A DNA stretch of 64,000 nt from Geodermatophilus obscurus. GTDB taxonomy: Bacteria > Actinomycetota > Actinomycetes > Mycobacteriales > Geodermatophilaceae. Position numbers and translations under genes: made by a program. A model generated the notes under the pieces. That model did no database searches and was not told the origin of the DNA. It saw only the letters and a program-made list of their open reading frames with translations. The stretch is taken from contig NZ_FRDM01000014.1 of the NCBI RefSeq assembly GCF_900143215.1, positions 1-64,000 of the forward strand. Reading direction: 5' to 3'. This document shows positions 1 through 64,000 of the stretch, one piece after another (the first letter of the stretch is position 1; every line of letters starts with the position of its first letter).

Positions 1-95
1 TCCCCGGGCGACACCGCGTGGCGGGACGCTGGCTCCCCGGGCGACACCGCGTGGCGGGACGCTGGCTCCCCGGGCGACACCGCGTGGCGGGACGC
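1..95 (+). repeat. 33-bp tandem repeat in menD
   Basis: A 33-bp unit (begins TCCCCGGGCGACACC) occurs at 1-33 and 34-66, then 29 matching bases from 67. The unit is a multiple of three and lies in the menD frame, so it adds an 11-residue repeat (SPGDTAWRDAG) without breaking the gene. The third copy runs into TAWRDAWRAA, which looks like ordinary MenD sequence, so the first two copies look like duplications. More copies may lie left of the window. Confidence 0.95.
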
Positions 96-768
96 CTGGC
101 GCGCGGCCGCGGACGGAGTGGGGACGGCGGTCGACGGCGTGCTCGACGCGCTGCCCGGGCTGACCGCCGGGCTGCTCGCCCGCGACCTCGTCGCCGCCCT
201 GCCCGACGGCGCGCTGCTGGTGCTCGGCTCGTCGACCCCGGTGCGCGACGTCGACCGGCTGGCCGTTCCGCGCGCGGGGCTCACCGTGCTGGCCAACCGC
301 GGGGTCGCCGGCATCGACGGCACGGTCTCCACCGCCGTCGGGGCCGCGCTGGTCCACTCCCGTGGCGATCTCCGCGGAGATCGCCGGGCGTTCGCGCTGC
401 TCGGCGACCTCACGTTCCTGCACGACCTGCAGGGCCTGCTGGTGGGGGAGGGCGAGCCCCGGCCGGACCTCACCCTCGTCGTCCCGGACAACGACGGCGG
501 CGGCATCTTCGCCCAGCTCGAACCCGGGCAGCCGCGGTACGAGGCCGGCTACCGGCGGGTGTTCGGCACGCCGCACGGCCGCGACCTGGTCGCCGTCGCG
601 GAGGCGCTCGGCTGGCCGGCGGAGCGGGTGTCCTCGTCGGCCGAACTCCGGGACGCCGTCGCCGCGGGCGGACCCCGGGTGGTCGTCGTCCGCACCGACC
701 AGCGCGCCGAGGCCGAGCTGGCGACCCGGCTGCGGTCGGGCGCCGCCGAGGCGCTGGGCGGAGCCTGA
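1..768 (+). CDS. menD: MenD C-terminal part (5' end outside window)
   Basis: Last 255 residues of 2-succinyl-5-enolpyruvyl-6-hydroxy-3-cyclohexene-1-carboxylate synthase. This ThDP enzyme joins 2-oxoglutarate and isochorismate in menaquinone synthesis. The frame is open from base 1 to the TGA at 766-768. The ThDP-binding half is recognisable: LVLGSSTPVRDVD, LANRGVAGIDGTVSTAVGAA, and the LLGDLTFLHD...VVPDNDGGGIF segment that binds the metal and diphosphate. An internal GTG at 118 gives a shorter ORF, but the repeat-bearing upstream part is in frame and coding-like. menF and menG follow, in keeping with a menaquinone cluster. Confidence 0.9.
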   Translation, partial: SPGDTAWRDAGSPGDTAWRDAGSPGDTAWRDAWRAAADGVGTAVDGVLDALPGLTAGLLARDLVAALPDGALLVLGSSTPVRDVDRLAVPRAGLTVLANRGVAGIDGTVSTAVGAALVHSRGDLRGDRRAFALLGDLTFLHDLQGLLVGEGEPRPDLTLVVPDNDGGGIFAQLEPGQPRYEAGYRRVFGTPHGRDLVAVAEALGWPAERVSSSAELRDAVAAGGPRVVVVRTDQRAEAELATRLRSGAAEALGGA

Positions 769-909
769 GTCCCAGGCGCCCGCGTCGCTGATCGAGTGTG
801 CAGTTGCGGGGGGCGACACGCGCAGACGCTCCGTGCCGGGGGACCGCAACCGCCCACTCGGCAGCTCGACTCCTCTGCGCCAGTGCAGTCGGGGTGGGCG
901 CCGCGCCGG

Positions 910-2184
910 TCAGCTCTCCAGCGCGGCCTGGAAGGCGGCGAACTTCGCCTGGGTCTCGGCCAGCTCGGCGGCCGGGTCGGAGCCGGCGACGATGCCGCAG
1001 CCGGCGAACAGCCGTGCCGAGGCCGGGTCCCGGTCCGAGAGCTCCGCGCAGCGCAGCGCCAGGCCGAACTCGCCGTCCCCGTGGGCGTCCACCCAGCCGA
1101 CCGGGCCGGCGTAGCGGCCGCGGTCCATGCCCTCCAGCTCGCCGATCAGCGCGGCGGCGGCGTCGGTCGGGGTGCCGCAGACCGCGGCCGTCGGGTGCAC
1201 CGCACCGACCAGCTCGAGCAGCCCGGCGCGGCCGCGGGCGCCGCTGCGGCGCTGGACACCGGTGACGTCGGTGGCCAGGTGCCGCACGTTGGCCAGCGTC
1301 AGCAGCTCCGGCTCGTCGGGCGCGGTGAGCGTCGTGCAGTAGGGCTCCAGCGCGCGCACCAGCGACTCGACGGCGAGGGCGTGCTCGGCGCGGTCCTTGG
1401 CCGAGGCGAGCAGGCCGGCGGCCAGCCGCTCGTCGTCGGCGCCGGCGCCGCGGGGGGCGGTCCCGGCCAGCACCCGCGACGACAGCTGCCGGCCGGTCCG
1501 GCGCAGCAGCAGCTCCGGCGTCGCACCGAGCAGACCGTCGACGGCGAAGGTCCAGCAGTCGGGGAAGCGGGCGGCGAGCCGGGCGAGCAGCGCGCGCGGG
1601 TCCAGCGGCGCGTCGGCGGTGACCAGCAGGTCGCGGGCCAGCACGACCTTGGCCAGCTCGCCGGCGTCGATCCGCTCGACGGCCGCGCCCACCTTCGCGC
1701 ACCACGAGGCCGGGTCGAGCGCACCGTCGGCGTAGCGCAGCCGCCCCAGCGCGGACGGCGCGGTCGCGGGCGCGGCGGACAGCACGTCGGCGGGGTCGGC
1801 GTCCCCGGTGGTGGTCACCCAGGCCAGGCCGTCCCGCCGGCCGACGACGACCTCGGGGACGATGAACACCGACGTCCCGGCAGCCGGGTCGAAGGCGATG
1901 CTGGCGAACACGACCGGCCCCGAGCCGGGCACCCCGGCCCGGTCGTCGACGTCGAGACCGGCGCTGTGGGCCTCCCACCACGCGGCCGCCTCGGCCAGGG
2001 CCCGCGGGCCGGTGACCTCCAGCCGGGCCGCCTCCCCCCAGCCGACCAGGCCCTCGCCGCGGCGCACCCAGGACAGGGCGCCGGCGGCCGGGAGCCGGTC
2101 GAGCAGCGCGGGGGGGTCGAGCAGCGGGGTGGTCGTGACGACGGGCGTGACCGCACCAGGGGTGGTCACTGCTGCCACGCTCAC
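910..2184 (-). CDS. menF: Isochorismate synthase MenF
   Basis: 424 residues. Converts chorismate to isochorismate, the first committed step towards menaquinone. The C-terminal chorismate-binding domain is clear: [36 protein letters not shown], and [20 protein letters not shown] near the end. I chose GTG at 2184. Upstream codons are open to an ATG at 2244, but that would run into menG, and TACTCT lies six bases before this GTG as expected for a leaderless start. An EntC-type siderophore enzyme is the alternative; the menD/menG neighbourhood favours MenF. Confidence 0.85.
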
Positions 2185-2190
2185 CAGCCC

Positions 2191-2212
2191 AGAGTAGGCA
2201 GCCCGGTAGCGT
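2191..2212. promoter_or_regulatory. Divergent leaderless -10 boxes for menF and menG
   Basis: Only 35 bases separate the two divergent start codons. On the minus strand TACTCT (2196 to 2191) is followed by six bases and the menF GTG. On the plus strand TAGCGT (2207-2212) is followed by seven bases and the menG GTG at 2220. TANNNT at this distance is the usual sign of leaderless transcripts in Actinobacteria. Neither start has a Shine-Dalgarno sequence and no good -35 is visible. Confidence 0.5.
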
Positions 2213-2219
2213 CGCGGTC

Positions 2220-2945
2220 GTGGGAGACCGGCGAGACAGCGCACACACCGCCGGGGTCCGGGCCGGTCTGGACAAGCGGCCGGCCGACGTCGCGGCCATG
2301 TTCGACCGGGTCGCGGCGCGTTACGACGTCACCAACACGGTCCTCTCCGGCGGCCTCGACGCCTCCTGGCGGCGCGCCACCCGCGAGGCCCTGGATGCCC
2401 GCCCGGGGCAGACCGTGCTCGACGTCGCCGCCGGGACGGCGGTGTCCACAGTCGAGCTGTCGGCCGGCGGGGTGCACGCCATCGCCTGCGACTTCTCCCA
2501 GGGGATGCTGCGCGCGGGCGCGGCCCGGCCGGTGCCCAAGGTGGCCGGCGACGCCATGGCGCTGCCGCTGGCCGACGAGAGCGTCGACGGCGTGGTCATC
2601 TCCTTCGGCCTGCGCAACGTCGCCGACCCCGACGCCGCGCTGCGCGAGTTCGCCCGGGTCACCCGCCCCGGCGGCACGCTGGTGGTCTGCGAGTTCTCCA
2701 GTCCCACCTGGGCGCCGTTCCGCACCGTCTACACCGAGTACCTGATGCGGGCGCTGCCGCTGATCGCCCGCGCGGTCAGCAGCAACCCCGACGCCTACGT
2801 CTACCTGGCCGAGTCGATCCGGGCCTGGCCCGACCAGCCGGCGCTGGCCGCCCGGCTGCAGGAGGCCGGCTGGGCCGACGTCGCCTGGCGCGACCTCACC
2901 GGCGGCGTCGTGGCGCTGCACCGCGGCCGCAAGCCGCTCGCCTGA
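2220..2945 (+). CDS. menG: Demethylmenaquinone methyltransferase MenG/UbiE
   Basis: 241 residues. SAM-dependent C-methylation of demethylmenaquinone, the last ring step of menaquinone synthesis. The class I methyltransferase fold shows motif I ([15 protein letters not shown]) and the family signatures [12 protein letters not shown] near the N-terminus, [16 protein letters not shown] in the middle and [14 protein letters not shown] near the C-terminus. Length fits the family. The GTG start at 2220 probably coincides with the transcription start. Divergent from menF; a hairpin repeat follows the stop. Confidence 0.92.
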
Positions 2946-2949
2946 GTGA

Positions 2950-2998
2950 GGACCCCCTCCACCCCTCGCACGCTCGGGGCGGTACCCGGAAGGGGGCC
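2950..2998 (+). repeat. GGACCCC-type hairpin repeat, copy 1
   Basis: Begins GGACCCCCTCC and ends GGAAGGGGGCC, so the arms can pair. The middle has the family core CTCGCACGCTC. It lies just after the menG stop and may act as its terminator. Confidence 0.75.
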
Positions 2999-3055
2999 GA
3001 CGCTGGGGCGGGTGGGACGAGACGGAACCGTGACGTACCAATCCCAGGTGCCCAC

Positions 3056-3086
3056 TTGTCACCAAGGTCACACCCCGGCCTAGAGT
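3056..3086 (+). promoter_or_regulatory. Promoter candidate for menJ-nuo
   Basis: TTGTCA at 3056-3061 and TAGAGT at 3081-3086, with a slightly long 19-base spacer. Transcription would start near 3093, just upstream of the Rex-type palindrome, so bound Rex would block it. Confidence 0.5.
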
Positions 3087-3101
3087 GGTGACCGGGCCGC
3101 C

Positions 3102-3119
3102 TTGTGAAGCAATTCACAA
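3102..3119. promoter_or_regulatory. Rex operator (NADH/NAD+ redox switch)
   Basis: TTGTGAAGCAATTCACAA is a perfect 7-4-7 inverted repeat matching the Rex consensus TTGTGAA-N4-TTCACAA. Rex represses respiratory genes when NADH/NAD+ is low; in Streptomyces its reported targets include cyd and nuo. Here the site lies just downstream of a candidate promoter and 33 bases before the menJ start, at the head of a gene string running into nuoA-N. No rex gene is in the window. Confidence 0.85.
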
Positions 3120-3152
3120 AGTGGCGGGGGAACTCGAACGGAGGGAGCCGAG

Positions 3153-4412
3153 GTGGACGACGGCGACCGGCGGGCCGACGTGCTCGTCGTCGGCGCCGGC
3201 CCGGCGGGGTCCTCGGCCGCCTGGCAGCTGGCCCGGGCCGGCCTCGACGTCGCCGTCCTGGAGAAGGCCCGACTGCCCCGCGAGAAGGTCTGCGGCGACG
3301 GGCTGACCCCGCGCGGGGTCAAGGCGCTCGACGACATGGGCGTCGACACCACCGGCTGGGTCCGCCACAGGGGGCTGCGGGTCACCGGCGGTGGCCAGGT
3401 GGTCGAGGTCGACTGGCCGGTCCTGGACCGCTGGCCGTCGTACGGCCTGATCCGCAGCCGCCGCGACCTCGACGCCCGGCTGGCCGACCACGCCGTCGCG
3501 GCCGGCGCCCGGCTGGTGCAGGAGGTCACGGTCACCGGCCCGCTGCTGGACGACGCCGGCCGGGTCGCCGGCGTGCACGCCGCAGAGGGTGCGGACCGGA
3601 CGCCGGCCACCTGGCGCGCGCCGCTGGTGGTCTCCGCGGAGGGCCTCTCGGGGCGGCTGGCCAAGGCGCTGGGCCTGTTGCGGCGGGAGGACCGGCCGCT
3701 CGGCGTCGCCGTCCGCCGGTACGTGTCCTCCCCGCGCACGGACGACGAGTACCTCGACATCTCCTTCGACCTGTCCAGCGGCGGCCCGAGCGCGGACTCG
3801 ATGCCCGGCTACGGCTGGGCGTTCGGCATGGGCGACGGCACCAGCAACGTCGGCTTCGGCCTGCTCGACACCCGCCGCGGCACCGGCGCCGAGCCGCGGG
3901 CGGTGCTGCGCGAGTGGCTGGCCACCCTGCCGGCCGAGTGGCAGCTCGGCGAGGAGCACGCGGTCACCCCCCTGCGCGGTGCGGGCCTGCCGATGGCCCT
4001 GCACCGCGGGCCGGCCTACACCCGCGGGCTGCTCCTGGCCGGCGACGCCGCGGGCACGGTCAACCCGTTCAACGGCGAGGGCATCAGCTACGCGCTGGAG
4101 ACCGGCCGGATGGCCGCCGAGACCGCCGCGGAGGCGCTGGCCGCGCCGGAGGGGCTCGCGCGGGAGGCGGTGCTGCGCCGGTACCCGGCCCGGCTGCGCG
4201 CGGAGTACGGGCGCCACCACCGGCTGGGCACCGGCTTCCTGGCGCTGCTGGCTCGGCCGGACCTGGTCCGCTTCGCGACCGCGCACGGCCTGAAGCGACC
4301 GGCGCTGGTGGCCAGGGCGCTGCGGCTGATGGGCAACCTCTCCGACGGCCGGGACGGCGACCGGTTCGACCGCGCCGTCGCCGTCCTGACCCGCCTGGCT
4401 CCGGCGGTCTGA
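3153..4412 (+). CDS. menJ: Geranylgeranyl reductase family flavoprotein, MenJ-like
   Basis: 419 residues. FAD-dependent reductase of isoprenoid double bonds. The N-terminal Rossmann motif VVGAGPAGSSAAWQLARAG, then EKVCGDGLTPRG, and a second FAD motif LLLAGDAAGTVNPFNGEGI are all present. In Mycobacterium the homologue MenJ saturates one unit of the menaquinone tail and sits near menD, menH and a polyprenyl synthase, as here. GTG start with GGGAGCCGAGG just upstream. First gene after the Rex site; nuoA follows 46 bases later, so it is probably co-transcribed with complex I. A chlorophyll or archaeal-lipid role is unlikely here. Confidence 0.8.
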   Translation: MDDGDRRADVLVVGAGPAGSSAAWQLARAGLDVAVLEKARLPREKVCGDGLTPRGVKALDDMGVDTTGWVRHRGLRVTGGGQVVEVDWPVLDRWPSYGLIRSRRDLDARLADHAVAAGARLVQEVTVTGPLLDDAGRVAGVHAAEGADRTPATWRAPLVVSAEGLSGRLAKALGLLRREDRPLGVAVRRYVSSPRTDDEYLDISFDLSSGGPSADSMPGYGWAFGMGDGTSNVGFGLLDTRRGTGAEPRAVLREWLATLPAEWQLGEEHAVTPLRGAGLPMALHRGPAYTRGLLLAGDAAGTVNPFNGEGISYALETGRMAAETAAEALAAPEGLAREAVLRRYPARLRAEYGRHHRLGTGFLALLARPDLVRFATAHGLKRPALVARALRLMGNLSDGRDGDRFDRAVAVLTRLAPAV

Positions 4413-4458
4413 CGTGACCGCTCCCGACCCGATCCCCGACGGCGAGAGGTAGACGCTG

Positions 4459-4821
4459 GTGCTCTCGGTGTACATGCCGATCGTCGGCCTGTTCGTGCTG
4501 GCCGCGGCGTTCGCGCTGTTCTCGGTGACGGTGGCGCCGTTCGTCGGCCCCCGCCGGTACAACCGGGCCAAGCTGGCCGCCTACGAGTGCGGCATCGAGC
4601 CGGTGGACCAGCCGCTCAGCGGCGGCCGCTTCCCGGTCAAGTTCTACCTGACCGCCATGTTGTTCATCGTCTTCGACATCGAGGTCGTCTTCCTCTACCC
4701 GTGGGCGGTCGCCAACGACGCGCTGGGGCTGTGGGGGCTGTTCGCGATGGCCGTGTTCATCGGCACCGTCTTCATCGCCTACGCCTACGAGTGGCGGCGC
4801 GGCGGGCTCGAGTGGGATTGA
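4459..4821 (+). CDS. nuoA: NADH-quinone oxidoreductase subunit A
   Basis: 120 residues, a membrane subunit of complex I. Three hydrophobic helices (about 5-28, 60-85, 90-112), with the conserved loop YNRAKLAAYECGIEPVDQP and FDIEVVFLYPWA typical of NuoA. The GTG start has GAGAGG upstream. First of fourteen nuo genes in the standard order A to N. Confidence 0.95.
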   Translation: MLSVYMPIVGLFVLAAAFALFSVTVAPFVGPRRYNRAKLAAYECGIEPVDQPLSGGRFPVKFYLTAMLFIVFDIEVVFLYPWAVANDALGLWGLFAMAVFIGTVFIAYAYEWRRGGLEWD

Positions 4822-4832
4822 GGAGCTGACCT

Positions 4833-5513
4833 GTGGGACTCGAGGAGAAGCTGCCGAGCGGCGTCCTGTTGACCAGCGTGGAGAAGCTGGTCAACTGGAC
4901 CCGCAAGTCGTCGCTGTGGCCGGCCACCTTCGGGCTGGCCTGCTGCGCGATCGAGATGATGGCCACCGGCGCCGGCCGCTACGACCTGGCCCGGTTCGGC
5001 ATGGAGGTCTTCCGGGCCTCCCCGCGGCAGGCCGACCTGATGATCGTCGCCGGGCGGGTCAGCCAGAAGATGGCCCCGGTCCTGCGCCAGATCTACGACC
5101 AGATGCCCGAGCCCCGCTGGGTGCTGGCGATGGGCGTGTGTGCCAGCTCCGGCGGGATGTTCAACAACTACGCGATCGTGCAGGGCGTCGACCACGTCGT
5201 CCCGGTGGACATGTACCTGCCCGGGTGCCCGCCGCGGCCGGAGATGCTCACCGACGCGATCCTCAAGCTGCACCACAAGATCATGCACGAGCCGCTGGGG
5301 CCGAGGCGGGCTCGTGAGCTGGAGCAGGCGCGGGCCGAGGGGCGGGCCGAGGAGCTGTACGTCGAGATGCCGTCCAGCGTCCGGGCCGACAAGGCGGCGC
5401 GCGAGGCCTACCAGCGGGCGGCGGCCGAGCGGCGCACCGGCCAGTTCGCCATGGAGCAGCGCGGCGGCGACGCCGTCCTGCTGCCCGAGCCGTACGTGCG
5501 GGGGAACCGGTGA
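4833..5513 (+). CDS. nuoB: NADH-quinone oxidoreductase subunit B
   Basis: 226 residues. Carries the terminal 4Fe-4S cluster N2 that passes electrons to quinone. Ligand motifs are intact: [10 protein letters not shown] (tandem Cys), MGVCASSGG and [11 protein letters not shown]. The C-terminal 40 or so residues extend past the usual core and are charged, which is common in Actinobacteria. GTG start with GAGGAG seven bases upstream. Its stop overlaps the nuoC start (GTGA). Confidence 0.96.
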
Positions 5514-6247
5514 CCGGCCCCGGGGACCGCAGCGGCACGGACGCCGAGCAGGGCGCCACCGCGCCCGGCGGCGGGTTCCGCAAGGGTGCGTTCGGGGTCA
5601 GCGGCAGCGGCGACACCTCCGGCTTCGGCGGGCTGGTCCGCGTCGAGCCCGGCGGCGCGGTCGCGCTGCACTCCACCGAGCGGCCGTACGGCGGGTACTT
5701 CGACGAGGTCACCGACGCGCTGATCGACGCCGTCGGCCAGGCCACCTACGACGCCGCCGTGCAGCGGGTGCTGGTCGACCGCGGCGAGATCACCTACTTC
5801 GTCGCCCGCGAGCACCTGCTGACCCTGGTGCGGGCCCTGCGCGACGACGAGGCGCTGCGCTTCGAGCTGTGCAGCAGCGTCTCCGGCGTCGACTACCTGG
5901 ACAGCGGTGGCCCGGCGGCAGGTCCCGGCCGGCCCCGGTTGCACGTCGTCCTCCACCTGACCTCGATGACCTACCGGCGGCGGATCCGGCTGGAGGTCGC
6001 GGTCACCGCCGAGGACCCGCACGTCCCCTCGGTGACCTCCGTCTACCCGACGGCGGACTGGCACGAGCGGGAGACCTGGGACATGTTCGGCGTCGTCTTC
6101 GACGGCCACCCGGCGCTGACCCGGATCCTCATGCCCGACGACTGGGACGGCCACCCCCAGCGCAAGGACTACCCGCTCGGCGGGGTTCCGGTCGAGTACC
6201 ACGACGCCACGATCCCGCCCCCCGACACCCGCAGGTCCTATCGATGA
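5510..6247 (+). CDS. nuoC: NADH-quinone oxidoreductase subunit C
   Basis: 245 residues, peripheral-arm subunit of complex I. The first 60 residues are a poorly conserved Gly-rich extension. The 30-kDa domain follows, ending with the signature [20 protein letters not shown] and [19 protein letters not shown] start overlaps the nuoB stop. NuoC and NuoD are separate genes here, not fused as in E. coli. Confidence 0.95.
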
Positions 6248-6257
6248 GGGGCCAACG

Positions 6258-7580
6258 ATGAGCACCACGTACGACCCCTACGCCGGCTCCCGGGAGACCA
6301 CCGAGGGCCGCGTCTACACCGTCACCGGCGGCGACTGGGACCAGACGCTGGGCGCGGAGGCTCAGGGCGAGGAGCGCCTCGTCGTCAACATGGGCCCGCA
6401 GCACCCCTCCACCCACGGGGTCCTGCGGCTGGTGCTCGACCTCGAGGGCGAGACGGTCACCAAGGCGCGGGTGGTGATCGGCTACCTGCACACCGGCATC
6501 GAGAAGAACACCGAGTACCGCAACTGGACGCAGGGGACGACGTTCGTCACGCGGATGGACTACCTGTCCCCGCTCTACAACGAGGCCGGCTACTGCCTCG
6601 CTGTCGAGAGATTGCTGGGCATCGAGGCGCCGCAGCGCGCGCAGACGATCCGCGTGCTGGTCATGGAGCTCAACCGGATCGCCTCGCACCTGGTCGCGCT
6701 GGCCACTTTCGGCATGGAGATGGGCGCGCTCACCGGGATGACCAACGGCTTCCGCGAGCGGGAGCTGGTCCTGGACCTGCTCGAGGAGATCACCGGGCTG
6801 CGGATGAACCACGCCTACATCCGCCCCGGCGGGCTGGCGCAGGACCTCCCGCCCGGCGCGGTCGAGCACATCCGGGAGTTCCTGCAGGTCATGCCGGACC
6901 GGGTCGCCGACTTCCACAAGTTGCTCACCGGCCAGCCGATCTGGCAGGCCCGGCTCAAGGACGCCGGCTACCTCGACGTCACCGGCTGCGTGGCCATGGG
7001 CGTCACCGGGCCGGTGCTGCGCGCGGCCGGGCTGCCCTGGGACCTGCGCAAGGTCGAGCCCTACCTGGGCTACGAGACCTACGACTTCGAGGTGCCGACC
7101 GCCGACACCTGCGACGCCTGGGGCCGCTACCTGGTCCGCATGGCCGAGGTGAACGAGTCGCTGAAGATCATCGAGCAGGCGCTGGACCGGCTGGCGCCGG
7201 GGCCGGTCATGGTCGAGGACAAGAAGATCGCCTGGCCCGCGCAGCTGTCGCTGGGGCCCGACGGCATGGGCAACTCCCTGGAGCACGTGAAGCACATCAT
7301 GGGGCAGTCGATGGAGGCCCTGATCCACCACTTCAAGCTGGTCACCGAGGGCTTCCGGGTGCCCGCCGGCCAGGTCTACGTGCCCATCGAGTCGCCCCGC
7401 GGCGAGCTGGGCTACCACGTGGTCAGCGACGGCGGCACCAGACCGTGGCGGGTGCACGTGCGCGACCCCAGCTTCGTCAACCTGCAGGCGACGGCGGCGA
7501 TGAGCGAGGGCGGCATGATCGCCGACGTCATCGCCGCGATCGCCTCGCTCGACCCGGTGATGGGCGGGTGCGACCGATGA
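6258..7580 (+). CDS. nuoD: NADH-quinone oxidoreductase subunit D
   Basis: 440 residues, the 49-kDa-type subunit that lines the quinone-binding pocket. Signatures: [48 protein letters not shown], and [16 protein letters not shown] near the end. ATG start eleven bases after nuoC. Its stop overlaps the nuoE ATG (ATGA). Confidence 0.97.
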
Positions 7581-8644
7581 GTGCCCTGCCGGGGAGCGCC
7601 GAGGGCACGGCGGTCACCGGGCTGGACTCCAGCCCGGTCGAGCCCGCCGCCGCGGACCTGCCGCCGCTGACCGAGCAGGTCCGGCTGGAGGCGCGGGAGA
7701 TCATCGCCCGCTACCCGCAGCCCCGTTCCGCACTGCTGCCGATGCTGCACCTGGTGCAGAGCCACCAGGGCTACGTCACCCCCGAGGGCGTCGCGCTGTG
7801 CGCCGAGGAGCTGGGGCTGACCAAGGCCGAGGTCGGTGCGGTCGCGACGTTCTACACGATGTACAAGCGCCGTCCCACCGGCCGGCACCTGGTCAGCGTC
7901 TGCACCAACACCCTGTGCGCCGTCCTCGGCGGGCAGCGGATCTTCGACGCGCTGTCCCGCGACCTCGGCGTCCACCACGACGAGACCGCCGCCGACGGCT
8001 CGGTCACCCTGGAGCACGCCGAGTGCCTGGCCGCCTGCGACTACGCGCCGGTGGTCACCGTCGACTACGAGTTCTACGACCAGCAGGACCTCGACAGTGC
8101 CCGCGAACTGGTCGCGGCACTCCGCCGTGGCGAGAAGCCGCACCCCACCCGCGGGGCGCCGCTGACCGACTTCCGCGGCGTCTCCCGCCAGCTGGCCGGC
8201 TTCGACCAGTACGGCGACCAGGTCGCCCGAGCGGCCGCGGTCGACGCCGAGGGCGCGATCGGCCCGACGCTGGCCGGGTTGCGGCTGGCCGCCGAGCGCG
8301 GTGAGTCGGCCCCGCCGATGCCCGGGCCCACGCAGCCGCCCGCCAACACCGTAGAAGGACCCCGTCCTCCCCACCCTTCGCAGGCTCAGGGCGGGGCCCG
8401 GGACGGGGCCGGCGAGACGACGCAGCCCTCCGGTCGCACCGGCGAGACGCCGGAGGAGGAGGCCGCCGACGCCCGCGTCGCGGCCGCGGACAACCCCGCC
8501 GAGCGGGCCGGCGCCGCGCAGGCCCACCCCGACAAGGGCGCCGAGTACGGGCAGCCGCGGGGCCGGCAACACGCCGGCACCGAGAACCCGCCCGCCGCCG
8601 AGCCCGCCACCGGCACCACCCCGACCCAGAGCAAGGAGTCCTGA
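7577..8644 (+). CDS. nuoE: NADH-quinone oxidoreductase subunit E with long tail
   Basis: 355 residues. The 24-kDa-type 2Fe-2S subunit next to the NADH-oxidising NuoF. The conserved domain covers about residues 35-230: [26 protein letters not shown], then Cys ligands in [14 protein letters not shown] and [14 protein letters not shown]. The last 125 residues have no family counterpart, are rich in Pro, Ala and Glu, and include residues encoded by a dispersed hairpin repeat at 8357-8410. ATG at 7577 overlaps the nuoD stop; an upstream GTG at 7445 is in frame but lies inside nuoD. Confidence 0.92.
8357..8410 (+). repeat. GGACCCC-type hairpin repeat, copy 2, inside nuoE
   Basis: 54 bases starting GGACCCCGTCCTCCCC and ending GGACGGGGCC. 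It is the exact reverse complement of copy 4 (23254-23307). Unlike the other copies it is inside an open frame, where it encodes about 18 residues starting [13 protein letters not shown] and keeps nuoE open (54 is a multiple of three). Confidence 0.9.
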
Positions 8645-8647
8645 GCC

Positions 8648-9976
8648 GTGCCTCTCGCACCCGTCCTCACCTCGCGCTGGGCCGAGCCGCAGTCCTGGCG
8701 GCTGTCGACCTACGAGCGCCTCGACGGCTACACCGCTCTACGCACCGCGCTGTCCATGCCCCCCGACGAGTTGGTCGGCATGGTCAAGGACTCCGGGCTG
8801 CGCGGCCGCGGCGGCGCCGGCTTCCCGACCGGTATGAAGTGGAGCTTCATCCCGCAGCCCAAGCCGGGGGAGACCCCGACCGGTCCGGCCGCGATGCCCA
8901 AGTACCTCGTGGTCAACGCCGACGAGGGCGAGCCGGGCACCTGCAAGGACCTGCCGCTGATGATGGCCGACCCGCACTCGCTCATCGAGGGCGTGATCAT
9001 CTCGGCCTACGCCATCCGATCGCACCTGGCGGTCATCTACGTCCGCGGCGAGGCGGTGCACGCCCACCGCCGGCTGGTCAACGCCGTCCGCGAGGCCTAC
9101 GAGGCGGGCTACCTCGGCACGGACATCCTGGGCTCGGGCTACGACCTGGAGCTGATCGTGCACGCGGGCGCCGGCGCCTACATCTGCGGTGAGGAGACCG
9201 CGCTGCTCGACTCGCTCGAGGGCTACCGCGGCCAGCCGCGCCTCAAGCCGCCGTTCCCGGCCGTGGCCGGGCTCTACGGCGCCCCCACAGTGATCAACAA
9301 CGTCGAGACGCTGGCCAGCGTGCCGTTCGTCGTCCGCGGCGGCGCGGACTGGTTCAAGGAGTTCGGTCCGGAGAAGTCGCCCGGTCCGAAGATCTTCTCG
9401 CTGTCGGGCCGCGTCGTCCGCCCCGGCCAGTACGAGGCCCCCATGGGGACGACGATGCGCGAGCTGCTGGAGATGGCCGGCGGCGTCCGCCCCGGGCACC
9501 AGCTGAAGTTCTGGACGCCGGGCGGCTCCTCGACGCCGTACTTCACCCCCGAGCACCTCGACGTCCCGCTCGACTTCGACTCGGTGGCCGCCGCGGGTTC
9601 CATGCTCGGCACCACCGCGCTCATGGTCTTCGACGAGACCGACTCGATCGTCGAGGCCACCCTGCGGTTCACCGAGTTCTACGCGCACGAGAGCTGCGGC
9701 AAGTGCACCCCGTGCCGCGAGGGGACGTACTGGCTGGTGCAGATCCTGCAGCGCCTCGTCGACGGCCGGGGGACGGCGGCCGACCTGGACCTGCTCACCG
9801 ACACCTGCGACAACATCCTGGGCCGCTCCTTCTGCGCCCTCGGTGACGGCGCGACCAGCTGCATCTCCAGCTCGCTGAAGTACTTCCGCGACGACTACGT
9901 CGCGCTGCTGCCGCCGGAGGAACAGGCCCGCCTGGGCCGCAGTCTCCGGCTCGAGCCCGTCGGAGTGGCCTCGTGA
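8648..9976 (+). CDS. nuoF: NADH-quinone oxidoreductase subunit F
   Basis: 442 residues. Oxidises NADH with FMN and a 4Fe-4S cluster. The NADH/FMN sites are visible: [13 protein letters not shown] and [14 protein letters not shown]. The cluster ligands lie in [15 protein letters not shown] with the fourth Cys in [14 protein letters not shown] start three bases after the nuoE stop; its own stop overlaps nuoG (GTGA). Confidence 0.97.
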
Positions 9977-12471
9977 CGACGCCCCAGCCCGCCCCGGCCA
10001 CCGCGCCCGCGGTGCCCGGCCCGCAGACCCCGCCGGACGCCGTCCACTGCTCGATCGACGGCTTCGACGTGGCGGTGCCCAAGGGAACGCTGATCATCCG
10101 GGCGGCCGAGCAGATCGGCGTGCAGATCCCGCGGTTCTGCGACCACCCGCTGCTCGAACCGGTCGGCGCCTGCCGCCAGTGCCTGGTCGAGGTGGAGGGC
10201 CAGCGCAAGCCGGTCGCCTCCTGCACCATGCCGGTCACCGACGGGATGGTGGTGAAGACCCAGCTCACCAGCCCGGTCGCCGACAAGGCGCAGCAGGGCA
10301 CGATGGAGCTGCTGCTGATCAACCACCCGCTGGACTGCCCGGTCTGCGACAAGGGCGGCGAGTGCCCGCTGCAGAACCAGGCGATGAGCAACGGCCGGGC
10401 CGAGAGCCGGTTCGTCGACGTCAAGCGCACCTACCCCAAGCCGCTGCCGATCAGCAGCGAGGTGCTGCTCGACCGCGAGCGCTGCGTGCTCTGCGCCCGG
10501 TGCACCCGGTTCTCCCAGCAGGTCGCCGGCGACCCGTTCATCGAGCTGTTCGAGCGCGGCGCGCTGGAGCAGGTGGCCATCTACGAGGACGAGCCGTTCT
10601 CCTCCTACTTCTCCGGCAACACCACGCAGATCTGCCCGGTCGGCGCGCTGACCAGCGCCCAGTACCGGTTCCGCTCCCGCCCGTTCGACCTGCGCAGCGA
10701 GCCGAGCGTCTGCGAGCACTGCGCCTCGGGCTGCGCGCAGCGCACCGACTACCGCCGCGGCAAGGTGCTGCGCCGGCTGGCGGGAGAGGACCCGGCGGTC
10801 AACGAGGAGTGGAACTGCGACAAGGGCCGGTGGGCGTTCCGCTACGCCACCGCCAACGACCGGCTCACCACGCCGCTGGTCCGGCGGGACGGCGTGCTGG
10901 AGCCGGCGTCCTGGCCCGAGGCGTGGGCGGCGGCGGCCGAGGGGCTGCGCGCCGCGCGGGACGCCGGCGGGGTCGGGGTGCTGCCCGGCGGCCGGCTGAC
11001 CGTCGAGGACGCCTACGCCTACGCCAAGTTCGCCCGGGTGGCGCTGGGCACCAACGACGTCGACGCCCGCGCCCGCGCCCACTCGGCCGAGGAGCTGGCG
11101 TTCCTGGTGGCGCACGTCGCCGGCACCGGCCCGGCCAACGGGGCGGTCACCTACGACGACCTGAGCAGCGCGCCCGCGGTGCTGCTCGCCGGTCTCGAGC
11201 CGGAGGAGGAGTCGCCGATCGTCTTCCTGCGGCTGCGCCGGGCGGTGCGCACGAACCGGCTGGCCGTCTACGACCTCGCCCCGTTCGCCACTCCCGCCGC
11301 GGAGAAGCTGCAGGCCACGGTGCTGGCCACCCGCCCCGGCACGGAGGCCCGATCGCTGACCGCGCTCGCCGAGGGCAGCTGGGGCGGACCCGCGGTCGAG
11401 GCGCTGCGGCAGCCGGGTGCGGTCGTGCTCGCCGGCGAGCGGCTGGCCGAGTCGCCCGGCGCGTTCTCCGCCCTGGTCGCGCTGGCCCGCGCCACCGGTG
11501 CGCGCGTGGCCTGGGTGCCGCGGCGGGCCGGTGAGCGCGGAGCCGTCGAGGCCGGCGCGCTGCCGGCCCTGCTCCCCGGCGGGCGCCCGGTCACCGATGC
11601 CGGCGCCCGCGCCCAGGTCGCCGCCGCCTGGGGGGTCGGCGAGCTGCCGGACACCCCCGGCCGCGACACCACCGGCATCCTCACCGCGGTCGTCCACGGA
11701 GAGCTCGCCGGCCTCCTCGTCGGCGGCGTCGACCCGGCCGACCTCCCGGATCCGGGCCTGGCCGAGGCCGCCCTGGTCCGGGCCGGTTTCGTGGTCAGCC
11801 TGGAGATGCTCCCCAGCGCGGTCACCGAGCACGCCGACGTCGTCCTGCCGGTGGCCGCCGCCTCGGAGAAGGCCGGCGCCTACCTGGACTGGGAGGGCCG
11901 GCTGCGCCCGTTCGACACCACGCTGCACGGCGCCGGGCAGCTGCCCGACGGTCGCGTGCTGCAGGGCCTCGCCGAGTACATGGCCGACGAGATGGACGTC
12001 GACCTGCGGCTGCCCGCACCCGAGGTGGCCCGTGCCGAGCTCGCCGCCCTCGGCGTCGTCGCCGAGCGTCCGCGGGTTCCGGGTCTGGACGTCGTCCCGC
12101 CGGGTGACCCGGAGCTCGCCGACGACCAGGCGGTGCTCGCCTCCTGGCGGCAGCTGCTGGACGTCGGGACGCTGCAGCGCGACGAGCCGGAGCTCGCCGG
12201 CACCGCCCGCCCGCCGGTCGCGCGCCTCGGCAAGGACACCGCACGCCGGCTGGGCCTGGCCGACGGCGACCGGGTCACCGTCTGCGGCGCGATGGGGGAG
12301 ATCAGCCTGCCGGTGCTGGTGACCGAGATGCCCGACCAGGTGGTCTGGCTGCCGATGCGCTCACCGGGCAGCGAGCTGCGGACCCGGCTGGGCACCCCGC
12401 CCGGCGGCGTCGTCCGCCTGGCGACCACGTCCTCACCCACCCCGGCCACCCCGACGGGAGGTGCGGAGTGA
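9973..12471 (+). CDS. nuoG: NADH-quinone oxidoreductase subunit G
   Basis: 832 residues, the large iron-sulphur subunit of the NADH module. Order seen: N-terminal 2Fe-2S site ([16 protein letters not shown] and SCTM), then [13 protein letters not shown], a 4Fe-4S motif CVLCARC, and CEHCASGC which starts the molybdopterin-oxidoreductase-like domain. That domain has lost its cofactor function in complex I. GTG start overlaps nuoF, and its end overlaps nuoH. Confidence 0.95.
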
Positions 12472-13928
12472 TCCTCGCCGCCGCGGCCAACCAGCCGACC
12501 CTCGAGGACTTCGGCAACGACGTCTGGTGGATCGTCCTCATCAAGGTCGTCGGCGTCTTCGTCGTCCTCGTGTTGCTGACGCTGTTCGCCATCGTCTTCG
12601 AGCGCAAGGTCGTCGCGCGGATGCAGCAGCGGATCGGCCCCAACCGGGTCGGGCCGCGCGGCTACCTGCAGAGCCTCGCCGACGGGCTGAAGCTGGCGTT
12701 CAAGGAAGACATCATGCCGGCGATGGCGGACAAGCCGGTCTACTTCCTTGCCCCGGTCCTGGCCACCGTCCCGGCGTTCCTGGCCTTCTCGGTCATCCCG
12801 CTCGGCCCGGTGGTCAGCATCTTCGGCCAGCAGACGCCGCTGCAGCTCACCGACGCCCCCATCGGGGTGCTGATCGTCCTCGCCTGCTCGGCGATGGGGA
12901 TCTACGGCATCGTCCTGGGCGGGTGGGCGTCCGGCTCCACCTACCCGCTGCTCGGCTCGCTGCGCAGCGCGGCCCAGATGATCAGCTACGAGATCGCGAT
13001 GGGGCTGTCCATCGTCGCGGTCTTCCTCTACGCGGGCTCGATGTCGACCTCGGAGATCGTCGCGGCGCAGGCCGACGGCAACGAGGTGTCCTTCTTCGGG
13101 CTCGAGTTCACCGGGCCGAGCTGGTACGCCGTCCTGCTCCCGGTCTCGTTCGTCATCTACGCCATCGCGGTCGTGGGGGAGACCAACCGGGCGCCGTTCG
13201 ACCTCCCCGAGGCCGAGAGCGAGCTCGTCGGCGGCTTCCACACGGAGTACTCGTCGCTGAAGTTCGCGCTGTTCTTCCTCGCCGAGTACATCAACATGGT
13301 CACCGTCTCGGCGCTGGCCGCGACGCTGTTCCTGGGCGGCTGGCGGGCGCCGTGGCCGATCTCGATCTGGGACGGCGCCAACTCCGGCTGGTGGCCGCTG
13401 CTGTGGTTCTTCCTCAAGGTCGTCGCGGCGCTCTTCGTCTTCATCTGGTTGCGCGGCACGCTGCCCCGGCTGCGCTACGACCAGTTCATGCGCTTCGGCT
13501 GGAAGGTGCTCGTCCCGGTCGCCTTCGCCTGGATCCTCGCTGTCGCGACGATGCGCGCAGTGGCCCGCGAGGCCAACCTGTCGACCGGCCAGGTGGCGCT
13601 GTTCGTCGGCGTGCCGATCGCCCTGCTGGTCATCGCCGGGCTGCTGCTCGCCAGCCGGGCCAGCAACCGGGACACCCGCCTCGCGGCACGGGAGGCCGCG
13701 GCGGGCTCCAACCACCCCACCGAGCCCGAGGTGCTGCCGCCGCCCGGGCCGCGCCGCCGGCCGGGCGGTCCCAGCCGGGCCGAGGGCGGCTTCCCCATCC
13801 CGCCGATGGACCTCGCCGTCCCGCCGTCGCCCCGGCTGCACCGCCGCGACGCGGTCGCGCCCGAGGGCGCCGTGGTGGGCACCGGACGGCGCAGCACCGC
13901 CACGATCGAGGAGGACGTCGATGACTGA
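12468..13928 (+). CDS. nuoH: NADH-quinone oxidoreductase subunit H
   Basis: 486 residues, the membrane subunit at the quinone chamber. Eight or so helices over residues 20-390. Signatures: [39 protein letters not shown] and [16 protein letters not shown]. The last 90 residues are a Pro/Arg-rich cytoplasmic tail. Its stop lies eight bases inside nuoI. Confidence 0.96.
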
Positions 13929-14586
13929 GCACCGCGACGTGGACCGCCGCTCGCCGGATCCCCACGACCCCGGCCACGACATGGTGGCGCAGACGAAGCA
14001 CGAGCTGGAGCGCCGTGGCCGCGACGCGGGGCCGGTCAAGCGGTCCAGCTGGCTGCCCGGCCCCGGTCAGGGCTTCGGGGTCACCTTCGCGCAGATCTTC
14101 CGCAAGGTGACCACCGAGGAGTACCCCGAGGTCCCGAAGGTGACCAAGCCGCGCTACCACGGGCGGCACGTGCTCAACCGGCACCCCGACGGGCTGGAGA
14201 AGTGCGTCGGGTGCGAGTTGTGTGCCTGGGCGTGCCCGGCCGACGCCATCTACGTGGAGGGCGGCGACAACACCGAGGACGAGCGCTACTCGCCCGGCGA
14301 GCGCTACGGGCGCGTCTACCAGATCAACTACCTGCGCTGCATCTTCTGCGGCCTGTGCATCGAGGCCTGCCCCACCCGCTCACTGACCATGAGCAACGAC
14401 TTCGAGCTGGCAGACGACAACCGGGCGGACCTGATCTACACCAAGGAACAGCTCATGGCGCCGTTGCTGCCGGGTATGGAGGCCCCGCCGCACGCCATGC
14501 GGCTGGGCGAGGACGAGAAGGACTACTACGTCCGGACGCCGGACCCCGCGTCGCCTGCCGAGCCGGTCACCGTGGAGCAGCCGTGA
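13921..14586 (+). CDS. nuoI: NADH-quinone oxidoreductase subunit I
   Basis: 221 residues. Carries two 4Fe-4S clusters (N6a/N6b) between NuoG and NuoB. The paired ferredoxin motifs [16 protein letters not shown] and [16 protein letters not shown] are complete. The ATG start overlaps the nuoH end by eight bases, and its stop overlaps nuoJ (GTGA). Confidence 0.97.
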
Positions 14587-15416
14587 ACGACGTCGTCATC
14601 GGCACCGGTGAGGCCGTCGTCTTCTGGGTGCTCGGCCCGATCTCGCTGGCCGGGGCGCTCGGCATGGTGCTCTCCCGCAACGCCGTCCACTCGGCGCTGT
14701 GGCTGATCAACACGATGCTGGCGCTGGGCGTCTTCTACGTCGTCCAGGAGGCGCCGTTCCTGGGGGCGGTGCAGATCATCGTCTACACCGGCGCGATCAT
14801 GATCCTCTTCCTGTTCGTGCTCATGCTGGTCGGGCGCGACTCCTCGGACTCGGTGGTCGAGACCCTCCGGGGCCAGCGGGTCGCCGCGATCGTGCTGGGT
14901 CTGGGCTTCGCCGGGCTGGTCGGCGCCGGGATCGCCCGGGCCACCCAGGACCTCCCGGTCGCCGGCCTCGCGGCCGTGCAGGGCGCGGAGACCAGCAACA
15001 TCGAGGCGATCGCCGGGCTCCTCTACAGCCGCTACCTGCTGGCCTTCGAGGTCACCGGTGCGCTGCTGATCACGGCTGCCGTGGGCGCCCTGGTCCTGAC
15101 GCACGTGGAGCGGGAGGCGGGGGAGCGGCGCACGCAGAAGGAGCTGTCGCGAGCGCGGTTCCTCACCGGCCGGGCGCAGACCCTGCCCGGCCCCGGCGTG
15201 TACGCCCGGGCCAACTCCGTCGCCGCGCCCGGTCTGCTGCCTGACGGGCGGCTGGCCGAGGACAGCTTCGCGACCGGCATCGAGCCCCAGGAGGTCGAGC
15301 AGATGCCGCGCCCCGCCGGCCGCGCTCAGCTCGGCAGCCCGGACGCCGCTCTCGGCACCCTCGACCCGGCGCCCAGTGACGTCCCGGGTGGCCGTGAGGG
15401 CGGTGACCATCGGTGA
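14583..15416 (+). CDS. nuoJ: NADH-quinone oxidoreductase subunit J
   Basis: 277 residues, a membrane subunit. Five helices in about the first 170 residues, with [20 protein letters not shown] and [19 protein letters not shown] as family marks. The remaining 110 residues form a hydrophilic tail. The GTG at 14583 overlaps the nuoI stop; the open frame extends further upstream but inside nuoI. Confidence 0.94.
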
Positions 15417-15712
15417 GTCTGACCAACTACCTGGTGCTCGCCGCGATCCTGTTCACCATCGGCGCGGTCGGCGTCCTCGTGCGGCGCAACGCGATCGTCG
15501 TCTTCATGTGCATCGAGCTGATGCTCAACTCGGTGAACCTCACGCTGGTCACCTTCGCCCGGGCGAGCGGCACCATCGACGGCCAGATCATCGCGCTGTT
15601 CGTCATGGTCGTGGCCGCCGCCGAGGTCGTCATCGGTCTCGCGATCATCATGTCGATCTACCGGACCCGCCGGTCGGCGTCGGTCGACGACGCCAACCTG
15701 CTCAAGTACTGA
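15413..15712 (+). CDS. nuoK: NADH-quinone oxidoreductase subunit K
   Basis: 99 residues with three membrane helices. Conserved membrane carboxylates of the proton channel lie in [12 protein letters not shown] and [14 protein letters not shown] start overlaps nuoJ. The length is that of the family. Confidence 0.96.
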
Positions 15713-15728
15713 GGGACGGGGACCCGGG

Positions 15729-17624
15729 ATGGACACCGCACCGGCCGACGGGCTGATCACCTCCGCCTGGCTGCTCATCGCGCTGCCGCTGGCCGGCGCC
15801 GCCGTGCTGCTGCTCGGGGGACGGCGCACCGACCGGTGGGGGCACCTGCTGGGCACCGGCACGGTCGTCGCGGCCTTCGTGCTCGGCCTGCTGTGCACGC
15901 TGCAGCTCGACGGCCGGCGGCTCGACGTCGAGCTGTTCACCTTCATGGCCACCGGGTCGCTGGACGTGCAGGCCGGCCTGCTGTTCGACCCGCTCTCGGC
16001 GGTCTTCGTCCTGCTGATCACCGGCGTGGGCGCGCTGATCCACGTCTACTCGATCGGCTACATGGCGCACGACCCGCGCCGTCGGCGGTTCTTCGCCTAC
16101 CTGAACCTGTTCGTCGCGGCGATGCTGCTGCTGGTCCTCGGCGACAACTTCGTGGCCCTCTACGTCGGCTGGGAGGGCGTGGGCCTGGCGTCCTACCTGC
16201 TCATCGCCTTCTGGCACGAGCGCCCGTCGGCGGCGACCGCCGCGAAGAAGGCGTTCATCATGAACCGGGTCGGCGACGTCGGGCTGGCGTTGGCGATCTT
16301 CCTGATGTTCGCGCAGCTGGGCACGGTCGCCTACGACGGCGTGTTCGGCGCGGTCGGCACCCTGGCCGGCGGCACGGTCACCGCGATCGGGCTGCTGCTC
16401 CTGCTCGGCGCGTGCGGCAAGTCCGGCCAGTTCCCGCTGCAGGCGTGGCTGCCCGACGCCATGGAGGGCCCGACCCCGGTGTCGGCGCTGATCCACGCGG
16501 CCACCATGGTCACCGCCGGCGTCTACCTCATCGCCCGCTGCGCACCGATCTACGACGAGACGCCCACCGCGCGGGCCGTCGTCCTCGCCGTCGGCGCGAT
16601 CACGCTGATGATCGGCGCCATCGCCGGCTGCGCCCAGGACGACATCAAGAAGGTGCTGGCCTACTCGACGGTCAGCCAGATCGGCTACATGTTCCTGGCC
16701 GTCGGGCTCGGCCCGGTCGGCTACGTCGCGGGGCTGGCGCACCTGCTCACCCACGGCTTCTTCAAGGCCGGCCTGTTCCTCGGTGCCGGCTCGGTCATGC
16801 ACGCGATGAACGACGAGGTCGACATGCGCCGCTTCGGCGGGCTGGCCTCGCGGATGAAGGTCACCTTCGTGACGTTCGGGCTGGGCTACCTGGCGCTGAT
16901 CGGCTTCCCGTTCCTGTCCGGCTTCTACACCAAGGACGCGATCATCGAGGCCGCGTTCGACCGCGGCGACGGTTGGGGCTACCTGCTCGGCGGGGTCGCG
17001 ATCCTGGCCGCCGGGCTCACCGCCTTCTACATGACCCGGCTGATGCTCATGACCTTCTTCGGCCGCCCCCGGTGGGAGCCCGGCGTCCACCCGCACGAGT
17101 CGCCGTCGGTGATGACCGCGCCGATGGTGCTGCTCGCCGTCGGCTCGGTCCTCGCCGGCTTCCTGCTGGTCGTCGCCTTCCCGCTGGAGGCGTGGCTGAC
17201 CCCCGTCTTCGGCGAGCCCGAGGCGGCCGAGCACGTCGTCGCGCCGCTCGTGGTGAGCATCCTCGTCACCGTGGTGATGGCGCTCGGCGTGCTCACCGCC
17301 TGGCTGTTCGTCGGCCGCCGCGAGGTGCCGGTGACCGCGCCGGTGCGGGTGTCGGCGGTGACCCGCGCCGCCCGCCGCGCCCTCTACGCCGACGCGGTGA
17401 ACGAGTCGCTGTTCATGCGGCCGGGCCAGTGGCTGACCCGCGCGCTGGTCTTCGTGGACAACCGCGGGGTCGACGGCGCGGTGAACGGGCTGGCCGCGAC
17501 GCTGGGCGGCTCGTCGTCCCGGCTGGGCCGCACGCAGACCGGGTTCGTCCGCTCCTACGCGCTGTCCATGCTCGGCGGCGCGGTGGTCGTCGCGGGTGCG
17601 CTGCTGGCGGTGACGGCCGGGTGA
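15729..17624 (+). CDS. nuoL: NADH-quinone oxidoreductase subunit L
   Basis: 631 residues, an antiporter-like proton pump subunit with the long lateral helix. Signatures: [15 protein letters not shown] with the key Glu, [32 protein letters not shown] (split over about 290 bp), and [18 protein letters not shown] start 16 bases after nuoK with a GGGACGGGGA purine stretch as ribosome site. Confidence 0.96.
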
Positions 17625-17690
17625 CCGGGTCCCTGCACAACCGAGAGGCGACGTCGTGACCTGCCGAGCCGGAGCTTGCGGAGGCGAGCC

Positions 17691-19322
17691 ATGAACACCT
17701 TCCCCTGGCTCCTGACGATGATCGCCGTCCCGGCGGTCGGGGCGGCCGTCGTCGCGGCGCTCCCGCGGGGCCGCGACGAGAGCGCCAAGCGGGCCGCACT
17801 CGGGGTGAGCCTGCTGGTGCTGCTGCTCGCGGTGCTGGCGACCGTGGCCTTCGACGCCGGCGGTGAGCGGTTCCAGCTGACGACGTCGGTCTCCTGGATC
17901 CCCGACTTCGGCGTCGACTTCGCCCTCGGCGTCGACGGCATCGCGCTGGTGATGCTGCTGCTCATCGGTGTCCTGGTGCCGGTGGTGGTACTTGCCTCCT
18001 GGCGCGACGAGCCCACCGGGCACCGGTCGATGAAGACCTTCTTCGCCTGGCTGCTGCTGCTCGAGTCGCTGATGGTCGGCGTCTTCGCCGCCACCGACGT
18101 CTTCCTCTTCTACGTCTTCTTCGAGGCGATGCTCGTCCCGATGTACTTCCTGATCGGCAGCTTCGGCGGGCCGCGCCGGCAGTACGCGGCGGTCAAGTTC
18201 TTCCTCTACAGCCTGGTCGGCGGGCTGGTCATGCTGGCCGCCGTCATCGGGCTGTACGTGGTCAGCGCCAACGAGCTGGGCGAGGGGACGTTCGCCTTCG
18301 ACGCGCTGCGGCAGGTCGAGATCGACCCGGGTGTGCAAAAGCTGCTGTTCCTCGGCTTCTTCGTCGCCTTCGCGATCAAGGCGCCGCTGGTGCCGTTCCA
18401 CACCTGGCTGCCCGACTCCGGTGCCGAGGCGCCGATCGGCGGTGCGGTGCTGCTGGTCGGCGTCCTGGACAAGGTCGGCACCTTCGGCTTCCTCCGCTAC
18501 TGCCTGCCGCTGTTCCCCGACGCCTCGCGCGACCTCGCGCCGTACGTGCTCACCCTGGCCGTCGCCGGCATCCTCTACGCCGCGCTGCTGGCGATGGGGC
18601 AGTCCGACCTCAAACGCTGGGTGTCCTACACCTCCATCGCGCACTTCGGCTTCATCGCGCTGGGCATCTTCGCCTTCACCACCGAGGCCGGCACCGGCGC
18701 CGTGCTCTACATGGTCAACCACGGCATCGCGACCGGGCTGCTGTTCCTGGTCGTCGGCATGCTCATCGCCCGCGGCGGGTCGCGGCAGATCGGCGACTAC
18801 GGGGGTGTCGCCGCGCAGGCACCGCTGCTGGCCGGGGCCTTCCTCGTCGCCTGTCTGGCCGCTCTCGCGCTGCCGGGCACCAACAGCTTCGTCAGCGAGT
18901 TCCTCGTGCTGGTCGGGTCGTTCCCGACCCGGCCGGTGTTCACGGTCCTCGCGACGGTCGGCATCATCCTGGCCGCGCTGTACGCACTGCTGGTCTACCA
19001 GCGCACCATGCACGGCCCGCCGCGCGGCGTGCTGCTCGAGCCGTCGCCGGAGACCTCCGCGCCCACCGCCGGTGCCGGGGGCGGAGCGACCGCGACCACC
19101 CTCGAGGCCCCGGCGGCCGCGCCCGCCCGGCTTCGGGTGCGTGACCTCTCCCGCCGCGAGCTGGCCGTCGCCGCGCCGATGGTCGCGCTGATCATCGCGC
19201 TCGGGGTCTACCCGCAGCCGCTGATCGACCTGATCGAGCCGGCGGTCGCGGCCACCATGAGCGACGTCGGGGCCGATCCGGCCGGCGTCTCCCCCCAGGC
19301 TCCCGTCGAGGGGACGGACTGA
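17691..19322 (+). CDS. nuoM: NADH-quinone oxidoreductase subunit M
   Basis: 543 residues, antiporter-like subunit. FFEAMLVPMYFLIGSFGG contains the key Glu; APLVPFHTWLPDSGAEAPIGG and WVSYTSIAHFGFI are family marks. I chose the ATG at 17691, with GGAGGCGAG four bases upstream, over a TTG at 17676. The 66-base gap before it is the only sizeable gap between nuoA and nuoN. A Pro/Ala-rich loop follows residue 440. Its stop overlaps the nuoN start (TGATG). Confidence 0.95.
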   Translation: MNTFPWLLTMIAVPAVGAAVVAALPRGRDESAKRAALGVSLLVLLLAVLATVAFDAGGERFQLTTSVSWIPDFGVDFALGVDGIALVMLLLIGVLVPVVVLASWRDEPTGHRSMKTFFAWLLLLESLMVGVFAATDVFLFYVFFEAMLVPMYFLIGSFGGPRRQYAAVKFFLYSLVGGLVMLAAVIGLYVVSANELGEGTFAFDALRQVEIDPGVQKLLFLGFFVAFAIKAPLVPFHTWLPDSGAEAPIGGAVLLVGVLDKVGTFGFLRYCLPLFPDASRDLAPYVLTLAVAGILYAALLAMGQSDLKRWVSYTSIAHFGFIALGIFAFTTEAGTGAVLYMVNHGIATGLLFLVVGMLIARGGSRQIGDYGGVAAQAPLLAGAFLVACLAALALPGTNSFVSEFLVLVGSFPTRPVFTVLATVGIILAALYALLVYQRTMHGPPRGVLLEPSPETSAPTAGAGGGATATTLEAPAAAPARLRVRDLSRRELAVAAPMVALIIALGVYPQPLIDLIEPAVAATMSDVGADPAGVSPQAPVEGTD

Positions 19323-20866
19323 TGATCGAGGCCCCGGACCTCTCCCTGGCCGCGCTGGCCCCCCTGCTGTTCGTCTTCGGTGCCGCCTGCGTCGGCGTCC
19401 TCGTCGAGGCCTTCGCGCCGCGGGAGAGCCGGCACCCGGTGCAGGTCGCCGTCGCCCTCGTCGGCACGCTCGGCGGGCTGGTCACCAGCCTGCTGCTGGC
19501 GGGGGAGGGGCTGGTGACCGCCGGCGGTGCGCTGGCCGTCGACGGCCCTGCGGTCTTCCTGCAGGCCACCATCGCCGGCCTCGGCGCGCTGTCGCTGCTG
19601 CTGTTCGCCGAGCGCTCGCTGGACCCGGCCCGGTCGGCCTTCGTCGCCGCCGCGGCCGTGCCCGCGGGCAGCCCGCGCGACCGCGAGCTGATGACCGCCC
19701 CGCGCGTACAGACCGAGGTCTACCCGCTGACCACGTTCGCCATCGGCGGCATGATGCTGTTCGTCGCGGCCAACGACCTGCTGATCATGTTCGTCGCCCT
19801 CGAGGTGCTCAGCCTGCCGCTGTACCTGATCAGCGGGCTGGCCCGCCGCCGCCGGCTGCTGTCGCAGGAGGCGGCGGTCAAGTACTTCCTGCTGGGCTCG
19901 TTCGCCTCGGCCTTCTTCCTCTACGGCCTGGCGCTGGTCTACGGCGCCACCGGCAGCATCCGGCTGTCGGCCATCCGTGAGTCCGCCGCGGGGGCCGGCG
20001 GCGGCGTCCTGCTGGTGCTGGGCCTGGCCCTGCTCGTCGTCGGGCTGATGTTCAAGGCCAGCGTGGCGCCGTTCCACGCCTGGACGCCGGACGTCTACCA
20101 GGGCGCCCCGACGCCGGTCACCGCCTTCATGGCAGCCTGCACCAAGGTCGCGGCCTTCGGGGCGATCCTGCGGCTGCTCTACGTCGCCTTCGGCACCAGC
20201 GAGTGGACCTGGCGGCCGCTCGTCTACGGCATCGCGATCGTCTCGATGGTCGTCGGCGCCGTCCTGGGGCTCACCCAGACCGACCTCAAGCGGATGCTCG
20301 CCTACTCCTCGATCGCGCACGCCGGCTTCCTGCTCACCGGCGTGATCGGGTACGGCAGCGGCGCCGACGGCACCGGTTCCGGGCTCGGCCCGACGATGTT
20401 CTACCTGCTGGCCTACGGCCTCACGACCATCGGCGCCTTCGCGGTGCTCACGCTGGTGCGCGACGGTGACGGTGAGGCCACCCACCTGTCGAAGTGGGCC
20501 GGGCTCGGGCGCCGTTCGCCGCTCACCGCGGCGGTCATGGCGCTGTTCCTGCTGGCGCTGGCGGGCATCCCGCTCACCAGCGGGTTCACCGGCAAGTTCG
20601 CCGTCTTCCGGGCCGCGATCGACGACGGGGCCTGGCCGCTGGTGGTCGTGGCGCTGCTGGCCAGCGCCGTCGCGGCGTTCTTCTACCTGCGCGTCATCGT
20701 GCTCATGTACTTCTCCGAGCCGGCCGTGGACGGCCCGACGGTGGGCGTTCCCGGCCTGCCGACGACGATCGTGCTGGCCGTGACGGTCACCGCGACGGTT
20801 GTGCTGGGCGTCGTGCCCGGGGCGGTGCTCGATCTGGCGGAGCAGGCGGCTAGATTCGTCGGTTGA
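19322..20866 (+). CDS. nuoN: NADH-quinone oxidoreductase subunit N
   Basis: 514 residues, the last antiporter-like subunit. FVALEVLSLPLYLISGL, ASVAPFHAWTPDVYQGAPTP and MLAYSSIAHAGFLLTGV identify it. It completes a 14-gene operon without missing subunits. TAGATT at 20851-20856, near its end, could serve as a -10 for the next gene. Confidence 0.96.
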   Translation: MIEAPDLSLAALAPLLFVFGAACVGVLVEAFAPRESRHPVQVAVALVGTLGGLVTSLLLAGEGLVTAGGALAVDGPAVFLQATIAGLGALSLLLFAERSLDPARSAFVAAAAVPAGSPRDRELMTAPRVQTEVYPLTTFAIGGMMLFVAANDLLIMFVALEVLSLPLYLISGLARRRRLLSQEAAVKYFLLGSFASAFFLYGLALVYGATGSIRLSAIRESAAGAGGGVLLVLGLALLVVGLMFKASVAPFHAWTPDVYQGAPTPVTAFMAACTKVAAFGAILRLLYVAFGTSEWTWRPLVYGIAIVSMVVGAVLGLTQTDLKRMLAYSSIAHAGFLLTGVIGYGSGADGTGSGLGPTMFYLLAYGLTTIGAFAVLTLVRDGDGEATHLSKWAGLGRRSPLTAAVMALFLLALAGIPLTSGFTGKFAVFRAAIDDGAWPLVVVALLASAVAAFFYLRVIVLMYFSEPAVDGPTVGVPGLPTTIVLAVTVTATVVLGVVPGAVLDLAEQAARFVG

Positions 20867-21924
20867 TGACCGGAGCCAGCGCCGCCGTCGGCGGGGACAC
20901 CCCGACCGACACCTGGCAGCGGACCTCGACCCCCGCCTCGACGATCGGCCCGTGGCTGCCCGAGGGCGATCTCGGTGTCCGGCTCGCCGGGGGGCTGGGT
21001 CGGGTCGAGGAGGCGCTGCGCACCGCCGTCGGCAGCGAGCACGATTTCGTGCGGCAGGCGGCCGGGCACCTGGTCGCCGCCGGCGGCAAGCGCTTCCGCC
21101 CGCTGCTGGCGCTGCTCGCCGCCGAGCTCGGCGATCCGCACGCGCGGGGGGTCACCGAGGCCGCGGTGGTCTGCGAGCTCACCCACCTGGCCACGCTGTA
21201 CCACGACGACGTCATGGACGAGGCCGTCGTCCGCCGCGGGGCGCCCAGCGCCAACAGCCGGTGGTCCAACAGCATCGCCATCCTCACCGGCGACTTCCTG
21301 TTCGCCCGCGCCTCCGACCTGCTGGCCGACCTCGGCCCCGAGGCGGTGCGCATCCAGGCGCGGACCTTCGAGCGGCTGGTCACCGGGCAGATCCGGGAGA
21401 CCGTCGGCGCCCAGCCCGGTGACGACCCGGTCGCCCACTACCTCGACGTGCTGGCCGACAAGACCGGCTCCCTGGTGGCCACCTCGGCGCGCTTCGGCGC
21501 CTCCTTCGCCGGGGTGGACGTCGAGCTGGTCGGCGCCCTCACCTCCTTCGGCGAGGAGGTCGGCGTCGCCTTCCAGCTCTCCGACGACCTCCTCGACATC
21601 GTCAGCCGGGACGGCGCGTCGGGGAAGGCGCCGGGCACGGACCTGCGGGAGGGCATCGCCACGCTGCCCGCGCTCTTCGCGCTGGCCGGCGACGACCCGG
21701 CCGAGCAGCGGCTGCGCGAGCTGGTCGCCGGCCCCATCGCCGACGACGCCGAGCACGCCGAGGCCCTGGAGCTGCTGCGCTCGTCGGCGGCGCTCCGGCG
21801 GGCCACCGAGGTGCTGCGCGAGTACGCCGACCGGGCGCAGGCGCGGCTGTCCGGCGTCCCCGAGGGGCCGGTCCGCGAGGCACTCTCGGCGCTGTGCGAC
21901 TACGTCGTCACGCGCACCAGCTGA
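20866..21924 (+). CDS. Long-chain polyprenyl diphosphate synthase
   Basis: 352 residues. Trans-prenyltransferase making the side chain, most likely of menaquinone. The first aspartate-rich motif is in LYHDDVMDEAVVRRG and the second in LSDDLLDIVSRDG; GGKRFRPLLALLAAE is the substrate-binding lysine region. ATG at 20866 overlaps the nuoN stop. The gene order menJ ... this gene ... htpX recalls Mycobacterium menJ-grcC1-htpX, with nuo inserted between. Chain length cannot be read reliably from the sequence. Confidence 0.88.
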   Translation: MTGASAAVGGDTPTDTWQRTSTPASTIGPWLPEGDLGVRLAGGLGRVEEALRTAVGSEHDFVRQAAGHLVAAGGKRFRPLLALLAAELGDPHARGVTEAAVVCELTHLATLYHDDVMDEAVVRRGAPSANSRWSNSIAILTGDFLFARASDLLADLGPEAVRIQARTFERLVTGQIRETVGAQPGDDPVAHYLDVLADKTGSLVATSARFGASFAGVDVELVGALTSFGEEVGVAFQLSDDLLDIVSRDGASGKAPGTDLREGIATLPALFALAGDDPAEQRLRELVAGPIADDAEHAEALELLRSSAALRRATEVLREYADRAQARLSGVPEGPVREALSALCDYVVTRTS

Positions 21925-21927
21925 GAG

Positions 21928-22050
21928 AGGACCCCGTGGAGGACTCCCCTGACCCCGCCGTCGAAGGACCCTCCTGCCTCCCACCGTTTCGTGGAAGGGC
22001 CCCGTCCTCCTCACCGTTCGCGAGCTCACGGTGAGCCTCCGGACGGGGCC
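21928..22050 (+). repeat. GGACCCC-type hairpin repeats, copy 3 plus partial copies
   Basis: The region has partial copies at 21928-21990 and a full copy at 21997-22050 (GGGCCCCGTCC ... GGACGGGGCC). The start codon of the next gene (22031) lies in the right half, so the first residues of that protein come from the repeat. Confidence 0.75.
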
Positions 22051-23251
22051 GGCCGCACTCGGCACGGGGGCCGTCCTGCTGCTGTCCGCGTGCTCCGCGA
22101 CGGCCGGGGAGCACGCCGACGCCGCACCGACCGAGCAGTCCGCACCCGGTCCGACGACGTCCGCGCCTGAGCCCGACCCGGCAACCGAGCCGCGCCCGGC
22201 GCTCGACGTCGCCGTCGTGGCCGAAGGCCTGGACCACCCCTGGGACGTCGCCCAGGCCCACGACGGCACCCTGCTGCTCGACGAGCGGGGCGGCGGGCTG
22301 ACCGCGGTGCTGACCGACGGCACGGTGCGCGCGCTGGACGCCGACTTCGGCGACCTGTTCGCCACCGGGGAGACCGGGTTGATGGGCCTGGTGCTCGACC
22401 CCGGGTTCGCGCAGGACCGCCGCTTCTACACCTGCCAGGGCGTCGAGGAGGACGGCGGCGCGGAGATCCAGGTGACCGCCTGGACCGTCGACCCGGGCTG
22501 GACGACGGCTACCCGCGTCGCCGACCCGCTGATCGACGACATCCCGGTCAACGAGCGCAGCGGCCGGCACGGCGGCTGCCGGCTGCGCTTCGACGACACC
22601 GGCGCTCTGCTCGTGGGCACCGGCGACAACGCCGTCGCCGACAACGCCCAGGACCTCGGCACGGTCGCCGGCAAGGTGCTGCGGGTCGACCCGGGCACCG
22701 GGGAGGCGGCCGCCGGCAACCCGTTCCTCGGCCGGGCGGACGCCGACCCGCGGGTGTGGACCTACGGGCACCGCAACGTGCAGGGGCTGGCGGTGCGGCC
22801 CGGCTCGGGCCAGGTCTACGCCGCCGAGCACGGACCCCGCCGGGACGACGAGGTGACCCTGCTGCGCCCCGGCGGCAACGGCGGCTTCGCGCCCCGGGGT
22901 CCGGGCTACGGCGAGTTCGTGCCGATGACCGACCTCTCCCTGCCCGACGCGATGCCTGCCACCTGGGCGTCGGGGGACCCCACCATCGCTCCCTCGGGCG
23001 CGACCTTCCTGTCGGGCGGGCAGTGGCAGGGATACGAGGGCTTGCTGCTGCTCGGCGTCCTCAGGGACCGCGGCGTCCTGGCCCTGCGCGTGGCGGACGA
23101 CGGCACCCTGCTCGAGCAGTTCCGGTTGCCCGAGCTGGAGGGCACGTACGGCCGCATCCGCAGCGTGCAGCAGGGCGGGGACGGTGCGCTGTACGTCACC
23201 ACCGACAACGGCGACGGCGAGGACCGCCTGCTGCGGGTCACCCCGCGCTGA
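22031..23251 (+). CDS. PQQ-dependent aldose sugar dehydrogenase-like lipoprotein
   Basis: 406 residues, GTG start. The N-terminus has a short hydrophobic stretch and a lipobox LLLSACSA, so it is probably a lipoprotein on the outer face of the membrane. A six-bladed beta-propeller of the glucose/sorbosone dehydrogenase family follows: GLDHPWDVAQAHDG, ETGLMGLVLDPGF, YGHRNVQGLAVRPGSGQVYAAEHGPRRDDEV (split). Homologues use PQQ and oxidise sugars. No PQQ biosynthesis genes are in the window, so cofactor supply is unknown. Confidence 0.82.
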   Translation: MSLRTGPAALGTGAVLLLSACSATAGEHADAAPTEQSAPGPTTSAPEPDPATEPRPALDVAVVAEGLDHPWDVAQAHDGTLLLDERGGGLTAVLTDGTVRALDADFGDLFATGETGLMGLVLDPGFAQDRRFYTCQGVEEDGGAEIQVTAWTVDPGWTTATRVADPLIDDIPVNERSGRHGGCRLRFDDTGALLVGTGDNAVADNAQDLGTVAGKVLRVDPGTGEAAAGNPFLGRADADPRVWTYGHRNVQGLAVRPGSGQVYAAEHGPRRDDEVTLLRPGGNGGFAPRGPGYGEFVPMTDLSLPDAMPATWASGDPTIAPSGATFLSGGQWQGYEGLLLLGVLRDRGVLALRVADDGTLLEQFRLPELEGTYGRIRSVQQGGDGALYVTTDNGDGEDRLLRVTPR

Positions 23252-23253
23252 GC

Positions 23254-23307
23254 GGCCCCGTCCCGGGCCCCGCCCTGAGCCTGCGAAGGGTGGGGAGGAC
23301 GGGGTCC
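23254..23307 (-). repeat. GGACCCC-type hairpin repeat, copy 4
   Basis: Reverse-orientation copy, identical over 54 bases to copy 2 inside nuoE. It lies between two convergent genes, two bases after one stop and four bases before the other, where it could terminate both. Confidence 0.9.
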
Positions 23308-23311
23308 TTTC

Positions 23312-23971
23312 TCAGACTGCCCGGTCCCGGATCCGGGCCGGCACCGGCACCCCGGACGGCAGCAGCGGGCACGGTTCGGGCTCGCCGACGACGGTGCGCA
23401 GCGGCAGCACGCCCGCCCACACCGGTGCGGCCAGGTCGCGCTCGTCGTCGCCGGGCGGGCCGGTCCGCACCTTGACGCTGGCCTCGGTCAGGTCGAGGGC
23501 GAGCAGCGCGGTGGCGGCGAGCTCCCGGCGGTCGGGCTGCCGGGTGGCGGTCCAGGAGCCGGGGGCCAGCTGCTCGGTGAGCGCCTGCAGGCCCAGCAGG
23601 CGCTCGTCCGGGTCGCTCACCGGACGGGCGACGCCGTGGACGACGGCGCAGCGGTAGTTCATCGAGTGGTGGAAGGCCGAGCGGGCGTAGACCACGCCGT
23701 CGACGTGGGTCACCGTGAAGCAGACCGGCACACCCGCACCCGCGGCGCGCAGCGTCGCCGCACCGGTGGAGCCGTGCAGGTAGAGGGTGTCGCCCCGGCG
23801 CCCGTAGCCGGTCGGCAGCACGACCGGTGAGCCGTCCAGCACGACGCCCAGGTGTCCCACCAGACCGGCGTCGAGGACCGCGTACAGCTCGGTGCGGTCG
23901 GTCCGGGCGCGCGTCGCTCCTCGACGGATCGTGCTGCGGGGCGTGGGGGAGAGCGGTGGTGCGGTGTCCAT
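23312..23971 (-). CDS. Pyridoxamine 5'-phosphate oxidase family (split beta-barrel) protein
   Basis: 219 residues. A flavin-binding split-barrel protein of the FMN/PPOX group: RTELYAVLDAGLVGHLGVVL, DTLYLHGSTGAATLRAAG, VCFTVTHVDGVVYARSAFHH and MNYRCAVVHGVARPV fit the family. It is not a canonical PdxH, so the substrate is unknown. I chose ATG at 23971; the frame is open upstream but would enter the divergent regulator. It sits back to back with a MocR regulator, a pairing often seen for this family, so that regulator may control it. Confidence 0.78.
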   Translation of the reverse strand: MDTAPPLSPTPRSTIRRGATRARTDRTELYAVLDAGLVGHLGVVLDGSPVVLPTGYGRRGDTLYLHGSTGAATLRAAGAGVPVCFTVTHVDGVVYARSAFHHSMNYRCAVVHGVARPVSDPDERLLGLQALTEQLAPGSWTATRQPDRRELAATALLALDLTEASVKVRTGPPGDDERDLAAPVWAGVLPLRTVVGEPEPCPLLPSGVPVPARIRDRAV

Positions 23972-24062
23972 GGGCCCACCGTGCCCGGTGCGGTGGCCTC
24001 GTCCAAGGGCCAATACGCTGCCCTTCCGGCAGGCCACTGCCGGTGGCCGGAGGAGGTGCGGG

Positions 24063-25436
24063 GTGGTCGACGTCCCGCCGGTGGTGCTCGACCGCGGGTC
24101 GGGGACGCCGCTGTCGGTGCAGTTGGCCGACGCGCTGCGGGCGGCGACCGTGGGCGGCACGCTGCGCCCGGGCGACCGGCTGCCCTCCACGCGGGAGCTG
24201 GCGGTCGCCCTCCGGGTCAGCCGCACCGTCACCGCCGCCGCCTACGACCAGCTGCTGGCCGAGGGCTGGGCGGACGGGCGCCGTGGCGTCGGCACTTTCG
24301 TCGTCGGGGTGCAGACCGCCGCGCCCACCTGTCCCCCCGCGCCCCCGGCGGCTCCCCGGGTGACCGCAGCGCCGATCGACCTGCGGGCCGGCGCGCCCTG
24401 CCTGGAGGTGCTGGACCGCTCGGCCTGGCGGCGTGCGTGGCGCGCCGCGGGGGACCCCGCTCCCGACGCCGGCCCGGAGCCGGCCGCCGACCCGGGCTTC
24501 CAGCGCGCCGTCACCGAGCACCTGCTCCGGCACCGTGGCCTGGCCGCCGTGCCCGGGGACGTGCTGGCCACCGCCGGGACATCGGCGGCCGTCGCGGAGG
24601 TGGCCCGGCTGCTGCCGCCCGGCAGCCGGGTGGGGGTCGAGGACCCGGGCTACCAGCGGGTGGTGGGCGCGCTCCGGGACGTCGGGGTCCCCGTGGTGCC
24701 GCTACCGGTGGACCGTGACGGCCTGGTCGTCGACGCGGTCCCCGCGGGGCTGGCGGCGGTCTACTGCACGCCGGCGCACCAGTACCCCCTCGGCCGCCGG
24801 CTGTCCGCGGCCCGCAGGCTCGCCCTGGTCGCCCGGGCCCGCGCCGAGGGCTGGTCGGTGCTGGAGGACGACTACGACGGCGAGCTGCGGTACGACGTCG
24901 CGCCCCTGCCGCTGCTGGGCGCCCTCGGGCCGGACGTCGCGGTGCACCTGGGCACGAGCAGCAAGATCGTCAGCCCCACGCTCGGCGTGGGGTGGATGGT
25001 GGCGCCGCCGGAACTGCGCGCCGCGCTGGTCGCCCGGCGGACCGCGACCGGCACCCGGCCCGCGCGGGCCGGGCAGCGGGTGTTCGCCGCGCTCGCCGCG
25101 AGCGGCGACCTCGCCCGGCACCTGCGCCGGCTCCGGCGGGAGCTGGTCGTCCGGCGCGCGCAGGTGCTGGCGGCGGTGGCCGCGGGCGGAGGGCAGGCCG
25201 AGGGTGACCCGGCCGGCGCCCACGTGCTCGTGCCGCTACCGGACCGGGGGGCCGAGGCGGCGGTCGTCGCCGGGGCGGCCGCGGCCGGCGTCGCGGTCGA
25301 CGGTCTCGGGCGGCACTGGACGGGACCCGAGCCGCACGCGGCCGGACTGGTCGTGGGGTTCGCCGCCCCGACCCGCGCCGACCTCGGCCGCGCCCTGCCG
25401 GTGCTGACCGGCGCGTTGCGCGACGTGCTGAGCTGA
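24063..25436 (+). CDS. MocR-type (GntR-aminotransferase fusion) regulator
   Basis: 457 residues. N-terminal winged helix (about 12-85: PLSVQLADALRAATVGG, LPSTRELAVALRVSRT, GWADGRRGVGTFVV), then a fold-type-I aminotransferase domain that binds PLP as a sensor. VEDPGYQRVVGALRDVG, TPAHQYPLGRRLSAARR and the PLP lysine in LGTSSKIVSPTLGVGW are visible. GTG at 24063 with GGAGGAGG upstream. Related PdxR proteins activate pdxST, but none is nearby; the divergent PPOX gene is the likely target. Confidence 0.85.
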   Translation: MVDVPPVVLDRGSGTPLSVQLADALRAATVGGTLRPGDRLPSTRELAVALRVSRTVTAAAYDQLLAEGWADGRRGVGTFVVGVQTAAPTCPPAPPAAPRVTAAPIDLRAGAPCLEVLDRSAWRRAWRAAGDPAPDAGPEPAADPGFQRAVTEHLLRHRGLAAVPGDVLATAGTSAAVAEVARLLPPGSRVGVEDPGYQRVVGALRDVGVPVVPLPVDRDGLVVDAVPAGLAAVYCTPAHQYPLGRRLSAARRLALVARARAEGWSVLEDDYDGELRYDVAPLPLLGALGPDVAVHLGTSSKIVSPTLGVGWMVAPPELRAALVARRTATGTRPARAGQRVFAALAASGDLARHLRRLRRELVVRRAQVLAAVAAGGGQAEGDPAGAHVLVPLPDRGAEAAVVAGAAAAGVAVDGLGRHWTGPEPHAAGLVVGFAAPTRADLGRALPVLTGALRDVLS

Positions 25437-25673
25437 GTCCGGGGACGACGATCGGCGACCGACCTCTCGCTGCCCCGGAGCGCCGCCGGGCGCGCTGCGG
25501 CAACAGCGACGGCACCGACCGACTGCTTCGAGTCACGCCGTGCGCGAGATCCGGCTCCAGCTCGACCTGTTCCCCGTGACGTGGTTGTGATGTCCGGCCC
25601 GTCTTGGGGAGGGTCGCGGCCGTCATTGCACTCGAGGCCGCACGGATGCGGCCGCCGAGAAGGGAAGATCTCC

Positions 25674-26180
25674 ATGAACAGTCGACGTCTGCTCCTCGCC
25701 ATCCCCGCCGCCACGGCGCTGGTCCTCGCCGGAGGCTCACCCGCGTTGGCCGGCGGCGACGGGCACCACGACGACGACACCTGGGCCAAGGTCATCGAGA
25801 TCGCGGACGAGGCCGAGCTCGAGGACGACGGCGAGGTGTTGCAGGTCACCTTCGAGTACAAGTGCGAGGAGGAGGACGAGGACTCGGTCACGGCCGACGT
25901 GGAGGCCAAGAACGAGGACGAGGACCTCAGCTACTCGAAGGACGAGGAGGACCTCGACTGCAACGGTGAGAAGAACGAGATCACCGTCGACCTCGACAGG
26001 GACGATGACTCCGGGAAGGCCGAGGAGGGCGACAAGGTCGACGTCACGGTCACCATCAACGAGAACGGCGATGAGCTCGACTCGAAGACCAGGGAGGACG
26101 TCGAGGTCGTCGACGAGGAGAACGGCGACGACGGCGACAAGCACGACGACGGCGACAAGCACCCCCACGGCGGGCACTGA
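25674..26180 (+). CDS. Secreted, very acidic protein of unknown function
   Basis: 168 residues. Signal peptide: MNSRR, a hydrophobic core LLLAIPAATALVLAGG, and a likely cut after SPALA. The mature part is rich in Asp and Glu, with two cysteines (YKCEEE and LDCNGE) that could form one disulphide, and ends with His/Asp-rich GDKHDDGDKHPHGGH. The middle is reminiscent of a small beta-domain, but I recognise no family. Metal or calcium binding is a guess from composition. GAAGGGAAG precedes the ATG. Stands alone, followed by a strong terminator. Confidence 0.72.
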   Translation: MNSRRLLLAIPAATALVLAGGSPALAGGDGHHDDDTWAKVIEIADEAELEDDGEVLQVTFEYKCEEEDEDSVTADVEAKNEDEDLSYSKDEEDLDCNGEKNEITVDLDRDDDSGKAEEGDKVDVTVTINENGDELDSKTREDVEVVDEENGDDGDKHDDGDKHPHGGH

Positions 26181-26216
26181 CCCCGGGCACGGCCTGCCGT
26201 CCTGATCACGGATGCA

Positions 26217-26256
26217 CGAGGGGCGCCCGGGGACGACGGTCCCCGGGCGCCCCTCG
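26217..26256. terminator. Bidirectional terminator between convergent genes
   Basis: A perfect 18-bp stem (left arm CGAGGGGCGCCCGGGGAC, loop GACG) lies between the stop of the secreted protein and the stop of korB. No T-run follows, as is common in high-GC genomes. It can serve both strands. Confidence 0.85.
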
Positions 26257-26264
26257 CGTCGTTC

Positions 26265-27356
26265 TCAGGCCGAGACGGTCCAGGTGTCGCTGCCGGCGAG
26301 CAGTGCGCCCAGGTCTGCCGGGGAGGAGGTGCGGGCCTCCTCCACCTGGTCGGCCATCATCTTGTCGTAGGTCGGCTTCTGCACCGACCGGAAGACGCCC
26401 ATCGGGGTGTAGCGCAGGTCCTGGCTGGCCAGCCGCGACAGCGCGAAGGCGTACGACGGGTCTTCCCGGGTGGCGTCGTGCACGACGATCTCGTTCGCGT
26501 CCACCTGGTTGGTCTCGGCGATCCGCAGGCCGCCGAACTCGTCGCGGACCACGCACGAGGCGCCGTCGGGACCGAACACCAGCGGCTGGCCGTGGACCAG
26601 CGGGATCGACCACTGCACGCCGGTGGTCGGGTCCTTGAGCAGGTCGAACGCGCCGTCGTTGAAGATGTTGCAGTTCTGGTAGATCTCGACGAGCGCGGTG
26701 CCCTGGTGCTCGGCGGCCTGCCGCAGCACCTCGGTGAGGCCCTTGCGGTCGGAGTCCATGGCCCGGCCGACGAAGGTGGCGTCCGCGCCCAGCGCGAGCG
26801 ACACCGGGTTGAACGGGTGGTCCAGCGAGCCCATCGGGGTGGACTTGGTGACCTTGCCGACCTCGCTGGTGGGCGAGTACTGGCCCTTGGTGAGCCCGTA
26901 GATCCGGTTGTTGAACAGCAGGATCTTCAGGTTCACGTTGCGGCGCAGCGTGTGGATCAGGTGGTTGCCGCCGATGGACAGCGCGTCGCCGTCCCCGGTG
27001 ACGACCCACACCGACAGGTCCGGGCGGGACGCGGCCAGCCCGGTCGCGATCGCCGGCGCACGGCCGTGGATCGAGTGCATCCCGTAGGTGTTCATGTAGT
27101 ACGGGAAGCGCGACGAGCAGCCGATGCCCGACACGATGACCATGTCCTCGCGCGCGATGCCGAGGCTGGGCAGGAAGCTCTGGACCGCGTTGAGGATGAC
27201 GTAGTCACCGCACCCGGGGCACCAGCGCACCTCCTGGTCGGTCTTGAGGTCCTTGGCCTTGAGCTGGTTCTGCTTCTCGCCCTGGGTCTCCAGCGAGCGC
27301 GCGATGGCGTCGGCGATGGGGCCCTCGGCCGGCATGCCGAGTTCGACGGTGGTCAT
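26265..27356 (-). CDS. korB: 2-oxoacid:ferredoxin oxidoreductase beta subunit
   Basis: 363 residues. ThDP-binding subunit of a 2-oxoglutarate (or related 2-oxoacid):ferredoxin oxidoreductase. Motifs: RWCPGCGDYVILNAVQ, GIGCSSRFPYY, and the ThDP/Mg motif GDGDALSIGGNHLIHTLRRN with NNRIYGLTKGQ. It receives electrons from decarboxylation and passes them to ferredoxin. The ATG overlaps the korA stop (ATGA), so the pair is translated together. Pyruvate as substrate cannot be excluded. Confidence 0.9.
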   Translation of the reverse strand: MTTVELGMPAEGPIADAIARSLETQGEKQNQLKAKDLKTDQEVRWCPGCGDYVILNAVQSFLPSLGIAREDMVIVSGIGCSSRFPYYMNTYGMHSIHGRAPAIATGLAASRPDLSVWVVTGDGDALSIGGNHLIHTLRRNVNLKILLFNNRIYGLTKGQYSPTSEVGKVTKSTPMGSLDHPFNPVSLALGADATFVGRAMDSDRKGLTEVLRQAAEHQGTALVEIYQNCNIFNDGAFDLLKDPTTGVQWSIPLVHGQPLVFGPDGASCVVRDEFGGLRIAETNQVDANEIVVHDATREDPSYAFALSRLASQDLRYTPMGVFRSVQKPTYDKMMADQVEEARTSSPADLGALLAGSDTWTVSA

Positions 27357-29323
27357 TCCGCGCCTCCGGTGGGGTCGGCGGCGATCGGGGCGCCGCTGGT
27401 GGAGTCGATGACGTCCTGCACGACCGCGGCGAGCTCGGCGGCCCGGAAGGGCAGCCCGCGCACCTGCGTGTGGCTCTGGACGTCGACGAGGTACTTGGCG
27501 CGCAGCAGCATGGACAGCTGCCCGAGGTTCATCTCCGGGCAGATCACCCGGTCGTAGCGGCGCAGCACCTCGCCGAGGTCGGCCGGGAACGGGTTGAGGT
27601 GGCGCAGGTGGATCTGCGCGACCGGCCGGCCGGAGCGGCGGATCCGCCGGCAGGCGGCGCCGATGGGCCCGTAGGTCGAGCCCCAGCCGATGACAGCCAC
27701 GCTGGCCGTCTCACCATCGGGGCCCGCCGGGTCGTCGACGTCGGTGGGCCCGATGCTCGCCGCGATGCCGTCGACCTTGGCCTGGCGCAGCCGGGTCATC
27801 AGGTCGTGGTTGGCCGGGTCGTAGGAGATGTTGCCGGTCTTGTCGGCCTTCTCCAGACCGCCGATGCGGTGCTGCATCCCTGACGTGCCCGGGATGGCCC
27901 ACGGGCGGGCCAGGGTCTCCGGGTCGCGCAGGTAGGGCTGGAACTCCGGCGTCCCGTCGGGAGTGGTGGCGTTGGGCTCGCTGGCGAACTCCACCCGCAG
28001 GTCCGGCAGGTCCTCGGTGTCCGGGATCTGCCACGGCTCGGCGCCGTTGGCCAGGTAACCGTCGGACAGCAGCATGACCGGCGTGCGGTAGGTCAGCGCG
28101 ATCCGCGCGGCCTCGAGCGCGGCGTCGAAGCAGTCGGCGGGGGAGCGCGGCGCGACGACCGGCAGGGGCGCCTCGCCGTTGCGGCCGAACATCGCCTGCA
28201 GCAGGTCCGACTGCTCGGTCTTGGTCGGCAGGCCGGTCGAGGGGCCACCGCGCTGCACGTCGACGACGACCAGCGGCAGCTCGGTCATCACCGCCAGACC
28301 CAGCGCCTCGGACTTCAGCGAGACGCCCGGCCCGGAGGTCGTCGTCACGCCGAGGGCACCGCCGAAGGAGGCGCCGATCGCCGAGGCGATGCCGGCGATC
28401 TCGTCCTCGGCCTGGAAGGTGCGGACGCCGAAGGCCTTGTGCCGGGACAGCTCGTGCAGGATGTCCGACGCCGGGGTGATCGGGTAGGCACCGAGGAACA
28501 CCGGCAGGCCGGAGCGCTGCCCGGCGGCGACGAGGCCCAGCGCCAGCGCCTGGTTGCCGGAGATGTTGCGGTAGCGCCCCGGCGCCATCGGCGCGGGCTT
28601 GATCTCGTAGGAGACCGCGAAGGCCTCCGTCGTCTCGCCGTAGTTGTAGCCGGCCCGGAAGGCGGCGATGTTGGCTGCGGCGATCTCGGGCTTGCGGCGG
28701 AACTGCCGCTCGAGGAAGCGGACGGTCCCCTCGGTGGGCCGGTGGTACATCCAGCTCAGCAGGCCGAGGGTGAACATGTTCTTCGAGCGCTCGGCCTCCT
28801 TCTTGCCGAGACCGGAGTCGGCGAGCGCTTCGAGGGTGAGGGTCGTCAGCGGCACGCTGACCAGCTGCCAGCCCTGGAGGGAGTCGTCCTCGAGCGGGTT
28901 GGTGGCGTAGCCGACCTTGGCGAGGTTGCGCGGCGTGAACTCGTCGGCGTCCACGATCAGCAGCCCGCCGCCGGGGAGGTCGGAGAGGTTGGACCTGAGC
29001 GCGGCCGGGTTCATGGCGACCAGCACGTCCGGGGCGTCGCCCGGCGTCATGATGTCGTGGTCGGCGAAGTGCAGCTGGAAGGAGCTGACACCCGGCAGGG
29101 TCCCCGTCGGCGCGCGGATCTCGGCCGGGAAGTTGGGCAGCGTGGAGAGGTCGTTGCCGAAGGACGCCGTCTCGCTCGTGAACCGGTTGCCGGTGAGCTG
29201 CATGCCGTCGCCGGAGTCGCCGGCGAGCCGGATGACGACGCGGTCGAGCTCGACGACGCTCTTGACGAAGGGCGTCGAGCTCCCCGCCGTGCTGGCGTCG
29301 ACGGACGGGTCTGTCGTGGTCAT
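27353..29323 (-). CDS. korA: 2-oxoacid:ferredoxin oxidoreductase alpha subunit (gamma-alpha fusion)
   Basis: 656 residues. The gamma-type domain comes first (RLAGDSGDGMQLTGNRF, FPAEIRAPTGTLPGVSSFQL), followed by the alpha pyrimidine-binding domain (GAYPITPASDILHELSRH, TTTSGPGVSLKSEALGLAVM, DVQRGGPSTGLPTKTEQSDL). This fused layout is the actinobacterial Kor type. I chose ATG at 29323; the open frame runs far upstream without coding character. First gene of a two-gene operon with korB, divergent from htpX. Confidence 0.9.
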   Translation of the reverse strand: MTTTDPSVDASTAGSSTPFVKSVVELDRVVIRLAGDSGDGMQLTGNRFTSETASFGNDLSTLPNFPAEIRAPTGTLPGVSSFQLHFADHDIMTPGDAPDVLVAMNPAALRSNLSDLPGGGLLIVDADEFTPRNLAKVGYATNPLEDDSLQGWQLVSVPLTTLTLEALADSGLGKKEAERSKNMFTLGLLSWMYHRPTEGTVRFLERQFRRKPEIAAANIAAFRAGYNYGETTEAFAVSYEIKPAPMAPGRYRNISGNQALALGLVAAGQRSGLPVFLGAYPITPASDILHELSRHKAFGVRTFQAEDEIAGIASAIGASFGGALGVTTTSGPGVSLKSEALGLAVMTELPLVVVDVQRGGPSTGLPTKTEQSDLLQAMFGRNGEAPLPVVAPRSPADCFDAALEAARIALTYRTPVMLLSDGYLANGAEPWQIPDTEDLPDLRVEFASEPNATTPDGTPEFQPYLRDPETLARPWAIPGTSGMQHRIGGLEKADKTGNISYDPANHDLMTRLRQAKVDGIAASIGPTDVDDPAGPDGETASVAVIGWGSTYGPIGAACRRIRRSGRPVAQIHLRHLNPFPADLGEVLRRYDRVICPEMNLGQLSMLLRAKYLVDVQSHTQVRGLPFRAAELAAVVQDVIDSTSGAPIAADPTGGAE

Positions 29324-29524
29324 CAGTGGTGCACCTCCACCGGCCGAGGTTACGTGTCTGTCACATTCCGCGGACCTGTGATGCGGGTGACAGTGGATCG
29401 GCCGGAGAGCCCGGCACCTGGCAGCACCAACCCGGCGGAGTGCGACCCCATTCCGTGACCGCGGTCGCACCTCGACGGGGGAGGTACGGGGGAACGGCCT
29501 CCAGGGGCGCCGCGTTGGTGGGAC

Positions 29525-30397
29525 GTGCAGCGCTGGAGCAACGGACTCAAGACCGCGGTGCTCCTCGGCCTCATGGGCGGCCTCATCCTCCTGATCGGCG
29601 GGGCCGTCGGCGGCCGGGGCGGGTTGTTCGTCGCCCTGCTCATCGCCCTCGCGGTCAACGGGTACGCCTACTTCAACTCCGACAAGCTCGCGTTGCGGGC
29701 CATGCGGGCGTTCCCGGTGACCGAGACCCAGGCGCCGGCGCTCTACGCGATGGTGCGCGACCTGGCCACCGAGGCCCGGCAGCCGATGCCGCGGCTCTAC
29801 GTCAGCCCCACCGACCAGCCCAACGCGTTCGCGACCGGCCGGAACCCGCGCAACGCGGCCGTCTGCGTCACGCAGGGCATCCTCGAGCTGCTGGACCGCC
29901 GGGAGCTGCGCGGCGTGCTCGCGCACGAGCTGTCGCACGTCTACAACCGCGACATCCTGATCAGCTCCGTCGCCGGCGCCATGGCCACGGTGATCACCTA
30001 CCTGGCGCACATGGCGATGTTCGCCTCGTTGTTCGGCGGCCGGTCCGAGGACGACCGCGGCGGCGGCAACGCACTCGGCAGCCTGCTGCTGGTGTTCCTC
30101 GGCCCGCTCGCCGCCGGCCTGGTGCAGATGGCGGTCAGCCGCAGCCGGGAGTACCAGGCCGACGCCTCCGGCGCGGTCCTGTCGCGGGACCCGCTGGCGC
30201 TCGCATCGGCCCTGCGCAAGATCGCCTCGGGCGCGGCCGCCCGGCCGCTGCCCCAGGAGGACCGGCTGGTGACCCAGAGCCACCTGATGATCGCCAACCC
30301 GTTCCGCGGTCAGGGCCTGGCCTCGATGTTCGCCACCCACCCGCCGATGCCGGAACGGATCGCCCGGCTCGAGCAGATCGCCCGGGAGCTCGAGTGA
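29525..30397 (+). CDS. htpX: Membrane zinc metalloprotease HtpX
   Basis: 290 residues. Quality-control protease of the cytoplasmic membrane. Two N-terminal helices (about 12-50), the zinc motif HELSH at 134-138 ([12 protein letters not shown]), two further helices (about 153-205), and the downstream [11 protein letters not shown] with the third zinc ligand Glu. GTG start. Close to the polyprenyl synthase, as in Mycobacterium. Confidence 0.92.
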
Positions 30398-30488
30398 GGC
30401 CCCCCGCTGCCCACCCCTCGCAGGCTCGGTGGAAGGACCCCCAGCCCCCCACCACTCGCACGCTCACGGCGGGACCCTGCAGGGGGCC
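30398..30488 (+). repeat. GGACCCC-type hairpin repeats, copy 5 and a partial copy
   Basis: A left half-copy (30398-30434) runs into a full copy (30435-30488; GGACCCCCAGC ... TGCAGGGGGCC) with the CTCGCACGCTC core. It follows the htpX stop directly and marks the border between the housekeeping region and the metal island. From here to 30617 I see no gene. Confidence 0.8.
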
Positions 30489-30617
30489 GGGACGGGGCCG
30501 CGGCGAGCCGCTGGACGGGGCCGGCGGGACGGCCCTCGCGGGAGCGCTGAAGCCCTGCTCGGGCCGGGACGAGCATGGTGGGGGGTCCGGCAGCCGCCTC
30601 TCGATCCGGCGCGGCGG

Positions 30618-30683
30618 TCAGCATTCGCAGTCGCATGTCCCGTCGCAGCAGTCGGAACCGCAGTCACCCGTCAGCTCGAGCAC
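30618..30683 (-). CDS. Tiny Cys-rich peptide after merR (metallothionein-like)
   Basis: 21 codons, GTG start at 30683, stop TGA 30620-30618. It starts MLELTGD and residues 8-21 read CGSDCCDGTCDCEC: six cysteines and four acidic residues in the last 14. GGAGGGAGG lies about nine bases before the GTG, and the start overlaps the end of merR, as in translational coupling. An in-frame TGA three codons upstream rules out a longer form. A soft-metal binding or metal-sensing peptide is inference; I know no named family. Confidence 0.55.
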   Translation of the reverse strand: MLELTGDCGSDCCDGTCDCEC

Positions 30684-31110
30684 GGGGAGTCACCTCCCTC
30701 CGCGGGCGGGCACCCCGTGCCGGGGCTCGGTGGAGGGCAGGAGGCGGTGGGCGAGGCGTCCGCCATGGCCGCCATCTCGGCGCGCAGCGCCGCCAGTCGG
30801 GCGATCTCGGCTCGATCTCGACGAGGCGCCTGCGGAGCAGGTCTTCCGCAGGCTCGCAGGGGCAGGTGCCGGTGTCGCGGACGGTCAGCAGGGTGCGGAT
30901 GTCGGCCAGGCGCGAGCCGAGGCGCTGTGCGCCCTGGATGAATCTCAGCCGATCGAGCGCGCCGACGTCGTAGCTGCGGTAGCCCGCGGCGGTGCGCTCG
31001 GGCGCCGGCAGCAGACCGGCCCGCTCGAAGTCGCGGATGGTGTCCGGCCGCACTCCCACGGCAGTCGCCGACTCCGTGACCCGCAGTCCCCGTGCCGCCG
31101 TGGTGGTCAT
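30671..31110 (-). pseudogene. MerR-family metal regulator with a frameshift
   Basis: The N-terminal winged helix (LRVTESATAVGVRPDTIRDF, ERAGLLPAPERTAAGYRSY) and dimer helix start are normal, with a metal-type CPC in TGTCPCEPAEDLL. After LVEIE the frame is lost near 30811. One frame over it resumes IARLAALRAEMAAMAD and ends CPPAEGGDSPCSS. One missing base (GAGCCGAG for expected GAGGCCGAG) explains this. Cysteines after the dimer helix suggest sensing of a soft or divalent metal. Either a real mutation or a sequencing error. The tiny Cys-rich ORF overlaps its end. Confidence 0.8.
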
Positions 31111-31162
31111 GCGGCGGACCCCAGACCTTGGACCGCGGTCCCAAGGTCAACCCGCGAGTCGA

Positions 31163-31525
31163 CTATCCCGAGCAGCAGGCGTCGGCGCCCTCGGGCGTGA
31201 GGGCGGCGAGGGTCGCCAGCAGCTTGACGGGTCCGGCGAGGGCCTCGCAGCACAGGGAGTAGACGTTGCTGCGGCCCTTGGGGGTGATGGTCACCAGGCC
31301 CTGCTCGCGGAGCGGGGCGAGGTGGTGGCTGACCAGGGTCTGGCTCATCCCGCTGAGCTCGGTGAGCCCGCGGACCGAGCGGGGGCCCTCGGCCAGCAGG
31401 AGCAGCAGGTGCAGCCGGTTCGGATCGGCCAGGGCCTTGAGCTGCGGAGCGAGCAGGCGGGCCCGATCAGCAGCGGAGGTGAACGCCTCGGGGTCGAGAA
31501 GGCGGACGTCGAGCTCCTGGCGCAT
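31163..31525 (-). CDS. ArsR/SmtB-family repressor
   Basis: 120 residues from the second Met (31525); the first ATG is at 31531. Winged helix visible: LLAPQLKALADPNRLHLLLLL, LSGMSQTLVSHHLAPLREQG, SNVYSLCCEAL. Vicinal Cys pairs occur in SLCCEA and at the end (DACCSG), suitable for arsenite or a similar thiophilic metal. The candidate promoter puts transcription start next to 31525, so I prefer a leaderless start there. Divergent from the flavoprotein gene, which it probably controls. Confidence 0.85.
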   Translation of the reverse strand: MRQELDVRLLDPEAFTSAADRARLLAPQLKALADPNRLHLLLLLAEGPRSVRGLTELSGMSQTLVSHHLAPLREQGLVTITPKGRSNVYSLCCEALAGPVKLLATLAALTPEGADACCSG

Positions 31526-31532
31526 GAGCATG

Positions 31533-31561
31533 ATTATTACACGCGGAGGTTGTTGTCAACA
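31533..31561 (-). promoter_or_regulatory. arsR promoter and overlapping palindrome
   Basis: On the minus strand a perfect TTGACA (31559-31554) and AATAAT (31538-31533) are 15 bases apart, with start near 31526. The palindrome TGTTGTCAACA (31551-31561) covers the -35, a logical operator for the ArsR protein. The plus-strand promoter for the flavoprotein must overlap but is not clear. Confidence 0.55.
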
Positions 31562-31621
31562 GCGTTCGTTGTTACCGTCGCGGCCATCGACAGACGTCGA
31601 AGTGTCGAGGAGTGGATCGGG

Positions 31622-33040
31622 ATGGATGCCGTGGACACAACGCTGCCGGTCGTGGTCATCGGAGCTGGCCCGGTTGGACTGACTGCGGCTGTGCACCTGC
31701 TGGAGCGCGGGTTGGAGCCCCTGGTGCTGGAAGCCGGCGACCAGGTCGGCGCGGCCATCCGGAAGTGGGGCCACGTGCGCCTGTTCTCCCCGTGGGAGTA
31801 CGACGTCGACGCGGTTGCACTGCGCCTCCTCGAGGCCCACGGCTGGGAGTCGCCCGACCGCGACGAACTCCCGACCGGTGCCGAGCTGGTCGAGTCCTAC
31901 CTGGCTCCGCTGGCAGCCACGCCCGAGCTCGCCGGGCGCATCCGCACCGGCACCCGGGTGCTCGCGGTCAGTCGCCTGGGCGTGGACAAGACACGCACCG
32001 TGGGCCGTGAGGGCCGCCCGTACGTCGTCCGGACGGTGCGCGACGGCCAGGTCGTCGACATCGCCGCCCGGGCGGTGCTCGACGCGTCAGGAACGTGGGG
32101 GAGGTCGAACCCCCTCGGCGCCGCCGGGCTGCCGGCCATCGGCGAGGACCAGACCGGTCCGTGGCTGGTCGGCCCGCTGCCCGACGTGCTGGGCGCCGAT
32201 CGCAAGCGCTTCGCCGGCAAGCACACCCTCGTGGTCGGCATGGGCCACTCGGCGGCCAACACCCTGCTGGCGCTGGTGCAGCTGCGCGAGGAAGAGCCGG
32301 ACACCGAGATCACCTGGGCGATCCGCGGCCGTTCCCCGGCCCGCCTCTACGGCGGGGGGGACGCCGACGGCCTGCCGGCGCGCGGCCTGCTCGGCTCGAC
32401 GCTCAAGGCGGCCGTTGCCAGCGGCGCGGTCACGCTCATCCGCGAGTTCACGGTGACTTCCCTGGCCCCGCCGACCGACGGGACCGGGCAGGTGACGGTC
32501 GCCGGCACCGGGCGCGACGGAGAGCCGGTGAGCCTCCAGGCCGATGCCATCGCTGCCGCCACGGGCTTTCGCCCCGATCTCGAGATCCTGCGCGAGGTCC
32601 GCCTCGGTCTCGATCCCGGGGTCGAGGCGCCTGCGGCGCTGGCGCCGCTGATCGACCCGAACTTCCATTCCTGCGGCACCGTGCCGCCGCACGGCGAGGC
32701 GCTGCTGGCGCATCCCGACGAGGGTTTCTACATCGTCGGCATGAAGTCCTACGGCCGGGCGCCGACGTTCCTGCTGGCCACCGGCTACGAACAGGTCCGC
32801 TCCATCGCCGCGGCGCTCGCCGGAGACAGCGAGGCCGCCGAGCGCGTGGAGCTCGCGCTGCCGGCGACCGGCGTCTGCTCGACCGACCTCGGTGAAGCGG
32901 AGGCAGCCGAGGCAGGGGGAGTGGGCTTCGCGACCGGCTCGGAACACGGCTACTCAGCCGAAGAGCCGGTGGCAGCCAGCAGCTGCTGCGGCAGCGCGAC
33001 GGCGCCGGTCCCGGTGCCGTCGCCCTCCTGTGGAGGCTGA
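31622..33040 (+). CDS. FAD/NAD(P)-dependent oxidoreductase of the metal island
   Basis: 472 residues. First dinucleotide motif VVIGAGPVGLTAAVHLLERG, then RKWGHVRLFSPWEYD, a second motif LVVGMGHSAANTLLALVQL and ATGFRPDLEI, a layout like flavin monooxygenases or thioredoxin-reductase-like proteins. The C-terminus carries Cys (SSCCGSA, PSCGG). Similar flavoproteins occur in actinobacterial arsenic clusters next to ArsR and an MFS pump, as here. The reaction is unknown; oxidation of an organic or inorganic arsenical is one possibility. ATG at 31622 chosen; the frame is open much further upstream. Confidence 0.7.
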   Translation: MDAVDTTLPVVVIGAGPVGLTAAVHLLERGLEPLVLEAGDQVGAAIRKWGHVRLFSPWEYDVDAVALRLLEAHGWESPDRDELPTGAELVESYLAPLAATPELAGRIRTGTRVLAVSRLGVDKTRTVGREGRPYVVRTVRDGQVVDIAARAVLDASGTWGRSNPLGAAGLPAIGEDQTGPWLVGPLPDVLGADRKRFAGKHTLVVGMGHSAANTLLALVQLREEEPDTEITWAIRGRSPARLYGGGDADGLPARGLLGSTLKAAVASGAVTLIREFTVTSLAPPTDGTGQVTVAGTGRDGEPVSLQADAIAAATGFRPDLEILREVRLGLDPGVEAPAALAPLIDPNFHSCGTVPPHGEALLAHPDEGFYIVGMKSYGRAPTFLLATGYEQVRSIAAALAGDSEAAERVELALPATGVCSTDLGEAEAAEAGGVGFATGSEHGYSAEEPVAASSCCGSATAPVPVPSPSCGG

Positions 33041-33050
33041 ACGCCGGGCC

Positions 33051-34277
33051 ATGGGATCAGCGCAGCCCGCCGCGGCGGTGTCCGGGAGCTCTCGGCACCC
33101 GCCGCGGCGGGCGCTGGCCGGACTGTGCATCACCCAGGTCACCAGCTGGGGCGTCCTCTACTACGCCTTTCCGGTCGCCCTGGCCTCGATCACCGCCGAC
33201 ACCGGCTGGTCGGCCACCGCCACCACAGCGGCCTTCTCCGCCGGCCTGGTGGTCTCGGCGCTGGTCGGGATCCCCGTCGGGCGCTGGCTCGACCGCTACG
33301 GGCCCCGCCGCGTGATGACCGCAGGCTCCGTGCTCGCCGTTCCGTCCACCGTCGGCATCGCGCTGGCGCCGAACTACGCGACGTTCCTGGCGGCCTGGCT
33401 GGTCGCCGGGGCCGCGATGGCCGCGGTGTTCTACCAAGCGGCGTTCGCGGCGCTCACCCGCTGGTACGGTGACCGCCGGGTCCGGGCGCTGACGGCACTG
33501 ACTCTCGTCGCGGGCCTGGCCAGCACGCTGTTCGCGCCGCTGACCAACGCGCTGATCGAGGCCCTCGGCTGGCGCGGCACCTACCTGGTGCTCGCCGCGG
33601 TGCTGGCGGTGGTCACGATCCCGCTGCACGTCTTCACGCTGACTGCGCCCTGGGTGCAGGAGGGCATCCCTGAGTCCTCACCGCGCCACCGGGCCCGCCG
33701 GATCCCCCTCGAGGTGCGCAGCGGCGAGTTCCTGGCCCTGTCGGCAGCACTCACGCTCACCGCTTTCGGGCTCTACGCGACGAGCCTGACGGTGATCCCG
33801 CTACTCACCGGGCGGGGCTTCTCCGCGTCGCTGGCAGCGACCACCCTCGGGCTCCTGGGTGCCGGCCAGCTGCTCGGCCGCATCGTCTACGGACCACTCT
33901 CTGCCCGCACCACCCCGACCGGGCGAGCGGTGATCCTCATCGGGGCCTCGGCGCTGGCCATCGGGCTCCTCGGAGCGCTCACCGGCCCACCGGCTGCCCT
34001 CATCGGCGCTGCAGTCGCCCTCGGCGCGGTCCGCGGGGCCTGCACCCTGCTGCAGGCAACGGCGGTCGCGGACCGGTGGGGTACGGCGCGCTACGGCACC
34101 CTGTCGGGCTTCTTCGCCGCTCCCATCACCGCAGCGACCGCGCTCGCGCCCTGGGCGGGCACGGCGCTGGCCGAGGTCGTCGGCAGCTACGCGGCGGCCT
34201 TCTCGCTCCTGGCCGGCGTCGTCCTGGTCGCCGCGGCGCTGGCCTGGCGGGCCGCCTCCGAGCGACCAACACCGTGA
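33051..34277 (+). CDS. MFS efflux transporter
   Basis: 408 residues with about twelve membrane helices. The MFS loop 2-3 motif is GIPVGRWLDRYGPRRVMT, and the repeat half has GQLLGRIVYGPLSART. It starts ten bases after the flavoprotein, so the two form one unit, and export of the flavoprotein's product is a fair guess. A GTG at 33030 in the same frame would overlap the upstream gene by 11 bases; GGAGG at 33032 is rather far from the ATG at 33051. Confidence 0.8.
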   Translation: MGSAQPAAAVSGSSRHPPRRALAGLCITQVTSWGVLYYAFPVALASITADTGWSATATTAAFSAGLVVSALVGIPVGRWLDRYGPRRVMTAGSVLAVPSTVGIALAPNYATFLAAWLVAGAAMAAVFYQAAFAALTRWYGDRRVRALTALTLVAGLASTLFAPLTNALIEALGWRGTYLVLAAVLAVVTIPLHVFTLTAPWVQEGIPESSPRHRARRIPLEVRSGEFLALSAALTLTAFGLYATSLTVIPLLTGRGFSASLAATTLGLLGAGQLLGRIVYGPLSARTTPTGRAVILIGASALAIGLLGALTGPPAALIGAAVALGAVRGACTLLQATAVADRWGTARYGTLSGFFAAPITAATALAPWAGTALAEVVGSYAAAFSLLAGVVLVAAALAWRAASERPTP

Positions 34278-34325
34278 CGGCGCGAGGCCTTGCGACCACG
34301 CGCCAGGTGGGCTCACCGTGGCCGG

Positions 34326-34889
34326 GTGAGGCGCCAATCCGCCGCTGGCCGGCCGCCTGCCGAGGACCCGGTGGACCGGGCCGCCATCAGCGGTGAGATG
34401 GAGCAGGCCCTGGCCCGGCTGCACGCGCTGCTCGCCACTGCCGACGCCGGTGACCTGCGCCGTGGCAGCCACGGCACCCGGTGGACCAACGAGCAGCTGA
34501 TGTACCACATGGTCTTCGGATACCTGATCGTCCGGACCCTGCTGCCGCTCGTCCGCGTGGTCAGCCGGCTGCCGCCGGCGGTCGGCCGCGGGTGGGCCGC
34601 ACTGCTGGACTCCACCACCCGGCCCTTCCACGTCGTCAACTACTGGGGGTCGGTGGGCGGCGCCCGGGTGTTCAACCACTTCCGGATGGGACCACTGGCG
34701 GACCGCACCATCGCCGCGCTGCAGCGGAGTCTGGCGCGGGAGAAGGAGGCGGCCCTGCACCGCGGCATGCCGTTCCCGGCCGGTTGGGATCCGTACTTCG
34801 GCCATCTGACGCTGGCCGAGGTGTACCGGTACGCAACCCGGCACTTCGAGCACCACCGCCGCCAGCTGACCCTTGGTACCGGCCCCTGA
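34326..34889 (+). CDS. DinB-like four-helix protein
   Basis: 187 residues. Helical, with a His in LMYHMVFGYLIVRT and the C-terminal HFEHHRRQLTLG, the usual metal-ligand places of the DinB/YfiT superfamily. Many such proteins are thiol (mycothiol/bacillithiol) transferases, but this one cannot be assigned. GTG at 34326 chosen for its position 48 bases after the MFS gene; an upstream codon at 34290 is possible. Confidence 0.6.
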   Translation: MRRQSAAGRPPAEDPVDRAAISGEMEQALARLHALLATADAGDLRRGSHGTRWTNEQLMYHMVFGYLIVRTLLPLVRVVSRLPPAVGRGWAALLDSTTRPFHVVNYWGSVGGARVFNHFRMGPLADRTIAALQRSLAREKEAALHRGMPFPAGWDPYFGHLTLAEVYRYATRHFEHHRRQLTLGTGP

Positions 34890-34948
34890 CCGCTGGCGTG
34901 TTGGGGTGCGGCGGCCTGCGGCGCGCGCGGGACGAGAGGGGTGTCGGC

Positions 34949-35368
34949 TCAGCGGCCGGGAGCCGAGGGCACCTGGAGTTCGGTGAGCAGGCCGCGGATG
35001 CGGGTCTCGATCCCGTCGCGGATGGGGCGCACGGACTCGACGCCCTTGCCGGCCGGATCCTCGAGGGCCCAGTCGACGTAGCGCTTGCCGGGAAAGATCG
35101 GGCAGGCGTCGCCGCAGCCCATGGTGATGACGACGTCCGAGGCCTCGACGGCCTCCGTGGTGAGCACCTTGGGCCGCTGATCGGTGATGTCGATGCCGAC
35201 CTCGCGCATCGCCTCGACCGCGGACGGGTTGATCCGGTCGCCCGGCATGGACCCGGCGGAGCGGACCTCGACGGCGTCGCCGGCGAGGTGGCGCAGCCAG
35301 CCGGCGGCCATCTGGGAGCGGCCGGCGTTGTGCACGCAGACGAACAGGACGCTTGGCTTGTCAGCCAC
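34949..35368 (-). CDS. arsC: Arsenate reductase (LMW phosphatase-like, mycothiol-type)
   Basis: 139 residues. The P-loop VLFVCVHNAGRSQMAAG has the CX5R of the family; TMGCGDACPIFPGKRYVDW is the conserved second half. Sequence is like the actinobacterial arsenate-mycothiol transferases, in which one catalytic Cys attacks arsenate. GTG at 35368 with GAGGAG before it. The frame is continuous with the upstream arsC only because that gene is frameshifted. Reduces arsenate to arsenite for export by Acr3. Confidence 0.88.
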   Translation of the reverse strand: MADKPSVLFVCVHNAGRSQMAAGWLRHLAGDAVEVRSAGSMPGDRINPSAVEAMREVGIDITDQRPKVLTTEAVEASDVVITMGCGDACPIFPGKRYVDWALEDPAGKGVESVRPIRDGIETRIRGLLTELQVPSAPGR

Positions 35369-35403
35369 GGTGGAATCTCCTCGGGGTCGGTGAGCCGGCG
35401 CGG

Positions 35404-36064
35404 TCATCGCGAGGCGCCAGCGGGGTGCAGTTCGGCAAGCAGCGCCCGTACACGAGCGTCGATGTCGGCGCGGGATGGCGCGGACCTCACCAACGGAATG
35501 ACCGGCGGGGTCCCGGACCTGCCAGTCCAGGTAACGCTTGCCCGGGTAGACCGGGCAGGCGTCGCCGCAGCCCATCGTGACGACCACGTCGGCGGCGCGG
35601 GCGACGTCGTCGGTCAGCGGCTTGGGGAACTCGGCGCCAAACTCGACGCCGACCTCAGCCATCGCCTCGACGACGGCGGCATCGATACTCGCCGTCGGCT
35701 GCGAACCGGCCGAGCGGACGTGCACGCGGTCCCCGCCGTGCTGCGCCATCAGCGCCGCGGCCATCTGCGAGCGCCCGGCGTTGTGCACGCAGACGAAGAG
35801 GATCTCGCAGACGTCGCTGTCGATGACGCCCTTGGCCTGGGCCAGCGCGGTGAGGCGCTCGGTGGCGAAGCGCCCCGCGAGCACCGGCAGGTGCGCGGTC
35901 ACCGTCGCCGTGCGGGCCGGCGCCGTGTAGGACTCGAAGACGTAGCGGTCGATGGTCTCGCGGGCGAAGACCCCGGCGAAGCGGACCGCCAGCTGGTCAA
36001 CCAGGCGGTGCAGCGTGGCCTCGGGCACCAGCAGCCCGGGCAGGGCCTTGTCCTCGCGGGTCAT
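35404..36064 (-). pseudogene. Second ArsC with N-terminal helical domain, frameshifted
   Basis: Residues 1-85 form a three-helix domain (LLVPEATLHRLVDQLAVRFAG) found on some actinobacterial ArsC/phosphatases. Then comes LFVCVHNAGRSQMAAALM and TMGCGDACPVYPGKRYLDW. After VGEVRAI the frame is lost at the G-run 35472-35474. One frame over it reads ADIDARVRALLAELHPAGAS and stops at 35404, the normal ArsC end. One extra base explains this and creates a 371-codon read-through ORF joined to the next arsC. Catalytic residues are upstream of the shift, so partial function is possible. Confidence 0.8.
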
Positions 36065-37187
36065 CGAGCACTCCTCACTGCAGCATCAGGGACGGTGCGG
36101 TCGCCGGGGAACCAGCGCCGAGCGGCCCACAGGGCGACGTAGACGAGCGCGACGAGCACCGGCACCTCGATCAGCGGCCCGACCACGCCGGCCAGCGCCT
36201 GGCCGGACGTCACGCCGAAGGTGCCGATGGCGACGGCGATAGCGAGCTCGAAGTTGTTGCCCGCCGCGGTGAAGGCGAGCGTGGCCGTCTTGGCGTAGCC
36301 CAGGCCCAGGCGCATGCCGAGCAGGAAGCTGCCGCCGAACATCAGGAAGTAGTAGGCCAGCAGCGGCAGCGCGATCCGCGCGACGTCCCAGGGCTGGGAG
36401 GTGATCGCATCGCCCTGCAGCGCGAAGAGCATGACAATGGTGAAGAGCAGCCCGTAGAGGGCGATCGGGCCGATCCTGGGCAGCACCCGGCTCTCGTAGT
36501 ACTCCCGCCCGCGGGCCCGCTCACCCAGGGTGCGGGTGAGGAAGCCGGCCACCAGCGGGATGCCGAGGAAGACCAGCACCGACACCACGATGGCCCAGAC
36601 GCTGAACTCTGCCGACGACGTCGACAGCCCCAGCCACCCGGGCAGCACCTGCAGGTAGAACCAGCCCAGCGCCGCGAAGGCCAGGATCTGGAACACCGAA
36701 TTGATGGCCACCAGAACCGCTGCCGCCTCGCGGTCACCGCAGGACAGGTCGTTCCAGATCAGCACCATCGCAATGCATCGCGCCAGGCCAACGATGATCA
36801 ATCCCGTCCGGTACTCGGGCAGGTCGGGCAGCAGCAGCCAGGCGAGGGCGAACATGAGCGCCGGGCCGATCAGCCAGTTGAGCGCCAGGCTCGCGCCCAG
36901 CAGCCTGCGGTCCCGGTCACCCGGTCCAGCTCGGAATACCGGACCTTGGCCAGCACCGGATACATCATCAGCAGCAGCCCGATGGCGATCGGCAGGCTCA
37001 CGTTGCCCACCTCGACCGCCGACAGGGCGTCGTCGAGGCCGGGGATGAGGCGGCCCAACAACAGGCCGGCGGCCATGGCGGCGACGATCCAGACCGGGAG
37101 CAACCGGTCGAGGGTGGACAGGCGCTGGAGGACCGGGGCGTCGACGTCGGTGCCCGGGCGGGCGGTCTCGCCGACGGTGTCGCTCAT
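36061..37187 (-). pseudogene. acr3: Arsenite efflux permease Acr3, frameshifted
   Basis: The N-terminal part (ATG 37187: MSDTVGETARPG, then LLPVWIVAAMAAGLLLGRLI and VLAKVRYSELDRVTG) is in one frame. From about 36914 the next frame continues RRLLGASLALNWLIGPALMF. The family motif ARCIAMVLIWNDLSCGD, with the essential membrane Cys, and FTAAGNNFELAIAVAIGTFG follow. One missing base in GTGACCGGGACC explains the break. About ten helices in all. As read, no full protein is made. ATGA overlaps join it to arsR upstream and arsC downstream. Confidence 0.82.
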
Positions 37188-37534
37188 GCGCTCGCACCCG
37201 CCAGGGCGGGCGAGCTGAACACGTTGGCCACCGCCGAGAGCGCCGCGGGGCGCACGGCGTAGTAGACCCACACGCCGCGCTTCTCCCGGTCCAGGATCCC
37301 CGCGGAGTGCAGCACCTTGAGGTGGTGGCTGATCGTGGCCTGGGTCAGGTCGAAGGCCTCGTTGAGGTCGCACACGCAGGCCTCACCGGCCTCGCTGGAG
37401 GCAATCAGGCTGACCATGCGCAGCCGCACCGGGTCGGCCAGGGCCTTGAGCAGCGCGGCCAGCTCCTCGGCCTGTTCGCTGCTCATCGCCGAGCCGGTCA
37501 GGGGTGTGCAGCAGGCGAAGCCGGGGTCGCTCAT
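37184..37534 (-). CDS. arsR: Arsenic-responsive repressor ArsR
   Basis: 116 residues. Winged helix with the classic arsenite site: EACVCDLNEAF (the CVC pair) leading into LTQATISHHLKVLHSAG and REKRGVWVYYAV. Another CC lies near the N-terminus (FACCTPL). I chose ATG 37534, with GGGAGCGAG upstream; in-frame ATGs at 37558 and 37579 are possible, but 37579 lies within the palindrome. First gene of arsR-acr3-arsC-arsC, linked by four-base overlaps. Confidence 0.88.
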   Translation of the reverse strand: MSDPGFACCTPLTGSAMSSEQAEELAALLKALADPVRLRMVSLIASSEAGEACVCDLNEAFDLTQATISHHLKVLHSAGILDREKRGVWVYYAVRPAALSAVANVFSSPALAGASA

Positions 37535-37575
37535 CGTCTCGCTCCCATCGAGGGTCATCGATGGGGATCGTAATG

Positions 37576-37589
37576 ACATCCGTCGATGT
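37576..37589. promoter_or_regulatory. Palindrome upstream of arsR
   Basis: ACATCCGTCGATGT is a perfect 5-4-5 inverted repeat about 42 bases before the arsR start, amid several CATCGA/TCGATG half-sites. A likely ArsR operator by position only. From here to 37743 I see no gene. Confidence 0.4.
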
Positions 37590-37743
37590 GATGAACCTCG
37601 ATGGGTGAACCCAGTCGTCCGAGGACAGCCGCAGCCGCTCAGGCGGTACGCGCTCGAGGTGCCTGCCAGGGCTCCGGTCGTGGGTCATGACGTACTCGAT
37701 GTGAGCCCTCCGGCCGCGGTCGCAGCGGGCATCGGCGCGAGGG

Positions 37744-38379
37744 TCACGGCCAGCTGCGGGGTGTGACACCGGAAGTTGTCAGGCGGCCTACGCCGGGGAT
37801 GAAGCGGCCGGTCGCCGCGGCGTAGCGCGCGTAGCTGCCGCCGTGGGTGGTGAGCAGGTAGGGCTCTTCGATGAGACGCACCTGCATCTCGACAGCGGCC
37901 GCCAGGCACACGAGGGCGGCCACCGACAACCACGTCGGCACCATCAGGGTCAGACCCAGCTGGGCGACCACCATCGCCGTGAAGATCGGATTGCGGACCA
38001 ACGCAAAGAGGCCACCGGTCACCAGCTCGGTGCGCTCGGTCTCCTTGACCCCGATGCGCCACGACGAGCCCATCCCGGTCTGAGCGGCGAGCACACCGGC
38101 GAAGCCGACGAGAGCGAGCACCAGGCCGACGAGGCCGGCGGCGTCGACCGACGATCCGCTCGGGCGAGCCGCGACGTCGACGACGGCGAGAGCCAGCGCG
38201 GTGAGGCCGAGCACGAGGGCGGCGACGAGGGAGATGCCGGCCCACCACCGCAGCGAGCCGGGCTTGCCGGAGATGCCGTGAAAGCCCGACGAGCCGGTGC
38301 GTCGCAGCTGCAGCACGGTCCGCAGGCCGAAGGCGACCGCCGATCCCACGAGGTAGATCAGCAGCGCAGTGATGGCCAC
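37744..38379 (-). CDS. Isoprenylcysteine carboxyl methyltransferase-like membrane protein
   Basis: 211 residues with five or so helices. The C-terminal SAM-binding region of the ICMT/PEMT-type fold is seen: TGGLFALVRNPIF, VRLIEEPYLLTTHGGSYARY and FIPGVG. GTG start directly follows the stop of the CDF gene (TGAGTG). Such proteins accompany actinobacterial metal transporters, but the substrate is unknown. Confidence 0.75.
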   Translation of the reverse strand: MAITALLIYLVGSAVAFGLRTVLQLRRTGSSGFHGISGKPGSLRWWAGISLVAALVLGLTALALAVVDVAARPSGSSVDAAGLVGLVLALVGFAGVLAAQTGMGSSWRIGVKETERTELVTGGLFALVRNPIFTAMVVAQLGLTLMVPTWLSVAALVCLAAAVEMQVRLIEEPYLLTTHGGSYARYAAATGRFIPGVGRLTTSGVTPRSWP

Positions 38380-39090
38380 TCAGGCGTTCCGGTCGGAGTA
38401 GCAGCAGGCGCAGCCGGGGGAGCAGGCGCAGTCGTCGTGGGCGCCGTCGGCATGAGCGAAGAGCGCCTCGGTCGGCGAGCAGCAGCTGTCACCGCGCCAG
38501 GCCTCGCGGCCCTCCTTGAGGGCGATGCCTGCGATGACGAGGGCGGCAATCGGGTCGGCCCAGGACCAGCCGAAGAGGCTGTTGAGCGCCAGCCCGACGA
38601 GCAGGACGCCGGAGAGGTAGGTGCACAGCAGCGTCTGCTTGGAGTCGGCGACGGCCGAGGCCGAGCCCAGCTCTCGGCCCGCTCGGCGCTGGGCGCAGGA
38701 CAGGAAGGGCATGACCGCCAAGCTCACCGCGGCGAGCACCAGGCCCACCGTCGAGTGCTCGGCTCCGCCGGAGCCGAGGAGGGACCGCAGCGCGTCGAAG
38801 GTGACGAAGGCAGCCAGGGCGAAGAACGAGACGGCGATGACCTTGAGGGTCGCCCGCTCGCGCGCCTCGGGGTCACTGCCGGCGAACTGCCACGCGACGG
38901 CCAGCGCCGAGGACACCTCGATCACCGAGTCGAGCCCGAAGCCGATGAGTGCCGACGACGAGGCGGCGGTGCCGGCAGTGAGGGCGACGACGGCTTCGAT
39001 CAGGTTGTAGGTGATCGTCGCTGCGACCAGGAAGCGGATGCGCCGCGCGAGAGCCGCGCGGCGGTCGGCACTCAGCGTCGCGGTCGTCAC
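38380..39090 (-). CDS. Cation diffusion facilitator-like transporter with Cys-rich tail
   Basis: 236 residues. Five to six helices with ALIGFGLDSVIEVSSALAVA and VADSKQTLLCTYLSG, the helix 2 and helix 5 metal-site regions of CDF proteins. WADPIAALVIAGIALKEG closes the membrane part. The tail from about residue 200 has eight Cys (GDSCCSPTE, DDCACSPGCACC), fit for thiophilic metals such as Cd or Pb. It is shorter than typical CDF proteins. GTGA overlap with the CmtR-like regulator. Confidence 0.8.
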   Translation of the reverse strand: MTTATLSADRRAALARRIRFLVAATITYNLIEAVVALTAGTAASSSALIGFGLDSVIEVSSALAVAWQFAGSDPEARERATLKVIAVSFFALAAFVTFDALRSLLGSGGAEHSTVGLVLAAVSLAVMPFLSCAQRRAGRELGSASAVADSKQTLLCTYLSGVLLVGLALNSLFGWSWADPIAALVIAGIALKEGREAWRGDSCCSPTEALFAHADGAHDDCACSPGCACCYSDRNA

Positions 39091-39482
39091 GACTCGGCCC
39101 CCGCGCGAGCTGCAACGCCGTAGGTGGGGCAGAGGTCGACGGCGTCGCCGGTGAGGGCCAGCAGCCGCTCGGCGGCAGCGAGCAACTCGAGCAGTTCGTC
39201 GCGTGTCGTCAGCGAGAACATCGACGCGCGCCCCTGTGGCCGGGACTCGACGAGGCCGCAGTCGCGCAGACAGGCGAGGTGCTTGGAGACCGTCGACTGG
39301 GCGAGGCCCAGGTGCTTGGTCAGCTCGACGACGCGGTGCTCACCGAGGGACAGGTGGCGCAGGATCGCCAAGCGCGTCGGATCCGAGAGGCTGTGGAACA
39401 GAGACGCCGCCGGCGAGAGCCCGGAGGTCTCGAGCAGAGGAGCCTCGGTGCTGCCGTGACGTTGGGGCGCTTTCATCGACAC
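39087..39482 (-). CDS. CmtR-like ArsR-family Cd/Pb sensor
   Basis: 131 residues. The DNA-binding helix carries TVSKHLACLRDCGLV, whose CxxxC matches the Cd(II)/Pb(II) site of mycobacterial CmtR. A third Cys lies in the C-terminal VDLCPTYG, as in CmtR. GTG at 39482 is six bases after TAACAT, so a leaderless start is likely; an ATG at 39476 is the alternative. It leads an operon with the CDF transporter and the ICMT-like protein. Confidence 0.85.
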   Translation of the reverse strand: MSMKAPQRHGSTEAPLLETSGLSPAASLFHSLSDPTRLAILRHLSLGEHRVVELTKHLGLAQSTVSKHLACLRDCGLVESRPQGRASMFSLTTRDELLELLAAAERLLALTGDAVDLCPTYGVAARAGAES

Positions 39483-39507
39483 CAGGCGATGTTATCGCCA
39501 AGTGTCG
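39477..39507. promoter_or_regulatory. 31-bp two-level palindrome, CmtR operator
   Basis: CGACAC-2-GGCGAT-3-ATCGCC-2-GTGTCG: two nested six-base arm pairs, all perfect. It covers the -10 (TAACAT) and the start codon of the CmtR-like gene, so binding would shut off its own transcription. Confidence 0.8.
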
Positions 39508-39558
39508 AATCTTCGTCGAGATCGGTGCAGGCGTGGCTGCCGCGTCGCCCGGTGCCCG

Positions 39559-39948
39559 TCAGGCAGGTGCGCCACCGGCGCGTAGCTGGCGGCGTCGGTC
39601 GTCGTTGTCCTCCAGTCCCCACCAGTCGACGATGCGGCCGCCGCGAACGGTGAACCAGTACACCTCTCGTACATCGCGGAAGGCCCGACCGGTGCCGGGC
39701 CGACCCATCCACGGCCCGGAGTGGGTGCCCGAGCAGCGGAAGTGGCCGACCACGGTGTCGCCCTCGCCGACCAGGGCGACGGTCTCCATCCGCACGTCCG
39801 GGAACGCCGTCCGGAAGGGGGCCACCCACTCGCGCGCCGCTGCGGCGATCTCCGACGCGTACAGCTCCTCGACCGCGGCGAGGTTCCCGCGGTTGATGAC
39901 TTCAGTGACCGCGCGGGCCACCAGCCGCTTGTTGTCCTCGACGCTCAC
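39559..39948 (-). CDS. SnoaL-like/ester cyclase fold protein
   Basis: 129 residues. The NTF2-like fold is shown by EDNKRLVARAVTEVINRGN, FRTAFPDVRMETVALVGEGD, VVGHFRCSGTHSGPW and EVYWFTVRGGRIVDWWG. Substrate unknown. I chose GTG 39948, two bases past the stop of the small zinc-ribbon gene upstream; the frame is open further up without coding character. Confidence 0.75.
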   Translation of the reverse strand: MSVEDNKRLVARAVTEVINRGNLAAVEELYASEIAAAAREWVAPFRTAFPDVRMETVALVGEGDTVVGHFRCSGTHSGPWMGRPGTGRAFRDVREVYWFTVRGGRIVDWWGLEDNDDRRRQLRAGGAPA

Positions 39949-39950
39949 AG

Positions 39951-40073
39951 CTACCGCCGTCCGATCCGCGCGGCCATCCACAGAGCGCAGCGCCGGCAGA
40001 CGTAGACCTCCGACGTGCCGCCCAGCTCGTGCACCGTGGTGCGCGGCAGATCCCGGCCGCAGCAGCCGCACAT
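39951..40073 (-). CDS. 40-residue zinc-ribbon-like protein
   Basis: ATG at 40073 with GAGGAG eight bases before it; stop TAG. Reads MCGCCGRDLPRT ... VYVCRRCALWMAARIG: a CxCC knuckle and a CxxC knuckle 20 residues apart, a minimal zinc ribbon. Two-base gap to the SnoaL-like gene, so probably one unit. No named family recognised. Confidence 0.55.
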   Translation of the reverse strand: MCGCCGRDLPRTTVHELGGTSEVYVCRRCALWMAARIGRR

Positions 40074-40175
40074 CACCGACTCCTCGGTCGGGGTCGTCCG
40101 ACGACGCCTTGGCAGCCTCACCGCAGGACCTGTACCAGCTGCTCCACCGTGGGGGCCACCGATCAGAGGGAGCGC

Positions 40176-40736
40176 GTGGCACTCGTGGTGGACACCGGCG
40201 AAGAGTCCGACGAGCTCGACGCCGCCACTCGCGAACAGTCGGTGGTCGCCGACCGGGTCGATGACACCCAGGTCGCCACGACCCGCGCCGGGCAGCGCAT
40301 CACCGCCGGGGACCGGATCGCCACCCGACGCAACGACCGCGCCCTGGCCGTGGCCAACCGCGACACCTGGACGGTCACCGCCGTCGAACGCCGCGGCGAG
40401 CTCACCGTCGTCCCTGGCGAGGCCACCGCAGCCGCCCCGGGGGAGCGCATGCTGCCGGCCGACCACGTCACCGAACACGTGCAGCTCGCCTACGCCTCCA
40501 CCGCGCACGGCGCCCAGGGCGACACCGTCACTGCCGCGAACGTCGTGATCGGGGAGCACACCGGCGCCGCCTCGGCCTACGTCGGGACGACCCGCGCGCA
40601 CACGTCCAACACTGCCCACCTCGTCGCGACCGACTTGCCGAGGACCGCACGCGCGCCGCAGCCGGCGACCGATGGCCGCCGCGCTGGGCGCACGTGCGGA
40701 CTCCCCGCGGACCGAGACGCTGTGACGACGCGCTGA
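40176..40736 (+). pseudogene. C-terminal remnant of a conjugative relaxase-helicase (TraA/TrwC type)
   Basis: About 185 residues. TTRAGQRITAGDRIATRRND, NRDTWTVTAVERRGELTVV, QLAYASTAHGAQGDT and GAASAYVGTTRAHTSNTAHL are the end of the helicase part of MobF relaxases in actinobacterial conjugative elements. The relaxase and ATPase domains that should precede are missing, and no -10 or ribosome site is evident. A leftover of an integrative or plasmid element that supports foreign origin of the metal island. Confidence 0.8.
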
Positions 40737-40754
40737 CCTCCCCAACAGATCGGA

Positions 40755-41246
40755 TCAGCGGTAGTTGTCGAACTGCAGGGCGACGTCGAGGTCCTTGCCG
40801 CGCAGCAGCTGCTGGACCGCCTGCAGGTCGTCCCGCTTCTTCCCGCTCACCCGCAGCTGGTCGCCCTGGATCTGGGCCTGGACGCCCTTGGGGCCCTCGT
40901 CCCGGATGATCTTGGCGATCTTCTTGGCCGTGTCGGACTCGATGCCCTGCTTGATGCGGGCGCCGATCTTGTAGCTGCGACCGGAGGACTGCGGGTCGTC
41001 GGCGTCGAGGGCCTTGAGCGAGATGCCCCGCTTGACGAGCTTCTCCCGGAAGACGTCGAGGGCCGCGGTCACCCGCTCCTCGGTGTCGGCGCTCAGCGTC
41101 ACGCCTTCCTCGCCCGCCCAGGCGATCGAGGCGTTGGTGCCCCGGAAGTCGAACCGCTGCGAGAGCTCCTTGGCGGCCTGGTTGAGGGCGTTGTCGACCT
41201 CCTGGCGGTCGACCTTGCTCACCACGTCGAACGACGAGTCGGCCAT
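40755..41246 (-). CDS. yajQ: YajQ-family nucleotide-binding protein
   Basis: 163 residues. Two alternating ferredoxin-like folds; signatures [51 protein letters not shown] and the end [10 protein letters not shown]. YajQ proteins bind RNA/DNA, and some bind c-di-GMP (Xanthomonas). ATG at 41246. Returns the window to core genes after the island. Confidence 0.93.
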
Positions 41247-41351
41247 GTGTCGGTTGCTCCTTCCCTCTGTCGTCCACCCGCCACGGTCGCGCCCTGAGGC
41301 CACGTCCGAAGCCGGTTCCCGGTGTCTTGTACGCTCTCCCGGTACCACCAC

Positions 41352-41433
41352 GGCGGGTTGCCCGAGTGGCCAATGGGAGCGGACTGTAAATCCGTCGGCT
41401 TAGCCTACGAAGGTTCGAATCCTTCACCCGCCA
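41352..41433 (+). tRNA. tRNA-Tyr (GTA)
   Basis: Acceptor stem GGCGGGT/ACCCGCC with discriminator A, anticodon loop CTGTAAA at 41394-41400 (GTA 41396-41398), long variable arm as expected for bacterial tRNA-Tyr, T-loop GGTTCGAATCC. CCA is not fully encoded (the sequence continues CATC). Confidence 0.96.
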
Positions 41434-41488
41434 CATCCGGTACGCGCGGCCCCCGGACCTCAGCCGAGGTCGGGGGCCGCGGCGCGTC

Positions 41489-41920
41489 TCAGGAGGTGGT
41501 GGGGGCACGAGCGCCGGCGACGGCGGTGCGCTCCAGGGGCTGCCCGCCGAGGAAGAGCCAGCCGAACGCGATCTCGGCGTAGCGGGTGCACCGCACCGTC
41601 ACCTCCACGCCGTCGGTCTCGGTGGACCAGGAGTGCAGCGCCGTCCGCCCGTCGGCGAGCTGGTCGGCCACGGCCGCCTGCGTGCTCGCGCGGGTCAACG
41701 GCAGCGCCGTCCCCACGCCGATGGCGTAGAGGGCCGCCTCGTCGGTGGCGTTGGCCGCGGCCAGCGCGGCACCGTCGCAGACCGACTGCACCTGCTGCTG
41801 CTCGAGGAAGGCGTCCGACGCCGCGATCGCCCCGAAGGTCATGAGCGCGGCCACCAGCCAGCACACCAGGACCAGGGGCAGCGTCGAGCCGCGCTCGCCG
41901 TCCTCTCCGTCCGGTCGCAC
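41489..41920 (-). CDS. TadE/TadG-like secreted pilus-associated protein
   Basis: 143 residues. GERGSTLPLVLVCWLVAALMTFGAI is a TadG-type N-terminal membrane segment with a processing-like Gly/Glu site before it, then QQQVQSVCDGAALAAANA. One helix, rest outside the cell. Usually found with tad/Flp pilus genes, none of which is seen here. GTG at 41920 chosen; the open frame upstream lacks coding character. Confidence 0.65.
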   Translation of the reverse strand: MRPDGEDGERGSTLPLVLVCWLVAALMTFGAIAASDAFLEQQQVQSVCDGAALAAANATDEAALYAIGVGTALPLTRASTQAAVADQLADGRTALHSWSTETDGVEVTVRCTRYAEIAFGWLFLGGQPLERTAVAGARAPTTS

Positions 41921-42590
41921 GTGGCGCAGCGTAGGCCGCCGTCCGGCCCGTCCACGAGCCGTGGACGGCGATGTGGAGAGCTGTGGACCCGATCGGGGGA
42001 CCCCTGGTGAGCCGGAGTCGCGCCTGTGGAGAGGCCGGCGCGTCGGGTCCTCGCGGCGCCGGCCGCCGCGGCATCGCCCCGGATGCGGGTCAGGGCTCCG
42101 GATGACGCCACGTCGCAGCACGTCGCGCTGCGTGACGGCAGAACTGATCGGCACCGCCCCGCGATCCTGGTGCTTGCTCCGGACGGGGGACGAACAGCGA
42201 CCTCTCCGGCGCAGTCCGCCGGACGACGCTCCGTCCCGCGGTCCGGGGCTGCCGCTCCCGCCGGACACGTCGGTCCGCGGGCGCTCGCACCGCTCCTGTC
42301 CGTGGACGTGAGCCGGTCCGTTGGGGGAGGTGGGCAGGGGGCCCGTGCTCGCCGTACCCGCCCTCCTCCTCGGCCCTGCTGCCGCTCCTGGTTGCAGACC
42401 TGGAAGCGCTGGGTCGGTTCGGAACAGCAGCGATCCGCGCAGGACAGGGGTGACCGCGCTCGGTCCAGAGTCCGGGATCCCTGCACGAGCCGGGACATCT
42501 TCGCCTGATGAGGGCGAGCGAGGGCGTCCCGGCTCCTGAGCGGTGGCCGGTCCGGGAGTGGTCCGAGTGCCGGCCTCGGTGGCGGGCCTT
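41921..42590. other. Gene-poor stretch
   Basis: About 670 bases in which several overlapping frames stay open on both strands, as is common at high GC. None has a family motif or a convincing start. I see no gene here. Confidence 0.6.
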
Positions 42591-42591
42591 T

Positions 42592-42654
42592 AACCGATAC
42601 GGGGAACCGATACGGGGAACCGATACGGGGAACCGATACGGGGAACCGATACGG
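42592..42654 (+). repeat. 13-bp tandem repeats (iteron-like)
   Basis: AACCGATACGGGG occurs four times without gaps at 42592, 42605, 42618 and 42631, and a fifth, truncated unit starts at 42644. Copies are identical. The unit is not a multiple of three and no gene covers it. It may be a binding-site array; a short plasmid-like iteron array is another reading. Confidence 0.9.
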
Positions 42655-42689
42655 ACCAGCCGTCCGCCCGATGCACCACGCGTCCCTCG

Positions 42690-42740
42690 TGTCACCCCAT
42701 AGCGTGACAGTACGCCTACTTATCGTCACCTTCTGTGACG
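42690..42740. promoter_or_regulatory. Two GTCAC/GTGAC inverted repeats
   Basis: TGTCAC (42690-42695) pairs with GTGACA (42704-42709), and CGTCAC (42724-42729) pairs with GTGACG (42735-42740). They lie upstream of the small cistron at 42.9 kb. TAGCGT at 42700-42705, inside the first repeat, could be a -10. Likely regulator sites. Confidence 0.45.
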
Positions 42741-42781
42741 GCATGACGAATCGCGACCCTGCTGTAATCCGCGTGGCGGAT

Positions 42782-42859
42782 CGGACGCTTGCCCCGAAAG
42801 AGTGACGGGCAGCAATCTCTCAGGCGCGGTCCGTACCCAACGCTCTGCCCCCGCGCCTG
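42782..42859 (+). ncRNA. Structured leader RNA, possible riboswitch
   Basis: CGGAC (42782) can pair with GTCCG (42829-42833), enclosing a TGCCC/GGGCA stem (42790/42807). AGAG in that stem's loop can pair with CTCT at 42817-42820. CAGGCGCG (42821-42828) can instead pair perfectly with CGCGCCTG (42852-42859), which would break the first stem. The segment AATCTCTCAGGC resembles the 3' core of glycine aptamers, but the rest does not match, so no class is assigned. Confidence 0.35.
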
Positions 42860-42906
42860 GACGACTGCCATACGTGTTTGCAGTTCTTCAAGCCTGAGGA
42901 GGCGTC

Positions 42907-43011
42907 ATGAGTGTTATCCAGTCTTCCGTTCAGTCCCGTGGCAGCCGGTGGAACCGTGGTAGCCGGTGGAACCGCGGCAGCCGGTGGAACCGCGGTAGCC
43001 GCTGGAACTGA
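42907..43011 (+). CDS. 34-residue peptide with four RGSRWN repeats
   Basis: ATG at 42907 with GAGGAGG five bases upstream, stop TGA. Residues 1-10 are MSVIQSSVQS; residues 11-34 are RGSRWN four times. The 18-base units (from 42937, 42955, 42973 and 42991) differ only at third codon positions, all synonymous, which argues for selection on the peptide. It is strongly basic (eight Arg) with four Trp. Codons such as AGT, GTT and TCT are unusual for this genome. Its own leader and terminator make it a free-standing cistron. Function unknown: leader peptide, antimicrobial or modified peptide are guesses. Confidence 0.7.
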   Translation: MSVIQSSVQSRGSRWNRGSRWNRGSRWNRGSRWN

Positions 43012-43028
43012 GCTGCCGTCCCGTAGCG

Positions 43029-43053
43029 GTAGCGGGTCACTGACGCCCGCTAC
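43029..43053 (+). terminator. Hairpin after the RGSRWN gene
   Basis: GTAGCGGG pairs with CCCGCTAC across a nine-base loop, starting 18 bases after the stop; CCCCTTT follows. Separates the small gene from the GGDEF-EAL gene. TAGCCT at 43108-43113 is a candidate -10 for the latter. Confidence 0.65.
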
Positions 43054-43153
43054 CCCTTTCGGGTGCCCGGGACCGGTCGCGCAGGCCGAGGGAGAGGTCA
43101 TCGGCTGTTAGCCTCTCGCCGCACGTCTCCTCCCCCCAATCCCCGAGGACCGG

Positions 43154-45700
43154 GTGACCGTGGCCGAACTCGATCCGAGCGCGCCCGCGCGGTGGTCGGC
43201 GTTCCGCCAGCCATCTGTCGTGGCCGCCGGCGTCATCACGATGGCGCTGCCCTTCGTCGCCTACCTGCTGAGCGAAGCGATCAGCTCTGTGCGGCCGTGG
43301 GTGGTGGTGGCGTTCTTCGTCGCGTTCATCGTGGCCGAGTCCCTCACGCTTGCCGTCGAGATCCGCTCGCACACCATCGCCTGCTCCGTCGGTGAGGTGG
43401 TGCTGGTCGTCTCGCTCGTGGAGATGAGCGGCGCATGGACCGCGCTGGCGTACGCCGGGGCCATGTGGGCGATCAGCATCCGCGATCGCATCCCGGTCGC
43501 GAAGACCCTCACCAACGTCGCGATGTACATCATCCAGGTAGGCGTCGCCGTGGTCCTGCTGGACCGCCTGCCCGTCGGTCCGCTCGACGACCCGGTGACG
43601 TGGCTCTGTTACCTCGTTGCGGTCATCGCGGCGACGGCGGTGGGCACGGTGATCGTGGTAGCTGCGATCGCCATCACCCAGGGCGACCCCGGCCGGGCGA
43701 TGCTGACCCGGCTCTTCGCCCCCGTGCTCGTCGTCTATCCGCTGTCGACGGTCATCGGACTCGCCGCCTCGCTGATGGTCGACCGGACCGCTTGGGCCTG
43801 GCTCCTCCTGCTCCCCGTTCTCCTCGCGCTGGCTCTGCTCTACCGGCGCTTCGCCCGGGTGACCCGCGAGAGCGAGCGCCTGGAGAGGGTCTACGAGTTC
43901 GCCCGCCGCGTGGAACAGGTCGGTGCGGACGAGGACGGTACGAGGCGGATCGTCGAGGCGGTCAAGGAGTTGCTGAACGCCGAGCGTGTGGCGCTCTGGC
44001 TACCGCCGTACCTGGACGAAGAGCCATGTCTGGTCGTCGCCTCGGACGACGGCCGCAGCTGGTACGACGGCCCGAGCGACCCTGACGATCTGTTCCGTCG
44101 GCGGGCCACCGAAGGTGCACACGACGGTCCGCTGCTGGTCTCCCCCGCTCGAGCGACCGAGGCCGAGGCTGCGGCTCTCGAACGCCGCGGTGCCCACGAC
44201 CTGCTCGCCGCACCGGTGGCCACCGCCGCGGGAGAGCCCGGCTATCTGGAGATCTGCGACCGCCGCAGTGACGTCGTCTGGTTCTCCGACGGCGACCGGT
44301 CGGCGCTGGACTCCATGCTCACCCACGTCAACGCCGCGATCCGGCAGCAGCAACTGCTGACCCAGATCCGGTACGACGCCGACCACGACCGGCTCACCGG
44401 CCTGCCCAACCGGCAGCGCCTCGCGGTGGAGATCGACGAACTGCTCGCGGCCGACCCGGTCGCCGGGCGCGCGGGCCTCATCCTGGCCTCGCTGGACAAC
44501 TACGCCGAAGTCACCGACACGCTCGGCCACGCGGCCAGCGACGAGCTGCTGCTGGTCACCGCCGGCCTGCTGCGCGAGCACGCCCCGCCGCAGGCGCTCG
44601 TGGCCCGCATGGAGGGTGAGCAGTTCGCCGTCCTGCTCCCCGGGCTGTCGCTGCCCGCGACCGAGCGGGCCGCCCGCCGGCTGCGCGAGGCCACCTCGAC
44701 TCGCGTCCGGGTCGCCGGCCTGGACCTCGAGGTGACGCTGACCATCGGCGTCGCCGCCGCCCCGGTGCACGGCGCGGACTCCGGCACGCTCATGCAGCGG
44801 GCCGACGTCGCCCTGCTGGCCGGGGCCGGCAAGAGCGGCGTGGCCAGCTACCACCCGGTGCTCGACCAGCAGAGCCTGCGCCGCCTGCAGCTCGGCACCG
44901 AGCTCGAGCAGGCCATGGCCGACGGCGACATCAGCGTCGTCTTCCAGCCGATCATCGACGCCCGCACCTCCGACATCGTCTCGGTCGAGACGCTGGTGCG
45001 CTGGGCGCACCCGCGCTACGGGGCGATCGCGCCGGACGAGTTCATCCACCTCGCGGAGCAGATCGGCCGGATCGGTCCGCTGACCGACTACGTGCTCGAC
45101 CTCGCGCTGGCCCGCTGTCGCCGCTGGCTGGACCGGGACATCGCGCTGTCGGTGGCGGTCAACCTCTCCGCCCGCTGCCTGACCGAGCCGGACCTGGTGG
45201 ACCGGGTGCGCCGGGCGCTGCGCCGCCACGGCGTCCCCGGGGAGCTGCTGACCCTGGAGATCACCGAGGGCAGCGTCGTCGACGACTCGGTGCGCAGCAG
45301 CACCGTCCTGGCCGACCTGCACGCCCTGGGCCTGCGGCTGTCGATGGACGACTTCGGCACCGGCTACTCCTCGCTGTCCCAGCTGCGCCAGCTGCCCATC
45401 GACGAGGTGAAGATCGACAAGTCCTTCGTGCTGGGCATGTCGACCAGCCAGGGGGAGTCGTTCATCGCCCGCTCGATCATCGAGCTGGCCCACAACCTGG
45501 GCTTGCGGGTGGTGGCCGAGGGTGTCGAGGACGAGCTGACGCGCAACCTGCTCGCCGAGATGGGCTGCGACAAGCTGCAGGGCTTCCTGGTCAGCCGACC
45601 GCTGCCCGACCAGCGGCTGGAGAGCTGGATCCTGGCCCGCACCGGCGTCCGCTCGGCCGTCGCCGGCACGCCGCACCGGCGGCTGTTCGTGCGCTCCTGA
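43154..45700 (+). CDS. Membrane GGDEF-EAL protein, probable c-di-GMP phosphodiesterase
   Basis: 848 residues. About seven helices (20-235), a GAF-like sensor region (about 250-400), a GGDEF domain and an EAL domain. The GGDEF site is MEGEQ at 486-490, so cyclase activity is probably lost. The EAL domain looks active: ETLVRW at 612, NLSARC, LEITEG, MDDFGTGYSSLSQLR near 731, KIDKSFV and VAEGVED. It would hydrolyse c-di-GMP in response to a membrane or GAF signal. GTG at 43154. Confidence 0.9.
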   Translation: MTVAELDPSAPARWSAFRQPSVVAAGVITMALPFVAYLLSEAISSVRPWVVVAFFVAFIVAESLTLAVEIRSHTIACSVGEVVLVVSLVEMSGAWTALAYAGAMWAISIRDRIPVAKTLTNVAMYIIQVGVAVVLLDRLPVGPLDDPVTWLCYLVAVIAATAVGTVIVVAAIAITQGDPGRAMLTRLFAPVLVVYPLSTVIGLAASLMVDRTAWAWLLLLPVLLALALLYRRFARVTRESERLERVYEFARRVEQVGADEDGTRRIVEAVKELLNAERVALWLPPYLDEEPCLVVASDDGRSWYDGPSDPDDLFRRRATEGAHDGPLLVSPARATEAEAAALERRGAHDLLAAPVATAAGEPGYLEICDRRSDVVWFSDGDRSALDSMLTHVNAAIRQQQLLTQIRYDADHDRLTGLPNRQRLAVEIDELLAADPVAGRAGLILASLDNYAEVTDTLGHAASDELLLVTAGLLREHAPPQALVARMEGEQFAVLLPGLSLPATERAARRLREATSTRVRVAGLDLEVTLTIGVAAAPVHGADSGTLMQRADVALLAGAGKSGVASYHPVLDQQSLRRLQLGTELEQAMADGDISVVFQPIIDARTSDIVSVETLVRWAHPRYGAIAPDEFIHLAEQIGRIGPLTDYVLDLALARCRRWLDRDIALSVAVNLSARCLTEPDLVDRVRRALRRHGVPGELLTLEITEGSVVDDSVRSSTVLADLHALGLRLSMDDFGTGYSSLSQLRQLPIDEVKIDKSFVLGMSTSQGESFIARSIIELAHNLGLRVVAEGVEDELTRNLLAEMGCDKLQGFLVSRPLPDQRLESWILARTGVRSAVAGTPHRRLFVRS

Positions 45701-45721
45701 GCGTCGGGCCGGGGACCCCCT

Positions 45722-45752
45722 GCGACAGGTTCCCGGAGGCGTCGGGTAGAGT
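45722..45752 (+). promoter_or_regulatory. Promoter candidate for tRNA-Thr/tRNA-Met
   Basis: GCGACA at 45722-45727 and TAGAGT at 45747-45752, spacer 19, the same arrangement as in front of menJ-nuo. Start would fall about a dozen bases before the tRNA. Confidence 0.4.
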
Positions 45753-45771
45753 TCTCGACGGCTCGAAGCCC

Positions 45772-45844
45772 GCCCCTTTAGCTCAGTCGGCAGAGCGTCT
45801 CCATGGTAAGGAGAAGGTCTACGGTTCGATTCCGTAAAGGGGCT
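45772..45844 (+). tRNA. tRNA-Thr (GGT)
   Basis: 73 bases; acceptor GCCCCTT/AAGGGGC, anticodon GGT (45805-45807) in loop CATGGTAA, T-loop GGTTCGATTCC. Syntenic with thrT of Mycobacterium. Confidence 0.96.
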
Positions 45845-45901
45845 CTGGAACGCAGTGGCCGCTCGGCCCGGTCGCCGAGACCGGGTCGCACGGTCACGTC
45901 C

Positions 45902-45975
45902 GGCGGTGTAGCTCAGCCAGGCAGAGCAAGCGGCTCATAATCGCTGTGTCACCGGTTCAAATCCGGTCACCGCTA
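45902..45975 (+). tRNA. tRNA-Met (CAT)
   Basis: 74 bases; acceptor GGCGGTG/CACCGCT with a G-T first pair, anticodon CAT in CTCATAA, T-loop GGTTCAAATCC. The paired first acceptor base argues for elongator rather than initiator. A tRNA-Ile2 (modified CAT) is less likely given the synteny. Confidence 0.93.
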
Positions 45976-46087
45976 CTCACGACGGACCCCGCGACCCGGG
46001 GTCCGTCGGCGTGTTGCAGCACCGTGCGGGCACCCGCCCGCACGTTCCCGGGCCCCGGCCCGGTACCGACAAGGCGAGGAGCGCCCC

Positions 46088-46252
46088 GTGGCAGCCACCG
46101 ACATCCGTCCGAAGATCACCCTGGCCTGCCAGGAGTGCAAGAGCCGGAACTACATCACCCGCAAGAACCGGCGCAACGACCCCGACCGGCTCGAGCTGAA
46201 GAAGTTCTGCCCGAAGGACCGCAAGCACACGATCCACCGCGAGACGCGCTGA
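46088..46252 (+). CDS. rpmG: 50S ribosomal protein L33
   Basis: 54 residues. [35 protein letters not shown] and the end HRETR identify bL33. The first zinc knuckle CxxC is intact; the second is reduced to CPKD, so only three of the four Cys remain and zinc binding is doubtful. GTG start with AAGGCGAGGAG upstream. Sits between tRNA-Met and hadA as in Mycobacterium. Confidence 0.95.
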
Positions 46253-46317
46253 CGCGGTCTCGAGCCACCGCAGGGACCCGCTGAGCCAGCGGTCCCTGCG
46301 AGAGGGAGGGCGGGAGC

Positions 46318-46764
46318 ATGGCACTCGATCCAACACTGGTCGGGCGCGGCTACCCGCCCTCCGCCGTCTACGAGGTCGGCCGGCAGAAAATCGCCGAGTT
46401 CGCCGACGCCATCGGAGCGGCCGATCCGGTGCACCGGGACACCGACGCCGCTCGCGCGGCCGGACACCCCGACGTCATCGCCCCGCCCACCTTCGCCATC
46501 GCCCTGACGCTGTCGGCCGCGGGCGTCGTCGTCGAGGACCCCGACGTCGCGCTGGACTACAGCCGCGTCGTCCACGGCGAGCAGCGCTTCACCCACCACC
46601 GGCCCATCCGTGCCGGCGACCGGCTCGTCGCCACCCCCACCATCGAGGCCGTGCGCAGCGTCGGCGGCAACGACCTGCTCACCACCCGGGTGGACGTCGC
46701 CACCGAGGACGGCGAACCGGTCTGCTCCGCCACCTCGATGCTCGTCGCCCGGGGGACCGCGTGA
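46318..46764 (+). CDS. hadA: (3R)-hydroxyacyl-ACP dehydratase subunit HadA-like
   Basis: 148 residues. A MaoC-type N-terminal hot-dog domain (FAS1-like dehydratase): VYEVGRQKIAEFADAIGAAD, DVIAPPTFAIALTL, HHRPIRAGDRLVATPTI. It pairs with HadB, which carries the catalytic residues. Dehydrates 3-hydroxyacyl thioesters in fatty-acid elongation in Mycobacterium; whether the same cycle runs here is unknown. ATG after GAGGGAGGGCGGG. Confidence 0.85.
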   Translation: MALDPTLVGRGYPPSAVYEVGRQKIAEFADAIGAADPVHRDTDAARAAGHPDVIAPPTFAIALTLSAAGVVVEDPDVALDYSRVVHGEQRFTHHRPIRAGDRLVATPTIEAVRSVGGNDLLTTRVDVATEDGEPVCSATSMLVARGTA

Positions 46765-46813
46765 GCGACTCCACGACACGGCCGGCTCCGCCGGGCGGGA
46801 GCGAAGGGAGGGC

Positions 46814-47245
46814 ATGGTGACCGCCACGGTCCGAGCCGCCGACGTCGGCGTCGGCACCGAGCTGCCCGAGCAGACCTATCCGGTCACCCGAGCCGACCTG
46901 GTCCGCTACGCCGGCGCCTCCGGGGACTTCAACCCCATCCACTGGAACGAGCGGGTGGCCACCGAGGTCGGCCTGCCCGGCGTCATCGCGCACGGGATGC
47001 TCACCATGGCGCTGGCCGCGCGCGCGGTCACCGCCTGGGCCGGTGACCCGGGCGCGCTGGTCGAGTACCACGTGCGCTTCGGCCGGCCGGTCGTCGTCCC
47101 CGACGACGACGCCGGAGCCCGGGTGACGGTCCGCGGGAAGGTGGGCGCGCTAGGCGAGGACGGCCGAGCCCGGGTCGACCTCACCGTCACCAGCGGCGGC
47201 GAGAAGGTGCTCTCGCTGGCCCGCGCCACCGTCCAGCTGGCGTGA
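46814..47245 (+). CDS. hadB: (3R)-hydroxyacyl-ACP dehydratase subunit HadB-like (MaoC)
   Basis: 143 residues. Hot-dog fold with the hydratase 2 motif: YAGASGDFNPIHWNERVA (catalytic Asp and His), then GLPGVIAHGMLTMALAARAV. Start ATG at 46814 or GTG at 46817, both after GGGAGGG. 49 bases after hadA. The 130 bases after it contain a few Ala/Leu-rich open codons that look like debris, and no hadC is seen. Confidence 0.87.
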   Translation: MVTATVRAADVGVGTELPEQTYPVTRADLVRYAGASGDFNPIHWNERVATEVGLPGVIAHGMLTMALAARAVTAWAGDPGALVEYHVRFGRPVVVPDDDAGARVTVRGKVGALGEDGRARVDLTVTSGGEKVLSLARATVQLA

Positions 47246-47409
47246 GTGCGACGCGGCCGGCCGGGCTCGCGCTGGCCGCCGCCCTGCTGCTGCTCCCCCG
47301 CTGTCAGCGAGGTCGGCGCGGCGCTGGCCGACCTGCCCGCGGCGCTCGACGTCCTCACCGAGGCGGGCGCTCTCGACGACTGAAGGACCCCGTCCTCCTC
47401 ACCGTGGAA

Positions 47410-47463
47410 GGACCTCGTCCTCCCCACCCTTCGCAGGCTCAGGGTGGGACCCGGGACGAGGCC
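47410..47463 (+). repeat. GGACCCC-type hairpin repeat, copy 6
   Basis: Begins GGACCTCGTCC and ends GGACGAGGCC: compared with copy 2 both arms changed together (C-G to T-A), so pairing is kept. A partial copy precedes it at 47385-47409. Lies between convergent hadB and aspC. Confidence 0.85.
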
Positions 47464-47498
47464 TGCGGCGAGCCTCTGGACGGAGCCAGGGGCCGCTC

Positions 47499-48740
47499 TC
47501 AGCCGGCCGTGCCGAGGAGTCGCTGCATCCGGCTCACGCCCTCGACGAGGTCGTCGTCACCGAGCGCGTAGGACATCCGCAGGTAGCCCGGCGTGCCGAA
47601 CGCCTCACCCGGGACGACGGCGACCTCCGCCTCCTCGAGGATGATCTCGGCGAGCTGCACGCTGTCCTGCGCCGTCCGGCCGGCGACCGGCCGGCCCAGC
47701 AGCGCCTTGACCGACGGGTAGACGTAGAAGGCGCCGCGAGGCTCGGGGCAGGCCACGCCGGGGATCTCGCGCAGCATCGAGACGATCGTGCGACGCCGCC
47801 GGTCGAAGGCCTCGCGCATCGTGGCCGCGGCCGACAGGTCACCGGTGAGCGCGGCGACGGCGGCGGCCTGCGACACGTTGGCCACGTTGGAGGTGGCGTG
47901 CGACTGCAGGTTGGTCGCGGCCTTGACGACGTCGGCCGGCCCGACGACCCAGCCCACCCGCCAGCCGGTCATCGCGTAAGTCTTGGCCACCCCGTTGACG
48001 ACGACGCAGCGGTCGGCGAGCTCGGGGACGACGACCGGCATCGACGGCGCGGTGGCCCCGTCGTAGGTGAGGTGCTCGTAGATCTCGTCGGTGAGCACCC
48101 ACAGCCCGTTCTCCAGCGCCCAGCGGCCGATCTCCTCGACCAGCTCGGGCGGGTACACGGCGCCCGTCGGGTTGGACGGCGAGCAGAACAGCAGCACCTT
48201 GGTGCGCGGCGTCCGGGCGGCCTCGAGCTGGGCGACCGACACCAGGTAGCCGCTCTCCTCGTCGGCCACGACGGGCACCGGCACGCCGCCGGCCAGGGCG
48301 ATCGCCTCGGGGTAGGTGGTCCAGTACGGCGCAGGCAGCAGCACCTCGTCGCCCGGGTCGAGCATCGTGGCGAAGGCCTCGTACACGGCCTGCTTGCCGC
48401 CGTTGGTCACCAGCACGTTGGCCGGGGTGACCGGCAGCCCCGAGTCGCGGGCGGTCTTGGCGACGATCGCCTCCTTGAGCGCCGGCAGACCTCCCGCAGG
48501 GGTGTAGCGGTGCATCGCCGGCTGCCGGCAGGCGGCGACGGCGGCCTCGACGATGTAGTCCGGCGTCGGGAAGTCCGGCTCGCCGGCGCCGAAGCCGATG
48601 ACCGGCTTGCCCGCGGCCTTGAGCGCCTTGGCCCTGGCGTCGACCGCCAGGGTCGCCGACTCGGCGATGGCGGCCACGCGGCGGGAGACGCGCCGGTCGG
48701 CGGGCGGGGCAGCGGACTCCGTGGGGGAGGCGGCGGTCAT
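47499..48740 (-). CDS. aspC: Class I aminotransferase, aspartate type
   Basis: 413 residues. PLP enzyme of fold type [49 protein letters not shown] and the PLP lysine in [18 protein letters not shown], with the substrate Arg near the end ([12 protein letters not shown]). Best fits actinobacterial aspartate transaminase. ATG at 48740. Its place between hadB and tRNA-Trp is an addition to the Mycobacterium order. Confidence 0.88.
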
Positions 48741-48955
48741 GGCCCCATCATGTCGGAGGACGACCTCCGCGGTCGCCTCCGTACCCCGTCGGGAGCCCCG
48801 CCGCCCGGCACGGAACGGTCACCGCCCGGCAGGTTGGCTGGCGGCCTCGGCGGTCCCGTACACTGGCGGCCCTGGGGCCACTGACCCCGCCACCGGCGTG
48901 CCCCGGAACCCTCGTGGGAACGGTGCCGTCCGGAGCGGGCCACGCGGTCCCGGGC

Positions 48956-49008
48956 GGCCCCGTCCCGGGCCCCACCCCGAGCGCGCGACGGGTGGGGGGA
49001 CGAGGTCC
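48956..49008 (-). repeat. GGACCCC-type hairpin repeat, copy 7
   Basis: Reverse-orientation copy (GGCCCCGTCC ... GGACGAGGTCC on the plus strand) ending four bases before tRNA-Trp. The rest of 48741-49012 holds only a weak promoter-like pair (TTGGCT 48834, TACACT 48859). Confidence 0.8.
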
Positions 49009-49012
49009 TCCA

Positions 49013-49085
<73 letters not shown>

Positions 49086-49191
49086 CCCGTGCCGCCGGCA
49101 CCTGTGCCGGCGGCGTGCACGACCGTACGACAGCACCACCGACCGTCGGCCTGAGGACAGCGGCCACCACCACCGAGGCGAGCGAGGCGCA

Positions 49192-49743
49192 GTGAGCGAC
49201 GAGAAGCCGGCACGCGAGGGCGATCCCCGCGCCGCCTCCGACGCCGAGCCCACCGACGAGCAGCTCGACCGCGAGGCTCCCGGCGTGGCCGACGCCGCCG
49301 AGCTGGAGGCCGCCGAGGCCGAGGTCGCCGCTGAGGCGGAGACCGACGAGGACAAGGTCGTGGCCGCGCGGCCCACCGGCGCCCGCCGCGGGAGCCGGAT
49401 CACCGCCGGGGACGACGAGGACGACGACGAGTCGGCGCCCCGCAGCCGTCGGGTCGCCCGCGAGCGCACGCCGTCCCGGCCCGCCGGGTCGGCCGCCGAA
49501 GGAGGCGCCACCCGGTCCCGCGCCGCCGCAGAACGCGATCGCGCCGCCGCGACACGGCAGCGGCGCAACCTCCGACGCTTCCTGCGCGAGGTCGTCGCCG
49601 AGCTGCGCAAGGTCATCTGGCCCGGGCGCCGCGAGCTGATCACCTACACGACCGTCGTCATCGTCTTCGTGGCCTTCATCGTCGCCCTGGTGGCCGGCCT
49701 GGACCTCCTCTTCGCCCAGGGTGTGCTCGCCGTCTTCGGCTGA
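49192..49743 (+). CDS. secE: Preprotein translocase subunit SecE with long N-terminal extension
   Basis: 183 residues. The core is the last 60: RRFLREVVAELRKVIWPGRR and one membrane helix TTVVIVFVAFIVALVAGL. The first 120 residues are acidic and Ala-rich and low in complexity, an actinobacterial habit. GTG at 49192; the frame is open upstream through the tRNA and cannot be coding there. Clamps SecY in the translocon. Confidence 0.93.
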   Translation: MSDEKPAREGDPRAASDAEPTDEQLDREAPGVADAAELEAAEAEVAAEAETDEDKVVAARPTGARRGSRITAGDDEDDDESAPRSRRVARERTPSRPAGSAAEGGATRSRAAAERDRAAATRQRRNLRRFLREVVAELRKVIWPGRRELITYTTVVIVFVAFIVALVAGLDLLFAQGVLAVFG

Positions 49744-49782
49744 GCCCACCCGCGCCTGCACCACCGACAAGGAAGAGACACC

Positions 49783-50676
49783 GTGACCGACCCCCGCGAG
49801 CCCTTCGACACCGACAGCGCCGTCGAGGCCATCGACCTCGACGACGCTCGCTTCGACGTGCGCGGCACGACGGACGTCGAGACCGGCGCCGGCGAGACCG
49901 GTGCTGCCGAGGGCTCCGTCGACACCGCCGACCAGGACGCCCTCACCGGCGTGGCCGACGTCGCGCCCGGCGTCGAGACCGGCGACCCCGCCAGCCTGGC
50001 GACCGACCCGCTCGCCGCCCCGGCGGAGTCCTCCGAGCTGGCCGACCAGGCCGAGGACGACGAGGAGGCCGACCCGGCCGAGGCCATGCGCAAGGTCCTG
50101 CGCAGCCAGTTCGGCGACTGGTACGTCATCCACTCGTACGCCGGCTACGAGAACAAGGTGAAGACCAACCTGGAGTCGCGCATCCAGTCGCTGGACATGG
50201 AGGACTACATCTTCCAGATCGAGGTGCCCACCGAGGAGGTCACCGAGATCAAGAACGGCAAGCGCACGCAGGTCAACCGGAAGAAGCTGCCCGGCTACCT
50301 GCTGGTCCGCATGGACCTCAACGACGAGTCCTGGGGTGCGGTGCGCAACACCCCCGGCGTCACGGGGTTCGTCGGGGCGACCTCCCGTCCCTCGCCGCTG
50401 AGCATCGACGAGGTCGTCAGCCTGCTCGCCCCCGCGGCCACCCCGCAGGCCGCCCGGACGGCGGAGACCACGAGCACCACCACCGCCGCCGCACCGACCA
50501 CCGTCGTCGACTTCGAGGTCGGCGAGTCGGTCACCGTCATGGACGGCCCGTTCGCGACGCTCCCGGCCACGATCAACGAGATCAACGCCGAGCAGCAGAA
50601 GCTGCAGGTGCTCGTGTCCATCTTCGGCCGGGAGACGCCGGTCGAGCTGTCGTTCAACCAGGTCCAGAAGATCTAG
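49783..50676 (+). CDS. nusG: Transcription elongation/antitermination factor NusG
   Basis: 297 residues. About 100 acidic residues precede the NGN domain ([46 protein letters not shown]); a KOW domain closes it ([34 protein letters not shown]). It links RNA polymerase to pausing, Rho or the ribosome. GTG start with GGAAGAG upstream. Its stop codon is part of a hairpin repeat. Confidence 0.96.
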
Positions 50677-50732
50677 GACCCCGGTGCCCCCCGACCCGCG
50701 CTCCGCTCGGGCCGGGACCCTGCACCGGGGCC
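50676..50732 (+). repeat. GGACCCC-type hairpin repeat, copy 8
   Basis: GGACCCCGGTGC ... TGCACCGGGGCC: twelve-base arms that pair; the first G is the last base of the nusG stop codon. Lies between nusG and rplK, which are normally co-transcribed. Confidence 0.88.
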
Positions 50733-50769
50733 TTCCAGCCCAGACCACGAAGGAAGAAGAAGGAAAGCG

Positions 50770-51198
50770 ATGCCCCCCAGGAAGCGGTTGACCGCGGTCA
50801 TCAAGCTCCAGATCAACGCCGGTGCGGCCACGCCAGCCCCGCCCGTCGGTCCGGCGCTGGGCCAGCACGGCGTCAACATCATGGAGTTCTGCAAGGCGTA
50901 CAACGCCGCCACGGAGTCGCAGCGCGGCAACGTGATCCCGGTCGAGATCTCGGTCTACGAGGACCGCTCGTTCACCTTCGTCACCAAGACCCCGCCGGCG
51001 GCGCGCATGCTGCTCAAGGCGGCCGGTGTGGAGAAGGGCTCCGGCGAGCCGCACAAGACCAAGGTCGCCACGGTCACGCGTGACCAGGTCCGCGAGATCG
51101 CCCAGACCAAGATGGCCGACCTCAACGCCAACTCCCTCGACGAGGCGGAGAAGATCATCGCCGGCACCGCCCGGTCGATGGGCATCACCGTCCAGTAA
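50770..51198 (+). CDS. rplK: 50S ribosomal protein L11
   Basis: 142 residues. [39 protein letters not shown] and the C-terminal rRNA-binding domain [11 protein letters not shown]. Part of the GTPase-associated centre. ATG after GAAGGAAAG. Confidence 0.97.
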
Positions 51199-51203
51199 CA
51201 GAA

Positions 51204-51261
51204 GGACCCCGCTGCCCCCCCAGCCCTCGCTCCGCTCGGGCCGGGGCCCTGCACCGGGGCC
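51204..51261 (+). repeat. GGACCCC-type hairpin repeat, copy 9
   Basis: GGACCCCGCTGC ... TGCACCGGGGCC, five bases after the rplK stop. Its right half is nearly the same as copy 8, so the pair may have exchanged sequence. One more case of a hairpin between co-transcribed ribosomal genes. Confidence 0.85.
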
Positions 51262-51349
51262 GTTCCATCACCGCACCTGTGGGAGGGCCACGCCAGGCCC
51301 GCGCACCACAGGACTCCCGGCCGAGGCGCCGGGGGAGAGGACAACCACC

Positions 51350-52069
51350 ATGGCGAAGCACGGCAAGAAGTACCGCGAGGTAGCCGCGAAGGTCGACCGC
51401 GACAACCTCTACACCCCGCTGCAGGCGGCGGGTCTGGCGAAGGAGACCTCGCCGACGGCGTACGACGCCACCGTTGAGGTGGCCATGCGCCTGGGCGTCG
51501 ACCCGCGCAAGGCCGACCAGATGGTCCGCGGCACGGTCAACCTGCCGCACGGCACCGGCAAGACCGCCCGCGTCATCGTCTTCGCGACCGGCGACAAGGC
51601 CGCCGAAGCCGAGGCTGCCGGCGCCGACGTCGTGGGTTCCGACGACCTGATCGAGCGCATCCAGGGCGGCTTCCTGGACTTCGACGCCGCGATCGCCACC
51701 CCGGACCAGATGGCCAAGGTCGGCCGGATCGCCCGCATCCTCGGCCCGCGCGGCCTGATGCCGAACCCGAAGACCGGCACGGTGACCCCCGACGTCACCA
51801 AGGCGGTCAACGACATCAAGGGCGGGAAGATCAACTTCCGCGTCGACAAGCAGGCCAACCTGCACCTGGTGATCGGCAAGGCGTCCTTCGACGACACCAA
51901 GCTCGTGGAGAACTACGCCGCGGCGCTGGACGAGGTGCTGCGGGCCAAGCCGGCCGCGGCCAAGGGCCGGTACCTGAAGAAGGTCACCATCTCCACCACG
52001 ATGGGCCCGGGCATCCCGGTCGACCCGAACCGCACCCGCAACCTGACGGTGGACGAGCCCACCGCCTGA
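51350..52069 (+). CDS. rplA: 50S ribosomal protein L1
   Basis: 239 residues. [40 protein letters not shown] and [16 protein letters not shown] are the family signatures. L1 stalk protein and, in many bacteria, a translational repressor of rplKA. ATG at 51350; the upstream open frame overlaps rplK. Confidence 0.97.
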
Positions 52070-52073
52070 GGAA

Positions 52074-52129
52074 GGACCCCTTCGCCCCCACCGCTCGCTG
52101 ACGCTCGCGGCGGGGCCCTGCGAGGGGCC
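52074..52129 (+). repeat. GGACCCC-type hairpin repeat, copy 10
   Basis: GGACCCCTTCGC ... TGCGAGGGGCC with core CGCTCGCTGACGCTCG, directly after rplA. Probably ends the rplKA transcript before the convergent Kelch gene. Confidence 0.85.
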
Positions 52130-52196
52130 GCCCACGGAGGTCGCCGGGGGCCCCGTCGCGCACCGCGCGGCGGGGCCTCCGTCGTCTGCGCACCGG

Positions 52197-53258
52197 TCAG
52201 GGGACGAACAGCTCCGCGGTGGCGACGGCACCGCCGGCGCCGTCCACACCGCCCGTGACGAGCACCCGACCGTCCAGCAGCCGGACGGCGACGTGCCGGG
52301 CCCGGGCCGTGCCGGGAGTGGGGACGGCCGACCACGTGTCAGTCGTCGGGTCGTACACCTCCGCGCTCGGCACAGGACCATCGTCGTCGACCCCGCCGAC
52401 GACCAGGACCGCCCCCGTGGCGACCAGAGTGGCGGTGTGCAGGCCCTCACGGGCAGTCGTCATGGGGGCGATCGCCGACCACGCCCCGGTCCCGGTGTCG
52501 CGACGTTCCCCCGTCCGGAGCACGCCGTCGATGCGGTTGTAGCCCCCGACGGTCAGGACGTCCCCGGAGGGCAGCCGCAACTGTGCGGGTTGGCCGTTGT
52601 CGTCGGTCTGACGGACCTGGGTCATGGGGCAGGCGGCTGACCACGTGTCGGTCGCCGGGTCGTAGATCTCGGTGAGGGCGATCCCGCCCTGGTTGAGCAC
52701 GTTGACGCCGCCGGCCACGAGCACACGTCCGTCGGCGAGGAGCGTGGCCGGGTGGTTGTAGCGAGGACTGACCATGGGTGCGGCCGCCGTCCATGTACCG
52801 GACACCGGGTCGAGCAGCTCGCACGTCGCCAGGTCGGTGTTCCCCAGGCGGTCGTAGCCCCCGCACATCAGCACGGAGCCAGTGTCCAGCAGCACTGCGG
52901 TGGGGTCTTCCCGTGGAGCGCTGGACATCCCCGCACTCGACCACGTGCCCGTAGCCGGGTCGTACCGCTCGATGTCGCGGACGAAGCCGTTCTGGGCGTA
53001 ACCGCCGAGCACGAGGACGCCGCCGCCGGGCAACGCGATGGCGGTGTGGTGGGCTCTGGCTGCCGACAGGCCGCCCGTCGGCAGCCACGTGTCGGTGAGC
53101 GGGTCGTACAACTCGGCGGTGGGCGTCTCCTGTCCGCCCGTGTCGCCCCCGGCGACCAGCACACGACCGCCGGGCAGCAGCGTGCCGGTGTGCCCGCTGC
53201 GAGGCGTGCTCATCGACGCCGCCGTCGACCAGGCGCCCGTCAGGACTGTCGTCGTCAT
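52197..53258 (-). CDS. Kelch-repeat beta-propeller protein
   Basis: 353 residues. Six or seven Kelch blades of about 48 residues with the pattern GRVLVAGG ... YDPxTDTW (for example VLVLGGYAQNGF, VLMCGGYDRLG, VLVVGGVDDDG). No signal peptide or membrane segment, so cytoplasmic unless exported by another route. Not a complete galactose oxidase; no catalytic Tyr/Cys environment seen. ATG at 53258 with GGGGGGAT before it. It lies on the opposite strand between rplA and rplJ. Confidence 0.8.
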   Translation of the reverse strand: MTTTVLTGAWSTAASMSTPRSGHTGTLLPGGRVLVAGGDTGGQETPTAELYDPLTDTWLPTGGLSAARAHHTAIALPGGGVLVLGGYAQNGFVRDIERYDPATGTWSSAGMSSAPREDPTAVLLDTGSVLMCGGYDRLGNTDLATCELLDPVSGTWTAAAPMVSPRYNHPATLLADGRVLVAGGVNVLNQGGIALTEIYDPATDTWSAACPMTQVRQTDDNGQPAQLRLPSGDVLTVGGYNRIDGVLRTGERRDTGTGAWSAIAPMTTAREGLHTATLVATGAVLVVGGVDDDGPVPSAEVYDPTTDTWSAVPTPGTARARHVAVRLLDGRVLVTGGVDGAGGAVATAELFVP

Positions 53259-53430
53259 GGCGATCCCCCCTGCGGTGTCGGTGCGCGCTCCAGCGCCTGC
53301 GGCCATTTACCCACCGACCCGTCAACGCCTCGTCACCGGAGGACCAGGGCGGCCCCGCGGTGGTGGTCCGCGGGCCCGGGCCCTGCAGTGGGACCCCGGC
53401 GGCGACGAACGGCAACTCCGCCGCGTCGCG

Positions 53431-53662
53431 TATGCTCGTCGGCGTTCCCCCACAGACCGCTGGTCGTCGCACGTCCGCGTGCGATCGAAGGTCCCGGATC
53501 CCGGGCGACCCGCGCAGGAGGACGGTTCGATCGACGTGGCGCTCTCGCGCCCGCGTCCTCGCCCCGTGCGCCTGCGCCGGGGCGTTCCTCGTCTCCGGGG
53601 CCAGTTGATCGCCCGCCGTCGCGCACCGGCCGGCGGTCCGCCCGACAGACGAGAGGAGGCCC
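53431..53662 (+). promoter_or_regulatory. rplJ promoter -10 and long leader
   Basis: TATGCT at 53431-53436 is a good -10, with no clear -35. It leaves a leader of about 220 bases before rplJ. Long rplJL leaders often bind the L10-L12 complex for autoregulation; I could not trace that fold here. From 53259 to here nothing else is seen. Confidence 0.35.
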
Positions 53663-54262
53663 ATGCCCACGCAGGCGAAGGCCGCGGTGATCGACGAGAT
53701 CACCGAGCGGTTCCAGTCGTCCAGCGCGGCGGTGCTCACCGAGTACCGCGGGCTGACCGTGGCCCAGCTGACCCAGCTGCGCCGTTCCCTCGGTGAGGGC
53801 AGCAGCTACGCAGTCGTCAAGAACACCCTGACGAAGCGGGCCGCGGAGCAGGTCGGTCACGCCGACCTCGCGCCGCTGCTCAACGGCCCGACCGCGATCG
53901 CCTTCATCGAGGGCGATCCGGTCAACGCGGCCAAGGCCATCCGTGACTTCGCGCGCGCCAACCCGCTGCTCGTCGTCAAGGGCGGCGTGGTCGAGGGCCG
54001 CACGGTCGGCGCCGCCGAGGTCACCGCCCTCGCCGACGTCGAGCCGCGCGAGGTCCTGCTGGCCAAGCTGGCCGGCGCGATGATGGGCAACCTCAGCAAG
54101 GCCGCGGGTCTGTTCCAGGCCCCGCTGTCCCAGGTCGCCCGTCTGGCCGCCGCGCTGCAGGAGAAGAAGCCCGCCGAGGGTGCCGACTCCGCCGCCGACA
54201 CCGCTGCTGACACCGCCACCGACACCGCTGCCGCCGCGGACGCCGCGGCCAGCACCGACTGA
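53663..54262 (+). CDS. rplJ: 50S ribosomal protein L10
   Basis: 199 residues. [35 protein letters not shown] and [20 protein letters not shown] are typical. The last 30 residues are Ala/Asp/Thr-rich ([12 protein letters not shown]) and not conserved. ATG with GAGAGGAGG upstream. Base of the L7/L12 stalk. Confidence 0.96.
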
Positions 54263-54279
54263 CCCCAGAAGGAGAGATC

Positions 54280-54675
54280 ATGGCCAAGCTGTCCACCACG
54301 GAGCTGCTCGACGCGTTCAAGGAGATGACGCTGCTCGAGCTGTCCGACTTCGTGAAGCAGTTCGAGGAGACCTTCGAGGTCACCGCTGCTGCTCCGGTCG
54401 CCGTCGCGGCCGCCCCGGCCGCCGGTGGTGCCGGCGACGGTGGTGCCCCCGCCGCCGAGGAGCAGGACGAGTTCGACGTCATCCTCGAGGGCGCCGGCGA
54501 CAAGAAGATCCAGGTCATCAAGGAGGTGCGCGGCCTGACCTCGCTCGGCCTCAAGGAGGCCAAGGACCTGGTCGACGGCGCGCCGAAGCCGGTCCTGGAG
54601 AAGGTCGACAAGGACGCCGCCGAGAAGGCCAAGGCCGCTCTCGAGGGCGCCGGCGCCACCGTCACCGTCAAGTGA
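54280..54675 (+). CDS. rplL: 50S ribosomal protein L7/L12
   Basis: 131 residues. N-terminal dimer domain ([20 protein letters not shown]), Ala/Gly hinge, C-terminal factor-binding domain ([35 protein letters not shown]). ATG after GAAGGAGAG, 17 bases from rplJ. Confidence 0.97.
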
Positions 54676-54679
54676 CCCG

Positions 54680-54706
54680 GTACCCGGCGATCTCGACGCC
54701 GGGTAC
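54680..54706 (+). terminator. Hairpin just after rplL
   Basis: GTACCCGGCG pairs perfectly with CGCCGGGTAC across a seven-base loop, four bases after the stop. No T-run. Probably ends or attenuates the rplJL transcript before rpoB. Confidence 0.65.
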
Positions 54707-54770
54707 GTCACGCGTCACCGTGACCCCCTCCCCGGCCACCTGACCGGGGAACGCACCACTCCGCACGACC

Positions 54771-54808
54771 CGCAGGGGCCGTCCTCCACCCGGAGGGCGG
54801 CCCCTGCG
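54771..54808 (+). terminator. Strong second hairpin after rplL
   Basis: Seventeen-base arms (CGCAGGGGCCGTCCTCC and its partner, one T-G wobble) around ACCC. With the previous hairpin it separates rplL from the rpoB promoter. 54809-55113 shows no gene. Confidence 0.75.
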
Positions 54809-55113
54809 TCGTCCGCGTGCGTCCCCCGTCCGGGTGGATCCGGCGGCACGCCCGTCCGCGGGGTCCGGGACGCGCACGGTGCAGTCGTGCTGCCGGACGT
54901 CGCCGGGACCTGGGAGTCCAGCAGGCCGAGGCCGCTCACCACCACCTGACCGGCCCGCTGCGGCCGTCGTGGAGACCCGACGCGCGCGGCGTGGTGGCCC
55001 CACGACCGCCTCCGGACTGGCATCATGAGCGGGCCGTCCTCGACGGCCCGACCCGGCCCCGCCGGCCGGCTGCCCTCCCCGGGCGTGGTCCCCTCGCGTG
55101 CGGACCCCCGACG

Positions 55114-55142
55114 TGGACAGCCCGCTGCAGACGGGGTAAGGT
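55114..55142 (+). promoter_or_regulatory. rpoB promoter
   Basis: TGGACA (55114-55119), 17 bases, TAAGGT (55137-55142): a good housekeeping promoter. Transcription near 55149, in a CTGTTGCGCTG segment, gives a leader of about 190 bases before rpoB. Confidence 0.7.
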
Positions 55143-55336
55143 TCTCTGTTGCGCTGCCCCCTGACTGCTTGCCCGCCGAGACGGGTCGCCTGGGGTGCCC
55201 GGGGGGACCGTCCTCCGGACGCCCGTCGACCGTCCCGGGCAGGACGAACGCGGACAGCCCCGCCATTACCGACGACGACCCAGGACGAAACAGCACCCAC
55301 CGCCCGCACGTCGTGAGGTCCTTGGAAGGACGCATC

Positions 55337-58846
<3,510 letters not shown>

Positions 58847-58850
58847 GAAA

Positions 58851-58901
58851 GGACCCCCTCCGGGATCCCCTTCGCAAGCTCAGGGGAGTCCTGGAGGGGC
58901 C
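58851..58901 (+). repeat. GGACCCC-type hairpin repeat, copy 11
   Basis: GGACCCCCTCC ... CTGGAGGGGCC with an altered core (TTCGCAAGCTCAGG), four bases after the rpoB stop and before rpoC, two genes that must be co-expressed. Confidence 0.8.
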
Positions 58902-58964
58902 TTCCAGCCAAGACTTCACTCAGAGATCGTTCAGTAACGAAACCCCGGGAAAGGGGTCCACTCA

Positions 58965-62870
<3,906 letters not shown>

Positions 62871-62883
62871 CCCCCGGTAGTGC

Positions 62884-62925
62884 ACGAGAGGGCCCCGCAG
62901 GCGATCGCCTGCGGGGCCCTCTCGT
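62884..62925. terminator. Perfect 42-bp palindromic terminator after rpoC
   Basis: Two 21-base arms (left arm starts ACGAGAGGGCCCCGCAGG) with no spacer, 13 bases after the rpoC stop. Convergent with the next gene, so it can serve both strands. Confidence 0.88.
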
Positions 62926-63003
62926 CGTCACCCACACCCCACCGGACTCCACCGCGGCCGGGTGCCGTCCCCGGCTACCGCGGACCCGTTCCGGGCTTCC
63001 CGC

Positions 63004-64000
63004 TCAGCGGTCGGCGATCTTCCGCATGGTCTCCACGGTGCGGAGACGGCCCTCGGGGCTGTCGTCGAGGGGTTGCAGCACCAGCGTCGTCACGCCGGCC
63101 TCCCGGAAGGCGGCGACGCGTTCGGCGACGTGCGACTCGGGGCCGACCAGGGACACCGCCCGCACGAGCTCCTCGGGGACGACGGCGGCCGCCTCGTCCT
63201 TCCTGCCGTCGAGGTACAGGTCCTGGATGGTGCGGGCTTCGTCCTCGTAGCCGTACCGCCGGGCCAGGTCGTTGTAGAAGTTCCGGCCGCGCGCACCCAT
63301 GCCACCGATGTAGAGCGCCAGCTGCGGCCGCACCAGGTCCAGCACGGGCTCCACGTCGTCTCCGATGGCGATCGGGACGCCGACCACGATCTGCAGTTCA
63401 CCCAGAGCCGGGTCCCGCTTGGCCTTCCCGGCGGCCAGCGAGTCCCCCCACACGGAGCCCGCCCGCTCCGGCATGAAGAAGATCGGCTCCCACGCCTCGG
63501 CGATCTCGGCGGCCAGCTCGACGTTCTTGGGGCCGATGGCGGCGAGCATGACCGGGATCCGGTCGCGCACCGGGGTGTTGATCAGCTTGAGCGGCTTACC
63601 CAGGCCGGTGCCCTGGTCGGCCGGCAGCGGAACCGTGTACTTGGGCCCCTCGTGGACCAGCCGCTCGCGGCGCCACACCTGCCGGCAGATCTCCACGACC
63701 TCGCGGGTGCGCTGCAGCGGTGCGTCGTAGGGGACGCCGTGCCAACCCTCGATCACCTGGGGGCCGGAGGCGCCGAGCCCGAGGGTGAAGCGGCCGTCGG
63801 AGACGAAGTCCAGGCCGGCGGCGGTCATGGCCGTCAGAGCAGGAGTGCGGCTGTAGATCGGGAAGATCCCGCTCATCAGCTCGACCCGCTCGGTCACCGC
63901 GGCCAGGTAGCCCAGCTGGCTGACGGCATCGAAGGTGTAGACCTCCGCGACCGTCGCGAGGTCGAGGCCGGCGGACTCGAGTCCACGGATCTCCGCGGCG
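63004..64000 (-). CDS. LLM-class F420-dependent oxidoreductase (5' end outside window)
   Basis: About 331 residues present. TIM-barrel luciferase-like family: SGIFPIYSRTPALTAMTAAG, DGRFTLGLGASGPQVIEGWH, GVPYDAPLQRTREVVEICR, PVMLAAIGPKNVELAAEIAE. Members use coenzyme F420 to oxidise or reduce varied substrates; the specific one is unknown. The frame stays open to base 64000 (LESAGLDLATVAEVYTF), so the GTG at 63897 is not the true start. Confidence 0.85.
   Translation of the reverse strand, partial: AAEIRGLESAGLDLATVAEVYTFDAVSQLGYLAAVTERVELMSGIFPIYSRTPALTAMTAAGLDFVSDGRFTLGLGASGPQVIEGWHGVPYDAPLQRTREVVEICRQVWRRERLVHEGPKYTVPLPADQGTGLGKPLKLINTPVRDRIPVMLAAIGPKNVELAAEIAEAWEPIFFMPERAGSVWGDSLAAGKAKRDPALGELQIVVGVPIAIGDDVEPVLDLVRPQLALYIGGMGARGRNFYNDLARRYGYEDEARTIQDLYLDGRKDEAAAVVPEELVRAVSLVGPESHVAERVAAFREAGVTTLVLQPLDDSPEGRLRTVETMRKIADR

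Follow-up and report, generated by a model that had tools for sequence, protein, structure and literature searches.

The 64,000-nt stretch of Geodermatophilus obscurus DNA analysed here (the window) harbors a free-standing gene for a short peptide in which a Trp-containing hexapeptide is repeated without change. As judged by sequence comparison, the gene is a member of an unannotated gene family present in most Geodermatophilaceae genomes. A conserved 34-codon gene that occurs in the majority of a family's genomes had thus far been missed by the protein collections searched. The peptide most likely works together with the membrane sensor domain of the GAF-GGDEF-EAL protein, whose gene follows immediately downstream. 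We consider it probable that the peptide or its units bind this S-component-like sensor, presumably as a ligand, and would in this way alter c-di-GMP synthesis or breakdown. That the peptide physically binds, which way the effect goes and how the peptide reaches the sensor, be it from the cytosol or via an unknown export, are what we infer in this scheme; the gene, its coding selection, the fixed neighbor, the recurrence and the co-divergence come from comparison, and promoter, terminator and sensor fold are predicted. More tentatively, and with doubt slightly outweighing credence, short Trp-unit peptides, be they free-standing, exported or carried as subtilase tails, might form an undescribed class of dedicated ligands for S-component-fold sensors of c-di-GMP enzymes and histidine kinases, with identical units in each gene and with unit and sensor co-evolving species by species in Geodermatophilaceae.

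Table 1. Positions of features at the small Trp-repeat locus of the window.
Feature	Positions	Strand	Details and basis
Second, decayed promoter-leader copy without W-repeat ORF	42170..42259	+	E 1.4e-7; ~620 bases upstream of the main copy
Predicted promoter of the small gene	42789..42818	+	-35 TTGCCC (42789-42794), 18-nt spacer with GAGTGAC, -10 CAATCT (42813-42818)
5' untranslated leader	42825..42906	+	~82 nt, putative start; core GCGGTCCGTACC...CGCTCTGCCCCCGCG plus GAGGAGG
Small Trp-repeat gene	42907..43011	+	ATG, 34 codons, TGA stop; product MSVIQSSVQS plus four RGSRWN units
Hairpin GGTAGCGGG...CCCGCTACC, probable terminator	43028..43054	+	Sequence, GC-rich; fold z of the 85 nt that follow the stop codon
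TGTTAGCCT, -10-like motif of the next gene	43106..43114	+	Motif conservation
GAF-GGDEF-EAL gene	43154..45700	+	Pfam; start GTG at 43154 or 43160

The small open reading frame translates to MSVIQSSVQSRGSRWNRGSRWNRGSRWNRGSRWN, i.e., MSVIQSSVQS(RGSRWN)4, and a Shine-Dalgarno-like GAGGAGG (42896-42902) is located 4 nt ahead of its ATG. The initial annotation, an unaided reading of the DNA, had described a 34-codon ORF with a strong ribosome site and four exact RGSRWN repeats that differ only at synonymous third positions, all of which is confirmed: the four 18-base units vary at unit positions 3, 6, and 12, each a third codon position and each synonymous. With three sites, such a pattern would arise by chance in about one of 27 cases and is only suggestive; as evidence for coding selection from the window alone is weak, the relatives carry the weight. 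The peptide had further been described as basic, Trp-rich and without known family, in agreement with a Pfam and NCBIfam scan of the 34-residue product that returned no match, hence no subtilase (Peptidase_S8) domain either. When 5.8 billion proteins were searched with the longest member of the gene family seen (42 residues), no relative was found. The window's own genome contains only weak matches to comparable repeats elsewhere, and literature search results, from which we judged rather than from full texts, showed nothing on a Trp-repeat peptide/sensor system. Because nothing similar was found in Pfam and NCBIfam (peptide), Rfam (leader), the protein search or the literature search results, the combination of Trp-repeat peptide and sensor appears to be new in kind.

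A genus-level protein search located the ORF in most of 26 genomes, and in all 26 once the upstream region guided the search; this region is conserved even more than the ORF. A sequence model of the promoter-leader matches 102 of 112 Geodermatophilaceae genomes at E <= 0.01, comprising 101 strong matches (E <= 3.1e-9) that span 9 of the 12 genera and a single weak one (G069, E 0.004). Nine of the 11 genomes without a strong match are all the genomes of three small-genome genera (g5, g6, g7), the remaining two being 70-80% complete. A list of 80 leader loci comprises Geodermatophilus, Blastococcus, Modestobacter, Klenkia, Trujillonella, and other Geodermatophilaceae, with two exceptions, namely a record that bears the name Bacillus sp. 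and is flagged as unverified (L202), and Kocuria dechangensis, which was rejected as a leader carrier since its sequence reads as no leader past the core. In an order sample, 76 of 397 genomes match at E <= 1e-4, 75 of them Geodermatophilaceae and one other at 9.2e-5, and in a phylum sample 16 of 396 match at E <= 0.01, i.e., the window's own genome plus 15 partial matches (2.6e-4 to 0.009) that we judged to be noise.

Behind the 102 leader copies, a short ORF is found at the matching place, and 101 of these ORFs contain at least two Trp residues six positions apart. These ORFs make up a W-repeat family with two to five units per gene (two units in 35, three in 42, four in 21, and five in 3 of 101 genes). 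One further short ORF (L149) holds a single unit and was left out of the unit statistics, and one genome (G062) has two leader copies, each with a W-repeat ORF (L090, L093).

The unit consensus in the family is mostly R-x-x-[KR]-W-[GSTN]. Among the first units of 101 genes, position 1 is Arg in 92, position 2 Gly in 77, position 4 Lys in 57 or Arg in 37, and position 6 Gly, Ser, Thr or Asn in 95; Trp always occupies position 5, and position 3 is any of 14 residues. Units of the same gene are nearly always alike, with 296 of 317 within-gene pairs being identical in amino acids. The nucleotide differences between them comprise 531 synonymous and 56 non-synonymous changes, whereas about four non-synonymous changes per synonymous one are expected from mutation, so that the coding selection proposed for this peptide holds across the family. 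At unit positions 2-6, 95 of the 101 genes were scored uniform, and 61 distinct unit types occur. By eye, two of the six genes scored mixed (L139, L143) prove to be uniform but read out of register, which leaves L025, L085, L090, and L130.

Within-gene constancy was further analyzed at positions 3 and 6 for those unit pairs that agree in their residues at positions 1, 2, and 4, a restriction that kept 93 of 102 genes. Not one of the 296 pairs differs at position 3 or 6, nor does any of the 19 pairs whose codons 1, 2, and 4 all differ synonymously. Between nearest-relative genes (median leader identity 0.91), position 3 differs in 27% of 98 pairs with no synonymous difference, in 41% of 183 pairs with one, in 38% of 157 pairs with two, and in 0 of 18 pairs with three; just 26 of 93 nearest-relative pairs share an identical unit. 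DNA-identical units are confined to 9 of the 93 genes, eight of which have two units only, and four genes mix TCN and AGY serine codons at one unit position. This pattern is best explained by repeats that arose by duplication and were then held uniform by strong selection, and the synonymous differences might themselves be favored as a stabilizer of the repeat.

In 101 of 102 relatives the GAF-GGDEF-EAL gene follows the small gene, the exception being a contig end. The start codon of the small ORF lies ~210-450 nt ahead of the point where the match to the GGDEF-EAL gene begins. Three neighbors were scanned (DUF520, Tad-like, and GAF-GGDEF-EAL, with a tRNA-Tyr lying between), and the wider gene order is partly kept, as Tad was present in the sequence retrieved around 51 of 98 genes and DUF520 in many. 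Residues about 20-240 of the GAF-GGDEF-EAL protein constitute a membrane sensor domain, the structure model of which (pLDDT 85) suggests a fold that resembles the S-components of energy-coupling-factor transporters, including the metal type 4m5b (which we take to be NikM2), RibU (5kbw), FolT, and ThiT, at 6-13% identity. Unlike these S-components, the sensor is fused to a GAF-GGDEF-EAL or kinase output. A profile of the sensor has one match in the window's genome at E <= 0.001, the GAF-GGDEF-EAL gene itself. This fixed neighbor, the uniformity of units within genes together with their change between species, and the link to the sensor domain are features beyond the reach of an unaided reading of the DNA.

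Divergence of unit and sensor was compared in 98 genes, with units permuted only inside clades. Besides the sensor (residues 20-240), distances were taken for the remainder of the protein (260-440), for the leader, for synonymous sites, and for the neighboring Tad protein. Given the remainder, the leader and both synonymous distances, unit distance correlates with sensor amino-acid distance at a partial r of 0.44 (8 clusters) and 0.52 (20 clusters), values that were reached in 0 of 200 permutations each (permuted mean 0.00 and 0.16). The synonymous sensor distance, given sensor amino acids, yields 0.02 and -0.07, the Tad protein -0.03 and -0.04 (51 genes), and the remainder of the protein 0.15 (2 of 200) and -0.07. 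Sensor third-position distance gives 0.27 and 0.34 (0 of 200) when amino acids are not yet controlled. Every sensor segment adds to the signal, which among single residues is strongest for T65 and A61, both by the hairpin, and for R186 and R181. The co-divergence speaks against hitch-hiking by recombination; that the sensor may simply be the better clock is one remaining worry.

The same sensor domain is often accompanied by W-motif peptides outside the set of leader-bearing genomes. A leaderless Geodermatophilaceae genome (G067) contains two sensor genes with upstream ORFs encoding (RNGRWG)3 and (RAGRWG)3, and another (G072) encodes an EGVSWN-repeat protein whose N-terminus is hydrophobic, for which a protein search returned one protein of 99% identity. 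A small-ORF search at the other Geodermatophilaceae loci of this set (all except L246, L248, and L255) found no small W-repeat ORF; L247 and L249 read as coding in the region searched and are uninformative. In other families of the order we identified 54 homologues of the GAF-GGDEF-EAL neighbor (35-41% identity), 38 of which were fetched; L312 (wrong coordinates) and L313 (a Geodermatophilaceae paralogue) were excluded from these 38 regions. By eye, 31 of 38 harbor a small W-motif ORF upstream, including 21 of 21 in one genus and 10 of 17 in the rest. The encoded peptides mostly have a hydrophobic N-terminus and end in DIVWT, DVVWG (twice), LEFEWN, GSSWT or (DGNTWTFV)5.

A fixed criterion restricted to the first start codon detects such ORFs in 11 of 38 regions, compared with 0 of 38 reverse complements and 1 of 380 shuffles. 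A looser one admitting all starts, chosen after the first-start result was known, detects 26 of 39 (reverse complements 2/39, shuffles 2/390). For other orders, homologues were searched across the class, yielding hits in 33 of 148 genomes at E 1e-98 and in the own genome only at 1e-145. From 29 class loci (L339-L367), 23 were kept; L343 lies within the order, L367 has a poor start, and L346, L352, L353, and L366 have less than 350 nt upstream. There, the first-start criterion gives 4/24 (controls 0/24 and 0/240), one of the 24 belonging to the order, and the all-starts criterion 6/23 (controls 0/23 and 2/230). Two loci, L316 (G565) and L347 (G173), encode small proteins with a hydrophobic N-terminus in which Leu takes the place of Trp, (NGGSL)n and (GASLT)n; they may represent Leu-type variants of the peptide/sensor arrangement.

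Multi-core RiPP and tandem peptide-pheromone precursors likewise encode several identical units of species-specific sequence in one short gene, and it might be asked whether each unit is the core of a pheromone or RiPP that is modified or processed and released outside the cell, with the sensor as its receptor. Uniform units, sequences that are specific to the species, Arg at most unit borders, and the hydrophobic N-termini of the other families, which are possible signal peptides, are in keeping with such a scheme. We nevertheless regard it as decidedly unlikely: the three neighbors scanned include no modification enzyme, transporter, or protease and no maturation or export gene, the units match no known core motif, and Geodermatophilaceae peptides have no hydrophobic N-terminus. 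The single sensor in the genome does not separate self-sensing from other roles. The lack of a hydrophobic N-terminus or signal sequence is also the weakest point of the sensor-ligand reading that we favor.

In other orders, the place of the small peptide is at some loci taken by a protease. Upstream of the sensor, 8 of 23 homologues have a subtilase tail with at least 6 Trp per 30 residues (reverse complements 0/23), which together with four small W-repeat peptides accounts for 12 of 23. All eight tail proteins, three of which stem from one genus, and the protein upstream of L313 are Peptidase_S8 by Pfam. At the same density, order regions give 1 of 40 versus 0 in controls, the one being the subtilase tail at L313. 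A density of 4 Trp in 30 residues was discarded as too noisy (order 17/39 versus 7/39 controls, class 14/24 versus 8/24). Peptidase_S8 (PF00082) proteins with C-terminal W-pentapeptide tails, e.g., a Motilibacter S8 family serine peptidase with GLRWN repeats, carry like units in tandem (G-x-x-W-[NST] or near) and, like the small gene, sit directly upstream of a sensor-domain gene. Tandem short units with G-x-x-W-[NSTG] are present in both small genes and tails, whereas the window gene lacks a protease domain and an export signal, and its unit has six residues with Arg at the border.

The reverse direction was explored by searching 118 genomes of the class for DNA in which six Trp codons recur at 15-nt intervals. 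This pattern is unspecific, as a reversed control often matches too; 11 coding-looking arrays were picked by eye among the matches listed, from five genomes, three of them of one genus. All 10 array ORFs scanned are subtilases. Using a profile built from the window protein and its relatives, the sensor domain was detected just downstream of 8 of the 9 hand-picked arrays that have downstream sequence (E 3e-10 to 9e-43), L399 and L406 ending at contig ends. As the sensor is fused to a histidine kinase in L398, L400, L402, and L404 and to GGDEF-EAL in L405 and L408, the W-repeat in these hand-picked loci is associated with the sensor domain and not with a single type of output. A protein search with the Motilibacter-type tail returned 19 proteins, 15 with PF00082, three (P0004, P0008, P0018) with PF20032, and one without domain; PF20032 in place of S8 is a further protein context for W-repeats.

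Units rich in Arg, Lys, and Trp would also suit a cationic peptide that binds nucleic acids or membranes independently of the sensor, is possibly antimicrobial, and has stayed beside the GGDEF-EAL gene through inherited gene order, and the partial conservation of Tad and DUF520 would be compatible with this. We consider such a peptide unlikely, since the same sensor occurs elsewhere with W-motif peptides in unlike protein contexts, many of which are not basic (DIVWT, EFEWN, GSSWT), sensor divergence is mirrored by unit divergence, and a generic basic binder needs no uniform units that change between species. If the sensor-ligand reading is correct, these peptides would provide a ligand class for orphan actinobacterial sensors controlling c-di-GMP or two-component signaling, and would explain the purpose of W-repeat tails on some S8 peptidases. 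They would likewise offer a natural test case of peptide-receptor co-evolution, as units of close species differ and can be synthesized and compared.

The small gene was annotated as free-standing with its own leader and terminator, and conservation supports this assignment with predicted signals. Hexamers resembling -35 and -10 elements, spaced 17 or 18 nt apart in 101 of 102 copies, identify the conserved upstream block most likely as a promoter. This layout, TTG-N(3)-N17/18-[CG]ANNNT, is seen in 7% of base-shuffled segments, and the spacer measures 17 nt in 56 and 18 nt in 45 relatives. In 68 relatives, the 85 nt after the small-gene stop fold more stably than shuffled sequence, at a mean z of -3.0 and with z below -1.5 in 66%. 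In 78 of 102 relatives, a G[CT]TA[GA][CA][CT]T motif is situated in the interval that separates the small gene from its downstream neighbor.

A predicted promoter and terminator of its own speak against the small gene being an attenuator leader. The initial annotation had considered a Trp/Arg-codon leader peptide, that is, translation of the small ORF controlling the downstream GGDEF-EAL gene in cis, and the constant position of the ORF relative to that gene would fit such control. Apart from the strong hairpin behind the ORF and the separate -10-like motif of the next gene, the idea is at odds with the Arg/Lys exchange at unit position 4, with unit amino acids that stay identical where codons differ, with the subtilase tails occupying the matching place elsewhere, and with the next gene, a GAF-GGDEF-EAL gene and no linked amino-acid operon. 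We rate it as very unlikely and continue to favor a peptide acting on the sensor.

The leader has a median length of 84 nt, and its core (GCGGTCCGTACC...CGCTCTGCCCCCGCG) is almost invariant across Geodermatophilaceae, a degree of conservation that could also be expected if the leader RNA, as a riboswitch or regulatory RNA, were the functional element and the peptide secondary. Six pairs of the genus-level consensus fold (-23.2 kcal/mol) with compensatory changes in at least one sequence, as well as the two second leader copies ahead of other small membrane-protein ORFs described below, point the same way. A structured leader was rejected, and a functional leader RNA appears highly improbable, given that 68 relatives display no folding signal (mean z +0.11, compared with -0.67 for control coding stretches), the Geodermatophilaceae consensus fold is weak (-5.5 kcal/mol), covariation scores of the leader are dominated by clades, Rfam has no match up to E 1 within 42300-43300, and like peptides occur without the leader in another genus. 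Across the whole window, Rfam at gathering scores reports four tRNAs only. Even if not a functional RNA itself, the leader may regulate the small gene.

Second leader copies were found in the window and in three relatives, in two of which they stand ahead of small membrane-protein ORFs. These two copies, at L022 reverse complement 753-877 and L160 reverse complement 1659-1750 (genomes G001 and G006), shortly precede ORFs for 70-77-residue proteins that contain long hydrophobic stretches, and look as though a different gene had adopted the leader. In the window, a perfect 13-base tandem repeat of AACCGATACGGGG (4.8 copies, 42592-42654) lies in the interval from one leader copy to the other. Many relatives have several GTGAC/GTCAC boxes up to ~95 nt upstream of the -35 element (about 42690-42788 in the window), reminiscent of MtrA or CRP-like sites, and it is possible that a factor binding there regulates the small gene. 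Positions 1-100 of the window hold a further tandem repeat, with three copies of a 33-base unit at 98% match.
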